This document shows, piece by piece, positions 1-64,000 of a DNA stretch of 64,000 bases. Positions within the stretch are counted from its first letter, which is position 1. Every line of letters starts with the position of its first letter. The stretch lies in assembly GCF_013410655.1 (NCBI RefSeq), contig NZ_JACCFP010000001.1:3991501-4055500 (forward strand), in the 5' to 3' direction. Both the position numbers and the translations under genes were made by a program. Origin of the DNA: Nocardioides thalensis (GTDB taxonomy: Bacteria; Actinomycetota; Actinomycetes; Propionibacteriales; Nocardioidaceae). The notes under the pieces were generated by a model that saw nothing but the letters and a program-made list of their open reading frames with translations, was not told the DNA's origin and made no database searches.

Positions 1-377
1 CCGATCGGGCGGTTGACCCGCACCAGCCGGGGCGTCGTGTCCGTCGCCTCGTCGATGGTCACGCCGAGGAAGGAGCCCTCCGCGGCCACGTCGCCGTAGA
101 ACCGCAGCTGTGCGGCGGCGCGCGCGACCTCGCCGGTCAGGCGGGGCAGCCCGAGCGCGGTCTCCCGGTCGGCGAGCGCGGCGAGCTCGTCGGCGTGGGC
201 CTCGAGCGCGTCGGCGACCGCGTGCAGCCAGCCGCGCCGCTCTGCGGGAGGCGCCGCAGCGACTGCTGCCGCCGCGCCCTGGGCCCGGTGGACCGCGGCG
301 GCCAGGTCGGCGGGTGAGGTCTCCTCGACGGCGCCGCCGGCCGCGCCGGTGCGGGGGTCGTACGACGTGATGCTCAC
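1..377 (-). CDS. aldehyde dehydrogenase, N-terminal part (cut by window edge)
   Basis: The first 125 residues of an aldehyde dehydrogenase; the rest lies outside the window. The visible part begins MSITSYDPRTG and contains the N-terminal pattern of the alpha-ketoglutaric-semialdehyde/NADP-type ALDH branch: a helix that starts at ADLAAAVHRAQ, then a DELAALADRETALG segment and a PRLTGEVARAAAQLRFY segment. The catalytic cysteine and glutamate are not in view. The GTG start overlaps the stop of gabT by four bases (GTGA, 374-377), so the two are translationally coupled. Position behind a GABA aminotransferase suggests it oxidises succinic or a related semialdehyde; that is inference from context. 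A second, complete ALDH in the same locus lies at 4146-5510. Confidence 0.8.
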   Translation of the reverse strand, partial: MSITSYDPRTGAAGGAVEETSPADLAAAVHRAQGAAAAVAAAPPAERRGWLHAVADALEAHADELAALADRETALGLPRLTGEVARAAAQLRFYGDVAAEGSFLGVTIDEATDTTPRLVRVNRPI

Positions 378-1708
378 GACGCGTCCCGCACGGCGCTCTC
401 GAGCACGCCGACGGCCTCGTCGAGCAGGTCGAACGGGATGACCAGCGGAGGCAGGAGCCGGATGACGTTGCCGAACGTGCCGCACACGAGAGTCAGCACT
501 CCCTCCGCGTGGCACGCGGCGGCGACCGCCTTCGCGATCTCCGGCGCGGGCTCGGTGGTGCCGGGCCGGACGAGCTCCACGGCCAGCATCGCCCCACGGC
601 CGCGCGCGTCTCCCACGACCGAGCCGGGCCCGGCGAGCGCTCGCAGCCGGGGGAGGACGCGCTCCTCGATCTGCGCGGCACGGGCGACGAGATTTTCGCG
701 CTCGATGGTCTCCAGGGCGCCGAGCGCCGCCGCGCAGGCGACGGGGTTTCCGGCGTACGTGCCTCCGAGCCCGCCGGGCGGCACGGCGTCCATCAGCTCC
801 GCGCGGCCGGTCACCGCGGCGAGGGGCATGCCGCCGGCGAGGGCCTTCGCCGTGGTGATCAGGTCCGGCACGACGCCCTCGTGGTCGCACGCGAACATCG
901 CGCCGGTGCGCGCGAGCCCGGTCTGGATCTCGTCGGCGACGAAGACGATGCCGTGCTCGGCGGCGAAGTCCTGGACCGCCTTCAGGTAGCCCGGTGGCGG
1001 GACGATGAACCCGCCCTCTCCCTGGATGGGCTCGGCCACGATCGCCGCCACGTTGGTCGCGCCGACCTGCGTGAGCACGACGTCCTTCAGCGCCGCGAGC
1101 GCCTCGGCCGCCGCGTTCTCCGGCCCGGAGGGCCAGCGGTAGGGATACGGCGACGGCACGCGGTAGACCTCGGGGGCGAACGGGCCGAAGCCCTGCTTGT
1201 ACGGCACGTTCTTGGCGGTCATCGACATCGTCAGCAGCGTGCGCCCGTGATACGCGTGACCGAGGACGACGACGGCCGGCCGGCCCGTGGCCGTGCGCGC
1301 GATCTTGATCGCGTTCTCGACCGCCTCGGCACCCGTCGTGAACAGGGCGGTCTTCTTCCGGTGGTCGCCCGGGGTCAGCCGGTTGAGCGCCGCCGCGACG
1401 TCGACGAAGCCGTCGTACTCGGTGACGAGGAAGCAGGTGTGGGTGAACCGCTCCGCCTGCTCGCTGATCCGTCGTACGACGGCGGGGTCGGACGCGCCCA
1501 CGCTGGTGACGGCGATGCCGGAGGCGAGGTCGATGATGTGGTTGCCGTCGACGTCGACGATGATCCCGCCGCCCGCGCGCTCGACGAACACGGGCATCGT
1601 GACGCCGAGGCCGTCGGACAGCTCGCGGGCGCGCTGCTCCTGGAGCTTGACGGACGTGGGTCCGGGGATGGCCGTGGCGAGAATGCGGCGCTGTTCGGGC
1701 TGCGACAT
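374..1708 (-). CDS. gabT: 4-aminobutyrate aminotransferase
   Basis: A 444-residue class-III PLP aminotransferase that moves the amino group of GABA (or a homologous omega-amino acid) to 2-oxoglutarate, giving a semialdehyde. The PLP-binding Asp259 sits in VADEIQTG and the Schiff-base Lys288 in TTAKALAGG. The phosphate-cup motif TTGAEAVENA is near residue 125, and EPIQGEGGF near 227 is typical of GabT. The start is the ATG at 1708, preceded by GGAGGA. It follows the PucR gene by 110 bases, in which I see only a short hairpin (1798-1810), and is coupled to the aldehyde dehydrogenase behind it. Within this locus it would take GABA released by the amidotransferase-like hydrolases to succinic semialdehyde. 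Confidence 0.9.
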   Translation of the reverse strand: MSQPEQRRILATAIPGPTSVKLQEQRARELSDGLGVTMPVFVERAGGGIIVDVDGNHIIDLASGIAVTSVGASDPAVVRRISEQAERFTHTCFLVTEYDGFVDVAAALNRLTPGDHRKKTALFTTGAEAVENAIKIARTATGRPAVVVLGHAYHGRTLLTMSMTAKNVPYKQGFGPFAPEVYRVPSPYPYRWPSGPENAAAEALAALKDVVLTQVGATNVAAIVAEPIQGEGGFIVPPPGYLKAVQDFAAEHGIVFVADEIQTGLARTGAMFACDHEGVVPDLITTAKALAGGMPLAAVTGRAELMDAVPPGGLGGTYAGNPVACAAALGALETIERENLVARAAQIEERVLPRLRALAGPGSVVGDARGRGAMLAVELVRPGTTEPAPEIAKAVAAACHAEGVLTLVCGTFGNVIRLLPPLVIPFDLLDEAVGVLESAVRDAS

Positions 1709-1818
1709 CGTTCCTCCGTCGGGTCGTGGTGAGGACGACGCTAGAGAGACGCCGGCCCCCTGCGCTTCGTGCATTCCGACGAGTACGTGATCGGCTCGGG
1801 CGGTTCGCCCAGTCCCGG

Positions 1819-3273
1819 TCAGGCGAGTCCCCGAGCCCGCAGCGCGAGCCACGTCTCCGCGGCGACGTCGGGGTCGTCGACGTCGAGACCGAGCAGCGCA
1901 CGGGCCTTGCCGACCCGGTAGCGCAGGGTGTTGCGGTGCACCCCGAGCGCGGCCGCGGCCTGCTCCCAGTGGCCGCGGTGGCGCAGGAACGCGACCAGCG
2001 CGTCGACCAGGTCGGCACCGGCGGCCGCGGCGAACTCCTCGAGCGCGCGGGCCGTCGCGCCCGGCGCGGTCGACCGAGGCAGCTCGACGGTGCCCGCGGC
2101 CAGCGAGCCGAGCCGGCCGAGCAGCCGCGCCCGGACGGCGCCGGCCGACTCGGCCGACACGAGCTCGGAGACGATCGCGGTCGCCGACGGGTCCGCGTCG
2201 ACCAGCCGCCGCGCGAGCTCCACGGTGGCGGGGTGCGTGTCGGGCAGGAGGGCCCACGCCGTGGTGCGGTCGACCATGACGGCGAGGGTGTCGGGGCACC
2301 ACTGCTCGACGACGCGGACCAGGTCCTCGCTGTCGCGGCCGCGCAGGGCTGCGACGGCGACCTCGCGCCGCGGCCGGGGCGCGCCGGTCTCGGCCGCGAG
2401 GCTCCGCGCGGCAGCGACGTGGCCGTTGTCGACCAGCACGGCGACGCAGCGCCGTACCGCCTCCCGGGCCGACTCTGCGCGCTGGTCGCGCAGCGCGTCG
2501 AGGCTCAGCAGCGCCGCCGCGGTCAGCACCACCCGGCGCTGCGCGGGCTCGAGCCGCCGCGGCGAGGCGGCTGCGAGAAAGCCGACGATCCGGCTCTCGA
2601 CCGCGAGCGGGAACACGACGACGACGTGTCGGTCGGTGGTGAACGACGCCGACGACCGGTGGCCCGCGACCTCGAGCCGGGCGACCTCGGCCTCGAGCAC
2701 CTCGGCCTCGTCGGCGAGGCCGACCGGATAGATCTGGTCGACGGCGCCGTCCGCGGTCAGCAGGGCGGCCCAGCCCTCGACGATCCGCGCGAGCCGGCGC
2801 AGGATCGCCGCCGCCGCGTCGGGTGCTGCGGCCGCGTCGACCAGCGCCCGGTGCGCCGCGACCGCGTCGGTCAGCTGCTGCTCGGTGGACCGGGCCTGGG
2901 CCGACCAGTAGGCGCGGGAGATGGTGAGGAACGGCGTCGGGGCCGGCACCACGAGCAGCGGGAGGCCCTGGTCGCGGCATGCGTCGGCGAGCGCGTCCGG
3001 GATCGCGTCGTGGACGGGCCCCACCCCGAATGCGAGCGCGCTGATGTCCGCCTCGCGCAGTCGCGCGACGTACCGCCGGCAGCCGATCTTGTTGGTCGGA
3101 AGCGCGATGCCGGTGGTGAGGAGCAGCTCACCGCCGGTGAGGTAGCTGTTGGGGTCGGGCAGCTCGCTGATGTGGACGCCGGTGATCTCGCGCTCGGGGG
3201 CCGCGAAGCCCTCGGCCGGGGACAGGTGGTGTCCCAGGGCCGAGCAGAGCGACGCGACGGTGGGCGCGGCCAT
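1819..3273 (-). CDS. PucR-family transcriptional regulator
   Basis: A 484-residue regulator with the PucR layout. An N-terminal PucR sensor domain covers residues 10-125, with the typical TGGELLLTTG segment near 45. A GGDEF-like middle region follows, and a C-terminal helix-turn-helix contains HRGHWEQAAAALGVHRNTLRYR near residue 430. The family commonly controls purine, amine and amino-acid catabolism and often binds pathway metabolites. It lies between the amidotransferase gene at 3322 and gabT, on the same strand, which suggests control of the gabT end of the locus. No membrane segment is seen. The ATG at 3273 is the natural start because the PucR domain begins at once after it. Confidence 0.85.
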   Translation of the reverse strand: MAAPTVASLCSALGHHLSPAEGFAAPEREITGVHISELPDPNSYLTGGELLLTTGIALPTNKIGCRRYVARLREADISALAFGVGPVHDAIPDALADACRDQGLPLLVVPAPTPFLTISRAYWSAQARSTEQQLTDAVAAHRALVDAAAAPDAAAAILRRLARIVEGWAALLTADGAVDQIYPVGLADEAEVLEAEVARLEVAGHRSSASFTTDRHVVVVFPLAVESRIVGFLAAASPRRLEPAQRRVVLTAAALLSLDALRDQRAESAREAVRRCVAVLVDNGHVAAARSLAAETGAPRPRREVAVAALRGRDSEDLVRVVEQWCPDTLAVMVDRTTAWALLPDTHPATVELARRLVDADPSATAIVSELVSAESAGAVRARLLGRLGSLAAGTVELPRSTAPGATARALEEFAAAAGADLVDALVAFLRHRGHWEQAAAALGVHRNTLRYRVGKARALLGLDVDDPDVAAETWLALRARGLA

Positions 3274-3321
3274 GCGGCAATCCTCGGGCTGTACGACGAA
3301 CCTCGGGCGAGGTTGGTCGGA

Positions 3322-4149
3322 TCATCCCAGATCGTCGCCGGCCGAGCGGCCGCGCGCGGCGACGAGCATCGCCTTCAGCAGGAGTGCGAGCTCGCGGTCG
3401 CTGCCGTCGTCGTCCTCGGGGTGGAACTGCACCCCGAGCACCCAGCGAGTCGGGTGCTCGACGCCCTCGACCACCCCGTCGAGCGCCCGCGCGGCGACCA
3501 CGAGCTCGTCGGCGACGCGGTCGACGGCCTGGTGGTGGCCGGACCGGACGACGAGCGGACCGGCGCCGACGATCTCGGCGAGCCGGCTGCCCGCGAGGAC
3601 CTCGACCTTCTCGTCGAGGAACATCGGCTCGCCCGGACCGCCGCGGTGCAGGTGGTAGTCCTCGATGTCGGGGACGATCGTCCCGCCGTACGCGACGTTG
3701 ATCAGCTGGGAGCCGCGGCAGATGCCGAGCACGGGGCGGTCCGCGTCGGCGTACTGCCGGATCATGGCGAGGCTGGCGCGGTCGGCGGCCTCGTCGACGC
3801 CGTACGAGTTGGGGACCTCGCCCTCCGGCCCGCCGTAGCACGCCGCGGCGATGTCGCCGCCGCCGAGCACGAACAGCGCGTCGGCGTCGCGCCCCCAGAC
3901 CAGCGCGGCCTCGAGCTCGCGCGGGTCGGAGGAGTCGACGAGCGTGTACGACGCCCCGGCCTCCGTCGTGGCGACCAGCGCACTGCGAGTGAACCGGCGG
4001 ACGAGCTCGGCCACCGGCTCGGTGAGGTCCGGGAAGTTGAGCGAGACGAGGACGGCGACGTGCGGCCGGCCGGGCTCACGCGGGTGCGCGCCGGGCGCCT
4101 CGACCTCGGCGCGGGTGACGACGGGCACGGAGGAGGGCATCGTGCTCAT
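3322..4149 (-). CDS. class-I glutamine amidotransferase-like gamma-glutamyl hydrolase (PuuD type), copy A
   Basis: 275 residues of the PuuD/peptidase C26 family, which hydrolyses gamma-glutamyl amides such as gamma-glutamyl-GABA. The nucleophile elbow GICRGSQLINVAYGG places the catalytic Cys at 144. The His-Glu pair is in VQFHPEDDD (His243, Glu245), and the oxyanion-hole glycines are in VLGGGDI near residue 95. The ATG at 4149 overlaps the stop of the aldehyde dehydrogenase by four bases (ATGA). It has an N-terminal extension of about 28 residues that its paralogue at 5531 lacks. Having two intact copies in one operon suggests either two gamma-glutamyl substrates or dosage; the sequence does not decide this. 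Confidence 0.82.
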   Translation of the reverse strand: MSTMPSSVPVVTRAEVEAPGAHPREPGRPHVAVLVSLNFPDLTEPVAELVRRFTRSALVATTEAGASYTLVDSSDPRELEAALVWGRDADALFVLGGGDIAAACYGGPEGEVPNSYGVDEAADRASLAMIRQYADADRPVLGICRGSQLINVAYGGTIVPDIEDYHLHRGGPGEPMFLDEKVEVLAGSRLAEIVGAGPLVVRSGHHQAVDRVADELVVAARALDGVVEGVEHPTRWVLGVQFHPEDDDGSDRELALLLKAMLVAARGRSAGDDLG

Positions 4150-5510
4150 CGCTGGACGTAGAAGACGCGCTGGTTGACGAACTCGCCGATGCCGAGCGGC
4201 CCGAGCTCGCGCCCGAAGCCGGAGCGCTTGGTGCCGCCGAACGGCACGTCGGCGAAGCCATCGGCGGCCGGCAGGTTGACGTTGGCCATGCCGACGTCGA
4301 GCCGCTGCGCGACCCGGGTCGCGCGCTCCTCGTCGGTCGACCAGACCGCTCCCCCGAGGCCGAAGTCCACGGCGTTCGCCAGCTCGACGGCCTCGTCGTC
4401 GGTGCTGACCTTGTAGACCACGGCGACCGGGCCGAACAGCTCCTCGTGCCACGCGCGCATCTCGGGGGTGACTCCGGTCAGCACGGCCGGGCTGAACCAC
4501 GCGTGGTCGCCGAGCTCGCCACCCACGTGCAGGGTCGCGCCCTTGTCGACGGCGTCCCGCACCTGGGCGAGCAGGCCCTCGGCCGCCTTGCGCGAGACCA
4601 TCGGCGAGTAGCCGTCGGCGTCGGTGCGGGGCGTCATCGCCGAGGCGCGCTCCACGAGACCGGCCACGAAGTCGTCGTACACCTCGTCCATGACGATCAT
4701 CCGCTTGTTGGAGTTGCAGGCCTGGCCCATGTTGGCGATCCGGGTCTGCCAGGCGGTCTCGGCGGTGGCGTCGACGTCGTCGGTGTCGAGCACGATGTAG
4801 GGGTCGGAGCCGCCGAGCTCGAGGACCACCTTCTTCAGGTGGCGACCGGCCGCCTCCGCGACGGCGGTGCCGGCGCGCTCCGAGCCCGTGAGGGAGACCC
4901 CGCGGACCCGCGGGTCGGCGATCATGGTCGCCACCTGCTCGTGGGTGGCGAAGAGGTTGACGTAGACACCGTCGGGCACCCCCGCGTCGGCCATCAGCTG
5001 CGCGATCGCGCGGGCGGAGGTCGGGCAGTTCTCCGCGTGCTTGAGGATGATCGTGTTGCCGGCGACCAGGTTGGGGGCCGCGAAGCGCGCGACCTGGTAG
5101 TAGGGGTAGTTCCAGGGCATCACGCCGAGCAGCGGGCCGATCGGCAGGTGCTCGATCCGGCCGCCGGGGTGACCGGGGAGCGGCTGGTCGGCGAGGAGCC
5201 CCGGGCCCTGGTCGGCGTAGTAGCCGAAGATCTCGGCGCAGAAGCCCGCCTCTCCGGCGGCGTCCGCGGGGCTCTTGCCCATCTCGGTGGTGATCAGCTC
5301 GCCGAGCTCCGCGGAGCGCTCGGAGAACAGGGCCGCGACCCGCTTCACCACGGAGACGCGCTCGTCGATGGGCGTCGCCCGCCACGTCTCGTACGCCGCG
5401 GCGGCGCGTGCGAGCGCGCTCTCGACCTCGGCGTCGGTCGCGAACGGGAACGTCTCCAACACCGCTCCGGTGGCGGGGTTGGTGACCTGGTAGGGCGGGG
5501 TCTGGGTCAT
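4146..5510 (-). CDS. NAD(P)-dependent succinate-semialdehyde dehydrogenase-like aldehyde dehydrogenase
   Basis: A 454-residue aldehyde dehydrogenase closest in pattern to the succinate-semialdehyde (GabD/Sad) branch. The conserved Asn134 is in MPWNYP, the general base Glu231 in LELGGSDPY, and the catalytic Cys265 in MGQACNSNKR. The NAD-binding SLTGSERAG segment is near residue 206, and the C-terminal PFGGTKRSGFGRELG is complete. The start ATG at 5510 is preceded by AGGA. The gene lies between the two gamma-glutamyl hydrolase genes, so in a Puu-like scheme it could act before hydrolysis (on a gamma-glutamyl-aminoaldehyde, like PuuC) or after deamination (on succinic semialdehyde). The sequence is nearer to the second; the position is nearer to the first. 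Confidence 0.85.
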   Translation of the reverse strand: MTQTPPYQVTNPATGAVLETFPFATDAEVESALARAAAAYETWRATPIDERVSVVKRVAALFSERSAELGELITTEMGKSPADAAGEAGFCAEIFGYYADQGPGLLADQPLPGHPGGRIEHLPIGPLLGVMPWNYPYYQVARFAAPNLVAGNTIILKHAENCPTSARAIAQLMADAGVPDGVYVNLFATHEQVATMIADPRVRGVSLTGSERAGTAVAEAAGRHLKKVVLELGGSDPYIVLDTDDVDATAETAWQTRIANMGQACNSNKRMIVMDEVYDDFVAGLVERASAMTPRTDADGYSPMVSRKAAEGLLAQVRDAVDKGATLHVGGELGDHAWFSPAVLTGVTPEMRAWHEELFGPVAVVYKVSTDDEAVELANAVDFGLGGAVWSTDEERATRVAQRLDVGMANVNLPAADGFADVPFGGTKRSGFGRELGPLGIGEFVNQRVFYVQR

Positions 5511-5530
5511 GGGTGGTCCTTCCTCGCCGA

Positions 5531-6232
5531 TCAGCGGACGGCGTACTTCGCGGCGCGCTCCACCAGGTCGGTGAACAGCGCGTGGTCGGTGGGGTTGGTG
5601 GCGTGCAGGTCCTCCGGGTGCCACTGCACCGCGAGGACGTGGCCGGCCTCGTGCTCGACCCCCTCGACGCAGTCGTCGGCGGCCCGGCCGACGACGGTCA
5701 GGCCGGCGCCGAGGCGGTCCACCGCCTGGTGGTGGTACGACGAGACCCGCACCACGTCGCGGCCGGTGACGTCGCGCAGCCGCCCGCTCGTGGTCACGTC
5801 GTGCTCGGCGCTGCGGTGCTGGACCGGACCGGGCTCGAGGTGCTGCACGAGGGTTCCTCCGAGCGCCACGTTGAGCACCTGCATGCCACGGCAGATCGCA
5901 AGGGTGGGCAGGCCGAGATCGAGCACAGCGGCGACGACGCCGAGGTCGAGGTCGTCGTCGTGGGGCATCGGCGGCTCGGTCTCGGGCAGCGGTTCCTGGC
6001 CGTAGCGGCGGGGGTCGAGGTCTCCCCCGCCCGGCAGCAGCACGCCGTCGAACCGCGCGAGCCGGTCGGCGATGCCGCCGGCGGGATCGGCGTCGGGACC
6101 GTGCAGGACCAGCGGTTCTCCGCCGGCGGCCCAGACGGCCTCGCACATCGCCTCGGACATGATCGTGCCCGAGAACCGGAGGACCTGGACCTGCGGGCTG
6201 CGCCGCCCGGGGATCGCGATCAGCGGCCGCAT
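5531..6232 (-). CDS. class-I glutamine amidotransferase-like gamma-glutamyl hydrolase (PuuD type), copy B
   Basis: A 233-residue member of the same PuuD/C26 family as the gene at 3322. The nucleophile motif AICRGMQVLNVALGG has Cys114, and VQWHPEDLH carries His205 and Glu207. VLLPGGGDLDP near residue 65 supplies the oxyanion glycines. A cluster of acidic residues near 91-97 (HDDDLDLG) matches the substrate lid region. The ATG at 6232 overlaps the stop of the upstream gene by one base (TGATG). It is shorter at the N terminus than copy A and clearly diverged from it, so this is an old duplication rather than a recent tandem copy. The likely reaction is removal of the glutamyl group from a gamma-glutamylated amino acid. 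Confidence 0.82.
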   Translation of the reverse strand: MRPLIAIPGRRSPQVQVLRFSGTIMSEAMCEAVWAAGGEPLVLHGPDADPAGGIADRLARFDGVLLPGGGDLDPRRYGQEPLPETEPPMPHDDDLDLGVVAAVLDLGLPTLAICRGMQVLNVALGGTLVQHLEPGPVQHRSAEHDVTTSGRLRDVTGRDVVRVSSYHHQAVDRLGAGLTVVGRAADDCVEGVEHEAGHVLAVQWHPEDLHATNPTDHALFTDLVERAAKYAVR

Positions 6233-6954
6233 CAGAACGGGTACTCCAGCGTCGGCAGCCACTGCTCCCACGCGGCGCGGTGCCGGCCGTCGGCGATGAT
6301 CGCGGCCAGCGCGTCGTCGATCTCCGTGCGCAGGTCCGGCAGGTCCTTGGCCACGCCGATCCCCCACGGGTTGTGGGTCTTGACGACGAAACCGAGCTCG
6401 AACGTCGGGTCGCTCTCGCCGAGCGGGACGAACACGACGTCGTCGTCGACCACGGCGAACACGTCGCCGGAGCGAAGCGCCGCGAGCATGTCGGCGTACA
6501 CGTCGTCGGAGTCGCCGGAGAACGGCACGACGACCGCGCCCTCGAAGGTGTTGGCGAGCCGCTCGTTGGCGGAGCCCGCGATCGCTGCCACCCGTCGTCC
6601 GACCAGGCCGGAGGGGTCGCGCACCGCCTCGCCCCGGCGGCACAGCACGCCCTCGTGGAAGACGCCGTACGGCCGGGTGAAGTCGACCTGCTCGAGGCGG
6701 GCCGGGATGATCCCCTGGCCGCAGAGGACGGCGTCGACCTCGTGGCGCTGGGCCGCGGGCAGCATGTCGCCCCACGGCATCAGGGCCCACTCCAGGTCGA
6801 GACCCATCTCGTCGGCGAGCAGCGCGGCGACGGCGGGCTCGAACCCCTGCCGGCCGCCGGGGGCCGAGGCCAGGCCGAACAGCGGCGGGGCGTCGGCGTC
6901 GAGGCAGGCGAGCCGGAGCCGGAGCCGGCCCGGGGTCGCGGTCGCGGCGCTCAC
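6232..6954 (-). CDS. solute-binding-fold protein (family 3 type) without signal peptide
   Basis: About 240 residues with the periplasmic amino-acid-binding fold of ABC family 3: GFEPAVAALLADEMGL near residue 40, QVDFTRPYGVFHEGVLC near 90, LVGRRVAAIAGSANERLA near 120, and a C-terminal DALAAIIADGRHRAAWEQW. The GTG start at 6954 overlaps the glutamine-synthetase stop (GTGA), and any upstream extension would run into that gene. The resulting N terminus (MSAATATPGRLRLRLACLD) has no hydrophobic core and no lipobox, so the protein should stay in the cytoplasm. No ABC permease or ATPase gene is nearby. It may be a ligand sensor or a catalytic derivative of the fold; the sequence alone does not say which. 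Confidence 0.72.
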   Translation of the reverse strand: MSAATATPGRLRLRLACLDADAPPLFGLASAPGGRQGFEPAVAALLADEMGLDLEWALMPWGDMLPAAQRHEVDAVLCGQGIIPARLEQVDFTRPYGVFHEGVLCRRGEAVRDPSGLVGRRVAAIAGSANERLANTFEGAVVVPFSGDSDDVYADMLAALRSGDVFAVVDDDVVFVPLGESDPTFELGFVVKTHNPWGIGVAKDLPDLRTEIDDALAAIIADGRHRAAWEQWLPTLEYPF

Positions 6955-8333
6955 GGCAGGTCGTCCCAGTACGTCGCGCGCTCCCAGCTGGTGACGGTGC
7001 TGTTGAAGCGCGCCCACTCGTCGGTCTTGAACGCGACGAGCAGGTCGGAGAGCTCGGTGCCCAGGGCGTCACGGAGGAAGCTGTCGGCCTCGAAGGCAGA
7101 GATCGCCTCGCCGAGGCTGAGCGGCAGCTTGCCGAACAGCTCCGGTGCGGTGGAGAGGTACGACGACCCGACGGTCGGGTCGCCCGGGTCGATCTGGTTC
7201 TTGAGCCCGTCCTCGAGCGCCGCGACGAGCACCGCGTGGGAGAGGTAGGGGTTGACCGCGGCGTCGGGCAGCTTGTACTCGAGCCGGCCGTTGGCCGACA
7301 GCCGCACGGTGCACGTCTTGTTGTCCATGCCCCAGTCGATCCGCGACGGCGCGAACTGACCGGCGTCCCAGTAGCGCTTGTAGGAGTTGACCGTCGAGCC
7401 CATGACCAGCATCGCGCCGGGGGTGTGGGCGAGCAGGCCGCCGAGGGCGTGCCGGCCCTCGTCGGTGAGGTGCAGCTCCGGGCGGCCGGCGTCCTCGAGC
7501 ACGTTGACGCCGTCGCGCCACAGGCTGAAGTTGTGGTGGCAGCCGTTGCCCATGTAGCCCGTGCCGGGCTTGGGCATGAAGCTGCACTCGATCCCGAGCT
7601 CGCGGGCGACCTGCTTGCACACCTGCCGGTAGGTGACCAGGCGGTCGGCCGTGAGGTTGGCGTGGTCGAACATCCAGTTGAGCTCGACCTGGCCCTCGTC
7701 CTCGAAGTCGCCCTCGATCATGTCGAGGCCGAGCGCGCGGGCATAGCTGATGACCTTCTGGTAGACCGGGCGGAACCGCTCCAGGTGCTCGATGTGGTAC
7801 GCCGGCGAGGAGTCGGGGCGGAACGTCGTCTCGAAGCCGGGGCCCTCCCAGGTCATCTCCGGCTCGGTGCCGGTGCGCAGCTCCAGGCCGGTGCGAGCCG
7901 TGAACTCGGCGTGCAGCCGGTGCAGCAGGCCGCGGGAGTCGGTGGCGAGGGCCGCGCCGGCCTCGTCGCCGCGGTGGTCCGGCTCGTAGAGGCGGCAGAA
8001 GACGCGGGCGACCGAGGTGTCCCACGGCAGCACGGCGAACGTCTCCAGGTCGGGGACTGCGGTGTACTCCGCGGCCTCGGTGCCGCCGCCGAGGAGCACA
8101 CCCTCGCGGGTCGTCTGCAGGTTGGCGATCGCGGTGCGGTGCTGGTTGACGCCCCGCACGGCGAGCCGGTCGAAGTGCCCGGCGGGCACCACCTTGCCGA
8201 CGACGCGGCCGGTGATGGTCACGGCCTGGAAGTAGACGTACTCCACGCCGTTGGCGGCGATGGCCTGCGTGATGTCGTCGAGCGCTCCCGGTCGGGAGTT
8301 GAGCTCGCGATGGAGGTCGAGCGCGGTGGGCAT
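6951..8333 (-). CDS. glutamine-synthetase-like gamma-glutamyl-amine ligase
   Basis: A 460-residue enzyme of the glutamine synthetase superfamily, in the PuuA/GlnT-like group that joins glutamate to an amine using ATP. Visible active-site blocks are GTEPEMTWEG near residue 155, EGDFEDEGQVELNW near 205, the glutamate-binding GNGCHHNFSLW near 265, and NSYKRYWDAGQ near 318 followed by WGMDNKTCTVRL. The usual Asn-Arg of that last block is Asn-Lys here. There is no adenylylation-type Tyr motif of housekeeping GlnA that I can see. The ATG at 8333 is clear. Position between a P450 system and gamma-glutamyl hydrolases argues for activation of an amine or amino acid, not nitrogen assimilation. Confidence 0.85.
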   Translation of the reverse strand: MPTALDLHRELNSRPGALDDITQAIAANGVEYVYFQAVTITGRVVGKVVPAGHFDRLAVRGVNQHRTAIANLQTTREGVLLGGGTEAAEYTAVPDLETFAVLPWDTSVARVFCRLYEPDHRGDEAGAALATDSRGLLHRLHAEFTARTGLELRTGTEPEMTWEGPGFETTFRPDSSPAYHIEHLERFRPVYQKVISYARALGLDMIEGDFEDEGQVELNWMFDHANLTADRLVTYRQVCKQVARELGIECSFMPKPGTGYMGNGCHHNFSLWRDGVNVLEDAGRPELHLTDEGRHALGGLLAHTPGAMLVMGSTVNSYKRYWDAGQFAPSRIDWGMDNKTCTVRLSANGRLEYKLPDAAVNPYLSHAVLVAALEDGLKNQIDPGDPTVGSSYLSTAPELFGKLPLSLGEAISAFEADSFLRDALGTELSDLLVAFKTDEWARFNSTVTSWERATYWDDLP

Positions 8334-8362
8334 GGGTGGTCCTCTCGAGCGTCTTCTCGGGG

Positions 8363-9595
8363 TCAGTGGACGGCGACCGGCGCCGCGAAGCGGTCGCGGA
8401 GGGCGCGCAGCCGGGCGGGCGGGATGTTGACGGCGAGGACGCCGACGAGCGCCCCGTCGTGGTGGTAGGTGACGACGGCGCCGTCACCGAGGCGGGCGAG
8501 GTCGCCCTCCTCGAGCCGCAGCTCGCTGCCGAGGGCGGGCGAGCCGTAGGCCTGGAGCCGCAGGTCGAGCAGGTCGCTCCAGAACGACGGCGTCGGGGCG
8601 AACGGCGTGTCCGGGCCGGGCGTCCCGGCCAGGTCGGCGACCAGCGTGGCCGCCGCCCGCTTGGCCGTGTCGGTGGGCATCGACCAGTGCTCGACGCGGC
8701 GCGGTCGGGCGCCGAGGTCCGGGCCGAAGAGCGGGTTGGGGAAGCGCGACACGTCGCCGACGGCGACGACGCGCTGGGCGCCGACGACCCGCAGGTCGTT
8801 GTCGGTGAGGACGCCGTCGGACAGGTCCAGGCCGTTGCCCTCGAGCCACTCGGTGTTGCAGGCGGAGCCGACGGCCTCGACGACGAGGCTCGCCTCGAGC
8901 GTCCGCCCGTCGTCGAGCAGGACCCCGGCGACGGCGCCGACGCCGGCGTACGCCGCGACGCCCACGCCGCTGACGAAGGTGATGCCGGCGGCCTCGAGGT
9001 GGCGCTGGATCGCGGCGCCGACCTCGCGACCGAGAGCGGGCTCGAAGGCGACCGCCTCGGGGTGCACCACCGTGACCGGCAGACCCAGCGTGTGGAGCGA
9101 GGCGGCCGTCTCGCAGCCGACGAACCCGGCGCCGACCACGACCACCTGCGAGGCGTCGGCGATCGCGGCCCGCAGGGCGCAGGCGTCGTCGAGGGTGCGC
9201 ACGACGTGGCGACCCTCGGTCGGCCCGGGTACGGCCAGGCGGCGAGCGCGGAGACCGGTCGCGACGACCAGGCCGTCATAGGTCAGTGCGGTCCCGTCGT
9301 CGAGGGCGAGCGCCCGTCGGGCCAGGTCGGCGGAGACGACGCGGCGCCCGACCCGGAACTCGACGTCCTCGACAGAGGCGCGGCGCCGGAACGCGATGCC
9401 GGCGTGCAGCCGGGCGGGGTCGTGGTCGCCCGGGTCGGCGAGCACCTCCTTCGACAGCGGCGGCCGGTTGTACGGCAGCCAGGGCTCCTCGCCGACCACG
9501 GTGACCGGGCCGTCGTGGCCGGCCGCCCGGAGCTGCTCGGCGGCGCGGAGGCCACCGAGGGAGCCACCGACGACGACCACGTGACCCGTGCTCAT
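8363..9595 (-). CDS. FAD-dependent ferredoxin reductase of the P450 system
   Basis: A 410-residue pyridine-nucleotide disulfide-type oxidoreductase of the rhodocoxin/putidaredoxin reductase group. The N-terminal FAD Rossmann motif is VVVGGSLGGLRAAEQL (about residues 6-21). The NADH Rossmann motif VVVGAGFVGCETA is near residue 150, and the second FAD motif AVGDVSRFPN is near 275. The C-terminal reductase domain follows. It lacks the CxxC redox pair of thioredoxin-type relatives, as expected for ferredoxin reductases. The ATG at 9595 overlaps the ferredoxin stop by one base (TGATG), and the P450 gene is next upstream, so the three genes encode one electron chain from NAD(P)H to the P450. Confidence 0.9.
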   Translation of the reverse strand: MSTGHVVVVGGSLGGLRAAEQLRAAGHDGPVTVVGEEPWLPYNRPPLSKEVLADPGDHDPARLHAGIAFRRRASVEDVEFRVGRRVVSADLARRALALDDGTALTYDGLVVATGLRARRLAVPGPTEGRHVVRTLDDACALRAAIADASQVVVVGAGFVGCETAASLHTLGLPVTVVHPEAVAFEPALGREVGAAIQRHLEAAGITFVSGVGVAAYAGVGAVAGVLLDDGRTLEASLVVEAVGSACNTEWLEGNGLDLSDGVLTDNDLRVVGAQRVVAVGDVSRFPNPLFGPDLGARPRRVEHWSMPTDTAKRAAATLVADLAGTPGPDTPFAPTPSFWSDLLDLRLQAYGSPALGSELRLEEGDLARLGDGAVVTYHHDGALVGVLAVNIPPARLRALRDRFAAPVAVH

Positions 9596-9783
9596 CAGGC
9601 GCCGATCAGGATCGCCTGGACGGGGCAGACGTCGGCCGCCTCCTCGACCTCGTCGAGGTAGGCGTCGTCCACCTCGCCGTCGTGCTCGAGCTTGCCGTCG
9701 TCGTTCATCCGGAACGCGACGGGGGCGGCGATGGCGCACTGGCCGTGGTCCTCGCACTTGGCCATGTCCACGGTGATCTTCAT
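9595..9783 (-). CDS. 3Fe-4S ferredoxin
   Basis: A 62-residue ferredoxin of the small actinobacterial P450-partner type. Three cysteines are placed for a [3Fe-4S] cluster: Cys10 and Cys16 in KCEDHGQC, and Cys53 in DVCPVQAI. A fourth ligand position (His13) is not cysteine, which is characteristic of this group. Acidic residues dominate the centre (HDGEVDDAYLDEVEEAAD), suited to docking with a basic P450 surface. It sits 26 bases behind the P450 gene and is coupled to the reductase gene, so it carries single electrons from reductase to P450. Confidence 0.92.
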   Translation of the reverse strand: MKITVDMAKCEDHGQCAIAAPVAFRMNDDGKLEHDGEVDDAYLDEVEEAADVCPVQAILIGA

Positions 9784-9809
9784 GGGTCTCTCCTGGTCGG
9801 TCGTGCTGG

Positions 9810-11012
9810 TCAGGGGGCCGGGGTGAAGCTGATCGGCAGCGTGATCGGCCCGGTGTTGCCGGAGTCGGGGAGCCAGGTGTCGCCCGGCAGCGGCTTGGGG
9901 TCGCGCAGCCGGCGCGCGAGCAGCGGGAGCGCCTCGGACATGTCGCTGCGGGCGACGAAGTGGCCCAGGCAGTGGTGGGCGCCGCCGCCGAAGCCGTAGT
10001 GCGGGCGGCGCTCGGCGGTGATGTCGAAGGACGGCTCACCGAAGACACGGGGGTCGGTGCCCGCGGACTCGCTGTAGAGGTGCACCGTGGTGCCGGCCTC
10101 GATCGTGAGCCCCTCGAACTCGAACGTCTCCTTGGCCTCCCGGGTCACCCAGCGCACGGTCGGGTTGACCCGCATGACCTCCTCGACGGCCTTGCCGCCG
10201 AGCGACGGGTCGGCCGCCAGGACGTCCCACTGGTCCGGGTGCTGCATGAACGTCTGCATCGCCAGGCCGAGCTGGTTGCGGGTGGTGTCGTAACCGCCGA
10301 AGATCAGCAGCACGATGGCGTCGCGCAGCTCGGTGGCGCTGAGCCGGTCGTCGTCGCGCTGCGCCTTGACCAGCACCGACATGAAGTCTTCGCCCGGGTT
10401 CGCCCGGCGGTCGGCGATCAGCGCGTCGGCGTACTCGTAGAGGCGCTGGAGCGCTGACTCGATCTTCGGCAGGTCCTGCTTGATGGTCACGCCGAGGGAG
10501 AGCCCGAGGGTCGCGGACTCGCGGGCGATGATCTCCCACTCCGACTCCGGCAGGCCGAGCATGATCGCGATGACCCGGGCGGCGTACGGCTCGGCGAACT
10601 CGGCGGTGAAGTCGCACTCGCCGCGCTCGGCGAACGCGTCGATCAGCTCGGTCGCGAGCGCCTGGAACCGCGGCACGAGGCCGGCGATCAGCTTCGGCGA
10701 GAACGCGGGGTTCATCAGCCGGCGCAGGCGGTGGTGCTCCTCGCCCTCCTTGTTGAGGACCCACGAGTCGAACCAGGCGGCGAACGGCCCCTCGGTGACG
10801 CCGTTGTGGGCCGGCCACGCGACGCTCCCCTGCCGCAGCTTGGGGTGCTTGAGCAGCCTGCTGACCTCGTCGTACCGCAGGACCGCGATGCCGTACTCGG
10901 TGTGGGCGTACCAGCTCTGCTCGCGCGCCTGCTTCACCTCGTCCGAGGTGATCGAGAACGACGGGGCGGTGACCGCGAGGCGGGGTGCCTGCTCAGCGAC
11001 GGTCGTGGACAT
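9810..11012 (-). CDS. cytochrome P450
   Basis: A 400-residue bacterial class-I P450. The haem-binding loop is FGGGAHHCLGHF with the thiolate Cys348. The ExxR motif is Glu278-Arg281 in VEEVMR, and the I-helix oxygen-binding motif is GGYDTTR (240-245). No membrane anchor is present. The ATG at 11012 has AGGAGGG upstream. Its own promoter-like sequence lies at 11042-11070. Its order with a 3Fe-4S ferredoxin, a reductase and then a glutamine-synthetase-like gene matches, from memory, the mor/pip loci of mycobacteria, where CYP151 enzymes attack morpholine, piperidine and pyrrolidine. Assignment to the CYP151 family itself is inference; no database comparison was possible. Confidence 0.93.
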   Translation of the reverse strand: MSTTVAEQAPRLAVTAPSFSITSDEVKQAREQSWYAHTEYGIAVLRYDEVSRLLKHPKLRQGSVAWPAHNGVTEGPFAAWFDSWVLNKEGEEHHRLRRLMNPAFSPKLIAGLVPRFQALATELIDAFAERGECDFTAEFAEPYAARVIAIMLGLPESEWEIIARESATLGLSLGVTIKQDLPKIESALQRLYEYADALIADRRANPGEDFMSVLVKAQRDDDRLSATELRDAIVLLIFGGYDTTRNQLGLAMQTFMQHPDQWDVLAADPSLGGKAVEEVMRVNPTVRWVTREAKETFEFEGLTIEAGTTVHLYSESAGTDPRVFGEPSFDITAERRPHYGFGGGAHHCLGHFVARSDMSEALPLLARRLRDPKPLPGDTWLPDSGNTGPITLPISFTPAP

Positions 11013-11041
11013 CGGGCCCTCCTTGGTGTCGGGAGTGCCTA

Positions 11042-11070
11042 ATCCTCTAGTTCTAGCGGTTTATCGTCAA
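11042..11070 (-). promoter_or_regulatory. putative promoter of the P450-ferredoxin-reductase operon
   Basis: On the minus strand TTGACG (11065-11070) and GAGGAT (11042-11047) are separated by 17 bases, a sigma-70-like arrangement, 30 bases upstream of the P450 start. A CTAGNNCTAG dyad (11047-11056) lies against the -10 and may be a regulator site. It sits in the 93-base gap between the Cache-domain gene and the P450. Confidence 0.45.
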
Positions 11071-11105
11071 GGGGTCCGCCCGAAGTCGTCCGGAAATGTT
11101 TCCGG

Positions 11106-11840
11106 CTACGCCTGCGACGAGGGCGCGAGCGCCAGGGTCCAGCCGGTCCAGGTGGTCATCGCGCCCACCGCCTGCCAGGACGCGCGGTCCTTCATCGGGT
11201 GGACCCGCACGCGCTCGCCCGGCATCCACCGTGCCGAGTTGGCGGCGAGGACGGACCGGTCGTCGTTGACGACGACCGCCTCGCCGGGCAGCCCGCGGAG
11301 CATGTGCACCAGGGCCTGCTCGACCCGGTGCGGGTCGATGTCGGCACCGGCCACGCCGACGAAGCGCTCGTCGACCAGCACGGGTACGGCGGCGGTCAAT
11401 ACCAGGAAGTCCGCGCCGGCGTAGTCGACGTACGGACCGTGGATCGCCGGCGCCCGGAGCCGCTCCGCCCCGGCGAACCACTCGGTGTCGAAGTACTCGT
11501 AGAGCTCCGGGTCGCCCTCCGAGAGGTTGAGGTTGAGACGGCGCAGCCCGCTCTCGCGGCGCTGGTACCAGAGCAGGTAGTGGTCGTTGTCCCTCATCAC
11601 TCCAGCCGCGGCCGCGAAGCCGAAGCCGACGAAGTCCGGCGCGTCGGCGAGCGCGCCCTGGATCCGTGGGACGAGCGGCGCGAGGTCGGCGTCGGTGAGA
11701 GCGCCCACCGCCTCCGGGTCGATCGTGCCGGCCAGCTCCTCGGCGAGCTCGCCCAGCGGGACCAGCTCGCGGTGGAGGTAGTCGTTGAGCGCGTCGAGGA
11801 CGGCGCGGAACTCGGCGGGCTCGTGGGTCTCGGCGCTCAT
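11106..11840 (-). CDS. soluble Cache (PDC)-domain protein
   Basis: A 244-residue protein that I read as a Cache/PDC sensor fold. An N-terminal helical part holds LNDYLHRELVPLGELAEEL; the ligand-binding-like core follows with FVGFGFAAAAGVM near 80 and PYVDYAGADFLVLTAAVPVL near 135. A VAGADIDPHRVEQALV segment near 163 is typical of the double-Cache C-terminal half. There is no signal peptide and no transmembrane helix, so unlike most Cache domains it should be cytoplasmic. The ATG at 11840 overlaps the stop of the GntR regulator (ATGA). A small-molecule sensing role alongside that regulator is plausible but unproven. Confidence 0.65.
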   Translation of the reverse strand: MSAETHEPAEFRAVLDALNDYLHRELVPLGELAEELAGTIDPEAVGALTDADLAPLVPRIQGALADAPDFVGFGFAAAAGVMRDNDHYLLWYQRRESGLRRLNLNLSEGDPELYEYFDTEWFAGAERLRAPAIHGPYVDYAGADFLVLTAAVPVLVDERFVGVAGADIDPHRVEQALVHMLRGLPGEAVVVNDDRSVLAANSARWMPGERVRVHPMKDRASWQAVGAMTTWTGWTLALAPSSQA

Positions 11841-12556
11841 CGGGCACCCTCCCTCGGGATGTCTTCGGCCAGCTTGAGGTGGGCCGTCGTCAGGCGGCGG
11901 AGGTTGCGGCGCACGTGTCGTTCGGCGGCCCGCTGGGCGGACTCGCCGTCCTCCGAGGCGATCGCGGTGGCGATGTCGTGGTGCTCGCGGCCGATGGCCG
12001 TGGCGTCGTCGTCGCCCAGGTGCGGCAGCCACAGCATGCCCGCCGACTCGGCCTGGAGCGCGACCTCGCGCCGCACCAGCCGGTCGGAGCGGGTCGCGAT
12101 CGCGACCTCCACGTGGAAGCGAGAGTCGGCCTTCATCCGCGCGCCGCGCGAGGCCGCCACGGTCAACTGGTCGACCAGCTCGAGGATGCGACGGACGCTG
12201 CGCGACGTGGCACGCTCGGCCGCCAGCCGCGCGGCCATGCCGGAGATCGCCTGCTGCTCGTCGGCGAGGTCGCGGAGCGTGCTGACGCTGATCTCGGTGA
12301 GCCGCGCGAGGTCCGGCTCGGCCGGCGGCTCCAGCGAGCGCTTGATGAACGTCCCGCCGTTGCGGCCGCGCCGCGTCTCGACCAGGCCGCGCTCTCGCAG
12401 CGTCGAGATCGACTCGCGGAGCGTCATCGGCGCCACGCCGAGCTGTTGCGCGAACTCCGACTCGGGCGGGAGCTGCTGCCCATCGCGGAAGAGCCCCAGG
12501 TGGATCGCCTCGGTCAGCCGGTCGGCGATCTCCCCCGCGCGGCCGACGGCGGCCAA
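11837..12556 (-). CDS. GntR-family (FadR/FCD type) transcriptional regulator
   Basis: A regulator of about 239 residues. The winged helix-turn-helix covers residues 8-75 (LPPESEFAQQLGVAPMTLRE, then GLVETRRGRNGGTF). The FCD ligand-binding domain follows, with the His residues that usually bind a metal in RFHVEVAIA, REHHDIA and AERHVRR. The start is uncertain: TTG at 12556 is the first usual start codon in frame, but the open frame continues upstream and AGGAG lies about 30 bases before it, so a few more residues may be coded. It heads the minus-strand catabolic operon and is divergent from the permease, so it is the likely local regulator of amine use. Confidence 0.82.
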   Translation of the reverse strand: MAAVGRAGEIADRLTEAIHLGLFRDGQQLPPESEFAQQLGVAPMTLRESISTLRERGLVETRRGRNGGTFIKRSLEPPAEPDLARLTEISVSTLRDLADEQQAISGMAARLAAERATSRSVRRILELVDQLTVAASRGARMKADSRFHVEVAIATRSDRLVRREVALQAESAGMLWLPHLGDDDATAIGREHHDIATAIASEDGESAQRAAERHVRRNLRRLTTAHLKLAEDIPREGAR

Positions 12557-12673
12557 GGGGGCGATGATGGCGGCGGTGTCGATGACGAGCTCCTGGGATC
12601 GGCGGGACCGGGGCAGCCTAGTGCGGATCGTGGGGCCTCCGACGGGCCCTTGTAAATCCTTCGTTTCCCCTCT

Positions 12674-12702
12674 TGTGGTTTAAACCCCTAACTCTGTAGG
12701 TT
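12674..12702 (+). promoter_or_regulatory. putative permease promoter with GGTTTAAACC operator
   Basis: TTGTGG (12674-12679) and TAGGTT (12697-12702) are separated by 17 bases and lie 42 bases upstream of the permease start. A perfect 10-bp palindrome, GGTTTAAACC (12677-12686), overlaps the -35 box and spacer. It is the only strong dyad in the divergent regulator-permease gap (12557-12743) and is a good candidate for the GntR binding site. Confidence 0.5.
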
Positions 12703-12743
12703 TCCGCGGGACTGTTACCCACGCCACATGGAGGCACCCCGTC

Positions 12744-14249
12744 ATGCACCACGCCGACCACGACGACGCGCAGCTCGCGTCGCTGGGCTACACGTCGGAG
12801 TTCCGGCGTGACATGAGCCCATGGGCCAACTTCTCGCTCGGGTTCACCTACCTCTCGCCGGTCGTCGGCATCTACACCGTCTTCGCGATCTCGCTCGCGC
12901 TCGCCGGCCCGCCGATGATCTGGAGCCTCCTCATCGTGGGCGTGGGCCAGCTCCTCGTCGCGCTCGTCTTCAGCGAGATCGTGGCGCAGTTCCCCGTGGC
13001 CGGCGGTGTCTACCCGTGGGCACGACGGCTCTGGGGCAAGAAGTACGCGTGGATGACCGGCTGGGTCTACCTCCTCGCGCTGTTGGCAACGGTCGCGTCG
13101 GTCACCTACACGGCCGGCTTCTACGTCGCGCCCGCGCTCGGGATCGATGCGACGACCAACACGGTGATCGTCTGCGGCCTGGGCACGATCCTGCTCGCGA
13201 CCGTCATCAACTTCATGGGCACGAAGGTCCTCGCGTGGGCCGCGATCATCGGCTTCACCGCGGAGCTCCTCGGCGCGCTGGCGGTCGGCGGCTGGCTGCT
13301 GATCGCCCACCGCGAGCACGGTCTCGACGTCCTGTTCGACTCCTTTGGCGCCGCCGGCGAGGGCAGCTACGTGTCCGCGTTCCTCGCGGCGAGCCTGATC
13401 GGCATCTACCAGTACTACGGCTTCGAGGCGTGCGGCGACGTCGCCGAGGAGGTCCCGAACCCGGGTCGCCTCATCCCCAAGGCCATGCGCCGCACCATCT
13501 ACATCGGCGGCGCCGCGGCCACGTTCGTCTGCCTCGCGCTCGTGCTGTCCGTGGCCGACATCCCCGGCGTCATCGCGGGTGAGGACGTCGACCCGGTGAC
13601 CACTGTCCTCAACGACGCGTTCGGCACGACCGGCGCCCGGATCGTCCTCTTCGTCGTGCTGATCTCGTTCGTGTCCTGCGCGATGTCGCTCCAGGCCGCC
13701 GCGAGCCGGCTCGCCTACTCCTACGGCCGCGACGACATGATCTTCGGCTCCGGCCTGCTGAAGAAGTTCTCCGCGACCCGCGGCGTCCCGCCGTACGCCC
13801 TGCTCCTGTCGGGCATCGTCCCGGCCCTGATCGTGATCTTCTCGAAGGTGAGCGCGGACGCCGTGCTCAAGATCGTCAGCTTCGCCGCCTTCGGCATCTA
13901 CCTCGGGTTCCAGCTGGTCGTGCTCGCCGCGCTGCGGGCCCGGCTCAAGGGCTGGCAGCCGTCGGGGGCCTACCAGCTGGGCAGGTGGGGCCTGCCGGTC
14001 AACATCGCCGCCCTCGCCTACGGTGTCGCCGCGATGGTCAACATCGCGTGGCCGCGCACGCCGGACGCAGCGTGGTACGACAACTACCTCGTCCTGCTGT
14101 CGGCCGCGATCGTCGTCGGAACGGGCCTGGTCTACATGGCGCTGCACCGCAGCTACGGCCGCAGCGACGCCCCGCACTCCGATGCCATCCCCTCGACCAC
14201 GGGGGTTGGGGCCGCCCCGCCGGAGGAGCCGGTGAAGGCCACCGTCTGA
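12744..14249 (+). CDS. APC-family amino acid/amine permease
   Basis: A 501-residue integral membrane transporter with about twelve hydrophobic helices, of the amino acid-polyamine-organocation superfamily. The N-terminal signature SLGFTYLSPVVGIYTVF (about residues 31-47) and the GGVYPWARRLWG segment near 85 are typical. YYGFEACGDVAEEVPNPGR near residue 220 matches the conserved region after helix 6 in eukaryotic-like and actinobacterial members. The ATG is preceded by GGAGG. It is divergent from the GntR gene and is followed by a strong terminator hairpin at 14271. It probably imports the amine or amino acid processed by the neighbouring operon; the substrate itself cannot be read from sequence. 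Confidence 0.87.
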   Translation: MHHADHDDAQLASLGYTSEFRRDMSPWANFSLGFTYLSPVVGIYTVFAISLALAGPPMIWSLLIVGVGQLLVALVFSEIVAQFPVAGGVYPWARRLWGKKYAWMTGWVYLLALLATVASVTYTAGFYVAPALGIDATTNTVIVCGLGTILLATVINFMGTKVLAWAAIIGFTAELLGALAVGGWLLIAHREHGLDVLFDSFGAAGEGSYVSAFLAASLIGIYQYYGFEACGDVAEEVPNPGRLIPKAMRRTIYIGGAAATFVCLALVLSVADIPGVIAGEDVDPVTTVLNDAFGTTGARIVLFVVLISFVSCAMSLQAAASRLAYSYGRDDMIFGSGLLKKFSATRGVPPYALLLSGIVPALIVIFSKVSADAVLKIVSFAAFGIYLGFQLVVLAALRARLKGWQPSGAYQLGRWGLPVNIAALAYGVAAMVNIAWPRTPDAAWYDNYLVLLSAAIVVGTGLVYMALHRSYGRSDAPHSDAIPSTTGVGAAPPEEPVKATV

Positions 14250-14270
14250 GTCCCACCGACCACCATCACG

Positions 14271-14307
14271 CGAGATCCCGCCCGGACCCGGTCCGGGCGG
14301 GATCTCG
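14271..14307 (+). terminator. terminator hairpin after the permease
   Basis: A perfect 17-bp inverted repeat (CGAGATCCCGCCCGGAC and its complement) with a 3-base loop, 22 bases after the permease stop. It is followed by CTCTTG rather than a real T-run, as is usual in high-GC actinobacteria. It can also serve the arsC transcript converging from the other side. Confidence 0.8.
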
Positions 14308-14343
14308 CTCTTGCCCGCGGCGGCGGCGCGGCGGCCCACCGGT

Positions 14344-14757
14344 TCAGTTGGTCAGTGTGGCGACGAGGTCGCGGACGCGCTGCTCGATGTCGTCACGGAT
14401 CGGCCGCACCGCTTCGATGCCCTGACCAGCGGGGTCGTCGAGCTTCCAGTCCTCGTAGCGCTTGCCGGGGTAGAACGGGCAGGCGTCGCCGCAGCCCATG
14501 GTGATGACGACGTCAGAGTGTTGAACCGCTTCGGCGGTGAGGACCTTGGGCCGAGCGGCGGTGATGTCGATGCCCACCTCGCGCATCGCTTCGACGGCGA
14601 CCGGATTGATCTGGTCGGCGGGCTCGGACCCCGCGGAGAGGACCTCGACGCGGTCGCCTGCGAGGTGCTGGAGCCAGCCTGCCGCCATCTGGGAGCGTCC
14701 CGCGTTGTGCACGCACACGAACAGGACCGTGGGCCTGGGGTCGGCGTGGTCGGTCAT
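14344..14757 (-). CDS. arsC: arsenate reductase, low-molecular-weight phosphatase type
   Basis: A 137-residue arsenate reductase with the protein-tyrosine-phosphatase loop CVHNAGRS (Cys15 to Ser22), which binds arsenate. The resolving cysteines Cys89 and Cys93 are in MGCGDACPF, and the conserved EDWKLDDPAGQ gives the general acid Asp. This is the layout of thioredoxin- or mycothiol-linked ArsC. It reduces arsenate to arsenite for export. The ATG at 14757 overlaps the stop of the aquaporin gene (ATGA), so arsR, aquaporin and arsC are translated as a coupled set. Confidence 0.92.
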   Translation of the reverse strand: MTDHADPRPTVLFVCVHNAGRSQMAAGWLQHLAGDRVEVLSAGSEPADQINPVAVEAMREVGIDITAARPKVLTAEAVQHSDVVITMGCGDACPFYPGKRYEDWKLDDPAGQGIEAVRPIRDDIEQRVRDLVATLTN

Positions 14758-15476
14758 CGCATCTCCTCCGTGGTGCGGGGCTCGGGAAAGAGGAACCGAA
14801 CGATCAGTGCGGCCAGGGCACCGCCCACGAGCTGCATGAGCACGAACATGGGGGCCGACGCCGGTGCGATCCCCGCGAACGTGTCGGAGAACGAGCGGCC
14901 GATGGTGACGGCGGGGTTCGCGAAGCTCGTGGAGCTGGTGAACCAGTAGGCGGCGGTGATGTAGCCGCCGACGGCGAACGCGACGGTGCTGGTCCGCTGG
15001 GTCCGCAGGCTGCCGAAGACGACGAGCACGAGCCCGAGCGTGGCGACGACCTCGGCGAGCCAGAGGTGGCTGCCGGTGCGGTCGGTCGTGGCGATGCTGA
15101 CCGGAGAGAGGTCGAACATCAGGTTCGCGAGCACGGCACCGAGCACGCCGCCGATGACCTGCGCCGCGATGAGCGCCGCGGCGGTCGTCGTACCGATGAG
15201 ACCGAAGGCGCGTTCGACGACGGTGACCACCGGGTTGAACGCGGCGGAGACGGGCTGGAGAGCCAGGATGAGCGCGACCAGGGCGGCGCCGGTGACGAGG
15301 CTGTTCTCCAGGAGCTGCAGCCCGACGTCGTCGGGCGAGAGCCGGGTGGCGGCGATGCCGGAGCCGATGACGGCGGCCACGAGGAAGGCCGTGCCGACCA
15401 GCTCGGCGACCACGCGCTGCGCGAGCGTCGCGGAAGCGGGGAGCGGCTCGATGCGAGGGCTGACCGGGTCGGCCAT
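14754..15476 (-). CDS. aquaporin/glycerol-facilitator family channel of the ars operon
   Basis: A 240-residue MIP-family channel with six hydrophobic helices. The two half-helix motifs are AFNPVV (about residue 80), where the usual NPA reads NPV, and SFANPAVTIGRSF in the second half. Such channels in ars operons (AqpS) let arsenite leave down its gradient after ArsC has made it, and this gene lies exactly between arsR and arsC. The ATG at 15476 overlaps the arsR stop by one base. The altered first motif is common in this branch and need not mean loss of function. Methylated arsenicals are an alternative substrate, suggested by the presence of arsI nearby. Confidence 0.85.
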   Translation of the reverse strand: MADPVSPRIEPLPASATLAQRVVAELVGTAFLVAAVIGSGIAATRLSPDDVGLQLLENSLVTGAALVALILALQPVSAAFNPVVTVVERAFGLIGTTTAAALIAAQVIGGVLGAVLANLMFDLSPVSIATTDRTGSHLWLAEVVATLGLVLVVFGSLRTQRTSTVAFAVGGYITAAYWFTSSTSFANPAVTIGRSFSDTFAGIAPASAPMFVLMQLVGGALAALIVRFLFPEPRTTEEMR

Positions 15477-15850
15477 CAGCAAGTGGAGGCCACCGGGCCC
15501 GCCGCGAACAGGGTCATGATCGCGGTCATCGCCTCGGGCTTGGCCTGGTAGTAGACCCAGGTGCCGCGCTTCTCGCGGTCAAGGAGGCCAGCCTCGTGGA
15601 GCACCTTGAGGTGGTGGCTGATGGTCGGTTGCGACAGGTCGAAGGCCGGGGTCAGGTCGCACACGCATGCCTCCCCGCCCTCGTGCGACAGCACCATCGA
15701 CATCAACCTCAGCCGAACCGGGTCGGCCAGCGCCTTGAGGAGGGGCGCGACCTGAGCGGCCTGCTCGTCGCTCATCGGCTCCCGCGACAGCGGGGTGCAG
15801 CAGGCGAGCGCATCGCTGCCGGTCAGCAGGGGGAGCGAGGACTTAGACAC
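15476..15850 (-). CDS. arsR: ArsR-family arsenic-responsive repressor
   Basis: A 124-residue winged helix-turn-helix repressor of the ArsR/SmtB family. The metal site is the ACVCDL motif (Cys62, Cys64) at the start of the recognition region, followed by LSQPTISHHLKVLHEAGLL. A second cysteine pair (Cys17-Cys18 in ALACCTPL) lies in the N-terminal extension and could add a third arsenic ligand. The start is GTG at 15850. The protein would leave its operators (15859-15874 and 15902-15921) when arsenite binds, opening both arsR-aquaporin-arsC and divergent arsI. Confidence 0.9.
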   Translation of the reverse strand: MSKSSLPLLTGSDALACCTPLSREPMSDEQAAQVAPLLKALADPVRLRLMSMVLSHEGGEACVCDLTPAFDLSQPTISHHLKVLHEAGLLDREKRGTWVYYQAKPEAMTAIMTLFAAGPVASTC

Positions 15851-15858
15851 GCTTCTAT

Positions 15859-15874
15859 ATTGACAGAGATCAAT
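15859..15874. promoter_or_regulatory. ArsR operator 1
   Basis: An inverted repeat, ATTGA-N6-TCAAT, nine bases upstream of the arsR start. It matches the AT-rich imperfect dyads bound by ArsR proteins and stands out from its G/C-rich surroundings. Confidence 0.65.
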
Positions 15875-15901
15875 CTATGGAGCAACCTGTGGCCAGTAAG
15901 A

Positions 15902-15921
15902 CATAGACAGTCATCAATATC
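15902..15921. promoter_or_regulatory. ArsR operator 2 (arsI side)
   Basis: A second AT-rich element (ATAGACAGTCATCAATAT at its core) that aligns, in reverse orientation, with operator 1. It lies 40 bases upstream of arsI. Two sites in one divergent gap suggest separate control of each promoter. Confidence 0.5.
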
Positions 15922-15960
15922 TGCGGCGGCCTTGCCGCCCCCGAACGGAAGGAACCCCCT

Positions 15961-16479
15961 ATGTCCCGTGTCCAGCTCGCCCTCCGCGTCGCCGACCTCG
16001 ACGGCTCGATCGACTTCTACTCCCGCCTCTTCAACACGGCGCCGGCCAAGCGCCGCCCCGGTTACGCCAACTTCGCGATCGCCGAGCCGCCGCTGAAGCT
16101 GGTCCTGCTCGAGGGGCAGCCCGGCACGGAGACCCGGATGGACCACCTGGGGGTCGAGGTCGAGAGCACGGACCTCGTCGCCGCGGCCACCAACCGGCTC
16201 GCCGACGCCGGCCTGGCCACCCGCGTGGAGGACAACACCACCTGTTGCTACGCCGTGCAGGACAAGGTGTGGGTGTCCGGCCCCGGCAACGAGCCGTGGG
16301 AGGTCTACACCGTCACCGGCGACGCCCGCCCCGACCTCGAGGGCAAGGCCGACCTCGACCTGAGCGACGTGTCCGGCCTCGGAGGTTGCTGCACCAACAT
16401 CGACGACAACAACACCGACGTCGACCGCACCCACGACGCTGGCGACGAGCCGGCCGGGAAGACCCCCGCCTGCTGCTGA
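15961..16479 (+). CDS. arsI: ArsI/CadI-type dioxygenase, C-As lyase candidate
   Basis: A 172-residue protein of the vicinal-oxygen-chelate fold. Metal ligands expected from the ArsI family are Gln5, His62 (MDHLGVEV) and Glu114 (EPWEVY). The vicinal cysteines that bind trivalent organoarsenicals are Cys95-Cys96 in TTCCYAVQDK. Known ArsI enzymes cleave the carbon-arsenic bond of methylarsonous acid using oxygen; the same family is also annotated as cadmium-induced CadI. After the domain a tail of about 45 residues carries GGCCTN and ends TPACC, giving two further cysteine pairs. AAGGA precedes the ATG. The gene is divergent from arsR and shares its operators. Confidence 0.85.
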   Translation: MSRVQLALRVADLDGSIDFYSRLFNTAPAKRRPGYANFAIAEPPLKLVLLEGQPGTETRMDHLGVEVESTDLVAAATNRLADAGLATRVEDNTTCCYAVQDKVWVSGPGNEPWEVYTVTGDARPDLEGKADLDLSDVSGLGGCCTNIDDNNTDVDRTHDAGDEPAGKTPACC

Positions 16480-16491
16480 AAGGAAGTCACC

Positions 16492-16701
16492 ATGCATCCA
16501 GGCATTGCTCGAGCACTCGCCGACAGTCGCATCACCGAGCTCCACCGCGAAGCTGCCGACCACCGTCTCCTGCGGCAGGCGGTCCGACGCCGCAGTGATC
16601 TGCGGTCTGCGGCGGTCATCGCCCGGGTCGCGACCCTCGCGTCGGCCGCGTCGGCCAGGGCGTCGACCACGCCACGCCAGCCCGCGCCGGCCTGCTGCTG
16701 A
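16492..16701 (+). CDS. 69-residue peptide ending in Cys-Cys, arsI operon
   Basis: A short gene starting 13 bases after arsI, with AAGGAAG directly before its ATG and a terminator hairpin shortly after its stop. The product is basic and largely helical (Arg/Ala-rich, with LHREAADHRLLRQAVRRR). Its last residues, PAPACC, nearly repeat the PACC end of ArsI. The cysteine pair is the only cysteine content. I recognise no family. The spacing, ribosome site and shared ending argue that it is expressed; a thiol metalloid carrier or sensor is a guess. Confidence 0.6.
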   Translation: MHPGIARALADSRITELHREAADHRLLRQAVRRRSDLRSAAVIARVATLASAASARASTTPRQPAPACC

Positions 16702-16716
16702 CAGTGGACCGGAGAA

Positions 16717-16753
16717 CAGCCCCTCCCTGCGATTCCGCAGGTGGGGGCTGTTT
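16717..16753 (+). terminator. terminator of the arsI operon
   Basis: CAGCCCC (16717-16723) pairs with GGGGCTG (16744-16750), with further pairing CCTGCG/CGCAGG inside, followed by TTT. It lies 15 bases after the 69-residue gene and faces the converging hydrolase gene. Confidence 0.75.
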
Positions 16754-16775
16754 CACATGGCGGTGGCTCTGTGAG

Positions 16776-18137
<1,362 letters not shown>

Positions 18138-18449
18138 CTAGATCTCCTTGATGGTGCCGGTGAGCGTGTAGAGCTGCCCGTCGACGGTGACGTTGGAGTA
18201 CAGGACTCCCTTCTCGAAGTCCTCTACATGCGTGACGGTGGATCCGTTCGCTTCGCGCCAGGCGTTGAGCCACACGTTCGGCCGGATCTCGGTCGCCGTG
18301 ATGGCGACGGTTTCGGTGTGGCCGTCCGGGGCCAGGCCGGCGCCGTCGGTGACGACGAAGGTGGCCTTGTCGTCGGGTTCGAAGGTGTACCGGACCTTGA
18401 GTCCACCGAGGTCGAAGTGGAAGGTGCGGTTCTCGAGTGCGGTCGGCAT
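18138..18449 (-). CDS. MoaF-like domain protein
   Basis: A 103-residue small beta-rich (lipocalin-like) protein. The pattern RTFHFDLGGLKVRYTFE at the start, NVWLNAWREANGSTVTHVED in the middle and FEKGVLYSNVTVDG near the end matches the MoaF-like family as I know it. The family is named after a molybdenum-cofactor gene but mostly has no known role. The conserved WxE and THVEDF segments suggest a ligand pocket. It sits directly upstream of the SnoaL-like gene, two bases apart, in the hydrolase cluster. Confidence 0.7.
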   Translation of the reverse strand: MPTALENRTFHFDLGGLKVRYTFEPDDKATFVVTDGAGLAPDGHTETVAITATEIRPNVWLNAWREANGSTVTHVEDFEKGVLYSNVTVDGQLYTLTGTIKEI

Positions 18450-18473
18450 GGTGGCTTTCTCCGTGGACCGGGC

Positions 18474-19292
18474 TCAGTTGCCGACTGCGCGGTCGATGAG
18501 GTCGATGACCTTGTCGGCCTTGGACAGCATCGAGAGATGGCCGGCCTTGACCCGCACCGTGGTCGAACCTGCACGGGTGCTCATCGCGCGCTGCTGGGCA
18601 ATCGGGATGACGTTGTCGAGAGTGCCGATGAGCGACCAGCTCGGGATCGTGTCCCAGGACGGTGCGGGTGAGGCTTCGAGTCCGCCGGAGTAGGTGAGCG
18701 GCCGCTGCGCGAGCGCAAGGTCGGCGGCGGTGCGTCGCGGGAGGTCGTTGCCGAAGGCGCCGATGAAGACCTTGCGCTTGACGTAGAGGTCGACGTCGCC
18801 TTCCGGCGCTCCGGGGTAGTCGACGGTGTCGAACACGGTGGCCGGGTCGGCTCCGAGGTGGGAGCCGGGCTTGGAGGTTGCGAGCTGGAAGGTCGACTCG
18901 CCTTCGGCAGGGATGAAGGCGTTGATGTAGACCAGCGCCTCGACGTCCGGGTCGTCGACGCCGCTGATCACGGTGCCGCCGTAGGAGTGGCCCACGAGCA
19001 CGACCGGGCCGTCGGTTCGTTCGGCGAGGTACGCCTCGAGGTAGGCGATGTCGTTGGCCGGCCCGCGCAGCGGGTTCGGTGCCGTGAGGACGCGATGGCC
19101 GTCGTTGATCAGCCCTCGGGCGACTGCCGACCAGGAGGACGCGTCGGCCCAGGCGCCGTGGACGAGCACGATCGTCGGCTTCGTGGCGGCGCGTTGGGTG
19201 AGCTCGCCGGGAGGTGGGCTGGCGTGGGCGGAGGTCGAGGCGGGTACGGCGGCGGCGATCAGTGTGGCGGCCGCGGCGAGGTGGATACGCAT
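18474..19292 (-). CDS. secreted alpha/beta hydrolase
   Basis: A 272-residue exported alpha/beta hydrolase. The N terminus is a Sec signal peptide with a hydrophobic core LAAAATLIAAAVPA and likely cleavage after SAHA (about residue 24). The oxyanion strand IVLVHGAWAD is at residue 41, the nucleophile elbow GHSYGG has Ser103, the acid is in GTLDNVIP, and the base His in KAGHLSML. It is of the bacterial esterase/salicylate-esterase-like group (HGAWADASSW). It is the only exported product in this cluster, so substrate contact outside the cell is implied. Confidence 0.87.
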   Translation of the reverse strand: MRIHLAAAATLIAAAVPASTSAHASPPPGELTQRAATKPTIVLVHGAWADASSWSAVARGLINDGHRVLTAPNPLRGPANDIAYLEAYLAERTDGPVVLVGHSYGGTVISGVDDPDVEALVYINAFIPAEGESTFQLATSKPGSHLGADPATVFDTVDYPGAPEGDVDLYVKRKVFIGAFGNDLPRRTAADLALAQRPLTYSGGLEASPAPSWDTIPSWSLIGTLDNVIPIAQQRAMSTRAGSTTVRVKAGHLSMLSKADKVIDLIDRAVGN

Positions 19293-19305
19293 GGGGGTCT
19301 CCTGG

Positions 19306-19909
19306 TCAGATCTGGACGAGGTTGCGGGTCGGCAGCGAGCCTCCGGGGAACTGCAGGAGCAGTCCCCCGTCGGTGAGGCCGCCGAGGTTGATGGGTTCGA
19401 ACCCGAGACGGGTGATCAGGCGCGCGACCCAGGTGGAGGCGTCCGCGTGGTCGCTGGCGTGGAAGAGGACGCGTCGTCCGTTGCCTGCGCGTGGTGGTGC
19501 GGCGAGCGCGTCGGGTGCCAGGTGGCGCCTTGACGACCTTGGCGCCGTTGGCGAGGTGGGCCACGACCCGGCTCGAGGCCGTTTCTCCGCCGAGGCTTGC
19601 CATCCGGGAGGTGGGCGCCTCGATCGGGTTGGTGGTGTCGATGAGGAGTCTGCCCTTCCAGTCGTCGAGGCGGTCGAGGGCGGCGGGTACCTGGCTCCAT
19701 GGGACCGACAGGACGATGGCGTCGGCGTCCTCGAGGTCGACGGCGTCGCCCGGGCGGGCCGCCGGGCCGAGCCGGTCGGTCACGGTCTGCAGGCTGGTGG
19801 GTCCGCGCCTGCTGGTGAGGATGACGCGGGTGTCTTCGAGGCGCACGAGCTGGCTGGCGAGCGCCTGGGCGATGGCGCCGGCGCCTAGGAACCCGATGAT
19901 GGTGGTCAT
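19306..19909 (-). pseudogene. NAD(P)-binding F420-reductase-like protein, frameshifted
   Basis: Reading from the ATG at 19909, the frame gives a good Rossmann protein (GFLGAGAIAQALASQL, then SVPWSQVPAALDRL and IDTTNPIEAP) up to AKVVKA near residue 127. The conserved next residues (Phe-Asn/Gly) are missing and the frame shifts. A different frame continues as HLAPDALAAPP, then VLFHASDHADAST and LLLQFPGGSLPTRNL, to a stop at 19306. The junction (about 19524-19527) fits loss of exactly five bases after the VKA codons. The intact paralogue at 25194 shows the expected VVKAFGTL. It is either a pseudogene or a sequencing error. Its start overlaps the stop of the upstream hydrolase (ATGA). Confidence 0.78.
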
Positions 19910-20706
19910 CCGGCGAGGCCTTTGGAGTCGAGCCACAGCAGACAGGCGTCGGCGACTTCTTTCCATCCGTGGTCGATCGTCAGCGAGTGCCCTCTGCCTT
20001 CGAACTGCTGGAGCTCGGTGGAGGCCTCGGAGTGCGCGTAGAGCGTGTAGGCGGCCCGGGTGACCTTGTCGGGCACGGTGTGGTCGGCGGTGCCGGACAT
20101 GATGAGTAGGGGGCCGCGGTCGGCGTTGTCGGTGGCGACCTTGGCCGGCGAGTTGCGCTTGAGGTTCGCCGACGCCGCTTCGAAGAGCGGACGCCCGGGT
20201 GAGGGGATGTTCCACTGCTCCCAGAGGGCGTCGGACTCCTCGGGCGTGAGTGCGTTGCCGAACGCGTAGCGGAACTGCTTGGCGGTCAGGGCCTGCGCCT
20301 TCGACTTGTTCGTCGGGTTGCCGAGGACGGGGAAGGCGGAGCGCAGCTGGGCGAACGGCAGTGGCTTCACGCCTTTGATCGGGGCGGGGTCGATCGCGAT
20401 CGCGGCGGCGACCGCGTTCTCGCCGAGCATCTTCTCCGCGACGAGTCCTCCGAAGGAGTGGCCGATGGCGATGACGGGCCCGTCCACGGCACGCGCGGCG
20501 TCGCAGTAGTGGGAGACGAGGTCGTCGATGCCGTGGCCGGCCTGGGCGTCGGGGTTTGCGCGGGTCTCCTCGATCGTTGCGGCCTCTCCCGGGTAGCCCG
20601 GGGCGAGTGTCGCCCATCCGTTCTGCTCGAAGTGGTCCTGCCAGGGGCGCCAGGACTGGGCTGAGAGCCACAGTCCGTGGACGAACATGATCGTGCTGCG
20701 GGGCAT
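19906..20706 (-). CDS. alpha/beta hydrolase
   Basis: A 266-residue cytoplasmic alpha/beta hydrolase. The oxyanion strand MFVHGLWLSAQSW lies at residue 7, the nucleophile elbow GHSFGG gives Ser84, the acid Asp is in SGTADHTVP, and His in GRGHSLTID. It heads the hydrolase cluster immediately behind the large LuxR regulator gene; the 134-base gap between them carries a GTCACGTGAC palindrome. No signal peptide. The substrate is unknown. Confidence 0.87.
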   Translation of the reverse strand: MPRSTIMFVHGLWLSAQSWRPWQDHFEQNGWATLAPGYPGEAATIEETRANPDAQAGHGIDDLVSHYCDAARAVDGPVIAIGHSFGGLVAEKMLGENAVAAAIAIDPAPIKGVKPLPFAQLRSAFPVLGNPTNKSKAQALTAKQFRYAFGNALTPEESDALWEQWNIPSPGRPLFEAASANLKRNSPAKVATDNADRGPLLIMSGTADHTVPDKVTRAAYTLYAHSEASTELQQFEGRGHSLTIDHGWKEVADACLLWLDSKGLAG

Positions 20707-20822
20707 GGTGGCTCCTGAGGTCTCGCGCGCCCGAGGGTCGGGCGTCGGGTGCCTGTCGGCCCGCCGAGACCGGGCGTGCTGGCGCAGATGACGCTATGGA
20801 GCCGGACGAGAGGTCGGCATCA

Positions 20823-20843
20823 GTCACGTGACGGTTTTTGTCA
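20823..20843. promoter_or_regulatory. GTCACGTGAC palindrome upstream of the hydrolase cluster
   Basis: A perfect 10-bp palindrome (20823-20832) followed by a run of five T and GTCA (20840-20843). The GTCAC/GTGAC half-sites recur in a dyad in front of the LuxR gene (23617-23640), so both may be bound by that regulator. Confidence 0.4.
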
Positions 20844-23594
20844 GCGGCCGGAGTGGTCGTCGCCTTCGAGGAGGTCGCGGAGCTGGTGTCGGCCGGCGAC
20901 GCCGAGCTTGGGGAAGATCTGGTAGAGGTGGGAGGAGATGGTGCGCGGTGAGAGGAAGAGTCGCTCGCCGATCTCCCGGTTGGTCAGGCCGTCGGCCGCC
21001 ATCCGCACGATCTGCTGTTGCTGCGGCGTCAGCTGGGCGAGCACACCGTCCTGGGGAGGTTCCGCGGTGACGCCTGCCGCACGCAGCTCGTTGCGGGCCT
21101 GGGTCGCCCAGCTGACTGCGCCGGTTGCGTCGAAGGTGTCCGCGGCTGCAGCAAGGATGGGCCGGGCATCGGTCAGGCGGCGCTGGCGGCGCAGCCACTG
21201 CCCGTAGTCGAGGGCAGCGCGGGCGTGTTCGAAGGACCAGGTTGCCCCGTCCGGGTCGTCGACGGCGAGCCGGAAGAGACGTTCGGTGTCAGTCACGTGG
21301 TCGGCGGTCAGGGCTTCGGCGTGGTGCAGCAGGAGCTCGAACCGGGTTGCGCCGCTGCCGGCGATCGTGTCGCGAGCGTGAGCGAGGACTGGTCGGACCT
21401 CGTCGATCCGGGCGACCTGTGCGGCAGCGCCGGCGATCTCCGCGATCGCCATCATCGAGACATGTTCGTGCCGTGGGGTGCCGTCGGGTTCGAAGAGCTC
21501 CTTCAGGTGCGCGAACGCGCCATGGTGGTCGGCGTCGACGCGGTCACACAGGCCGAGGGTGAGCTGCAGGTGGCAGAACAGCGATCGGTGGTCGTCGCGG
21601 TCGAGGTCGGCGAGCGTGCGCCGGGCGAGGTCTCGTGCTTGTCCGGTGTCACCCCGGATTGCGGCGGCGCGTGCTCTCAGGTGGTCTGCGGACTGGCCCA
21701 GGAATCGCGAGTTGTCCAGGGCTGCGACCTGGTCGAGCTCCCGTGCCACGTCTTCTGCGTCGGCGAATCGACCGAGGTCCAGGTAGACGGAGCCGAGCGC
21801 GGTGAGCGGGTTGCCGGTTTCTCCTTGCGCGTCGTGGCGCCGCATCAGCCTGACGGACTCCCCGAGGAGCTCGGCTGCGACCACCGACTGATCCAGCAGC
21901 CAGCAGGCGGCGCCCAGGAGCATGGCGCGCACGTGTCCGAATTCCGATGACAGGCCGGCGGGGTCGGCGGTCATCTCCTTCAGGCGCACCAGCTGGTCGG
22001 GGCTGCGATGGAACGGGTCGGTGGCTGCCGCTGCCCACAGTTGGGTGGGTTCCGAGAGCTGGGGCGGCAGGGCCGGCCGCTCGGGCATGGCGGCTGCCTG
22101 CAGATGCGCGATCTCCTTGCGCAGGAGGTCCCGGTCGCCGTTGGCCTGGTAGATCAGGACCGCTTGCACCGAGAGGGCTGCCCAGCCCACCGTCGGGTCG
22201 GCGATGACGGCGTCGCGGACGACTTCGGCGAGCGCCTCGGTGGCCGCACGATGCAGGCCCGTGCGCGCCAGGGCGGCTGCGCGGTTGTGCTCGGCGAGCA
22301 CGAGCATCTGCGGGTCCGTGGTGTGCTGGCCGACCTTGGTCGCCAGGTCCTCGACCCAGGCGAAGTTGCCGCTGGTGCCGGCGAGGCTCGCAGCCATCAG
22401 GAGTCGGTGCGCACGCGCCGAGTCTTCTTCGGTGAAGGTTGCTGCTCGTTCGTAGGCGCGCGCTGCCTCCACGAACGCGCCGCGGGCGCGGGCCCGGACG
22501 GCGTAGGCGGCTAGCTCCACGGCGACCGTCTCGTCGGGACTGGTCGCGGCGGCCGCGATCTGCCACGCGCGACGGTCGGGGTCGCCGGCCAGTACCTGGG
22601 CGAGGATGGTGTGGAGCTGGCGGCGACGCGCGACCGGGACCGCTCGGTAGGCCGCCCGGCGGGCCACGGGGTGGCGGAACTCCAGGTGGTCGCGGGTCGC
22701 CGAGATCAGCCCGGTCCGTTCCGCAGGTGCCAGGTCTGCGATGTCCAGCGGCGGCTTCACGGCTGCGGCGAGGACGGCCACGTCGTCGGCGCCCGCCGCG
22801 ACCAGGGCCAGGACGTCACGGGTGGCCGCCGGCAGCTCGTGCAGCTCGGCGGCGAAAACGGCCTCCAGTCGCTCGACCGGCGGCAGGTCGTCAGTGGTCG
22901 CGATCGCGCGAGGGTCCTGCGCCGCCACGCGGCCGAGCTCGACCAGGCTGAGCGGATTGCCTGCCGACTCGCGCAGCACCGTCTTGAGCGCGGCGCCGAC
23001 CAGCGATGGGTAGCGGGAGCCCAACAAGGCTCGGGCGCTGACGTCGTCGAGCGGGCCAAGGTCGATCACACGTGCTCGTTCCAGCCCGCTGGGCACCTCC
23101 GTGCCCCGCGCGCTCGCCACCGTGACCACGGGGGCGCCATCGAGTCGACGCAGCACGAACCCGAGGACTGACCGGGAGGCGTGGTCCATCCAGTGGAAGT
23201 CGTCAACCAGGAACAGCAACGGCTTCTCGGCCGCCAGCCCGGTGAGCAGGTTCCCTGTGGCGAGCCGGAGCAGCAGCGAGCCGTCCTCCTCGGGAAGAGC
23301 GCCGTGCTCGTGGACGGCGAGCACCGCGTCGCGTTGTCCGACCGGGAGTGCATCCAATCCCGGCGCGAGGCGCGCGAGGAGGTCGGCAAGGCCAGCGAAC
23401 GCGACGTTGGAGTCCGCCTCGTGGCCTCGCACGCTCAGGACCGCGACGCCGGACGCTTCTGCTTGGTTCTTGAGGGCTGCCAGCAGGGTGGTCTTGCCGA
23501 CCCCGGGAGGGCCTAGCAACGCGGCCTGGGCCACGCCCTCCCTGCGCGCGACGAGCTCGCCGAGAATGCCGAGCTCCTGGTCGCGGCCGAACAT
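20841..23594 (-). CDS. large ATP-binding LuxR (LAL) transcriptional regulator
   Basis: A 917-residue regulator. An N-terminal AAA/STAND ATPase domain has Walker A GPPGVGKT (residues 28-35) and a Walker B-like LLFLVDDFHWMDH near 165. A long helical-repeat region follows, with TPR-like AARAYERAATF and RADARxIL-type segments. A C-terminal LuxR helix-turn-helix (LTPQQQQIVRMAADGLTNRE to the end) binds DNA. I prefer the ATG at 23594 because GGAGGG lies ten bases before it; in-frame upstream ATGs fall within a dyad that looks like an operator. It is on the same strand as, and just upstream of, the hydrolase cluster, its likely target. The inducer is not evident. Confidence 0.88.
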   Translation of the reverse strand: MFGRDQELGILGELVARREGVAQAALLGPPGVGKTTLLAALKNQAEASGVAVLSVRGHEADSNVAFAGLADLLARLAPGLDALPVGQRDAVLAVHEHGALPEEDGSLLLRLATGNLLTGLAAEKPLLFLVDDFHWMDHASRSVLGFVLRRLDGAPVVTVASARGTEVPSGLERARVIDLGPLDDVSARALLGSRYPSLVGAALKTVLRESAGNPLSLVELGRVAAQDPRAIATTDDLPPVERLEAVFAAELHELPAATRDVLALVAAGADDVAVLAAAVKPPLDIADLAPAERTGLISATRDHLEFRHPVARRAAYRAVPVARRRQLHTILAQVLAGDPDRRAWQIAAAATSPDETVAVELAAYAVRARARGAFVEAARAYERAATFTEEDSARAHRLLMAASLAGTSGNFAWVEDLATKVGQHTTDPQMLVLAEHNRAAALARTGLHRAATEALAEVVRDAVIADPTVGWAALSVQAVLIYQANGDRDLLRKEIAHLQAAAMPERPALPPQLSEPTQLWAAAATDPFHRSPDQLVRLKEMTADPAGLSSEFGHVRAMLLGAACWLLDQSVVAAELLGESVRLMRRHDAQGETGNPLTALGSVYLDLGRFADAEDVARELDQVAALDNSRFLGQSADHLRARAAAIRGDTGQARDLARRTLADLDRDDHRSLFCHLQLTLGLCDRVDADHHGAFAHLKELFEPDGTPRHEHVSMMAIAEIAGAAAQVARIDEVRPVLAHARDTIAGSGATRFELLLHHAEALTADHVTDTERLFRLAVDDPDGATWSFEHARAALDYGQWLRRQRRLTDARPILAAAADTFDATGAVSWATQARNELRAAGVTAEPPQDGVLAQLTPQQQQIVRMAADGLTNREIGERLFLSPRTISSHLYQIFPKLGVAGRHQLRDLLEGDDHSGR

Positions 23595-23616
23595 GCACCA
23601 CCCTCCGGGGTTCGAT

Positions 23617-23640
23617 GGTGACGCCATAGTGGCAGTCACC
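23617..23640. promoter_or_regulatory. dyad upstream of the LAL regulator
   Basis: GGTGACGCCA and TGGCAGTCACC face each other around TAG, a near-perfect inverted repeat 23 bases upstream of the regulator start. It is a candidate autoregulatory site. The GTGAC/GTCAC arms match those at 20823. Confidence 0.4.
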
Positions 23641-23708
23641 ACCCCCGGCACGCTGCTCAGTTTCACCAACCAGAATGCGTCGGCGGCCTGTCCCGTCGGG
23701 CGTGTGAA

Positions 23709-24305
23709 TTAGGGGGTGGGCCACGCCTTCAAGGCCTGGTCGGCCAGCTCGTGCAACTGCTCGCGACTGGCCCCGCCCGCGGCCTGGACCGACATGCCTT
23801 GGCCGATCGCGGTCAGCATTCGTGCCAACGCCTTCGGATCGGCCGTTTCGTCAGCCCCGAGGTCCCCGTCGTTGCGGGCGCGTTCGAAACGCGCCGCGAG
23901 AGCGAGCACGCCGTCCTCCCGGTAACGGGCCAGCAGCCTCCGGACCCCGTCATCCTCGGGACTGCACGCGAGCGCTGACTGCACCAGCAGGCAACCCGCC
24001 GGGGAGTCCGGCTGCGTGTACGCGTCCGCACATCCGTGCAGCATCACCGCGGCGACCCCTCGTGCGGTCGGCTCCTCAAGCGCCCGCGACACGAAAGCTC
24101 CGGGACCGTCGAGGTAGCGCCGCGCGGCCGAGGCGAACAGGGTCTCCTTGTTGCCGTACGCCGCGTACAAGCTGCGCCGGTTGATCCCCATCGCTTCGGT
24201 CAGGTCGCTCAACGAGACACCCTCGTAACCATCGCGCCAGAACAGGCGCATCGCGACATCGAGCTTCTCCTCGGCATCGAACGACCGCGGACGTCCAGCC
24301 GGCAT
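23709..24305 (-). CDS. TetR-family repressor
   Basis: A 198-residue TetR regulator. The helix-turn-helix is at residues 8-52 (DVAMRLFWRDGYEGVSLSDL then MGINRRSLYAAYGNKETLF). The C-terminal ligand domain resembles the TetR_C group of YxaF/AcrR-like regulators (DSPAGCLLVQSALACSPEDD near 100, with two cysteines). The start at 24305 is preceded by GGAAGGGAG; longer frames upstream would run over the operator. It is divergent from the SDR-reductase pair and shares a perfect 17-bp dyad with them, so it very likely represses both directions. Oxidants or electrophiles are plausible inducers given its cysteines. Confidence 0.9.
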   Translation of the reverse strand: MPAGRPRSFDAEEKLDVAMRLFWRDGYEGVSLSDLTEAMGINRRSLYAAYGNKETLFASAARRYLDGPGAFVSRALEEPTARGVAAVMLHGCADAYTQPDSPAGCLLVQSALACSPEDDGVRRLLARYREDGVLALAARFERARNDGDLGADETADPKALARMLTAIGQGMSVQAAGGASREQLHELADQALKAWPTP

Positions 24306-24370
24306 CGTCTGCTCCCTTCCGAATCGGTCCCGGAATACACCCGGGAGGTGAGTAGTTCCAAGCCAATAGT

Positions 24371-24387
24371 AACCGAACGGTTCGGTT
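24371..24387. promoter_or_regulatory. TetR operator AACCGAAC-G-GTTCGGTT
   Basis: A perfect 8+1+8 inverted repeat in the 106-base gap between the TetR gene and the SDR gene, 25 bases upstream of the SDR start. Nearby TAGTAA and TTCTAAAA provide -10-like sequences. Size and symmetry fit a TetR dimer. Confidence 0.75.
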
Positions 24388-24411
24388 TCTAAAAGGACCA
24401 AGGAGCTACAC

Positions 24412-25158
24412 ATGTCTGAGCAGCCTCTCGCAGGAAAGACCGCACTCGTGACCGGAGGGTCGCGCGGCATCGGCGCCTCCATCGTCGAGCGCCTCGCAGC
24501 CGACGGCGCAAGCGTCACGTTCAGCTACGTCGCCGACCACCAGGGCGCCAAGGAGGTCGTCGAACGGATCACAAGCACCGGCGGCACCGTCCGGGCGGTC
24601 GAGACCGACAGCGCCGACGCCGACGCCGTCCGCGACACGATCGCCGAGGTCGTCGCGATCAGCGGCGGCCTCGACATCCTCGTCAACAACGCCGGGGTGG
24701 CCCACGTCGCGCCGATCGAGGAGTTCCCGCTCGAGGAGTTCGACCGTCTCGTCGCCGTCAACGTCCGCGGCGTCTTCAACACGATCCAGGCAGCCGTCCC
24801 CCACCTGCCCCACGGTGGCCGGATCGTCACGATCGGCTCCATCAACGCCGACAGGGTGCCGGTCCCCGGCATCGCGGTCTACTCCCTGACCAAGGCGGCC
24901 GTCGCCGGACTCACCCGCGGCCTGGCCCGCGAGCTCGGACCACGCGGCATCACCGTCAACACCGTCCAGCCCGGGCCGACCGCAACCGAGATGAACCCGG
25001 ACGAGGGCGAGTTCGCGGAGGCCATGAAGGCCCTCATGCCCGTGGGTCACTACGCCCATCCGACCGACATCGCCAGCGCGGTCGCTTACCTCGTTCGCCC
25101 CGAGGCGCGCTTCGTGACCGGCACCAGCTGGGACGTCGACGGCGGCTTCGCCGTCTGA
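24412..25158 (+). CDS. short-chain dehydrogenase/reductase
   Basis: A 248-residue classical SDR. The NADP-binding motif is TGGSRGIG (14-21), the structural NNAG is near 92, and the catalytic residues are Ser143, Tyr157 and Lys161 (YSLTK). The C terminus GTSWDVDGGFAV is that of FabG-like 3-oxoacyl reductases and general aldehyde/ketone reductases. AAGGAG stands before the ATG. It is the first gene after the TetR operator and is followed 35 bases later by an NAD(P)-binding reductase. It is probably an inducible carbonyl reductase. Confidence 0.88.
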   Translation: MSEQPLAGKTALVTGGSRGIGASIVERLAADGASVTFSYVADHQGAKEVVERITSTGGTVRAVETDSADADAVRDTIAEVVAISGGLDILVNNAGVAHVAPIEEFPLEEFDRLVAVNVRGVFNTIQAAVPHLPHGGRIVTIGSINADRVPVPGIAVYSLTKAAVAGLTRGLARELGPRGITVNTVQPGPTATEMNPDEGEFAEAMKALMPVGHYAHPTDIASAVAYLVRPEARFVTGTSWDVDGGFAV

Positions 25159-25193
25159 GCCGAACCCGACCTACGAGAAACGGAGAGCAACCA

Positions 25194-25790
25194 ATGACCA
25201 GCATCGGAATCATCGGCGCCGGCGGCATCGGTACGGCGCTCGCGCGCCGCTTCGCGACCACAGACGCAGAAGTCCTTCTCGCCAACAGTCGCGGCTCCCA
25301 CACCGTGCAGACACCCGACGACCGCGTCACCGCGGCCGACATCACCGAGGCAGCCAAGGCCGACATCGTGGTCCTGGCCGTTCCCTGGAACCGCCTCGAG
25401 GCAGCAGTGGCCAACAGCGGCATCGACGACTGGTCGGGCAAGATCGTCATCGACCCGACCAACCCGCTCAGCGCACCGGACTTCCCGCCCGCCGACCTCG
25501 GCGGCCACGTCTCCAGCACGCAGCTAGTGGAGAAGCTCGTCCCGGGAGCCGAGGTGGTGAAGGCGTTCGGAACACTGACTCCGCCCGACCTCGGAGCCGA
25601 CCCGACCGCCGGAGGGCGGCGCGTCGTCTTCATCTCAGGAGACCACCCGGCCGCGAACGGCACGGTCGCGCGGCTCGCATCGAAGGCCGGATGGGCACCG
25701 ATCGACCTCGGCCTGCTCGCGATCGGCGGTCCGCTGCTCCACTTCCCCGGCGGTCCCCTGCCGACGCTCCGGCTGCGTCTCGAGCGCTAA
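25194..25790 (+). CDS. NADPH-dependent F420-reductase-like NAD(P)-binding protein
   Basis: A 198-residue Rossmann protein of the family annotated as NADPH-dependent F420 reductase. It has GIIGAGGIGTALARRF at the N terminus, VVLAVPWNRLEAAV near 63, IVIDPTNPLSAPD near 85 and EVVKAFGTL near 123, ending with LLHFPGGPLPTLRL. It is intact and paralogous to the broken gene at 19306. Most family members in such stress clusters probably act as oxidoreductases on small molecules rather than on F420, so the F420 link is not assumed. It is co-transcribed with the SDR. Confidence 0.82.
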   Translation: MTSIGIIGAGGIGTALARRFATTDAEVLLANSRGSHTVQTPDDRVTAADITEAAKADIVVLAVPWNRLEAAVANSGIDDWSGKIVIDPTNPLSAPDFPPADLGGHVSSTQLVEKLVPGAEVVKAFGTLTPPDLGADPTAGGRRVVFISGDHPAANGTVARLASKAGWAPIDLGLLAIGGPLLHFPGGPLPTLRLRLER

Positions 25791-25894
25791 CCGGCCGGCA
25801 GCGTTGCTACGCCACCGGGGTCAGGCTCGGGCTCAATCGCAGCGGAGGTCGCGAATCCTTCAACCAGGCTGCGTGGGCGCGTAGATCGCTACCG

Positions 25895-25928
25895 GAGTCC
25901 CGGGCCGAAGCAACTCGGCCCGGGACTC
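25895..25928 (+). terminator. terminator of the SDR-reductase operon
   Basis: A perfect 14-bp stem (GAGTCCCGGGCCGA and complement) with a 6-base loop, 105 bases after the reductase stop. The rest of 25791-26050 shows no gene. Confidence 0.7.
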
Positions 25929-26050
25929 TCGTGGTGTGCTGCTGCCGGGATGGAGCCGAACGGGCGCGGCTGCCTGCATGCCGGCAGAGTGGTGCGGAAG
26001 TACTGGCGGCCAGCGGCGTACGCGCCGTGAGACGCCGGTACGTTTCCACC

Positions 26051-26500
26051 ATGGTCGTCCGGGCTCTGGTCACGTTGCTGTTCCTGCTTCCCGCGCTCGT
26101 CGGCTGCGACGGTGGTGCCGACCCCGAGCCCGATGTGGACGCGATAGTGGCGTCGGTCGAGGACGTTCCTTCGGTCACCAAGTCGGTCCGGCTCACCGAT
26201 GACACCGACCCGGACAAGATGCTGGGCAGCGAGGAGGGCTATAGCGAGGCGGCAGTGTTCTACGACTCCCGCCTGAAGTGTCCGCAGCCCGGGATCGACT
26301 GCGGGGCCGTGCTGGAGGTGTGGGCGGACGCCGACGGCGCCAAGGAGCGGTCGGGCTACCTCAAGGCGCTCCAGTCCGGCATGCAATCCCTCGGAACTGA
26401 ATACCACTACCGGGACGGCGCCCTCCTCCTCCGGGTGAACGGTGACCTCACCGCGAAGCAAGCCGAGGAGTACCAGGCAGCGTTCAACGAAGCCGCCTAG
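26051..26500 (+). CDS. hypothetical lipoprotein
   Basis: A 149-residue predicted lipoprotein. The signal peptide has the core ALVTLLFLLPALV and the lipobox ALVGC, so the mature protein begins at Cys20. The mature part is acidic (DGGADPEPDVDAI) and contains two further cysteines in KCPQPGIDCGAVLEVWAD, which could form a disulfide. An in-frame GTG at 26026 is an alternative start. I recognise no family. It converges on the immunity-like gene at 26510, with only nine bases between their stops. Confidence 0.72.
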   Translation: MVVRALVTLLFLLPALVGCDGGADPEPDVDAIVASVEDVPSVTKSVRLTDDTDPDKMLGSEEGYSEAAVFYDSRLKCPQPGIDCGAVLEVWADADGAKERSGYLKALQSGMQSLGTEYHYRDGALLLRVNGDLTAKQAEEYQAAFNEAA

Positions 26501-26509
26501 CCCGGGGGT

Positions 26510-27046
26510 TCAGTCCTCGCCGAAGAACCCCGGCTGATCGCCTGGAAACGCACCGTTCACCGCTTCGATCCTCAGCCCGGTGAGCCCGGCCTCCTTGATG
26601 GCGGCCAGCACTTCGTCGGAGACGACCAGGTTGTGACTTCTCCGACCGCGCCACAGGCTGTGCACGGGCCCGGGGTCATTGCATTCCTCGAGCACGCCGA
26701 CGTAGCCACCGAGACGGTCACCGCTCCGCAGGCGGATCTCCACGTCGAAGACGTCCAGCTCCGCGCCACACCCGCGAAGAACCTCAACCATCCGCTCGCT
26801 GAGCAATTTCAACCCGATCATCGACGTCTGCCACAGGAAGTCGTTCAGTCTCTTGCCGTAGTGCTCCGGCTCTTGGACCCACCAGACCGCGACGTCCACC
26901 GACCCCGGCCCGGCCTCCCCCAAGGCTTTCTCGACGTCGATGCCCGACGGTGCCCTCCACCGGCCATAGGTCGGGGCGTCCTCGCCGGTCACCCGCAGCC
27001 ACAGGTCGCGGCCTGCTCCGGCCGCGGTTACGGTGTGCCAAGCCAT
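26510..27046 (-). CDS. putative immunity protein (Imm11-like) for the AHH toxin
   Basis: A 178-residue cytoplasmic protein without signal peptide. The second half (IGLKLLSERMVEVLRGCGAE, then GGYVGVLEE and LVVSDEVLAAIKEAGLTGLR) resembles the Imm11 (DUF1629) immunity family as I remember it, including the terminal 'sensor' segment ahead of a conserved small residue patch. Its start overlaps the 3' end of the toxin gene by 19 bases, the usual toxin-then-immunity order. Imm11 proteins are known partners of AHH-type nucleases in polymorphic toxin systems. The family call is by pattern and is moderate; the role from context is stronger. Confidence 0.65.
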   Translation of the reverse strand: MAWHTVTAAGAGRDLWLRVTGEDAPTYGRWRAPSGIDVEKALGEAGPGSVDVAVWWVQEPEHYGKRLNDFLWQTSMIGLKLLSERMVEVLRGCGAELDVFDVEIRLRSGDRLGGYVGVLEECNDPGPVHSLWRGRRSHNLVVSDEVLAAIKEAGLTGLRIEAVNGAFPGDQPGFFGED

Positions 27047-28071
27047 CGGGTCCTCGAGGACGGGCACTGGTAAGTGGTGTGCCATGACCGGCTGACCATG
27101 CGAATCCGCTTGTTCTCGATCTTGATCCGCCAGTACCGGCTGTCCTCGATGTCGCTGCGCCGCGGTGCGAGCCAGTCCTCCCAGAGCCGGTTGAACTTCC
27201 GCGCGTACTTCCGGTGTGCAGGACTGCACCACCAGTGCCCGAAGATCGGGTTGTGGATGTTCAGGCCGGCGCGGCTGAAGTCTGCGTTGAACTTGACCGG
27301 GAGCGTGTGGTGCGCGTCGTACCCGACGATCGAGGACTTCTCCCAGCCGGTGCGTCGTCGGACGTTCTCGCGGAAGTTGCGGCGGTTGAGCTTCAGCAGC
27401 TTCCGCGGGGTCCGCGGCTCGACGTCGTCGAGATCGAGCTGCGCCTGCTTCGCGGCGAGCTTGGCTGCCGCCCGCTTCGCCGCCTCGTAGGTCGCGCGTC
27501 GGACCACGTACCGGCCGAGGATCTGCCCGCCCACTCGCAAGGCCACGGGAACGACCCACCACGGATCCGCGAAGACGGGATAGGTCGCGCCCACCGCCCG
27601 GTGCTCGACGACTTGAACGAACGAGTTCCGGTCGACGACCTCGAACCGGGTCGACACGGCGATGCCGATCGCGTCGACGGCCCAGGGAGCTTCCAACGCG
27701 CCGATCACAGCACCTTCGCGGTCCACGGCTTCGAGACCCTCACCGTGCGCTCGCAGTCGCGCACCGGCCGGAAGGGCGACGTCGAAGAGGAAGCGCTGTC
27801 GCGCGCGGACGTCGGTGATCCGGATAAGCGACTGTCGCCCCAGCGTGCCCGGGCGGCGGTGCGCACCGGCGATGTCCCGGTGCGCGATGGTGAACCATCT
27901 CCCGCTCGTGACTCGCGGAGTGACGGCTGTTCGTGGCAACGGTGCCGAGCTGTCTCGGACCTGCGGCTCGGCGCCGACCTCCATGGCCGCCGCCGGCACG
28001 GTTGCGTTGATGGTCAAAGTCAGGGTGAGCGCCACTGCCGAGGAGAGGGCAAGCCGCAGGACTCGTAACAC
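27028..28071 (-). CDS. secreted polymorphic toxin with C-terminal AHH (HNH/Endo VII-type) nuclease domain
   Basis: A 347-residue predicted exported toxin. Starting at the GTG at 28071, which has GGGAG before it, residues 1-29 form a Sec signal peptide (LALSSAVALTLTLTINA, cleavage near PAAA). Residues about 50-172 are a beta-rich region ending YPVFADPWW, a motif I associate with N-terminal regions of actinobacterial secreted toxins. A basic helical linker (RATYEAAKRAAAKLAAKQAQ) follows. The C-terminal domain has AHH at 253-255 (GYDAHHTLPVKF), then GLNIHNPIFGHWW and SPAHRKYARKFNRLWEDWL, the pattern of AHH nucleases of the HNH/Endo VII group. An in-frame ATG at 28191 would bury the signal peptide and is less likely. 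The target is presumably nucleic acid of a competitor. Confidence 0.75.
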   Translation of the reverse strand: MLRVLRLALSSAVALTLTLTINATVPAAAMEVGAEPQVRDSSAPLPRTAVTPRVTSGRWFTIAHRDIAGAHRRPGTLGRQSLIRITDVRARQRFLFDVALPAGARLRAHGEGLEAVDREGAVIGALEAPWAVDAIGIAVSTRFEVVDRNSFVQVVEHRAVGATYPVFADPWWVVPVALRVGGQILGRYVVRRATYEAAKRAAAKLAAKQAQLDLDDVEPRTPRKLLKLNRRNFRENVRRRTGWEKSSIVGYDAHHTLPVKFNADFSRAGLNIHNPIFGHWWCSPAHRKYARKFNRLWEDWLAPRRSDIEDSRYWRIKIENKRIRMVSRSWHTTYQCPSSRTRWLGTP

Positions 28072-28332
28072 CGTTGTCTCCCGAGAGTCGATCGATGAAG
28101 TCGCTGGCCGGGAACCTAACAGGACTTCGACCTCCGGGGGCGACGATTGGGAATCTCCTGCATGAAGCGAGGCCATCAGACTCCCGAGCACGTGAATGTG
28201 TCACCGGCAGGCGCCTAGAAGGCGGCGACCTCCCTCACTGGGTGTGTTCCTAATCAGCCGAGCTCTGGCTCATGCCGACGTGCGGATGCGCGCGGATCTG
28301 CCGATGAGTGCGCAGTTCGGACTTCCCCTGAC

Positions 28333-28743
28333 ATGCTGCTCCGCGTGGTGATGGACCCGCTTCCAGATCTGGCTGATCTCGTCTGGGCCTTCGAGGACGA
28401 GCCCCACTACGCCTACGAGGAGGACGACCTCGCCGCAGGGTACGAGTCCGACTGGCGTGAGCAGTGGCCGTACACCCGAGTCGTTTTCGTCCTGAGCCGA
28501 GGGCAACGTCGTGTCTCGCTCGACCTCCAGCCGGGCCATGAGCAGGCCCGGCTGCTTGTGGAGGACGCTCAAGGTGAGGTCGCCGACCTTCTGCTCCGCA
28601 AGGTGCGGAGCATCGAACTCGACCGAGCGAAAGGTCGCGTGGTGCTCCAGATCGCGTTCGCCGAAGGGCTCCGCACGGACAGGGTCTTCCTGCAATTGGA
28701 TCCGCAGATCTCCCTCGGGTGGGAGCCGTTCGCTTTCGACTAA
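28333..28743 (+). CDS. hypothetical protein beside the toxin locus
   Basis: A 136-residue protein I cannot assign. It is acidic at the N terminus (WAFEDEPHYAYEEDDLAAG) and then beta-strand rich (VVFVLSRGQRRVSLDLQ, KGRVVLQIAFAE), ending LGWEPFAFD. No signal peptide or membrane segment. An in-frame GTG-ATG a few codons in could be the true start; no strong ribosome site distinguishes them. It is divergent from the toxin gene across a 261-base gap in which I see no other feature. Small acidic cytoplasmic proteins next to toxins are often immunity proteins, but nothing in the sequence proves this. Confidence 0.6.
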   Translation: MLLRVVMDPLPDLADLVWAFEDEPHYAYEEDDLAAGYESDWREQWPYTRVVFVLSRGQRRVSLDLQPGHEQARLLVEDAQGEVADLLLRKVRSIELDRAKGRVVLQIAFAEGLRTDRVFLQLDPQISLGWEPFAFD

Positions 28744-28812
28744 TCCCGCGGCAGGGTCGCACGCTCATGCCGCAACCAGGGCGGCTACGCTCGCCCGACT
28801 CTGCCGCGTTCC

Positions 28813-28910
28813 GCCACCGGCGAGCTCCTCAGCGAGCACGACATCGACCCCACCCGGGACTACCAACCAAGGAACCCACAAAAGCCTGACAGCCGAACCC
28901 TCAGATGAGG
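28813..28910 (+). pseudogene. remnant of an IS481-type transposase C terminus
   Basis: In one plus-strand frame the sequence reads ATGELLSEHDIDPTRDYQP and then RNPQKPDSRTLR before a stop. The TGELL...IDPTRDYQP pattern is the usual C-terminal tail of actinobacterial IS481-like transposases, from memory. Upstream in the same frame there is no transposase core, so only the end remains. The stop falls within the hairpin in front of tRNA-Ser. No terminal repeats were identified. Confidence 0.5.
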
Positions 28911-28921
28911 GTTCGGCTGTC
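28888..28921 (-). terminator. terminator of tRNA-Ser
   Basis: A perfect 16-bp inverted repeat (GACAGCCGAACCCTCA and complement, 2-base centre) followed on the minus strand by GGCTTTTG. It lies 22 bases after the tRNA 3' end. Confidence 0.8.
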
Positions 28922-28943
28922 GCCGATGTCTTGCGACATCACA

Positions 28944-29033
28944 TGGCGGTGGCGGAGGGATTTGAACCCTCGGTGGGCTTGCACCCACAAACGCTTTCGA
29001 GGCGTTCTCCTTAGGCCGCTCGGACACGCCACC
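28944..29033 (-). tRNA. tRNA-Ser (anticodon CGA)
   Basis: A 90-base serine tRNA reading UCG codons. The 5' acceptor strand GGTGGCG pairs with CGCCACC before discriminator G and an encoded CCA (28944-28946). The anticodon stem AACGC/GCGTT encloses CTCGAAA with CGA at 28997-28999. A long variable arm (TGGGTGCAAGCCCA) is typical of tRNA-Ser, and the T arm contains GGTTCAAATCC. A strong terminator follows. Its 3' end is a common integration site class, but I found no duplicated att sequence by eye. Confidence 0.96.
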
Positions 29034-29094
29034 GCGGGAGAATGTACCGGAGCAGACCGGCGCCGTTGAAATCGCGGTGGCCCGGAGATGACCG

Positions 29095-30594
29095 TCAGAG
29101 GCCACCCGCAAGCCGGTGGTAGGCGGCGTTCCAGCGCAGCTCGCGCTGGAACCCCCGGGCAGTCGTGTCGGCGTCGATGACGGCGATCTCGGTGGCGGTC
29201 ATCTCGGCGAAGTCCCCCAGCACCTCGACGCCCACGGCGGTGGACAGCACGGTGTGGTGCGGTGCCCCGGCCATCAGCCACGACTCCGCCGAGGTCGCGA
29301 GCGACGGCCGCGGCTCCCAGACCGCGCAGGCGACCGGCAGGGCGGGCAGCGCCTCGTCGGGCTCGACGACGTCGACCTCGTTGACGGTGAGTCGGAAGCG
29401 GTCGCCGAGGTCGGAGAGGCCGGCGACGACGGCCTCGGCGGGGTCGGCGGTGAACCGCAGCCGCACGGGGTCCTCCCGGCCGCCGATGGAGAGCGGGTGC
29501 ACCTCCAGCGACGGGCGGCTGCTGGTGATCGACGGGCAGACCTCGAGCATGTGGGCGCCGAGGATCTTCTCCTCTCCCGGGACCAGGTGATACGTGTAGT
29601 CCTCCATGAACGAGGTGCCGCCGGGCAGGCCGGCGGCCATCACCTTCGTGGCGCGCAGCAGCACCGCGGTCTTCCAGTCGCCCTCGCCGCCGAAGCCGTA
29701 GCCGTCCGCCATCAGCCGCTGGACGGCGAGGCCCGGGAGCTGGCGCAGGCCGCCGAGGTCTTCGAAGTTGGTGGTGAACGCACCGAAACCGCCGTCCTCG
29801 AGGAAGCTGCGCATCCCGGCCTCGACCCGGGCGCCGTAGCGCAGCGACTCGTGGCGCTCGCCGCCCGGCAGGAGCTCTGGTGCCACGTCGTAGAGGTCGG
29901 CGTACTCGACGACGAGCTTGTCGATCGCGTCGTCGGCGACCGCGTCGACGACGGCGACCAGGTCGTTGACGCCGTAGGTGTTGACCGAGACGCCGAACCG
30001 GAGCTGCGCCTCCACCTTGTCGCCCTCGGTGACCGCGACGTCGCGCATGTTGTCGCCGAACCGGGCGAGCCGGAGCCGGCGCAGCTCGTCGCGGCCGAGC
30101 GCCGCCCGGGCCCAGTCCTCGACCCGGGCCCGGACGGCCGGGTTCTCGACGTGGCCCGCCACGGTCTTGCGCGGTACGCCGAGCCGCGACTGGATGTAGC
30201 CGAACTCCCGGTCGCCGTGGGCGGCCTGGTTGAGGTTCATGAAGTCCATGTCGATCGTCGACCAGGGCAGCGCCATGCCGGCCTGCGTGTGCAGGTGCAG
30301 CAGGGGCTTCTGGAGGGCGTCCAGTCCGGCGATCCACATCTTGGCCGGCGAGAACGTGTGCATCCAGGCGATCAGCCCGACGCAGTCGGGCGCGCTGTTG
30401 GCCTCGAGCACCTGGCGGTGGATCGCGGCCGCGTCGAGGAGCACCGGCTTCCACACGACGCGGACCGGGAGGGCGGAGAGGGCGACGAGCTTGTCGACGA
30501 TCTCCTGCGACTGTGTCGCGACCTGGTCGAGCGTCTCGGGCCCGTAGAGCGCCTGGCTCCCTGTCAGGAACCAGACCTCTGGATCGTTCGCCAC
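29095..30594 (-). CDS. araA: L-arabinose isomerase
   Basis: A 499-residue isomerase converting L-arabinose to L-ribulose. The N terminus [17 protein letters not shown] is diagnostic. The substrate and Mn-binding region appears as [28 protein letters not shown] and [17 protein letters not shown], and the C-terminal metal His in APHHTVLS. I take the GTG at 30594 as start because AAAGGA lies six bases before it; an ATG at 30609 overlaps the araD stop but has no ribosome site. It is the last gene of the long transporter-ara operon, and a tRNA gene follows 61 bases after its stop. Confidence 0.95.
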
Positions 30595-30605
30595 GTAGGG
30601 TCCTT

Positions 30606-31283
30606 TCATCGCTGGCCGTAGACGTTCTGATAGCGGTCGAACAGCGCGTCGACGTGACGCTGCTCGATGGGGATGGGCTCCCCGAGCTGGCGCGCGAGGT
30701 GCACCGAGCGGGCGACGTCCTCGCACATGACCGCCGCCTTCACCGCCGCCTTCGCGGTGGCGCCGACGGCGAAGACCCCGTGGTTCTGCATGAGCACGGC
30801 GGGCGACCGGCTGCTGGCGAGGGTGTCGACGATGCCGCGGCCGATGGAGTCGTCGCCGATGATCGCGAACGGCCCGACGGGGATGTCGCCGCCGAACTCG
30901 TCGGCGCACATCGTCGTCACGCAGGGGATCGCCTCGCCCCGCGCCGCCCAGGCGACGGCGTACGGCGAGTGCGTGTGCACGACGCCGCCGACGTCGGGCC
31001 GGTGCCGGTAGACGTAGGCCTGCGCCTCGGTGTCCGAGGAGGGCGCGTGCAGGCCGTCGACCACGCGGCCGTCGAGGTCGCAGACCACCATGGCGTCGGG
31101 CGTCAGCGCGTCGTAGTCGACGCCGCTCGGCTTGATCACGAGCAGGTCGTGGCCGGGTACCCGCGCGGAGACGTTGCCGGCGGTCCACACCACCAGGCCG
31201 TAGCGGACGAGCTCCGCGTGCAGCGCGCACAGCTCGGCACGCAGCCGCAGCACCGTGCTGCGGACGTCGTCGACTGCGGTCAC
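30606..31283 (-). CDS. araD: L-ribulose-5-phosphate 4-epimerase
   Basis: A 225-residue class-II aldolase-fold epimerase that yields D-xylulose 5-phosphate for the pentose phosphate pathway. The phosphate-binding TAGNVSARV is near residue 35, followed by [11 protein letters not shown]. Zinc ligands are in [10 protein letters not shown] near 100 and QNHGVFAVG near 167. The GTG at 31283 overlaps the araB stop (GTGA) and has GGGAGG upstream. The C-terminal NVYGQR is typical of AraD. Confidence 0.94.
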
Positions 31284-32956
31284 GAGCCCTCCCTCGCCTG
31301 TCGTCGGGCGACCGCGTCGCGACGGATCGCCTTGAGCCGGCGCATCGCCTTGTCGGCGCGGCCGAAGTGGTCGTGCAGGGCGACGTACTCCGCGAACAGC
31401 CCGTCGTACGACGCCGCACGCCCCTCGTCGGGCAGGTAGACGCCCCGCCGTATCTTGCCCATCGCCTTCGACGCCGTGGCGACGTCGGGATAGACACCCG
31501 CGGCGACCGCCGCGTGGATCGCGGAGCCGAGCGCGGGGCCCTGCTCGGAGTCGATGACCGAGAGCGGCAACCGCGTGACGTCCGCATAGATCTGCATGAG
31601 CAACTCGTTCTTCGACAGCCCGCCGGCGATCACCAGCTCGTGCACCGGGACGCCGCTGTCGCGAAAGGTCTCCACGATCACGCGGGTGCCGAACGCCGTC
31701 GCCTCGAGGAGCGCGCGGTAGACGTCCTCGGGGCGGGTGGCGAGCGTCAGCCCGACCACGAGACCCGAGAGCTCGTGGTCGACCAGCACCGACCGGTTCC
31801 CGCTGTGCCAGTCGAGGGCGACGAGTCCGTGCTCGCCGACCTCCTGGGCCGCCGCCAGCCGGGTGAGGTGCTCGTGCAGGGTCTCCCCCGCAGCCGTCGC
31901 CGCGGCGGCGTGCTCGGCGGGCACCGCCGTACGGACGAACCAGCCGAAGATGTCGCCGACCCCGCTCTGCCCGGCCTCGTAGCCCCAGCTGCCGTCGACG
32001 ATGCCGCCGTCGACGACGCCGCACATGCCGGGCACCTCGCGCAGCACGTCGCCGCTCATCACGTGGCAGGTGGACGTGCCCATGATCGCGACCATCTGGC
32101 CGGCGCCGGTCGCCTGCGCGGCGGGCGCGGTGACGTGCGCGTCGACGTTGCCGACGGCGACGGCGATGCCCTCCGGCAACCCGGTCCACCCGGCGGCCTC
32201 GGCCGTCAGGGTTCCCGCGCGGCCGCCGAGGCGGCCGACGGGCTGGTCGAGCTTGTCGGCGACGAACCCGCCGAACCCCGGCGCGAGGGCCTCGAGGAAG
32301 TCAGCGCTCGGGTAGCCGCCGTCCTGGAGGATCCCCTTGTAGCCGGCGGAGCAGGCGTTGCGGACGTAGGTCCCGCACAGCTGCCACACGATCCAGTCGG
32401 CCGCCTCGACCCAGCGCTCCATCCGGTCGTAGGTGTCGCGGTCCTCCTCGAACAGCTGGAGCCCCTTGGCGAACTCCCACTCCGAGGAGATGAGCCCGCC
32501 GTACCGCGCCAGCCAGGCCTCGCCGCGCTCCTCGGCGAGCGCGTTGATGCGGTCGGCCTGGCCCTGGGCGGCGTGGTGCTTCCAGAGCTTCACGTAGGCG
32601 TGCGGGCGCGCGCGGAAGCCGTCGACCTCCGACAGCGGGGTGCCGTCGGCGAGGGTCGGCACCATCGTGCACGCGGTGAAGTCGGTGGCGATGCCGACGA
32701 CCTCCGCCGGGTCGATCCCGGCGTCGACGACGGCGGCAGGTACGGCGACCTGGAGCACCTCGCGGTAGTCCTGCGGCACTTGGAGCGCCCATTCCGGCGG
32801 CAGTCGCAGGTCCGTGCCGGGCAGCCGGTCCTCGACGACCCCGTGCGGGTACTCGTGGACCGCCGTCCCGACCTCGGCGCCGTCCGAGGCGCGCACCACG
32901 ACGGCGCGGCCCGACAGCGTGCCGAAGTCGACACCGACGACGTACTGGTCGCTCAA
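31280..32956 (-). CDS. araB: ribulokinase
   Basis: A 558-residue FGGY-family sugar kinase that phosphorylates L-ribulose. The N-terminal phosphate loop [16 protein letters not shown] is classic for Ara[11 protein letters not shown] near residue 95 and [20 protein letters not shown] near 125 are further AraB signatures. The ATP-binding C-terminal half has [33 protein letters not shown] and [16 protein letters not shown]. The start is TTG at 32956, overlapping the lacI stop (TTGA), with GGGAGAGG upstream. Confidence 0.95.
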
Positions 32957-33993
32957 CGACCTCTCCCTTCGACAGGTGCGGCGGAGCTCGCGCGCACGAC
33001 GAGCTCGGGGCTGATCAGCCGCGGCGGGGTGGGCTCTCCGGCGATCGCGGCCCGGAGGATCTCGATGGCGCGCTGGCCGACCGCGGCGAAGTCCTGGCGC
33101 ACGGTGGTCAGCGGCGGGATGAGGTACGGCGCCTCCGGGATGTCGTCGAAGCCGACGACGCTGATGTCGTGCGGCACCGACCGACCGGACTCGGAGAGCG
33201 CCCTCAGGAGGCCGAGGGCCATCTGGTCGTTGGCGCAGAACACGCCGGTGACGTCGGCCCGCGCGGCGATCGCGAGCCCGGCGTCGTAGCCGCTGGCTGC
33301 CGACCAGTCGCCCTCGACCTGGCGCGAGGGGCGCAGGCCGGCGGCGAACATCGCGTTGCGGTAGCCGCGCAGCCGCGCCCGGGCCTCGGTCCACGACGAC
33401 GGTCCGGCGACGTGCACCACCTCGGTGTGGCCGAGGTCGAGCAGGTGCCGCGTCGCCTCCTCCGCGCCGGCTACCTGGTCGACGCCGACGGTCCACTCCG
33501 CCTTGTCCTCGTCGCCCTCGACGACGACGACCGGGATGCCCTGGTCGACCTGGGTGCGTGCGGCCTCCACGGCGTCGTCGGTGGCGGCGATGAGGACGAT
33601 CCCCTCGACGTGCTGGTCGCGGAGGTGGTTCATCGCGTCGGCGAACTCGGCGCGGGTCAGGCTCTGGAGGTTCGTCGAGCTGACGAAGTAGCCGGCGGCC
33701 CGGCCGGCCGCCTGGATCGTGCGGTGCACGGTGCTCGGCCCCCAGAACCCGCTCTTCGAGCCGATCACGCCGATCGTGCCGGAGCGACGGGTCACCAGCG
33801 AGCGCGCGGCGGTGTTGGGCCGGTAGCCCAGCTGCCGGATCGCCTCCTCGACCCGCTCCCGCGTCTCCGGCCGGAGGTTGCCCTGCCCGTTGACGACCCG
33901 CGAGACGGTCTGGTGGCTGACGCCGGCGAGGCGGGCGACGTCGGCCATCACCGGGGCCCGGCCGTTGCCGGTCCGGGGCGAGGTGGCCGTCAC
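32953..33993 (-). CDS. LacI-family regulator of the arabinose operon
   Basis: A 346-residue LacI-type regulator. The DNA-binding head MADVARLAGVSHQTVSRVVN begins at residue 16, followed by the hinge LGYRPNTAARSLVTRRS. The periplasmic-binding-like sensor domain fills the rest (IGVIGSKSGFWGPSTVH, then VFCANDQMALGLLRAL and GFDDIPEAPYLIPPLTTV). The GTG at 33993 overlaps the permease stop (GTGA); an ATG at 33948 would begin exactly at the DNA-binding head. It lies within the operon it presumably controls, giving feedback. A close paralogue lies at 39884. The 14-bp operators at 38773, 38830 and 39870 are the likely binding sites of one or both. Confidence 0.9.
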   Translation of the reverse strand: MTATSPRTGNGRAPVMADVARLAGVSHQTVSRVVNGQGNLRPETRERVEEAIRQLGYRPNTAARSLVTRRSGTIGVIGSKSGFWGPSTVHRTIQAAGRAAGYFVSSTNLQSLTRAEFADAMNHLRDQHVEGIVLIAATDDAVEAARTQVDQGIPVVVVEGDEDKAEWTVGVDQVAGAEEATRHLLDLGHTEVVHVAGPSSWTEARARLRGYRNAMFAAGLRPSRQVEGDWSAASGYDAGLAIAARADVTGVFCANDQMALGLLRALSESGRSVPHDISVVGFDDIPEAPYLIPPLTTVRQDFAAVGQRAIEILRAAIAGEPTPPRLISPELVVRASSAAPVEGRGR

Positions 33994-34997
33994 GTCTGGC
34001 GCCTGGTCATCAGCCGCTGGATGACGACGAACACCAGCAGCAGCACGCCGATCACGATCCGGATCCAGGCCGGGTCGAGGGAGCCGTCGAAGTTGATCAG
34101 CGCCTTGATCGTGCCGAGGACCAGGACGCCGATGAACGAGCCGATGACGAAGCCGCGCCCGCCGGTCAGCAGGGTGCCCCCGATGACCACCGCGGCGATC
34201 GCGTCGAGCTCCCACCCGATGGCAGCGCGGCTGTTGGCCGAGGAGAGGTAGAGCCCGTAGAGGATGCCGGCGAGGGCCGCGCAGCAGCCGCTGATGGCGT
34301 AGACGCCGACCTTCACGACGGCGACCCGGAGGCCCATCAGCATCGCCGAGGCCTCGTTGCCGCCGATCGCGTAGACGGTGCGCCCGAACCGGGTGCGCGC
34401 GAGGACGTAGGCGGCGACCACCACGGTCGCGAGCGACACCAGCACGGTCCAGTACGTCGTGTAGCCGCTCCAGAGCGTGACCTGCTTGAACGCGATCTCG
34501 AAGAACCCCTCGTTCGTGATCGGGATCTGGTCGGTGCTGATCAGGAAGGTGACGCCGCGCGCCAGGAAGAGCCCCGCCAGCGTCGCGATGAACGGCTGGA
34601 TGTCGAGATAGTGGATCAACACGCCCATCAGCGCCCCGAGCAGGATGCCGACGAGCAGCACCGCGCCCATGGCGGGGTAGACCGACCAGCCGTCCTGCAG
34701 CAGCTTCGCCAGGACCATCGTCGAGAGCGCGGCGACCGAGCCGACGGAGAGGTCGATGCCCCCGGTCAGGATCACGAAAGTCATCCCCACCGCGAGCACG
34801 ATGAAGAACGAGTTGTCGCGCAGCAGGTTGAGGAGGTTCTGGGTGTCGGCGAACTGGTCGTACTGGAGCCCGCCGACCCCGAACATCCCGACGAACAGCG
34901 CGAACGTGCCGATCACGGGCAGGTAGCGGCCCGGCGGCGAGTAGCTCCGGACCCGGTCCCAGGTGGACGGGGAGGCGGGCAGGGTCGTGGGGCTCAT
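33990..34997 (-). CDS. sugar ABC transporter permease (YjfF type)
   Basis: A 335-residue inner-membrane permease of the ribose/galactofuranose class with 8-10 hydrophobic helices. GGIDLSVGSVAALSTM near 78 and AGLFLARGVTFLIST near 140 are signature segments, and the EAS-loop-like GGNEASAMLMGLRV near 218 contacts the ATPase. It is coupled to the other permease by an ATGA overlap. With the ATPase and binding protein in the same operon it forms one importer. The pair order and sequences resemble E. coli YjfF/YtfT. Confidence 0.92.
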   Translation of the reverse strand: MSPTTLPASPSTWDRVRSYSPPGRYLPVIGTFALFVGMFGVGGLQYDQFADTQNLLNLLRDNSFFIVLAVGMTFVILTGGIDLSVGSVAALSTMVLAKLLQDGWSVYPAMGAVLLVGILLGALMGVLIHYLDIQPFIATLAGLFLARGVTFLISTDQIPITNEGFFEIAFKQVTLWSGYTTYWTVLVSLATVVVAAYVLARTRFGRTVYAIGGNEASAMLMGLRVAVVKVGVYAISGCCAALAGILYGLYLSSANSRAAIGWELDAIAAVVIGGTLLTGGRGFVIGSFIGVLVLGTIKALINFDGSLDPAWIRIVIGVLLLVFVVIQRLMTRRQT

Positions 34998-36075
34998 GCG
35001 GCGACCGCCTTCGGCTCGGAGGTACGGCGCAGCCGCGCGCGGAATGCCGCACGGACGCGCGGCGACTGGAGGAGGCACACCACGATCACGACGAGCGCCT
35101 TGAACACGTAGTTGGCCTCTGACGGGATGCCGATGCTGGGAATGGTGCGGGCGAGGGTCGCGATCAGCAGCGCTCCCACGACCGTGCCCGCGAGCGAGAA
35201 TCGGCCACCGGTCAGCGCAGTGCCTCCGATGACGACGGCGAGGATCGCGTCGAGCTCGATCCAGAGGCCGAGGCTCTCCGCGTTCACCGAGTTGGTGTTG
35301 GCGGCGATGATCAGCCCGGCGATGCCGGCGCACACCGCGGCGAACACGTAGACGGTCCAGGTGATGGTGCGCGCCCGCACCCCGGCGAGCCGGCTCGCGT
35401 CGGGGTTGATGCCGACGGCCTCGATCAGCATGCCCAGCGCCGTACGGCGGGTCAGCGCGGCCGTGAGGAGGACCATCCCCACCGCCACCAGGAAGGCGAT
35501 CGGCAGCCCGAGCACGTAGCCGGAGGCGAGGTCGGAGAACGTCCCGTTGGTGGGCGTGGTGATCTGGCCGTCGGTGACGAGCAGGGCGATCCCGCGGCCG
35601 GCGACCATCAGCACCAGCGTGGCGATGATCGGCTGGATGCCCAGCACGGAGACCAGGAAGCCGTTCCAGACACCGAGGAGCACGCACACGGCGAGCGCGG
35701 TCGTGCAGGCGAGGATCGCAGCGGACGCCGCGCCCTCGTCGGCCGCGCCGACGATCCGGGTGCACGCGACCGCGCCCGCGATCGCGGCGACCGCCCCGAC
35801 GGACAGGTCGATCCCGCGGGTCGCGATGACCAGGGTCATCCCGAGCGCCACGAGCATGACCGGCGCGCTGTTGCGGATGATGTCGATCGGGTTGCCGTAG
35901 AGGTGCCCGTCGAGGATCCGGATCGACAGGAAGCCCGGGCTCGCGATCACGTCGACGACCAGCATCAGGACGATCGCGAGGACGGGCCACACCAGCTGGT
36001 GGCCGAAGATCCGCGCGGCGACCGAGCGCCGGGCCGCGGGCGGGTCCGCCACGGGTGCGGGAGTCAGGATGTCGG

Positions 36076-36079
<4 letters not shown>
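34994..36079 (-). CDS. sugar ABC transporter permease (YtfT type)
   Basis: A 361-residue permease of the same class. TRGIDLSVGAVAAIAGAV near 87 is the family signature; LGVWNGFLVSVLGIQPIIATL near 138 and GINPDASRLAGVRA near 226 are conserved. The DAILAVVIGGTALTGGRFS segment precedes the last helices. The ATG at 36079 overlaps the ATPase stop. It forms a heterodimeric channel with the gene behind it. Confidence 0.92.
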
Positions 36080-37644
<1,565 letters not shown>

Positions 37645-37677
37645 CGCTCGTTCGTCTCCGTCGCGGGAGGGACGGTC

Positions 37678-37706
37678 ACGGGAGCCCGGCGGTGCCGGGC
37701 TCCCGT
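37678..37706 (-). terminator. intra-operon hairpin between binding protein and ATPase
   Basis: A perfect 13-bp stem (ACGGGAGCCCGGC and complement) with loop GGT. Such hairpins commonly cause partial termination or protect the upstream message, giving more binding protein than transporter. Confidence 0.75.
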
Positions 37707-37717
37707 CTGCCGTCCGG

Positions 37718-38713
37718 TCAGTACTTGCGGTCGGGCAGGGCCTCGATGGCCTGCTCCTGGGTGAAGGTGGTCTCCTCGGTGACCACCCGCTCCGGGATGT
37801 CCTCGCCGTCGAGCACCTGCTGGGCGAGGTCCATCAGCTGGGGGCCGAGCAGCGGGTTGCACTCGACGATGAAGTTGATCTTGCCGTCGGCCAGCGCCTG
37901 CATGCCGTCGTGGACGGCGTCGACGGTGATGATCTTGATGTCCTTGCCGGGCTCGAGACCGGCCGCCTCGATCGCCTCGATCGCACCCAGGCCCATGTCG
38001 TCGTTGTGCGCGAAGACGACGTCGATGCCCTCCTCGGAGTTGAGGAACGACTCCATGACCTGCTTGCCGCCGTCGCGCGTGAAGTCCCCGGTCTGCGAGG
38101 CCGTGACCTCGATCGACGGGTCGGCCGCGATGGCCTCGGCGAAGCCCTCGCCGCGGTCGATCGCCGGCGCGGCGCCGGTCGTCCCCTCGAGCTGGACGAC
38201 GTTGACGTCGCCGTCGCCGTCCACGTCGGCCTCCGCGGCGTTGTCGACCAGCCACTGGCCGGCGTCCTGGCCCTCCTTGACGAAGTCGGAGCCGAGGAAG
38301 GTCTCGTAGAGCGAGGTGTCCTCGCTGTCGACCGCGCGGTCGGTCAGGATCACCGGGATGCCGGCCGCCTTCGCCTCCTGGAGGACCGCGTCCCAGCCGG
38401 TCTCGACGACCGGGCTGAAGGCGATGATGTCGACCTTCTGCTGGATGTAGGAGCGGATCGCGGTGATCTGGTTCTCCTGCTTGCCCTGGGCGTCGGAGAA
38501 CTTGAGCTCGATGCCGGCCTCCTCGGCCGACTCCTTGATCGACTCGGTGTTGGCCGTGCGCCAACCGCTCTCCGCGCCAACCTGCGCGAAGCCCATCACG
38601 ATCTTGCCGTCGTCCCCGCCGCCCTCGGAGCCGTCGGCGCTGTCACCACAGGCTGCCAGCCCGGTCGCGCCCATCAGGAGCGCGGCCACCGCGCCCACCG
38701 TCTTGATTGCCAC
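37718..38713 (-). CDS. sugar ABC transporter substrate-binding lipoprotein (YtfQ type)
   Basis: A 331-residue lipoprotein with lipobox GLAAC (mature start at about Cys22). The mature sequence VGAESGWRTANTESIKESAE, then QENQITAIRSYIQQKVDIIA and VILTDRAVD, is strikingly like E. coli YtfQ, which binds furanose forms of galactose. The GTG at 38713 has GGAGG five bases upstream, so I prefer it to the GTG twelve bases earlier. It heads the ara operon. Given araBAD behind it, the substrate is more likely L-arabinose (perhaps its furanose form) than galactofuranose; this is inference. Confidence 0.92.
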   Translation of the reverse strand: MAIKTVGAVAALLMGATGLAACGDSADGSEGGGDDGKIVMGFAQVGAESGWRTANTESIKESAEEAGIELKFSDAQGKQENQITAIRSYIQQKVDIIAFSPVVETGWDAVLQEAKAAGIPVILTDRAVDSEDTSLYETFLGSDFVKEGQDAGQWLVDNAAEADVDGDGDVNVVQLEGTTGAAPAIDRGEGFAEAIAADPSIEVTASQTGDFTRDGGKQVMESFLNSEEGIDVVFAHNDDMGLGAIEAIEAAGLEPGKDIKIITVDAVHDGMQALADGKINFIVECNPLLGPQLMDLAQQVLDGEDIPERVVTEETTFTQEQAIEALPDRKY

Positions 38714-38770
38714 TGTTTCCTCCACATCGTCTGGGCGTCAGCGCCCTGTGACGGGTGTCACTTGTCGGAG

Positions 38771-38800
38771 AGTGTGAGCGCTAACATTCCTGCCCGTCAA
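38771..38800 (-). promoter_or_regulatory. promoter and operator O1 of the ara transporter operon
   Basis: On the minus strand TTGACG (38795-38800) and CACACT (38771-38776) are 18 bases apart. The 14-bp operator TGTTAGCGCTCACA (38773-38786, read on the minus strand) covers the -10, so bound repressor would block the promoter. Confidence 0.65.
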
Positions 38801-38829
38801 GAACTTTCGCCGAATTGACGGTCAGAAAA

Positions 38830-38843
38830 TGTGAACGCTCACC
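38830..38843. promoter_or_regulatory. LacI-type operator O2
   Basis: TGTGAACGCTCACC, a near copy of O1 with GTGA/TCAC symmetry, 57 bases upstream of O1 centre to centre. Two sites at this distance could support repression by looping. Confidence 0.6.
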
Positions 38844-38852
38844 TTGCCCGGC

Positions 38853-39884
38853 TCAGACCGTCGCGGAGAACCGCCACTCGATGCGAGCGCGGTAGGCCTC
38901 GCCGGGCCGCAGGGTGGCGGACGGCCACTCCGGGTGGTTCGGGCTGTCGGGGTGGAGCTGGGGCTCGAGCGCGATCCCGTCGGCCGGCCGGAGCAGCCGT
39001 CCGGACCGGCCGAGGACCGCGCCGCTGAGGAAATTGCCCGTGTAGACCTGGAGCCCGGGCTGGTCCGACCAGACCTCCATGGCGGTGCGCGAGCGCGGCG
39101 ACTCCAGGCGGGCCACGCGGCGCAGCCCGCTCCCGTCGACGACGAGGTTGTGGTCGATGCCGCGCGCGGCGACCACCTGTTCATGGGGCTCGCGGACGAC
39201 CTCGCCGACCGGCCGGGCCACCCGCAGGTCGAACGGCGTCCCGTCGACGGGCGCGTGGTCCCCCAGCGGGATCGACCCCTCGTCGACCGGCGTGTACGAC
39301 GAGGCCGGCACCTGGAGCAGGTGGTCGTCCACCGTGCCCGCGCCGTCGAGGTTGAAGTAGGCGTGGCTGGTCATGTTGACCACCGTCGGCCGGGTCGTCG
39401 TCGCGCCCAGGTCGAGCGTCACCCGGTCGGCCTCGACCGTGAACCGCGCGTGCGCCGTGACCTCGCCCGGGAAGCCCTGGTCGCCGTCCGGGCTGACGAG
39501 GCGGAGCGTCGCGCTCGACTCGTCCTTGTCCGCGACGTCCCAGAGCCGCCGGTCGAACCCGTCCGGTCCGGCGTGGAGCGAGTGGCCTCGGTCGTTGGTC
39601 CGGACGGACACCTCCTCGCCGTCGAGCTCGAACCGGCCGTGGGCGATCCGGTTGGCGTAGCGGCCGATGGTGCCGCCGAGGTAGTCGCTGGAGCCCAACA
39701 GCTCGCGCGCGCCGGGCAGGCCGACGAGCACGTCGCGGCGCCGCCCGTCGCCGCAGGCGACCTCCAGCCGCTGCATCGTGGCCCCGAGGGTGAGCAGGTG
39801 GAGCACCGGACCGGGAGCGCTCCCCAGCTCCACGATCGCGGCCCGGGCAGCAAGGTCGTCGGTCACGGTTGTGAACGTTAACAT
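38853..39884 (-). CDS. galM: aldose 1-epimerase
   Basis: A 343-residue mutarotase that interconverts alpha and beta aldoses. Catalytic and binding motifs visible are GRYANRIAHGRF near 80, the His in NDRGHSLHAGPDGFDRRLW near 105, NMTSHAYFNLDGAG near 175 and the Glu in GIALEPQLHPDSPNH near the end. I take the ATG at 39884, which overlaps the lacI stop by one base; a GTG at 39866 is an alternative that would leave the operator at 39870 outside the gene. It probably supplies the anomer used by the neighbouring transporter or isomerase. Confidence 0.9.
   Translation of the reverse strand: MLTFTTVTDDLAARAAIVELGSAPGPVLHLLTLGATMQRLEVACGDGRRRDVLVGLPGARELLGSSDYLGGTIGRYANRIAHGRFELDGEEVSVRTNDRGHSLHAGPDGFDRRLWDVADKDESSATLRLVSPDGDQGFPGEVTAHARFTVEADRVTLDLGATTTRPTVVNMTSHAYFNLDGAGTVDDHLLQVPASSYTPVDEGSIPLGDHAPVDGTPFDLRVARPVGEVVREPHEQVVAARGIDHNLVVDGSGLRRVARLESPRSRTAMEVWSDQPGLQVYTGNFLSGAVLGRSGRLLRPADGIALEPQLHPDSPNHPEWPSATLRPGEAYRARIEWRFSATV
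39870..39883. promoter_or_regulatory. LacI-type operator O3 at the galM start
   Basis: TGTGAACGTTAACA, the third copy of the 14-bp dyad. It lies at the very start of galM and just after the end of the second lacI gene, so it may control an internal galM promoter or act as a roadblock. Confidence 0.6.
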
Positions 39885-40906
39885 CAGGAGGGCGGTCGGG
39901 CGGTGGATCGCCGCACCACGAGGGCCGGCGCGAGCAGGTCCGCGACCGGCGCCTCCTCGCCGCCCAGGGCCCGGATCGCCAGCTCGAGCGCGCGTCGCCC
40001 CAGCTCGGCGAACTCCTGGTTGACGGTGGTGAGCGGCGGCCAGAAGTACTCGGCCTCCGGCACGTTGTCGAACCCGACCACGCTCACGTCGTCGGGCACC
40101 CGCCGGCCGTGCTCGTGCAGGGCCTTGAGCAGTCCGAGGGCCATCGAGTCGTTGGCGGCGAACACCGCGGTCACCTCGTCGGAGGCGCAGATCCGCACGC
40201 CCGCCCGGTAGCCGCTCGCGGCCGACCAGTCGCCCTCGATCTCGGGGCCGGGCAGCAGGCCGCGCTCCTCGTGGGCGCGGCGCCACCCCTCGCGCCGCCG
40301 GCCCGACTCGACCCAGTCGAGGGGGCCGCTGACGTGCGCGACCGCGCGGTGGCCGAGGTCGAGCAGGTGGCTGGTCGCGGCCGCGGCACCGGCCTCCTGA
40401 TCGACGCCGGCGGCCATCGGCGTACCGGCGCCGACGCCCTGCACCAGCACGACGGGGATCGGCAACGACAGCGACGCGACGATCGACTGGGCCTCGCGGA
40501 GGGCGACGGCGACGACGATCGCCTCGACGTCCTCGTCGAGCAGGCGGTCGACGGCGTCGTGGAGGGAGCGCTCCGACAGCTCGATCATGCCGACGAGCGA
40601 CACCTCGTAGCCGGCGGCGCGGCCGGCCTCCTGGACCGCGGCCGAGATCATGCTCGGCCCGTGCAGCGCGAGGTGCGCCGAGACCATCCCGATCCGGCCC
40701 GACCGCGCGGTGGCCAGCTGGCGGGCGGCGTTGTTGCGCCGGTAGCCGAGCTCGCGGATGGCCGCCTCGATGCGCTCGCGGGTCTCGGCCTTCACCAGCG
40801 GCGAGCCGTTGAGCACGCGCGAGACGGTCTGGTGCGAGACTCCGGCGACCGCCGCCACGTCGGCCATGCTCGGCCGCCGACCCGCACTCGTCACCACGCG
40901 CGCCAT
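39884..40906 (-). CDS. LacI-family regulator, second copy
   Basis: A 340-residue LacI regulator close to the one at 32953. It has MADVAAVAGVSHQTVSRVLN from residue 14, hinge LGYRRNNAARQLATARS, and a sensor domain with VFAANDSMALGLLKAL and GFDNVPEAEYFWPPLTTV. It shares a GDWSAASGY effector-contact segment with its paralogue, so the two may recognise similar sugars. It is coupled to galM by TGATG. No strong ribosome site precedes the ATG at 40906. Confidence 0.9.
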   Translation of the reverse strand: MARVVTSAGRRPSMADVAAVAGVSHQTVSRVLNGSPLVKAETRERIEAAIRELGYRRNNAARQLATARSGRIGMVSAHLALHGPSMISAAVQEAGRAAGYEVSLVGMIELSERSLHDAVDRLLDEDVEAIVVAVALREAQSIVASLSLPIPVVLVQGVGAGTPMAAGVDQEAGAAAATSHLLDLGHRAVAHVSGPLDWVESGRRREGWRRAHEERGLLPGPEIEGDWSAASGYRAGVRICASDEVTAVFAANDSMALGLLKALHEHGRRVPDDVSVVGFDNVPEAEYFWPPLTTVNQEFAELGRRALELAIRALGGEEAPVADLLAPALVVRRSTARPPS

Positions 40907-40934
40907 GCTAGGCCGTCACAGGGGCGCCGAGGCG

Positions 40935-42158
40935 CTACGAGCCCTCCGCCTCGGCACGGACCGCGCCGCGCTCGAGCCGGGCGTCGACCGCGGCCGGGCT
41001 CAGCACGTGGTCGAGCGCCATCGCGGCACAGCCGACGACGCCCGCGCGGTCGCCGTACGTCGACGGCAGGAACTGGAGCTCGCGGGTCGCCAGCGCAGAG
41101 GCCCGCGCGTAGACGGTCTCGCGGACGCCGGCGGCGTAGACGTCGAACGGCGCGGCCATGTCGCCGCCGAGCACGACGGCCTGCGGGTTGAGCAGGTTGA
41201 TCGCGACGGCGAGCAGCTCGCCGAGCTGGCGCCCGCTGTCGCGGAGCAGCTGCTTGGCCTCGGCGTCGCCGGAGAGCGCGAGCCGGGCCAGGTCGCGGAC
41301 GTGCTCGACGTGGCGGTCGCGCTCGCGGAGGCCCGCGACGAGCGCCCACCCGGCGGCGACCGTCTCGAGGCAGCCGACGTCGCCGCAGCGGCAGACCCGG
41401 CCCTCGCCGGCGTCGACCTTGGTGTGGCCGATCTCCCCGGCGGCGCCGAGGTGGCCCGAGACGACGCGGCCGTCGGCGAGGATGCCGAGCCCCAGACCGG
41501 TGGAGGCCTTGACCACGATCAGGTTGGAGTACGACGCCGCGTGCCCCAGTCGCTCGGACAGGGCCAGCACGTCGGCGTCGTTGCCGACGAGGAGCGGGGC
41601 GGGAGCGACCTCGGTGAGGTAGGGCTCGAGCGGGACGCCGTTCCAGCCGACCATCACCTTGGAGTCGATGCTGACTCCCCGGACGGGATCGACGGTGCCG
41701 GGCAGGCTGAGCCCGATGCCGAAGACGTCGCCGCCGTCGGGAAGCCCGTCGAGCAGGCGGCCGAGCTCGTCGGCGACCGGCGGCATCACCTCGTCGGGCC
41801 CGGCGCCGATCTCGTGCTCGACGGAGGCGGCGGCGCGCTCGACGCCGGCGAGGTCGAAGACGCCGAGCTGGGTGCGGGTGCGGCCCACCGCGACCGCCAC
41901 CACGACGCCCGCGGACGCGTTGAAGACCAGGCCCCCGGCGGGGCGACCCCCGGTCGACGCCAGCTCGGAGCCGAGCAGCACGAGGCCGGCGTCGACGAGC
42001 GCGGTGACCCGGCCGACGACGGCGGAGCGGGAGAGGCCGGTCAGCCGGCGGAGGTCGGAGCGGGTGGCGGCGCGGCCGGACCGGAGGAGCTCGAGCATCT
42101 CCCCCGCCGAGCCCGCACCACCGGCGACCAGCGTGACCATGGGCACACCATAGGACAT
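40935..42158 (-). CDS. ROK-family transcriptional regulator
   Basis: A 407-residue ROK repressor. An N-terminal winged helix-turn-helix (RSDLRRLTGLSRSAVVGRV, about residues 32-52) is fused to a ROK sugar-kinase-like domain. That domain has the DxGxT-like strand altered to VAVGRTRTQLGVF, the zinc motif CRCGDVGCLE (CxCGxxGCxE) near 258 and HLGAAGEIGHTKVD near 238. The first ATP loop lacks the usual Asp, so it is a regulator rather than a kinase. It is divergent from edd across a perfect ACTTAGGT dyad and probably controls the Entner-Doudoroff genes. An internal ATG at 42140 is an alternative start. Confidence 0.88.
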   Translation of the reverse strand: MSYGVPMVTLVAGGAGSAGEMLELLRSGRAATRSDLRRLTGLSRSAVVGRVTALVDAGLVLLGSELASTGGRPAGGLVFNASAGVVVAVAVGRTRTQLGVFDLAGVERAAASVEHEIGAGPDEVMPPVADELGRLLDGLPDGGDVFGIGLSLPGTVDPVRGVSIDSKVMVGWNGVPLEPYLTEVAPAPLLVGNDADVLALSERLGHAASYSNLIVVKASTGLGLGILADGRVVSGHLGAAGEIGHTKVDAGEGRVCRCGDVGCLETVAAGWALVAGLRERDRHVEHVRDLARLALSGDAEAKQLLRDSGRQLGELLAVAINLLNPQAVVLGGDMAAPFDVYAAGVRETVYARASALATRELQFLPSTYGDRAGVVGCAAMALDHVLSPAAVDARLERGAVRAEAEGS

Positions 42159-42159
42159 G

Positions 42160-42203
42160 ACTTAGGTCCTCGTTAAACCTAAGTTTGGTTGCCACAGGCC
42201 CAA
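42160..42203 (-). promoter_or_regulatory. ROK operator ACTTAGGT-N9-ACCTAAGT with overlapping promoter
   Basis: A perfect 8-bp inverted repeat (42160-42167 and 42177-42184) in the gap between the ROK gene and edd. On the minus strand TTGGGC (42198-42203) and TAGGTT (42176-42181) are 16 bases apart, and the -10 lies in one arm of the repeat, suggesting autorepression along with control of edd. Confidence 0.7.
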
Positions 42204-42253
42204 CTTCGGTCTAGCGTTGACGTGTTCTCGCCCTCGAACCCAGGAAGAGCGAC

Positions 42254-44128
42254 ATGTCACGCGAGTCCCTTCACCCCACCGTGGCGGCAGTGACGGCACG
42301 GATCGTCGAGCGCAGCAGCGCCACGCGGTCGTCGTACCTCTCCCGGATCAGCGCCGCCGCCGACCGCGGTCCGGCGCGCGGCCGCCTCGCCTGCGCCAAC
42401 CTCGCGCACGGCTTCGCGGCCGCCGAGGGCGAGGCCAAGACGCAGCTGCGCCGCGGCCAGAAGCCCAACCTGGCGATCGTCACCAGCTACAACGACATGC
42501 TGTCGGCACACCAGCCGTACGCCGACTACCCGCCGATCCTCAAGCAGGCGGTGATCCGCGCCGGCGGCATCGCGCAGGTCGCGGGCGGCGTACCGGCGAT
42601 GTGCGACGGCATCACCCAGGGCCGCGACGGCATGCAGCTCTCCCTCTTCAGCCGAGACGTGATCGCGATGTCCACCGCGATCGCCCTCTCGCACGACATG
42701 TTCGACGGCGCACTGCTCCTCGGCGTCTGCGACAAGATCGTGCCGGGCCTGCTCATGGGGGCCCTCTCCTTCGGCCACCTCCCGGTCGTGTTCGTCCCCG
42801 CGGGCCCGATGGCATCGGGCCTGCCGAACAAGGAGAAGGCGCGGGTCCGGCAGCTCTACGCCGAGGGCAAGGTCGACCGCGAGGCCCTGCTCGACGCGGA
42901 GGCGGCGTCGTACCACTCCGCCGGCACCTGCACGTTCTACGGCACCGCCAACTCCAACCAGCTGCTGATGGAGGTGATGGGGCTCCACCTGCCGGGGTCC
43001 TCGTTCATCAGCCCCGACACCCCGCTGCGCGAGGCACTCACCCGCGAGGCGGCGGCGCGCGCCGTCGCGATCTCGAAGTACGACGACCGCGTGCCCGTGG
43101 GCGAGCTCGTCGACGAGCGCACCATCGTCAACGCGTGCGTCGCCCTGCTGGCGAGCGGCGGATCGACCAACCACACGCTGCACCTGGTGGCGATCGCCCG
43201 CGCGGCCGGCATCGAGCTGACGTGGGGCGACATCGCCGACCTGTCGGCCGTCGTGCCGCTCCTGGCGCGGATCTACCCCAACGGCGCGGCCGACATCAAC
43301 CACTTCCACGCCGCCGGGGGCGTCCCGTTCCTCGTGCGGACGCTGCTCGACGCAGGGTTCCTGCACGAGGACGTCCGGACGATCGCGGGCCCGGGCCTGC
43401 GCCGCTACGTCGAGGAGCCGGTGCTCGCCGACGTCGGCTACGGCACCGTCGTCTGGCGCGAGCGCACCACCCGGAGTCTCGACGACGAGGTGCTGCGTCC
43501 GGCCACCGATCCCTTCGCCGGCGACGGCGGGGTCAAGATGGTGACCGGCCCGCTCGGGTCGGGCGTCGTGAAGACCTCCGCGCTGAAGACCAAGCACCGC
43601 GCGATCTCCGCCCGCGCGCGGGTCTTCGACCACCAGGACGACTTCCTCACCGCGTTCCACGCGGGTGACCTCGACGGCCGCAACTTCGTCGCGGTGATCC
43701 GCTACCAGGGCCCGGCCGCCAACGGGATGCCCGAGCTGCACAAGCTGATGCCTGCGCTCGGCGCCCTCCAGGACCGGGGCCAGAAGGTCGCGATCGTCAC
43801 CGACGGCCGGCTGTCCGGTGCGTCCGGGAAGGTGCTCGCCGCGCTGCACGTCACCCCGGAGGCCGCCCACGGCGGGCCGCTGGCGAAGGTGCGCAACGGC
43901 GACCTGATCCACATCGACGCCGACCAGGGCGTGCTCGACATCGCGACGGCCGACGAGTTCGCGCACCGGCTGCCCACGGGCTTCGCGCCGACCGAGGAGC
44001 AGTGGGTCGGCACCGGCCGCGAGCTGTTCTCGGTCTTCCGCAACGCGGTCGGGCCGGCCGACGCCGGCGCGACGGTGTTCCCCGCCGTACCGGCCGAGGA
44101 GGTGGCCGATGAGCGCGCCACTGCCTGA
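42254..44128 (+). CDS. edd: 6-phosphogluconate dehydratase
   Basis: A 624-residue IlvD/Edd-family dehydratase that makes KDPG from 6-phosphogluconate. Iron-sulfur cluster cysteines are expected in [10 protein letters not shown] (near 118), GVCDKIVPG (near 160) and [12 protein letters not shown] (near 230). [12 protein letters not shown] near 78 and the C-terminal [23 protein letters not shown] are specific to Edd over IlvD. AGGAAG precedes the ATG. It overlaps eda by 20 bases. The pathway is uncommon in actinobacteria as a main glycolytic route. Confidence 0.95.
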
Positions 44129-44744
44129 GGGCGCTTCACTCCTCGACGCCGTCCCGGTGGTCCCCGTCGTCGTGGTCGACGACGTCGCCACGGCGGTGCC
44201 GCTCGCCCAGGCGCTGGTCGACGGCGGGCTGCCCGCGATCGAGCTGACGCTGCGCACGCCGGTCGCGCTCGACGCGATCCGCGCGATCGCCGCCGAGGTG
44301 CCCGGCATCCTGCTCGGCGCCGGCACGATCACCACCCCGGCGCAGGCCGACGCTGCCGCCGAGGCGGGCGCGGGCTTCCTCGTCTCTCCCGGTACGACGC
44401 CCGCGCTGCTCGCGGCGATGGCCGACACCGGGCTGCCGTTCCTGCCGGGCACGTCGAGCGTGTCCGAGGTGCTGGCGGTGCTCGAGTCGGGACGCACGGA
44501 GATGAAGTTCTTCCCGGCCGAGGCCGCCGGCGGTGCGCCGTACCTGAAGGCCGTCGGGGGCCCGCTCCCGCAGGCGCGGTTCTGCCCGACCGGCGGCATC
44601 ACCGCCGCCTCGGCGCCGGACTACCTCGCGCTGCCCAACGTGGGCTGCGTCGGCGGCACCTGGATCACCCCGGCGGACGCTGTCGCGGCGAAGGACTGGG
44701 CACGGATCACCCGCCTGGCTGCGGAGGCCTCGGCCCTTCGCTGA
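44109..44744 (+). CDS. eda: KDPG aldolase (2-dehydro-3-deoxy-phosphogluconate aldolase)
   Basis: A 211-residue class-I aldolase that splits KDPG to pyruvate and glyceraldehyde 3-phosphate. The general acid Glu is in AIELTLRTP near 44, [12 protein letters not shown] near 70 is conserved, and the Schiff-base Lys is in [12 protein letters not shown] near 133. [16 protein letters not shown] near 158 binds phosphate. It is coupled to edd and its 3' end overlaps the convergent marR gene by 38 bases. Confidence 0.95.
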
Positions 44745-45168
44745 CCGAGTAGGTCCTCTCGATCGCGTCGTTGAGGTCGGCGAGGTCGCGGACGAGCGAC
44801 TCGACGCGCTCGCGCCCGAGCCCGGAGAGGGTCTCGCGGAAGATCGCGAGCCGCAGCGCACCGTCGCGCTCGTAGGCGTCGCGGCCCGCCTGCGTCAGCC
44901 GCACCAACCGCTCCCGCCGCCCCGTCGTGGCCTCGAGCTCGACGAGGCCGAGGGCGACCGCCCCCTTCACCTGACGGCTGACCGTCGACTGCTCCACCTG
45001 GAGCTCGTGCTCCAGCTCGCGCATGGAGAGCGGGCCGTGCTCCGCCACCGCCCACAGGATGCGGAACACCGACTGGTCGAGCTCGGCTCCGGCCGGCGTG
45101 AGGACACGACGCCGCGACAGTCGCAGCACCTCGCGGCCGACGGCGCGGACCAGGTCGTCGTCGATCAT
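44707..45168 (-). CDS. MarR-family transcriptional regulator
   Basis: A 153-residue winged helix-turn-helix protein of the MarR family. The core is VFRILWAVAEHGPLSMRELE then LQVEQSTVSRQVKGAVALGL, with the wing RRERLVRLTQAGRDAYER. Its start overlaps the tadA stop (ATGA), and its 3' end runs 38 bases into eda on the other strand. No effector pocket cysteines. Target genes are not evident from position. Confidence 0.88.
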   Translation of the reverse strand: MIDDDLVRAVGREVLRLSRRRVLTPAGAELDQSVFRILWAVAEHGPLSMRELEHELQVEQSTVSRQVKGAVALGLVELEATTGRRERLVRLTQAGRDAYERDGALRLAIFRETLSGLGRERVESLVRDLADLNDAIERTYSVSEGPRPPQPGG

Positions 45169-45650
45169 CCCGGCTCGACCTCGCCGAAGGACCGCTGCGT
45201 CGCGAAGAAGTCCTCGAGGAGCGCGGCCGACTCGTCAGCGAGGACGCCGCTCACCACCTCCGGCCGGTGGTTGAGGCGCCGGTCGCGGACGACGTCCCAG
45301 AGGCTGCCGACGGCGCCGGCCTTCGGGTCCCAGGCGCCGAACACCACGCGGTCGACCCGCGAGAGCACCGCGGCACCGGCGCACATGGTGCACGGCTCGA
45401 GCGTGACGACGAGCGAGCAGCCGTCGAGCCGCCACTCCCCGCGGGCCGCGGCCGCCGTACGAAGGGCGACGACCTCGGCGTGGCCGGTCGGGTCGGCCAC
45501 CGCCTCGCGGACGTTGCGCCCGGCGCCCATCACCTCGCCGGAGGCGTCGACGACGACCGCGCCGATCGGTACGTCGCCGGTGGCCAGCGCCGCGCGCGCC
45601 TCGTCGAGCGCGGCCTCCATCGGGGCGCGCCAGCTGTCGTGCAGGGTCAC
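45165..45650 (-). CDS. tadA: tRNA-specific adenosine deaminase
   Basis: A 161-residue cytidine-deaminase-fold enzyme that converts A34 to inosine in tRNA-Arg. The zinc site is GHAEVVAL (His and catalytic Glu) with the EPCTMCAGA cysteine pair. FGAWDPKAGAVGSLWDV and LNHRPEVVSGVL are typical of TadA. The GTG at 45650 overlaps the upstream stop (GTGA). It is normally an essential gene. Confidence 0.94.
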   Translation of the reverse strand: MTLHDSWRAPMEAALDEARAALATGDVPIGAVVVDASGEVMGAGRNVREAVADPTGHAEVVALRTAAAARGEWRLDGCSLVVTLEPCTMCAGAAVLSRVDRVVFGAWDPKAGAVGSLWDVVRDRRLNHRPEVVSGVLADESAALLEDFFATQRSFGEVEPG

Positions 45651-46135
45651 GCCGAGGTGAAGCCGACGGCGTCGTCGAACAGCGGACCGAAGCCGAGGCG
45701 GCGGGCGATGTCGGAGAGCACCTCGTCGGGGTAGGCCTCCTCGTCGTCGAGCATCGCGGCGAGGTCGACGGCCTGCATGCCGAGGTCGCTGAGCAGCTCG
45801 AGGTCGCCGGCCGGCTCGAGGTCGTCGATGTCGTCGTCGGGGACGGGCAGGCCGAGGAACTCGACAGCGGAGGCGGCGAGCTCCCACTCGGTCGCTGCCG
45901 TGACGTCGGAGAGGAGCACCCGGGTCTGGGTGCCGGCGACGCGCACGACCACGAAGAAGTCGTCGTCGATCGCGACCATGCCGACCGCGCCGCCGTCGCC
46001 GGGCAGCCGGCGCAGCGCGGACGCGAGCGACTCGACGTCGGAGACGTGGTCGTGGGTGACCTCGGCGACCTGCCAGTCGCCGTCCTCGCGGAACGCGGCG
46101 ACGGCGAAGTCGACCGCGTCGATGATGACGGTCAT
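45647..46135 (-). CDS. tRNA adenosine deaminase-associated protein
   Basis: A 162-residue acidic protein of an actinobacterial family always found beside tadA. Features are DFAVAAFREDGDWQVAEV at the start, SLASALRRLPGDGGAVGMVAID near 45, FVVVRVAGTQTRVLLSDVTA near 65 and a C-terminal MLDDEEAYPDEVLSDIARRLGFG. AAGGAG precedes the ATG at 46135. The function is unknown; constant linkage to tadA suggests a partner in tRNA editing. Confidence 0.88.
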   Translation of the reverse strand: MTVIIDAVDFAVAAFREDGDWQVAEVTHDHVSDVESLASALRRLPGDGGAVGMVAIDDDFFVVVRVAGTQTRVLLSDVTAATEWELAASAVEFLGLPVPDDDIDDLEPAGDLELLSDLGMQAVDLAAMLDDEEAYPDEVLSDIARRLGFGPLFDDAVGFTSA

Positions 46136-46264
46136 CGGCCCACTCCTTCCTCGCGCACGCCCGGACCAGGTCCAGCGTGACACGACACCGCCGCCCGGGC
46201 CAGAGGAAATGTGCAGGCAGTGCGGAAAGGAACCCGACCTGCGCTTGGCCGTAGGGTTCGGGCT

Positions 46265-46909
46265 ATGCGCATCCAGGTCGTCGACCACCCCCTCGTCGCC
46301 CACAAGCTGACCGTCCTCCGCGACGAGACCACGGACTCACCGACGTTCCGCAGCCTCGCCGACGAGCTCGTCACCCTGCTGGCCTACGAGGCCACCCGCG
46401 ACGTCCGCGTCGAGGACTCCGACATCGTCACGCCGGTGGCGCCGACGACCGGCGTCAAGCTCGCCAGCCCGCGTCCCCTCGTCGTCCCGATCCTCCGCGC
46501 CGGCCTGGGCATGCTCGACGGCATGATGCGCCTGCTGCCGACGGCCGAGGTGGGCTTCCTCGGCATGGTGCGCAACGAGGCGACGCTGGAGGCGTCGACG
46601 TACGCCGAGCGGCTGCCCGACGACCTCTCCGGCCGCCAGTGCTACGTGCTCGACCCGATGCTCGCGACCGGGGGCACGCTCGCGGCGGCCATCCGGTTCC
46701 TCGTCGACCGCGGCGCCAACGACATCACCGCCGTCTGCCTGCTCGCCGCCCCCGAGGGCTGCACCAGGCTCGAGAAGGAGCTCGAGGACCTGCAGGTCCC
46801 GGTCACCGTGGTCACCGCCGCGATGGACGAGAAGCTCAACGACAAGGGCTACATCGTGCCCGGCCTGGGCGACGCGGGCGACCGCCTGTACGGCGTCGCC
46901 GGCGGCTGA
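46265..46909 (+). CDS. upp: uracil phosphoribosyltransferase
   Basis: A 214-residue type-I phosphoribosyltransferase that salvages uracil to UMP. The PRPP-binding loop is [12 protein letters not shown] near 132, the N-terminal [16 protein letters not shown] and [11 protein letters not shown] near 80 are conserved, and the uracil-binding [15 protein letters not shown] is at the C terminus. It is divergent from the tadA-associated gene. Confidence 0.96.
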
Positions 46910-46910
46910 C

Positions 46911-46931
46911 CCGGGCTCCGCGCGGGCCCGG
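46911..46931 (+). terminator. hairpin after upp
   Basis: CCGGGC (46911-46916) pairs with GCCCGG (46926-46931) two bases after the upp stop. Modest stem and no T-run, so termination is only likely. The rest of the 195-base gap contains the pntA promoter region. Confidence 0.4.
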
Positions 46932-47028
46932 ACGCTGAGCTACCCCACCGCTCGGCGCCGAGTTACCCACTGCTCGCGCGCCGGGTGACCGGTTCCCCAT
47001 ACGGGTGGCGTTGCTCACCGTGCCCGAC

Positions 47029-47056
47029 TTTGGGACGGAGGAAAAGTGCATACATT
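47029..47056 (+). promoter_or_regulatory. putative pntAB promoter
   Basis: TTTGGG (47029-47034) and TACATT (47051-47056) are 16 bases apart in the gap upstream of pntA. Only the -10 is a good match; no operator dyad is evident. Confidence 0.35.
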
Positions 47057-47104
47057 CCTGTGTAGGTTGACCTGCGCTGAACCCCCGGACCTTCAGGAGG
47101 CCCT

Positions 47105-48643
47105 GTGCTGATCGGCATCCCCCGCGAGTCGAAGGCAGGCGAGACGCTCGTCGCTGCGACCGCGAAGACAGCGAGCCAGCTGGCGCAGCTGGGCTACGAC
47201 GTGGTCGTCGAGACCGGCGCCGGCGAGGCGGCCGACCAGCTCGACAGTGCGTACGCCGACGCGGGGGTGCGCGTCGGGAGCAGCGACGACGTCTGGGCCG
47301 CCGACATCGTGATCAAGGTCAACGCGCCCACCGACGAGGAGGTCGGCCGGCTGCTCAGCGGCGCGACCATCGTGTCGATGATGGCGCCGGCGCGCTCGCC
47401 CGAGCTCGTCCAGCGGCTCTCCGAGGCCGGGGTCACCGCCCTCGCGATGGACGCCGTCCCGCGGATCTCGCGCGCACAGTCCATGGACGTGCTGTCGTCG
47501 ATGGCCAACGTCGCCGGCTACCGCGCCGTGGTCGAGGCCGCGCACGAGTTCGGCCGGATGTTCACCGGCCAGGTCACCGCGGCCGGCAAGATCCCGCCGG
47601 CGCGGGTGTTCGTCGTCGGCGCCGGCGTCGCCGGCCTCGCCGCGATCGGCGCCGCGTCGGCCATGGGCGCCATCGTGCGCGCGTTCGACGTGCGCCCCGA
47701 GGTCGCCGAGCAGGTCGAGTCGATGGGCGCCGACTTCGTCGTGGTCGACATGGAGCAGGAGGTCAGCTCCGACGGCTACGCGAAGGAGATGACCGCCGAG
47801 CAGGAGGCCGCCACCGCGGCGATGTACGACGAGGAGGCGCGCAACGCCGACATCGTCATCACCACAGCGCTGATCCCGGGCCGCCCGGCACCGAAGCTGA
47901 TCACCGAGGAGACCATCCGCGGCATGCGCGGAGGCTCGGTCATCGTCGACATGGCCGCGGCCAACGGCGGCAACGCCGCATTGACCGAGACCGACCAGCG
48001 CATCGTCACCGACAACGGCGTGACGATCCTCGGCTACACCGACCTCGCCGGCCGGCTGGCGGCGCAGACGTCGCAGCTCTACGGCACCAACATCGTCAAC
48101 CTGTTCAAGCTGCTGACGCCGGAGAAGGACGGCCGGCTCACGCTCGACATGAACGACGTCGTGCAGCGCGGCATCACCGTCGCGCACGGCGGGGAGTCGA
48201 TGTGGCCACCGCCCGCGGTGCAGGTCTCCGCGGCACCGCAGCAGACGCCCGCGGCCGCCGTACGGGAAGAGGCACCGGCGAAGGAGCCGATGTCGCCCGC
48301 GAAGAAGGTCGGCCTCGTGCTCGGGGCCATCGGCCTCTTCTGGCTCGTCAACGCGCTCGCGCCGACGCCCGATCTGCGCAACCACTTCATGGTGCTGATG
48401 CTGTCGATCGTGATCGGCTACTACGTGATCGGCAAGGTCGCGCACGCCCTCCACACCCCGCTGATGTCGGTCACCAACGCCATCTCCGGTGTGGTCGTCG
48501 TTGGGGCGCTGCTGCAGCTCTCCAGCCACGACGCCCTGATCCAGGGGCTGGCCACGGTGGCGGTGCTGCTCGCCTCCATCAACATCTTCGGTGGCTTCGC
48601 GGTCACCCGGCGCATGCTCGGCATGTTCAGCAAGGAGGCCTGA
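47105..48643 (+). CDS. pntA: NAD(P) transhydrogenase subunit alpha
   Basis: A 512-residue proton-translocating transhydrogenase alpha subunit with the NAD-binding domain I and the membrane part of domain II fused, as in E. coli Pnt[21 protein letters not shown] opens the protein, the Rossmann [17 protein letters not shown] is near 170, and the mobile RQD-type loop region has [17 protein letters not shown]. After a Pro/Ala linker (about 370-400) four hydrophobic helices follow ([17 protein letters not shown] onward). GGAGG precedes the GTG start. It couples proton flow to NADPH formation with PntB. Confidence 0.95.
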
Positions 48644-48647
48644 GCCG

Positions 48648-50078
48648 ATGTTCGGACTGGAAATCGCCTCCATGGCGGGCGCGGCCTTCATCGTCGCGTC
48701 GCTGCTGTTCGTGCTCTCCCTCGCCGGGCTCTCCCGGCACGAGTCCGCCAAGAACGGCCTCACCTACGGGATCGTCGGCATGGCCGTGGCCCTAGCGGCC
48801 ACCGTGGTCGCGGTCGTCGACTTCAACCTCGACACCGACAACGAGATCGCCATCGTGCTGATGCTCCTGGCCATCGGCATCGGCGCCGTGATCGGTCTGT
48901 GGCGCGCGCGGATCGTCGAGATGACGGGCATGCCCGAGCTGATCGCCGCCCTGCACAGCTTCGTCGGCCTCGCGGCGGTGCTGATCGGCTGGAACGGCCA
49001 CCTCGAGGGCTCCCACTACGAGCTCGACAGCCTCAACAACATCCACGAGGCCGAGGTCGCCATCGGCATCTTCATCGGCGCCGTCACGTTCACCGGTTCC
49101 ATCGTCGCCAACCTGAAGCTGTCGGCGAAGATCAAGTCCGCCCCGCTCATGCTGCCGGGCAAAAACCTGACCAACGTCGGTTCGCTCGTCGCCTTCGCCC
49201 TCCTGACGGTGCTGTACGTCGGCACCGACGCCCACGTCGACGGCTCCGCCGACGTGCTGCTCGCCGTGCTCACCGCGCTCGCGCTCGGTCTCGGCTGGCA
49301 CCTGGTCGCCTCGATCGGCGGTGGCGACATGCCGGTCGTCGTGTCGATGCTGAACAGCTACTCCGGCTGGGCCGCCGCTGCGTCGGGGTTCCTGCTCGGC
49401 AACGACCTGCTCATCGTGACCGGCGCGCTCGTGGGCTCCTCCGGTGCCTACCTGTCCTACATCATGTGCAAGGCGATGAACCGCTCGTTCATCTCGGTCA
49501 TCGCAGGAGGCTTCGGCATCGAGGCCCCTGCCGGCGACGGCCCCGACTACGGCGAGCACCGCGAGGTCAGCGCCGAGGAGGCGGCCGAGATGCTCGCCCA
49601 CGCCGGCTCGGTGGTCATCACGCCCGGCTACGGCATGGCCGTCGCGCAGGCGCAATACCCGGTCGCCGAGCTCACGGCGAAGCTGCGGGCCAAGGGCGTG
49701 GAGGTGCGCTTCGGCATCCACCCGGTCGCCGGCCGGCTGCCCGGCCACATGAACGTGCTCCTGGCCGAGGCCAAGGTCCCCTACGACATCGTGCTCGAGA
49801 TGGACGAGATCAACGACGACTTCCCCTCGACCGACGTCGTCCTGGTGATCGGCGCCAACGACACCGTCAACCCGGCCGCCGCGGAGGACCCGTCGTCCCC
49901 GATCGCCGGCATGCCGGTGCTCGAGGTCTGGAACGCCCACCACGTCATCGTGTTCAAGCGGTCGATGGCGCCCGGCTACGCGGGCGTGCAGAACCCCCTG
50001 TTCTTCCGCGACAACAGCCAGATGCTGTTCGGCGACGCCAAGGAGCGGGTGGAGGACATCATCCGAGCGCTGGCCTGA
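48648..50078 (+). CDS. pntB: NAD(P) transhydrogenase subunit beta
   Basis: A 476-residue subunit with about eight or nine N-terminal membrane helices (domain II) and a C-terminal NADP-binding domain [24 protein letters not shown] near 222 is the conserved membrane segment. [16 protein letters not shown] near 325 and [21 protein letters not shown] near 354, then [10 protein letters not shown], form the NADP site. AAGGAGG near the end of pntA is its ribosome site. Confidence 0.95.
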
Positions 50079-50161
50079 GCGAGGCCTAAAGGCGCTCGGA
50101 GCGGGTACTACCCCCTGCCGTGGTTTGATCGATAAAGACCGACCAGGGCAGGGAGCCGCTC

Positions 50162-52380
<2,219 letters not shown>

Positions 52381-52384
<4 letters not shown>

Positions 52385-54729
52385 CCGCCGGCATGCGCGC
52401 CCCGCAGTCGACGTACCGCCTCCAGATCAGCGAGGACTTCGACCTCTTCGCCGCCGCGGAGCTGCTGCCCTACCTGCGCGACCTCGGCGCCGACTGGGTC
52501 TACCTGTCGCCGCTGCTGGCCGCCGAGCCCGGCAGCGCGCACGGCTACGACGTCGTCGCCCACGACCACGTGGATCCCGCCCGGGGCGGGGCGGAGGGCC
52601 TGGCCGCGCTGTCGAAGGAGGCGAGGTCGCTGGGGATGGGCGTTCTGGTCGACATCGTTCCCAACCACGTCGGCGTGGCCACGCCGTCGGCCGACCCGTG
52701 GTGGTGGGAGGTGCTGCGCGAGGGTCGCGCGGCGGAGCACGCCGCGGCCTTCGACATCGACTGGAACGCCACCGGGCAGAAGCTGCGCATCCCGGTGGTC
52801 GGCGACGACGACCAGCCCCTCGACGGCGGCCCGATCGCCAACCTGGCCGTCGCCGAGGGCCCCGAGGGTGAGCTGGAGCTGCGCTACCACGACCAGCGGT
52901 TCCCGGTCGCGCCCGGCACCGCCGACGACTGGGGCGCCGAGGGCGTCGACGCCAACACCGTGCACGCGCGCCAGCACTACGAGCTCGTCAACTGGCACGT
53001 CGCCGACGACGGCCTCAACTACCGCCGCTTCTTCGCCGTGAACACGCTCGCCGCCGTCCGCGTCGAGGAGCCGGAGGTGTTCGACGAGACGCACGTGGAG
53101 ATCCGCCGCTGGTTCGACGAGGGCCTCGTCGACGGACTGCGGGTCGACCATCCCGACGGCCTGCGCGACCCGAAGAAGTACCTCGACGACCTGGCCGCGC
53201 TCACCGGCGGCGCCTACGTGCTGGTCGAGAAGATCCTGGAGCCCGGGGAACACCTGCCACCGGACTGGCGGACCGCGGGCACGACCGGCTACGACGCCCT
53301 CGCTCATGTCGACCGGGTGCTCACCGATCCCGGCGGGCAGGCGCCGCTCGACGCGCTCGAGACCCGGCTCCGCGGCGCTCCCGTCGACTGGCACGAGATG
53401 GTGCACGACCGCAAGCGCGAGGTCGCCGACAACCTCCTCCACTCCGAGGTACGCCGCATCGTCCGCGACCTGCGGCGCGACGACCCCGGCCTGCCCGCGT
53501 TCCGCGCCGAGGACGCGCTCGGGGAGCTGATGGCGTGCTTCCCGGTCTACCGGTCCTACCTGCCGCACGGGCGCGAGCACCTCGACCGGGCGTTCGCGGA
53601 GGCGCGACGGCGGCGCCCCGACCTCGGCGCCACGCTCGACCGGCTCGAGCCGTGGCTGTCCGACCCCGACGTCGACGGCGCGAAGCGGTTCCAGCAGACC
53701 AGCGGCATGGTGATGGCCAAGGGCGTGGAGGACTGCGCGTTCTATCGCTGGTCCCGCCTCACCTCGCTCAACGAGGTCGGCGGCGACCCGAACGTCTTCT
53801 CGATCACCCCGGATGAGTTCCACGAGGCGATGGCGGTGCGGCAGCGCGACTGGCCGCACGCGATGACCACGCTCTCGACCCACGACACCAAGCGCGGCGA
53901 GGACGTGCGGTCCCGGATCACCGTGCTGGCCGAGATCCCCGACGTGTGGGAGCAGGCGCTCGACGAGCTGCTCCGGCTGGCGCCAGTGCCCGACCCCGGG
54001 TTCGGCGCGCTGCTGTGGCAGGCGGTGCTCGGCGCGTGGACCCCGAACCACCTGCCCGACCTCCCCGCCCGGCTCCACGGGTACGCCGAGAAGGCCATGC
54101 GCGAGGCCGGCGACCACACGACGTGGACCGACCCGGACGAGGCCTACGAGTCGGCGGTCCACGCCGCCGTCGACGCGGTCTTCGCGTCGGACGACGTCCA
54201 GCGGGTGCTCGGCGACCTGGCCGCCCGCGTCGACGGACCCGGCCGCTCGAACGCGCTCGCCGCCAAGCTGGTCGCGCTGACGATGCCCGGCGTCCCCGAC
54301 GTCTACCAGGGCTCGGAGCTCTGGGAGACGTCGCTGGTCGACCCCGACAACCGGCGCCCCGTCGACTTCGACCACCGGGCGGCGGTCCTGGCGGGCACGG
54401 CGGACGACGACGCGGCGCCGAAGCTGCGCCTCAGCCGCGCCGCGCTGACCCTGCGGCGCGACCGGCCGGACCTCTTCGGCGGCTACGCACCGGTCGCGGC
54501 GACCGGCGCCGCTGCCGACCACGCCCTCGCGTTCGACCGCGGCGGCGCGGTCACCGTCGTCACCCGCCTCCCGGTCGGTCTCGAGCGGCGCAGGGGCTGG
54601 GGCGACACCGTGCTCGACCTGCCGGCGGGCCGCTGGCGCGACGTACTGACGGACAGAGCGACCGACGGCCGGGTGGCCGACCTGCTCGCCGAGCTTCCGG
54701 TCGCGCTGCTGGTGCAGGAGGACGCGTGA
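52381..54729 (+). CDS. treY: maltooligosyl trehalose synthase
   Basis: A 782-residue GH13 enzyme that turns the reducing-end maltose unit of a glucan into trehalose. [20 protein letters not shown] at the start, [21 protein letters not shown] and [12 protein letters not shown] are diagnostic; the nucleophile is in [13 protein letters not shown] and the acid in [25 protein letters not shown] near 440 and [16 protein letters not shown] are TreY-specific. The start is the GTG at 52381 coupled to treX, or ATG at 52393. Confidence 0.95.
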
Positions 54730-56474
54730 TGCGCGGGCCGTTCGACGTGTGGGCGCCGCGGCCGTCGCGGGTGCGGCTCGTCGCGGACGGCGACGTCGTG
54801 GAGATGGAGCGCGGCGGCGACGGCTGGTGGACCCCCACGGGTCCGGTGCCGGCGCCCCGGGACGAGGTCGACTACGGCTACCTCCTCGACGACGACAGCG
54901 AACCGCGGCCCGACCCGCGCTCGCGGCGCCAGCCCGGCGGGGTCCACGAGCTCTCGCGCAGGTTCGACCCGTCGGCGTACGACTGGAACGACCAGGACTG
55001 GACCGGGCGCCAGCTGGCCGGGTCGGTGATCTACGAGCTCCACCTCGGCACGTTCACGCCGGAGGGCACGCTCGAGGCGGCGGCCGGGCGGCTCGACCAC
55101 CTGCGGTCGATCGGCGTCGACTTCGTCGAGCTGCTGCCGGTCAACGCGTTCAACGGCACCCACAACTGGGGCTACGACGGCGTGCTCTGGCACGCCGTGC
55201 ACGAGGGGTACGGCGGGCCCGCGGCCTACCAGCGCTTCGTCGACGCGTGTCACGCGGCCGGTCTCGGGGTCATCCAGGACGTCGTCTACAACCACCTCGG
55301 CCCGTCCGGCAACTACCTGCCGCTGTTCGCGCCGTACCTCAAGGAGGGCGCCAACACCTGGGGCGACCTGCTCAACCTCGACGGCGACGGATCGGCGGAG
55401 GTGCGGCGCTACATCCTCGACAACGTGCGGATGTGGCTCGAGGACTACCACGTCGACGGGCTGCGGCTCGACGCCGTGCACGCGCTCGACGACTCCTCGC
55501 CGACGCACCTGCTCGAGGAGATGGCGGTCGAGGTCGGCGCGCTCTCCGCGCACCTGCGGCGACCGCTCACGCTGATCGCGGAGTCCGACCTCAACGACCC
55601 GGTGATGTTCACGCCGCGGGAGGCGGGCGGCTACGGCCTCGACGCGCAGTGGAGCGACGACTTCCACCACGCGGTCCACGTCGCGCTGACGCGCGAGACG
55701 ACCGGCTACTACGCCGACTTCGAGCCGCTGGCGGCGCTGAAGAAGGTCTGCGAGGAGGGGTTCTTCCACGCCGGCACCTGGTCGTCGTTCCGCGAGCGCG
55801 ACCACGGCGTGCCCATCGACACCGAGCACGTGGCGACCTGGCGGCTGGTCGTCTGCAGCCAGAACCACGACCAGATCGGCAACCGCGCCGTCGGCGACCG
55901 GCTGACCGAGCACCTCGACGACGACCAGCTCGTGTGCGCGGCACTGTTGACGCTGTGCGGCCCGTTCACGCCGATGCTGTTCCAGGGCGAGGAGTGGGCC
56001 GCGTCCACGCCGTTCCAGTTCTTCACCTCCCACCCGGAGCCCGAGCTGGGGAAGGCGACGGCGGAGGGCCGGATCGCGGAGTTCGCCCGCCACGGCTGGG
56101 ACCCCGACGTGGTCCCCGACCCGCAGGACCCCGCCACGTTCGAGCGGTCGAAGCTCGACTGGAGCGAGCTGGAGTCCGGACGACACGCCACGGTGCTCGC
56201 CGCCTACCGGGCGCTCGCCGCGCTCCGGCGTGAGCACCCGGAGCTCACCGATCCCGCGTTCGGCAGCGTCCGGTGCGAGGTTGACGAGGACGCGCGCACG
56301 TTCGTCCTGCACCGCGGCCGGCTGGCCGTCGCCGTCAACTTCGGCGACGACCGGGCCGTGCTGCCGACGGGGCACACCGACGTGCTCCTCGCCTCCCCCG
56401 CCGGCGCCACGATCGCGGACGGGGCGCTGACGCTGCTGCCGCACGCCGGCGCGCTGGTCGCGCGTCCCGCCTGA
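54729..56474 (+). CDS. treZ: maltooligosyl trehalose trehalohydrolase
   Basis: A 581-residue GH13 hydrolase that releases trehalose from maltooligosyl trehalose. It has [20 protein letters not shown] at the start, then [54 protein letters not shown], the nucleophile in [10 protein letters not shown] and the acid in [25 protein letters not shown] and [19 protein letters not shown] are TreZ hallmarks. The ATG overlaps the treY stop by one base. Confidence 0.95.
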
Positions 56475-56479
56475 ACGAG

Positions 56480-56506
56480 CCATCCGGCCGGCGCACGGCG
56501 CCGAAC
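56480..56506 (+). promoter_or_regulatory. SigK-type promoter 1
   Basis: CCATCC (56480-56485), 15 bases, CCGAAC (56501-56506), seven bases before the start of the molybdopterin gene. The same boxes and spacing recur at 58027-58053. They closely match the mycobacterial SigK consensus as I remember it (CCATCC and CCGAAT). Confidence 0.7.
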
Positions 56507-56513
56507 AACACCC

Positions 56514-58007
56514 ATGACCGGACGGACGGCGTGGGCCCTGATCGGCATCCTCTGTGCGGCGGCGGGCCTGGCCGTCGGCCATCTCGTGGCCGCGCTCCGC
56601 GACGTCGCCACCTCACCGGTGCTCGCTGTGGGCTCGGCGGTCATCGACCGCACCCCCACCCCGGCCAAGGAGTGGGCGATCCGCACGTTCGGGACCGCCG
56701 ACAAGCCGATCCTGGTCGGCTCGGTGCTGGTCGGGGTCGTCGCCTTCGCAGCGGCGGCGGGCCTGCTCGCCCGGAGGCGCCTGCGGTACGGCGCCGCGGC
56801 CCTCGCGGCCCTGGCCGGCCTCGCTGGGCTCGCTGTGCTCGACCGGCCCACGACCTCGGCGGCGGACCTCGTGCCCACCGCGACCGCGGCTGCGGTCGCC
56901 GTACTGACCCTCGTCCTGCTGGCGCGAGCCCGTCCCCGGGACACCGCGCCCGGACGCCGCGGCTTCCTGCTCGCCACCGGCGCCGTCGCCGCCCTCGCGC
57001 TGGCGTCGGGCGGCGGCGGGTGGCTGGCCAGCCGGTTGCGGCTCCGCGAGGAGGACGTGGCACTGCCGGCGCCCCGGGACCCGGCACCGCCGTTCCCCCG
57101 CGGGCTCGACGACCAGGTCCCCGGCGTCACGCCGTTCCGGACGCCGGCCGCCGACTTCTACCGGGTCGACACCCGGCTGGACACACCGGTCGTCTCCACC
57201 GACGGCTGGACCCTGACCATCGACGGCGACGTCGAGCGGGAGGTGACGCTGACGTTCGACGACCTGCTCGCGATGCCGATGGTCGAGCGCGACATCACCC
57301 TCACCTGCGTGTCCAACAGCGTCGGCGGGCCGTACGTCGGCGGCGCGCGCTGGCTCGGCGTGCGCCTGACCGACGTGCTCGACCTCGCCGGGGTGGGCCG
57401 GTCCGCCGACCAGATCCTGTCCACCGACTTCGACGGCATGACGATCAGCACCCCGCTGGCGCTCGCGACCGACGGCCGCGACGCCCTGGTCTGCGTGGGC
57501 ATGAACGGTGCACCGCTCCCCCGGGAGCACGGCTTCCCCGTCCGGCTCGTCGTCCCTGGCCTGTACGGCTTCATCAGCGCCACCAAGTGGCTGACCCGGC
57601 TGACGCTCACGACGTACGCCGACCGCGAGGCCTACTGGACCCGGCGCGGCTGGGCGACCGACGCGCCGATCAAGCCGTCCGCGCGCATCGACACCCCGCG
57701 AGCGCTCGCCCGGCTCGACGCGGGCGACGTCGTGATCGGCGGCATCGCGTGGGCGCAGGCCGACGGCGGCGTGCAGGGCGTCCAGGTGCGCGTCGACGGC
57801 GGTCCCTGGGAGGACGCGCAGCTCGGCCCGACGGCGGGCGACCCGTACTGGCGGCAGTGGTTCCATCGCTGGCGCGCGGAGCCCGGCTCCCACTCCCTGG
57901 CCGCACGGACGATCACCGCCGACGGCACGGTCCAGACCGCGGCGCGCGCCGAGCCGTTCCCGGCCGGGTCCAGCGGGATCCACGAGCTATTCGTCGAGGT
58001 CGGCTGA
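56514..58007 (+). CDS. membrane-anchored molybdopterin-dependent oxidoreductase (sulfite-oxidase fold)
   Basis: A 497-residue protein with about five hydrophobic helices in its first 170 residues (near 5-27, 65-86, 91-110, 122-137 and 152-170), followed by an extracytoplasmic sulfite-oxidase-like domain. The molybdenum-ligand Cys265 is in ITLTCVSNSVGGPYVGG; GMNGAPLPREHGFPVRLVVPGLYGF and the C-terminal Mo-co dimerisation part (GVQVRVDGGPWEDAQL) are clear. An RRGFLLATG stretch near 148 resembles a twin-arginine motif before the last helix. It is preceded by a SigK-type promoter. The substrate is unknown; repair of oxidised protein thioethers or sulfite oxidation are options. Confidence 0.87.
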   Translation: MTGRTAWALIGILCAAAGLAVGHLVAALRDVATSPVLAVGSAVIDRTPTPAKEWAIRTFGTADKPILVGSVLVGVVAFAAAAGLLARRRLRYGAAALAALAGLAGLAVLDRPTTSAADLVPTATAAAVAVLTLVLLARARPRDTAPGRRGFLLATGAVAALALASGGGGWLASRLRLREEDVALPAPRDPAPPFPRGLDDQVPGVTPFRTPAADFYRVDTRLDTPVVSTDGWTLTIDGDVEREVTLTFDDLLAMPMVERDITLTCVSNSVGGPYVGGARWLGVRLTDVLDLAGVGRSADQILSTDFDGMTISTPLALATDGRDALVCVGMNGAPLPREHGFPVRLVVPGLYGFISATKWLTRLTLTTYADREAYWTRRGWATDAPIKPSARIDTPRALARLDAGDVVIGGIAWAQADGGVQGVQVRVDGGPWEDAQLGPTAGDPYWRQWFHRWRAEPGSHSLAARTITADGTVQTAARAEPFPAGSSGIHELFVEVG

Positions 58008-58026
58008 GAAGCGGTGCTGTCCGCAC

Positions 58027-58053
58027 CCATCCGGACCGCGACCGGCGCCGAAC
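58027..58053 (+). promoter_or_regulatory. SigK-type promoter 2
   Basis: CCATCC (58027-58032), 15 bases, CCGAAC (58048-58053), 35 bases before the fasciclin gene. Boxes and spacer length are identical to those at 56480-56506. Confidence 0.72.
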
Positions 58054-58088
58054 CACCGTCACCAGTCCACCGAACGGAAGGCCCCATC

Positions 58089-58784
58089 ATGAAGCTCCTG
58101 CGCACCGTCGCCGCCGCCACCACCGTGTTCGCCCTCTCCGGCGCTCTCGCCGCCTGCAGCGAGGAGGACGAGCCCACCAACGCCTCCGACGACTCCGCGC
58201 AGACGTCGGACTCCGCGGAGCCGGAGGGCGCCGGCGACTCCGGCGACTCCGGCGACACCGGCGACATGGGCGCCGGCGCCGCGACGTTCGGCGACGGCTG
58301 CGCCGAGATCCCGACGTCGGGCGCCGGCTCCTTCGACGGCATGGTGAACGACCCGGTCGCCACCGCCGCGAGCAACAACCCGCTGCTCAAGACGCTGGTC
58401 GCCGCGGTCACCTCGATCGACGGTCTCGCCGACACGCTCAACGGCCAGGAGGCGCTGACCGTGTTCGCGCCGTACGACCCGGCCTTCGCGGAGATCCCGG
58501 AGAAGGACCTCAACGCGCTCGTCGAGGGCGGCATGAAGGACGGCCAGGACAGCACGCTCTACAAGATCCTGGCCCACCACGTGCTCCCGACCAATGCCGA
58601 CCCGGCCGCCGTCGGCGGCGACCAGGACACCCTCGCCGGGGACACGCTGACCGTCGAGGGCGACGCCGAGTCCGGGATGACCGTCTCCGACGGCACCGTC
58701 ACCGCGTCGGTGCTGTGCGGCAACATCCCGACCGCCAACGCGACCGTCTACGTCATCGACAAGGTCCTGACCGGGGTCAAGTGA
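58089..58784 (+). CDS. fasciclin-domain lipoprotein (MPT83/MPT70-like)
   Basis: A 231-residue surface lipoprotein with lipobox GALAAC and an acidic Ser/Asp/Gly linker (DSAEPEGAGDSGDSGD). One fasciclin domain follows: FDGMVNDPVATAASNNPLLKTL, then LTVFAPYDPAFAEIP, LYKILAHHVLPT and the C-terminal NATVYVIDKVL. Two cysteines (in DGCAEIP and VLCGNIP) match the disulfide of MPT70/MPT83. In mycobacteria those proteins are the main SigK targets, which fits the promoter and the sigK gene directly behind this one. Confidence 0.92.
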   Translation: MKLLRTVAAATTVFALSGALAACSEEDEPTNASDDSAQTSDSAEPEGAGDSGDSGDTGDMGAGAATFGDGCAEIPTSGAGSFDGMVNDPVATAASNNPLLKTLVAAVTSIDGLADTLNGQEALTVFAPYDPAFAEIPEKDLNALVEGGMKDGQDSTLYKILAHHVLPTNADPAAVGGDQDTLAGDTLTVEGDAESGMTVSDGTVTASVLCGNIPTANATVYVIDKVLTGVK

Positions 58785-58822
58785 CCCGAGCGTCCCGACC
58801 ACCCACGCGCAAGGATCAGACC

Positions 58823-59428
58823 ATGGACCCAGGTCAGATCGGTGCGGCCGGCACCCCCCACCCGGGGGTGCCGGCGGGCACCGGCCCCGACCTCGCCGCG
58901 CTGCTCAACCGGTCGGCACGCGGCGACCGGGCGGCGTTCGCCGAGCTCTACGACGCCACCGCCCGGCGCGTCCACGGCCTCGTGCTCCGCGTCGTGCGGG
59001 ATCCCGCCCAGGCGGAGGAGGTCACCCAGGAGGTCTACCTGGAGACCTGGCGAACGGCCAGCAGGTACGACGCGGCGAGAGGGAGCGCCGTCGCCTGGCT
59101 GCTGACGATCGCCCACCGGAGGGCCGTCGACCGCGTCCGCAGCTCCGAGGCGGCGACGCGCCGCGAGTCGACGTACCTCCACCTCAGCCGGCCGGTCGAC
59201 CACGACACCACGGCCGACACCGCCCACGCATCGCTCGAGGCGCACCGGGTGCGCTCGGCGCTCGGCAGCCTCACCGCCGTACAGCGGGAGGCGATAGAAC
59301 TTGCCTACTTCGGCGGCTACACCCACGCCGAGGTGGCCGCCCTGCTCGACCTGCCGCTGGGCACGGCGAAGACCCGCATCCGCGACGGCCTCATCCGGTT
59401 GCGCGACACGATCGGAGGAGAGTCATGA
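58823..59428 (+). CDS. sigK: RNA polymerase ECF sigma factor SigK
   Basis: A 201-residue ECF sigma factor. Region 2 is RAAFAELYDATARRVHGLV to QAEEVTQEVYLETWRTASRY, with GSAVAWLLTIAHRRAVDRVR as 2.4. Region 4 is LTAVQREAIELAYFGGYTHA followed by [25 protein letters not shown] precedes the ATG at 58823. An in-frame GTG at 58781 that overlaps the fasciclin stop is a less likely start. It is held inactive by the coupled rskA product and probably reads the two CCATCC/CCGAAC promoters upstream. Confidence 0.93.
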   Translation: MDPGQIGAAGTPHPGVPAGTGPDLAALLNRSARGDRAAFAELYDATARRVHGLVLRVVRDPAQAEEVTQEVYLETWRTASRYDAARGSAVAWLLTIAHRRAVDRVRSSEAATRRESTYLHLSRPVDHDTTADTAHASLEAHRVRSALGSLTAVQREAIELAYFGGYTHAEVAALLDLPLGTAKTRIRDGLIRLRDTIGGES

Positions 59429-60198
59429 GCGGTCACGACGACGCCGACGAGGTGCACGCGCTGTCCGGCGCGTACGCCGTCGACGCGCTCGACACCGAGG
59501 AGCGCGCCCGGTTCGAGGAGCACCTGCGCGGCTGCCCGACCTGTCGCACCGAGGTCGACGAGCTCCGCGGTACCGCCGCGCTGCTCGCCTCCGACGCCGA
59601 CGCGGAGCCGCCGGCCGGGCTGCGCGACAGCATCCTGGCGGGCATCGAGACCGTCCGGCCGCTGCCTCCGCTCGCCCCGGCCACGGGCGACGGATCCTCC
59701 GCGGCGCGGACCTCCGCGCCCACCGACCGGCGGAGCGTACGGCGGCTCCCGTTCCGGGGCACGCCGCTGCTCGCGGCGGCCGCTGCGGTGGTGCTGGTGG
59801 CTCTCGTGGGACTGGCCGCCTGGCGCCCGTGGGCGGAGCCGGACGACGTACCGACCGCCGCCGAACGCGTGCTCGCGGCGGACGACGCGACGCGCGCGAG
59901 CCAGGAGCTGCCCGACGGCTCGCGGGCCACGGTTGTGGTGTCGAGGTCCGAGGGCGCGGCGGTCATCGTCACGGAGGACATGGCGCCGGCGCCGGACGGG
60001 AAGGTCTACGAGCTCTGGCTCGAGGAGCCGGACGGCAGGCTCGCACCGGCGGGCCTGATGCCGGACGACTCCGATGCCACCGTGCTGCTCGACGGCGACG
60101 CGACGGACGCGACCGGCGTGGGCGTGACGGTCGAGCCCGACGGCGGGTCGCCGCAGCCGACCACCGAGCCGGTCCTCTTCTTCGAGCTGGAGGCCTGA
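59425..60198 (+). CDS. rskA: anti-sigma-K factor RskA
   Basis: A 257-residue membrane anti-sigma factor. The N-terminal domain has a zinc-type HxxxCxxC (His33, Cys37, Cys40) in EEHLRGCPTC, which distinguishes it from mycobacterial RskA copies I remember without it. One transmembrane helix covers about 112-133. The extracellular RskA domain has PDGKVYELWLEEPDGRLAPAG, and PQPTTEPVLFFEL at the end. The ATG overlaps the sigK stop (ATGA). Proteolysis of the membrane protein would free SigK. Confidence 0.92.
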   Translation: MSGHDDADEVHALSGAYAVDALDTEERARFEEHLRGCPTCRTEVDELRGTAALLASDADAEPPAGLRDSILAGIETVRPLPPLAPATGDGSSAARTSAPTDRRSVRRLPFRGTPLLAAAAAVVLVALVGLAAWRPWAEPDDVPTAAERVLAADDATRASQELPDGSRATVVVSRSEGAAVIVTEDMAPAPDGKVYELWLEEPDGRLAPAGLMPDDSDATVLLDGDATDATGVGVTVEPDGGSPQPTTEPVLFFELEA

Positions 60199-60211
60199 CG
60201 CGGCTGCGGAC

Positions 60212-60250
60212 CTCCGTGATATAAAACTGATATCAGTTTTTCTCACGGAG
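60212..60250. promoter_or_regulatory. nested palindrome in front of the SPFH gene
   Basis: A perfect 18-bp palindrome AAAACTGATATCAGTTTT (60223-60240) lies inside outer arms CTCCGTGA (60212-60219) and TCACGGAG (60243-60250). The region includes TATAAA and lies 10 bases before the SPFH start; the outer arm covers part of the GGAGGA ribosome site. It may be an operator (for the ribbon-helix-helix protein at 61205), an RNA hairpin, or the rskA terminator. Confidence 0.65.
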
Positions 60251-60260
60251 GAGTCGCCCC

Positions 60261-61196
60261 ATGACCTCGTCGACGGAGGACCTCGGCATCGCGCTGCCCG
60301 AGCCGAAGGTGAGCGAGCGCCAGACCAACGGCAGCAACGGGTGGCCGGTCCTCATCGGCGCAGTGCTGCTGCTCCTCGCCTCGGTGGCCGGCGTGGTCAT
60401 CGGCCTCGCCCTCCTCGCCGACGCCAACGACGCGCCCGGCCTCATCGTGATCGTGGTGTGCCTGCTCCTCGGCGTCGGGTCCCTGGTCACGCTGGCCGGC
60501 CTGACCGCGATCGCTCCCGGTGAGGCGCGGGTCGTCCAGCTCCTCGGCAAGTACGTCGGCACGATCCGCACCGAGGGCTTGCGCTGGGTCAACCCGATCA
60601 CCGGGCGCACCAAGATCTCGACCCGGATCCGCAACCACGAGACCGACGTCGCGAAGGTCAACGACGCCGACGGCAACCCGATCGAGATCGCGGCCGTCGT
60701 GGTGTGGCAGGTGCAGGACACGGCCAAGGCGCGGTTCGAGGTCGACGACTTCGTCGAGTTCGTGGCGATCCAGACCGAGACCGCCGTGCGCCACATCGCG
60801 ACGTCGTACCCCTACGACTCCCCCGACAACACCCAGCGCTCCCTGCGCGAGAACGCCGAGGAGATCACGGCCGAGCTCTCCCAGGAGATCGCCGTGCGCG
60901 TGCAGTCGGCCGGCGTGAAGGTCATCGAGTCCCGGATCACCCGCCTCGCCTACGCCCCCGAGATCGCCCAGGCGATGCTGCGCCGCCAGCAGGCGGGCGC
61001 GGTCGTCGCCGCCCGCGAGCGGATCGTCGAGGGCGCGGTCGGCATGGTGAAGGCGGCGCTCGACGGGCTCGCCGAGGAGGACATCGTCGAGCTCGACGAG
61101 GAGCGGAAGGCGGCGATGGTCAGCAACCTGCTGGTCGTGCTCTGCGGCGATCGCGACACCCAGCCGATCGTCAACGCCGGTTCGCTGTACCACTGA
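60261..61196 (+). CDS. SPFH/Band-7 domain membrane protein
   Basis: A 311-residue flotillin/stomatin-like protein. Two hydrophobic helices (about 29-52 and 60-82) precede an SPFH domain: ARVVQLLGKYVGTIRTEGLRW, NPIEIAAVVVWQVQDTAKARF, DFVEFVAIQTETAVRHIATSYPYD, and a C-terminal coiled part RRQQAGAVVAARERIVEGAVGM. Such proteins scaffold membrane microdomains. GGAGGA precedes the ATG. The ribbon-helix-helix gene begins nine bases after its stop and is probably co-transcribed. Confidence 0.9.
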   Translation: MTSSTEDLGIALPEPKVSERQTNGSNGWPVLIGAVLLLLASVAGVVIGLALLADANDAPGLIVIVVCLLLGVGSLVTLAGLTAIAPGEARVVQLLGKYVGTIRTEGLRWVNPITGRTKISTRIRNHETDVAKVNDADGNPIEIAAVVVWQVQDTAKARFEVDDFVEFVAIQTETAVRHIATSYPYDSPDNTQRSLRENAEEITAELSQEIAVRVQSAGVKVIESRITRLAYAPEIAQAMLRRQQAGAVVAARERIVEGAVGMVKAALDGLAEEDIVELDEERKAAMVSNLLVVLCGDRDTQPIVNAGSLYH

Positions 61197-61204
61197 GCCG
61201 TCCC

Positions 61205-61405
61205 GTGGCGAGCGAGCGCAAGGCGGTCCTGCTGCGTCTCGACCCTGCGGTCCACGACGCACTGGCCCGCTGGGCCTCCGACGAGCTGCGCAGCACCAAC
61301 GCGCAGGTCGAGTTCCTGCTGCGCCGCGCCCTCGAGGAGGCGGGCCGGATGCCCACGGGCGCGAAGGCGCCACGCAAGCGGGGGCGTCCCCCGCGCGACG
61401 CCTGA
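61205..61405 (+). CDS. ribbon-helix-helix (Arc/CopG-like) DNA-binding protein
   Basis: A 66-residue protein with the ribbon-helix-helix pattern: strand AVLLRLDPAVHDAL, helix ARWASDELRSTNAQVEFLLR and RALEEAG, then a basic tail KAPRKRGRPPRD. The GTG start is at 61205. The strand residues that would read DNA are KAVLLRL. RHH proteins bind short palindromes as dimers or tetramers; the TGATATCA centre at 60223-60240 in front of this operon is a natural candidate. A role as antitoxin is possible but no toxin gene is adjacent. Confidence 0.8.
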   Translation: MASERKAVLLRLDPAVHDALARWASDELRSTNAQVEFLLRRALEEAGRMPTGAKAPRKRGRPPRDA

Positions 61406-61443
61406 GCCGACACGGGTTCCCGGGCCGGGGGTCGCGGCGGATC

Positions 61444-61509
61444 GCCAACCCTGCCGGTTCGGAGCGCCAACCCTGCCGGTTCGGCACGCCAACCCTGCCG
61501 GTTCGGCAC
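61444..61509. repeat. tandem repeat, 3 x 22 bp
   Basis: Three direct copies (61444-61465, 61466-61487, 61488-61509) of GCCAACCCTGCCGGTTCGGCAC; the first ends GGAGC instead of GGCAC. Each contains small dyads (AACC/GGTT and GCCG/CGGC). It fills the gap between convergent genes and ends six bases before the RNA-ligase stop, so it may help terminate both transcripts. Confidence 0.9.
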
Positions 61510-61515
61510 GGACGA

Positions 61516-62091
61516 TCAGCCGAGCGGGACCTCGCCGACGATCTCGTAGCGGGGTCGGTTGCCGGGGCCCTCGCCGAGGTGGGAGGCGATCACGGTGGCC
61601 TCGACGACCGGCCACTCGGGCCCGACGTACGTCTCCAGCAGGCGCACCCAGTTGGTCGTGTCGTCGGGGCGGCGCAGCCGGGCGATCGTCACGTGGGGGC
61701 GGAACCGGCCGCCGTCGACCTCGGTGCCGACGTTGACCGCGGCGTTGCGGGCGCGGCCCGCGATCCGCTCCAGTACGACGTCCGCGCCCTCCGACTCGGC
61801 GACGACGCCCGTCGCGAGCGCCCGCGTCCGCGCGGCGTCGGGGAACGCGACGGGACCGGAGAGCCGGAGGACGGGCACCGGCGTACGGGCCAGCCCGTCG
61901 GCGAGCCGGTCGACGTAGAGGTCGACGAGGTCCTCGCGCACCGACGGCATGAACGCGAGCGTGACGTGGAGCTGATCGGGGATCGTCCACCGGAAGTCGG
62001 GGGCGGACGCGCGGCGGGGCTCGAGGAACTCGTCGAGGTGCTCGACGGCGTACTCGGGCGGGACGACGGCGGCGAAGAGTCGGGTGCCCAT
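61516..62091 (-). CDS. thpR: RNA 2',3'-cyclic phosphodiesterase (2'-5' RNA ligase family)
   Basis: A 191-residue 2H phosphoesterase. The two catalytic HxT motifs are LHVTLAF near 41 and PHVTIARL near 132. MGTRLFAAVVPPEYAVEHLDEFL is the usual start. The family opens 2',3'-cyclic phosphates and can ligate tRNA halves with 2'-5' bonds in vitro; the role in cells is unsettled. The ATG at 62091 begins eight bases after the stop of the VIT gene. Confidence 0.9.
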   Translation of the reverse strand: MGTRLFAAVVPPEYAVEHLDEFLEPRRASAPDFRWTIPDQLHVTLAFMPSVREDLVDLYVDRLADGLARTPVPVLRLSGPVAFPDAARTRALATGVVAESEGADVVLERIAGRARNAAVNVGTEVDGGRFRPHVTIARLRRPDDTTNWVRLLETYVGPEWPVVEATVIASHLGEGPGNRPRYEIVGEVPLG

Positions 62092-62099
62092 AGGGCGGG

Positions 62100-62837
62100 T
62101 CAGCCTACGCCTGCGCCCACCATGGTCCCAACGAGATAGGTGATGCCCATCGCGAAGCCGCCGCCCAGCATGTTGCGCAGGACGGCGCGCCCCGGGTGGG
62201 CGTAGCCCAGCCTGGCCGAGGTGAAGCCGGTGAACGCGAGCGCCACCAGCACCGCGAGCACCGTGACCAGGAACCGCTCGGGGTCCGGCAGCAGGATGGT
62301 GAGCGCGGGCAGCGCGGCGCCGACGGTGAACGCGAGCATCGAGGCGAGCGCCGCGCTCCACGGGTTGGTCAGGTCGTCGGGGTCGATGCCGAGCTCGAGC
62401 ACCGCGTGGGCGCGCAGCGGGTTGCGCGCGGTGAGCTGCTCGGCGACCTCCTGTGCGACGTCGGGGGTGAGGCCCTTGGACTCGAGGATCTCCTCGAGCT
62501 CGGCGAACTCGGCCTCCGGCATCGTCCGCAGCTCCTCGCGCTCCTTCGCGAGGAGGGCCTCCTCGGCGTCGCGCTGGGTCGAGACGGAGACGTACTCGCC
62601 CGCCGCCATGGACAGCGCACCGGCGACGAGGGCCGCCACGCCGGCGATCAGGATCGCGCCGCGGTCGGTGGTCGCGCCGGCGACGCCCATCACGACGCCC
62701 GCGACGGACACGATCCCGTCGTTGGCGCCGAGCACCCCGGCCCGCAGCCAGTTCAGCCGGTCGTTGAAACCGCCCTGGTCGTGCGGCTCCCCCTCGTGCC
62801 CTCGGAGACCGCCGGGATCGACCGTAGAGCTGCTCAT
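62100..62837 (-). CDS. VIT1/CCC1-family transporter
   Basis: A 245-residue membrane protein of the VIT family, which moves Fe2+ or Mn2+. An N-terminal LNWLRAGVLGANDGIVSVAG is diagnostic, followed by helix VAALVAGALSMAAGEYVSVST. A cytoplasmic helical region (about 85-150, rich in Glu: EEALLAKEREELRTMPEAEF) corresponds to the metal-binding domain. Three more hydrophobic helices end the protein. The start at 62837 gives a normal length. It is coupled only loosely with the RNA-ligase gene. Confidence 0.9.
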   Translation of the reverse strand: MSSSTVDPGGLRGHEGEPHDQGGFNDRLNWLRAGVLGANDGIVSVAGVVMGVAGATTDRGAILIAGVAALVAGALSMAAGEYVSVSTQRDAEEALLAKEREELRTMPEAEFAELEEILESKGLTPDVAQEVAEQLTARNPLRAHAVLELGIDPDDLTNPWSAALASMLAFTVGAALPALTILLPDPERFLVTVLAVLVALAFTGFTSARLGYAHPGRAVLRNMLGGGFAMGITYLVGTMVGAGVG

Positions 62838-62855
62838 CGCTCCATCATCGCCGGT

Positions 62856-62889
62856 CCCGGGCCCGGACGCGAGGCGCGCTGGGCCCGGG
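62856..62889 (-). terminator. terminator after the rhamnosidase gene
   Basis: CCCGGGCCC (62856-62864) pairs with GGGCCCGGG (62881-62889) across a 16-base loop, 12 bases after the rhamnosidase stop on the minus strand. Confidence 0.55.
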
Positions 62890-62900
62890 CGGAGCGGCCG

Positions 62901-64000
62901 TCAGCCGGCGAACGTCCAGGCGCCCGAGCCGACGCGGTAGCGGGTCAGCCCGTCAGCCGTGCCCAGCTCCTTGGCGGCGGCGCCGTCGGGACCCATCACC
63001 TCGTAGTCACCCGCCGGCAGCTCGACGATGCCGGAGACGCTGACCGGCACCTCGACGTCGAGCGTCAGCGCGCCGTCCTCGGTCGTCCAGGCCGAGGAGA
63101 CCCGGCCGCGCTGGGTCATCCGGGAGCCCTCGGCGTGCGCAAGCCCGGTGTCGGGCACCGAGAAGGTGACCTCGGCGGCGCCGGGTGCGGTGATCTCGAT
63201 GCCGAGCACCGAGTCGAGCACGTCGACGACCGCCTGCGAGCCCCAGCCGTGCGAGGCACTGTTGGCCGACCCGCTCAGCTGCCACGCCTCCGGGGTGAAC
63301 GTCCCGCCCTGAGCGAGCCAGCCGGCCCAGCCGTAGTCGTCCTCGTTGGTCAGCAGGTCGAGCACCGCGTCGTAGGAGCCGGACGCCGCGAGGGCCTCGA
63401 GCAGGAAGTGGGACGTCATCGGACCCTGCTTCATGCCCATCCCGGCGAGATAGTCGCCCAGTGCCGGCAGGTCCTGTTCGGGCGCGATGCCGAAGGCGAC
63501 GGCGTACGACGTGGCGTGCTGGCCCGCGTGCGCGCTCTGGGTACCGTCGGCGAGCAGGCCGTCGACGTAGGTGCCGTCGGGCCGGCGCAGCGTGGCGTTC
63601 ATCCGCTCGGCGAGCGCGTCGGCGTCGTCGACGTACGACTGCACCTCGGCCGCGGGCCGGCCGAGCGCCTCGGCGACCAGGGCGACCTTCCGCAGCACGT
63701 CGACGCCGAGGGCGTTGACGGTCGTGCGCGCGGCCGCCGACATGTCGTAGCCGAACCGGCCGTGTTCGGGCCAGTCGACGATGCCGTACTGGTAGGCGCC
63801 GCTGCCGCCGGTCAGGCGGGTGACCAGGCCCTGGGTCGGGCCGGTCTCCGCGATGTGGCGGCGGACGTAGCCCGCGGTCGCGCTGAGGTTGTCGTAGACG
63901 TCCGCGAGCAGCGCCCGGTCGCCGGACTCGAGGTAGTAGGCCCAGATCCAGGCTGGCACGACCTCGGTGAAGTCCGGGATGTCGCGCTTGCCGTCGCCGT
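62901..64000 (-). CDS. alpha-L-rhamnosidase-like glycoside hydrolase, C-terminal part
   Basis: The last 366 residues of a large glycoside hydrolase of the GH78 type; the frame is open to the window edge. Visible are part of the (alpha/alpha)6 barrel (PAWIWAYYLESGDRALLADVY, YGIVDWPEHGRFG, HAGQHATSYAVAFG, GWLAQGGTFTPEAWQ and SASHGWGSQAVVDV) and the C-terminal beta-sandwich (VTFSVPDTGLAHAEGSRMTQ, then GIVELPAGDYEV). The DWPEHGR and TPEAWQ/SASHGWGS segments are the ones that line the active site in GH78 enzymes. Whether it is secreted cannot be seen. It probably removes terminal rhamnose from plant glycosides or polysaccharide. Confidence 0.85.
   Translation of the reverse strand, partial: GDGKRDIPDFTEVVPAWIWAYYLESGDRALLADVYDNLSATAGYVRRHIAETGPTQGLVTRLTGGSGAYQYGIVDWPEHGRFGYDMSAAARTTVNALGVDVLRKVALVAEALGRPAAEVQSYVDDADALAERMNATLRRPDGTYVDGLLADGTQSAHAGQHATSYAVAFGIAPEQDLPALGDYLAGMGMKQGPMTSHFLLEALAASGSYDAVLDLLTNEDDYGWAGWLAQGGTFTPEAWQLSGSANSASHGWGSQAVVDVLDSVLGIEITAPGAAEVTFSVPDTGLAHAEGSRMTQRGRVSSAWTTEDGALTLDVEVPVSVSGIVELPAGDYEVMGPDGAAAKELGTADGLTRYRVGSGAWTFAG

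Follow-up and report, generated by a model that had tools for sequence, protein, structure and literature searches.

The SigK-RskA switch of the tuberculosis bacillus appears to control, in Nocardioides and several related actinobacteria, a surface protein together with an exported molybdenum enzyme that is absent from the published tuberculosis SigK gene list. In the window (the whole 64,000-nucleotide stretch of Nocardioides thalensis DNA analysed here), we read the locus as a SigK/RskA regulon in which two CCATCC-N15-CCGAAC promoters would drive moco, from a predicted leaderless mRNA, and fas-sigK-rskA, respectively (Table 1). Based on the sequence comparisons below, we put the probability of this reading at roughly 87%. 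The first-pass annotation had reported the same boxes with a 15-base spacer upstream of moco and of fas, followed by sigK-rskA, and both sites were found as described, at 56480 and 58027. Their spacers are unlike (GGCCGGCGCACGGCG and GGACCGCGACCGGCG, respectively), the identity being confined to the boxes and the spacing. A looser pattern (N14-17, CCGAA) gave three matches in the window versus 0.10 expected from shuffles, the third of which, at 53148, lies within an upstream reading frame of trehalose-synthesis type.

Table 1. Predicted promoters and genes of the moco-fas-sigK-rskA locus (positions in the window)
Feature	Coordinates	Strand	Description	Family or remark
SigK-type promoter 1 (predicted)	56480..56506	+	CCATCC 56480-56485, N15, CCGAAC 56501-56506	7 bases 5' of moco ATG (56514)
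moco	56514..58007	+	molybdopterin oxidoreductase, 497 aa, membrane-anchored, sulfite-oxidase fold, C-terminal Ig-like domain	PF00174; predicted leaderless mRNA
SigK-type promoter 2 (predicted)	58027..58053	+	CCATCC 58027-58032, N15, CCGAAC 58048-58053	5' of fas
fas	58089..58784	+	fasciclin-domain lipoprotein, 231 aa, lipobox LAAC, MPT70/MPT83-like	PF02469; ATG 58089, preceded by GGAAGG
sigK	58823..59428	+	ECF sigma factor, SigK subfamily, 201 aa, no cysteine	NF007228
rskA	59425..60198	+	full-length anti-sigma-K factor, 257 aa, HxxxCxxC zinc motif, 4-base overlap with sigK	RskA_C, zf-HC2

The sigma factor was assigned to the SigK subfamily with 268.8 bits against the NCBIfam profile NF007228 (cut-off 226), and its best PDB match was M. 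tuberculosis SigK (4NQW, E 2.9e-51); in the stretch that should touch the −10 element, the two proteins are nearly identical (TIAHRRAVDRVRS / TMAHRRAVDRVRC). The product of rskA, which directly follows sigK, combines an RskA_C domain (98.3 bits), an N-terminal anti-sigma helix and one membrane segment, judged by eye to lie near residues 113-133, and its helix 1 (HALSGAYAVDAL) is close to the published AS19-1 consensus (HTLAGAYALDAL). The best solved relative of the fas product is MPT70 (1NYO, E 2e-23); we know of no established role for MPT70/MPT83-type fasciclin proteins. The order of SigK site, fasciclin gene, sigK and rskA is that of the mpt83-sigK-rskA cassette. No SigK motif lies directly upstream of sigK, so sigK is probably transcribed from promoter 2.

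We propose that RskA, as a membrane anti-sigma factor, would keep SigK inactive until an extracytoplasmic signal inactivates RskA, whereupon SigK-RNA polymerase would start at both CCATCC-N15-CCGAAC promoters. The mRNA from promoter 1 would be leaderless and encode a molybdenum enzyme of sulfite-oxidase fold, exported and anchored in the membrane, whereas promoter 2 would give a leadered fas-sigK-rskA transcript; since the latter would carry both sigK and rskA, SigK would raise its own level along with that of its brake.

The genome harbors a second moco-fas-sigK-rskA locus with the same boxes, whose SigK is 71% identical to the window SigK; its sigma-factor-type matches number in the tens. 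Both facts lend something to the view that the boxes are real but are read mainly by another ECF sigma factor, whether the second SigK paralogue or one less closely related, rather than by the product of the neighbouring sigK. We consider this improbable, because each SigK-type gene adjoins such boxes across the class, because the window locus retains a sigK-rskA pair downstream of its boxes, and because it is likelier that both paralogues recognise the boxes than that one is excluded. Under the SigK/RskA regulon reading, the second locus probably shares targets with the window locus. Its rskA is followed by an FAD-oxidoreductase gene and a cyclopropane-synthase-like gene. Genes of these two types, which we take to correspond to Rv0449c-Rv0447c, lie upstream of sigK at one Mycobacterium-like locus (L112), where no SigK site was found at one mismatch; at another (L118), CCATCC-N15-CCGAAT precedes the DUF1365-like part of the FAD-oxidoreductase match.

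In 84 of 95 Nocardioides genomes, moco shares its strand with sigK and is immediately upstream of it. The motif ends 7-8 bases 5' of the moco start codon in about 70 gene records from Nocardioides, from families related to it and from one Streptomyces-like family, so that a leaderless mRNA is predicted. All 20 genus moco genes scored had the motif at this distance, with at most three mismatches; among the 2003 ATGs of those loci, 21 had it at the 7-8-base spacing with at most two mismatches, and 19 of these were moco starts. The fixed distance between −10 box and start codon should allow a simple genome-by-genome prediction of leaderless SigK targets. One genus moco gene (L087) has a weak motif with three mismatches, and five (L126, L140, L146, L155 and L169) showed none at two mismatches. 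Pimelobacter / Nocardioides simplex (L137) carries a moco motif of the same type. Knoellia, Phycicoccus and Intrasporangium have the same arrangement and motifs, and Streptomyces-like genomes carry CAATCC-N15-CCGAAT/G at a distance of 7 bases from a GTG start codon; in Arthrobacter, the arrangement is rearranged and the motif is present, not leaderless. At loci L120-L123, back-to-back motifs lie between the two genes of a second, diverged moco/SigK-like pair. Among 15 moco genes taken from other families, 8 showed no motif. Nor did any of six moco homologues from Mycobacterium-like genomes, which fits the absence of moco from the reported M. tuberculosis regulon.

The upstream neighbour of moco is treZ, whose stop codon is 39 bases short of the moco ATG, and a scan of 56300-60400 gave no terminator-like site, as would suit a second alternative, in which the moco motif is fortuitous or inherited beside sigK and moco is really transcribed by read-through from treZ. 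We regard this as highly unlikely, since a search of 20 related loci, in which the motif was kept, detected no treZ upstream of moco, and since moco genes unlinked from sigK (L124, 358 kb away; L125, L127 and L128) still carry the motif at the 7-8-base distance. Some basal moco transcript may come from read-through, but this would leave the conservation unexplained.

The genome search suggested in the first-pass annotation, run with CCATCC-N15/16-CCGAAC, returned four exact sites in the whole genome (one for the reversed-pattern control; first-order Markov expectation for the N15 exact site, 0.85 per genome), and all four fall at the two moco-fas-sigK-rskA loci. In 147 Nocardioides genomes, 346 sites were counted versus 27 controls. 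Relaxed matching was dropped as a genome-wide regulon predictor, two mismatches giving 631 matches versus 279 reversed controls. Chance occurrence in a G+C-rich genome, where composition predicts about one exact site per genome and two-mismatch matches number hundreds, is already refuted by conservation at the sequence level, with every exact site at a SigK locus and the boxes kept a constant distance apart although most positions between them differ. With CCATCC/CAATCC-N15-CCGAAC/T found beside SigK-type genes in many families, the comparative evidence strongly supports the predicted SigK-type nature of the promoters, conserved recognition and the membership of moco in the regulon, all of which had been claimed at the outset. 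The description of moco as a new predicted member stands as to membership; however, moco is not peculiar to the window locus, and the comparison strongly supports it as a core SigK-type target across much of the class, the Mycobacterium-like genomes tested excepted. The first-pass annotation overlooked the paralogous second locus, the conserved spacing that predicts a leaderless moco mRNA, and the lack in the window SigK of both redox cysteines of M. tuberculosis SigK.

The predicted structure of the moco product (pLDDT 82, poor around residues 85-92, beside the invariant cysteine) matched sulfite dehydrogenase 2BLF (E 4.8e-24, query TM-score 0.74), and the modelled fold and C-terminal Ig-like domain are those of the sulfite oxidase family. 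With SorA (2BLF), SorT and SUOX, moco shares these two features as well as an invariant cysteine within the pterin-domain region; unlike these enzymes, moco has N-terminal transmembrane segments and lies in a predicted envelope-stress regulon, and its profile scores are far under the SorA, SorT and SoxC equivalog cut-offs. MsrP (YedY), a periplasmic methionine-sulfoxide reductase, shares the PF00174 domain family but has no C-terminal Ig-like domain; the fold match to MsrP (1XDY) was weaker (E 1.8e-10), with an MsrP profile score of 50 versus a cut-off of 207. MsrP-type methionine-sulfoxide repair was not supported as first choice, as sulfite dehydrogenases are the better match in both fold and C-terminal domain. 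However, msrA lies behind an exact SigK-type site in one relative (G114), so a sulfoxide theme may yet apply. The regulon may act in envelope oxidation or sulfur chemistry. Quite tentatively, and with the odds somewhat against it, an exported molybdenum enzyme and a fasciclin protein for such chemistry might have formed the ancestral actinobacterial SigK core, from which mycobacteria dropped the enzyme and kept the fasciclin antigens, the signal being the substrate of the enzyme or a damage product.

The positions of C133 and C183 of M. tuberculosis SigK are occupied by Ala and Thr in the window SigK, and the SigKs sampled from the moco-fas-sigK block likewise have no cysteine at these two places. 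The pair is common in the SigK group, not universal, and hence not strictly defining; SigKs without cysteines are already known (PMC7509140), so its absence does not exclude SigK membership. It does exclude the M. tuberculosis disulfide redox switch here, and SigK control across the sampled Nocardioides block cannot depend on that switch. The RskA zinc motif, on which M. tuberculosis RskA does not rely (PMC7406223), was rejected as a substitute for the pair, because the loci show every combination of pair and motif (no cysteine with the motif, 84, and without it, 30; two cysteines with it, 10, and without it, 5, in an automatic table in which some anti-sigma assignments are unreliable).

The M. 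tuberculosis SigK regulon has been reported as eleven genes, including mpt70/mpt83 and sigK-rskA, the mpt70 promoter is recognised by SigK orthologues of other species, and the signal that activates SigK is still unknown (PMC7509140). Conservation of recognition, proposed in the first-pass annotation, is not new: Veyrier et al. (2020, PMC7509140, citing Veyrier 2008) already give SigK-site conservation across genera and the mpt83-sigK-rskA cassette, the latter described there as occurring in Actinobacteria and Yersinia. Two points look new, provisionally. Outside mycobacteria, the exported sulfite-oxidase-fold enzyme is predicted to be a core target of SigK with a leaderless mRNA; and all through the sampled Nocardioides block, a SigK that lacks cysteines is paired with an RskA that is full-length and has the zinc motif. 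In the literature searched, which did not include Veyrier 2008 or the 2021 ECF reclassification, no SigK-molybdopterin link was found. A conserved enzyme partner in actinobacteria that are harmless and can be cultivated would offer a testable biochemical handle, a first biochemical lead on this switch. The system shares with M. tuberculosis SigK-RskA a SigK-subfamily sigma factor, a membrane anti-sigma factor of the RskA family, a fasciclin target and CCATCC-type promoters. Unlike its M. tuberculosis counterpart, it includes a predicted leaderless molybdenum-enzyme gene, its SigK is without C133 and C183, and its RskA has a zinc motif on which the M. tuberculosis protein does not rely; and unlike the mpt83-sigK-rskA cassette, the locus is extended upstream by moco with a site of its own and is duplicated in the genome.

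The results showed that positions 56480-60198 of the window (G000:C1:3991501-4055500, within a 4.57-Mb single-contig genome) hold four genes, all on the plus strand, for a membrane-anchored molybdopterin oxidoreductase (moco), a fasciclin lipoprotein (fas), the ECF sigma factor SigK and its anti-sigma-K factor RskA. The first-pass annotation had proposed that moco and fas are preceded by the same boxes with the same 15-base spacing; this was borne out, the spacer sequences themselves being different. The fas site lies at least 35 bases upstream of its gene, which has a ribosome-binding sequence. The stretch at about 61440-61500, past a band-7 gene, contains short direct repeats of the 'gccaaccctgccggttcg' type, with similar words elsewhere in the genome.

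Genes and SigK-type sites of the window locus
Feature	Sequence	Position	Strand
site 1, before moco	CCATCC-N15-CCGAAC	56480-56506	
moco		56514-58007	+
site 2, before fas	CCATCC-N15-CCGAAC	58027-58053	
fas		58089-58784	+
sigK		58823-59428	+
rskA		59425-60198	+

A looser pattern gave three matches in the window against 0.10 expected. The genome search that the annotation had named as a check supported the boxes, the exact N15/16 form giving four matches against one for the reversed-pattern control; composition predicts 0.85 exact N15 sites per genome, and SigK loci hold 4/4 of the exact genome sites. Across 147 genomes of the genus there were 346 sites and 27 controls, and the motif followed by an ATG 5-9 bases past the -10 box was matched 36 times against 2 controls in 118 genomes of the order.

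Of 95 Nocardioides genomes, 84 have moco immediately before sigK in the same orientation, and in all 20 moco genes of the moco-fas-sigK block the motif, with up to 3 mismatches allowed, ends 7 or 8 bases before the ATG. This distance predicts a leaderless moco mRNA. These and the following counts are only partly independent, since some genomes are in more than one list. Across the 20 genes, conservation of the box positions ranges from 70 to 100%; the ATC in the -35 box and the CGAA in the -10 box never change, and most spacer positions are free to vary with some G+C-rich preference. The motif also stands 7-8 bases before moco in Knoellia, Phycicoccus, Intrasporangium and other families, and 7 bases before a GTG in 4/6 Streptomyces-like moco genes; Arthrobacter has CAATCC-N15-CCGAAG farther upstream. 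At 2 mismatches it was absent from 8/15 moco genes of other families and 6/6 from Mycobacterium-like genomes (such genus labels being inferred, for instance from gene order and SigK sequence).

As a test against hitch-hiking with sigK, moco genes away from it were considered, and those of four genomes, G047 (358 kb off), G026 (together with fas), G059 and G029, still carry the motif. A treZ gene upstream of moco was not found in 20 relatives and is particular to this window. At four loci (L120-L123), a diverged moco (about 46% identical) and a divergently oriented SigK-like gene of its own are separated by back-to-back SigK-type motifs, again lying 7 bases before the ATG. This SigK-like gene is of a second kind, with both redox cysteines present.

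The evidence runs from the sequence to the sites; for the later steps we infer that, most likely, an envelope signal makes RskA let SigK go, and that freed SigK would transcribe from both sites. Since no terminator-like site was found in 56300-60400 and no separate promoter motif was seen for sigK, the site 2 transcript would also yield more SigK and RskA.

A paralogous locus, L080, lies on the opposite strand at about 3.022-3.034 Mb, in the order secreted protein, alpha/beta hydrolase, moco2, fas2, sigK2, rskA2, FAD-oxidoreductase/DUF1365-like fusion and cyclopropane-synthase-like gene, with TPR- and DUF4331-type genes upstream in opposite orientation (the last four names come from reading translations, with no profile search). 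moco2 is 72% identical to moco, and its ATG follows an exact site after 7 bases; fas2 has CAATCC-N15-CCGAAC, and sigK2 is 71% identical to sigK. The secreted protein (oriented 4217-4938; G000:C1 ~3029564-3030284) has an exact site in front and no Pfam family; similar proteins stand behind such sites at L032, L039 and L044, two with weak collagen-like matches. FAD-oxidoreductase and cyclopropane-synthase genes lie upstream of sigK-rskA at the Mycobacterium-like L112, and DUF4331-like and TPR-like genes are divergent from it at the Streptomyces-like L111, L113 and L114; thus, L080 combines gene neighbours of both groups. The fasciclin domains of fas and fas2 share about 99.4% DNA identity over about 500 bases (3 differences; window ~58291-58788), whereas the two operons on either side of them are only about 50-75% identical, the mark of a recent gene conversion confined to this domain.

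Several transmembrane segments can be read at the moco N-terminus, the last of them preceded by a twin arginine, which suggests Tat export. The domain model (pLDDT 82) matches the sulfite dehydrogenase SorA (2BLF, E 4.8e-24), plus animal and bacterial sulfite oxidases, whereas MsrP/YedY is a poorer fold match (E 1.8e-10). moco falls far below the SorA, SorT and SoxC equivalog cut-offs. Among the other genes behind exact sites in the genus, a sample with some chance-looking sites, are those for fasciclin proteins, for secreted proteins (some with weak collagen-like matches, some with none) and, once, msrA; they point to an envelope or oxidation repair role. The msrA gene (peptide-methionine sulfoxide reductase; L022/L129, G114:C1 ~7947) starts 44 bases past an exact CCATCC-N15-CCGAAC.

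To our knowledge, no molybdopterin oxidoreductase is among the eleven genes of the M. tuberculosis SigK regulon. A link between SigK and such an enzyme was not found in the literature searched, and its novelty is provisional because key papers lay outside that search. According to PMC7509140, the regulon has eleven genes, SigK sites are conserved across Actinobacteria, SigK from other species recognises the mpt70 promoter, and the mpt83-sigK-rskA cassette is already described; the annotation's claim that promoter recognition is shared with mycobacteria thus stands as conservation and not as a discovery.

SigK of the window scores above the NCBIfam cut-off, has 4NQW as its closest structure and is free of cysteine. 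In the block of the genus, C133 and C183 of M. tuberculosis SigK are both absent; both are kept in the divergent SigK-like group and in Streptomyces-like and most Mycobacterium-like proteins. HxxxCxxC is present in RskA of 21/21 block members compared, each with a matched part of at least 230 residues. The locus comparison did not support a simple trade-off between the cysteines of the sigma factor and the zinc motif of its anti-sigma factor. In Veyrier et al. (2020; PMC7509140), cysteine loss in SigK is associated with altered RskA, although most cysteine-less SigKs retain RskA; Nocardioides is a large cysteine-less set with RskA of normal length.
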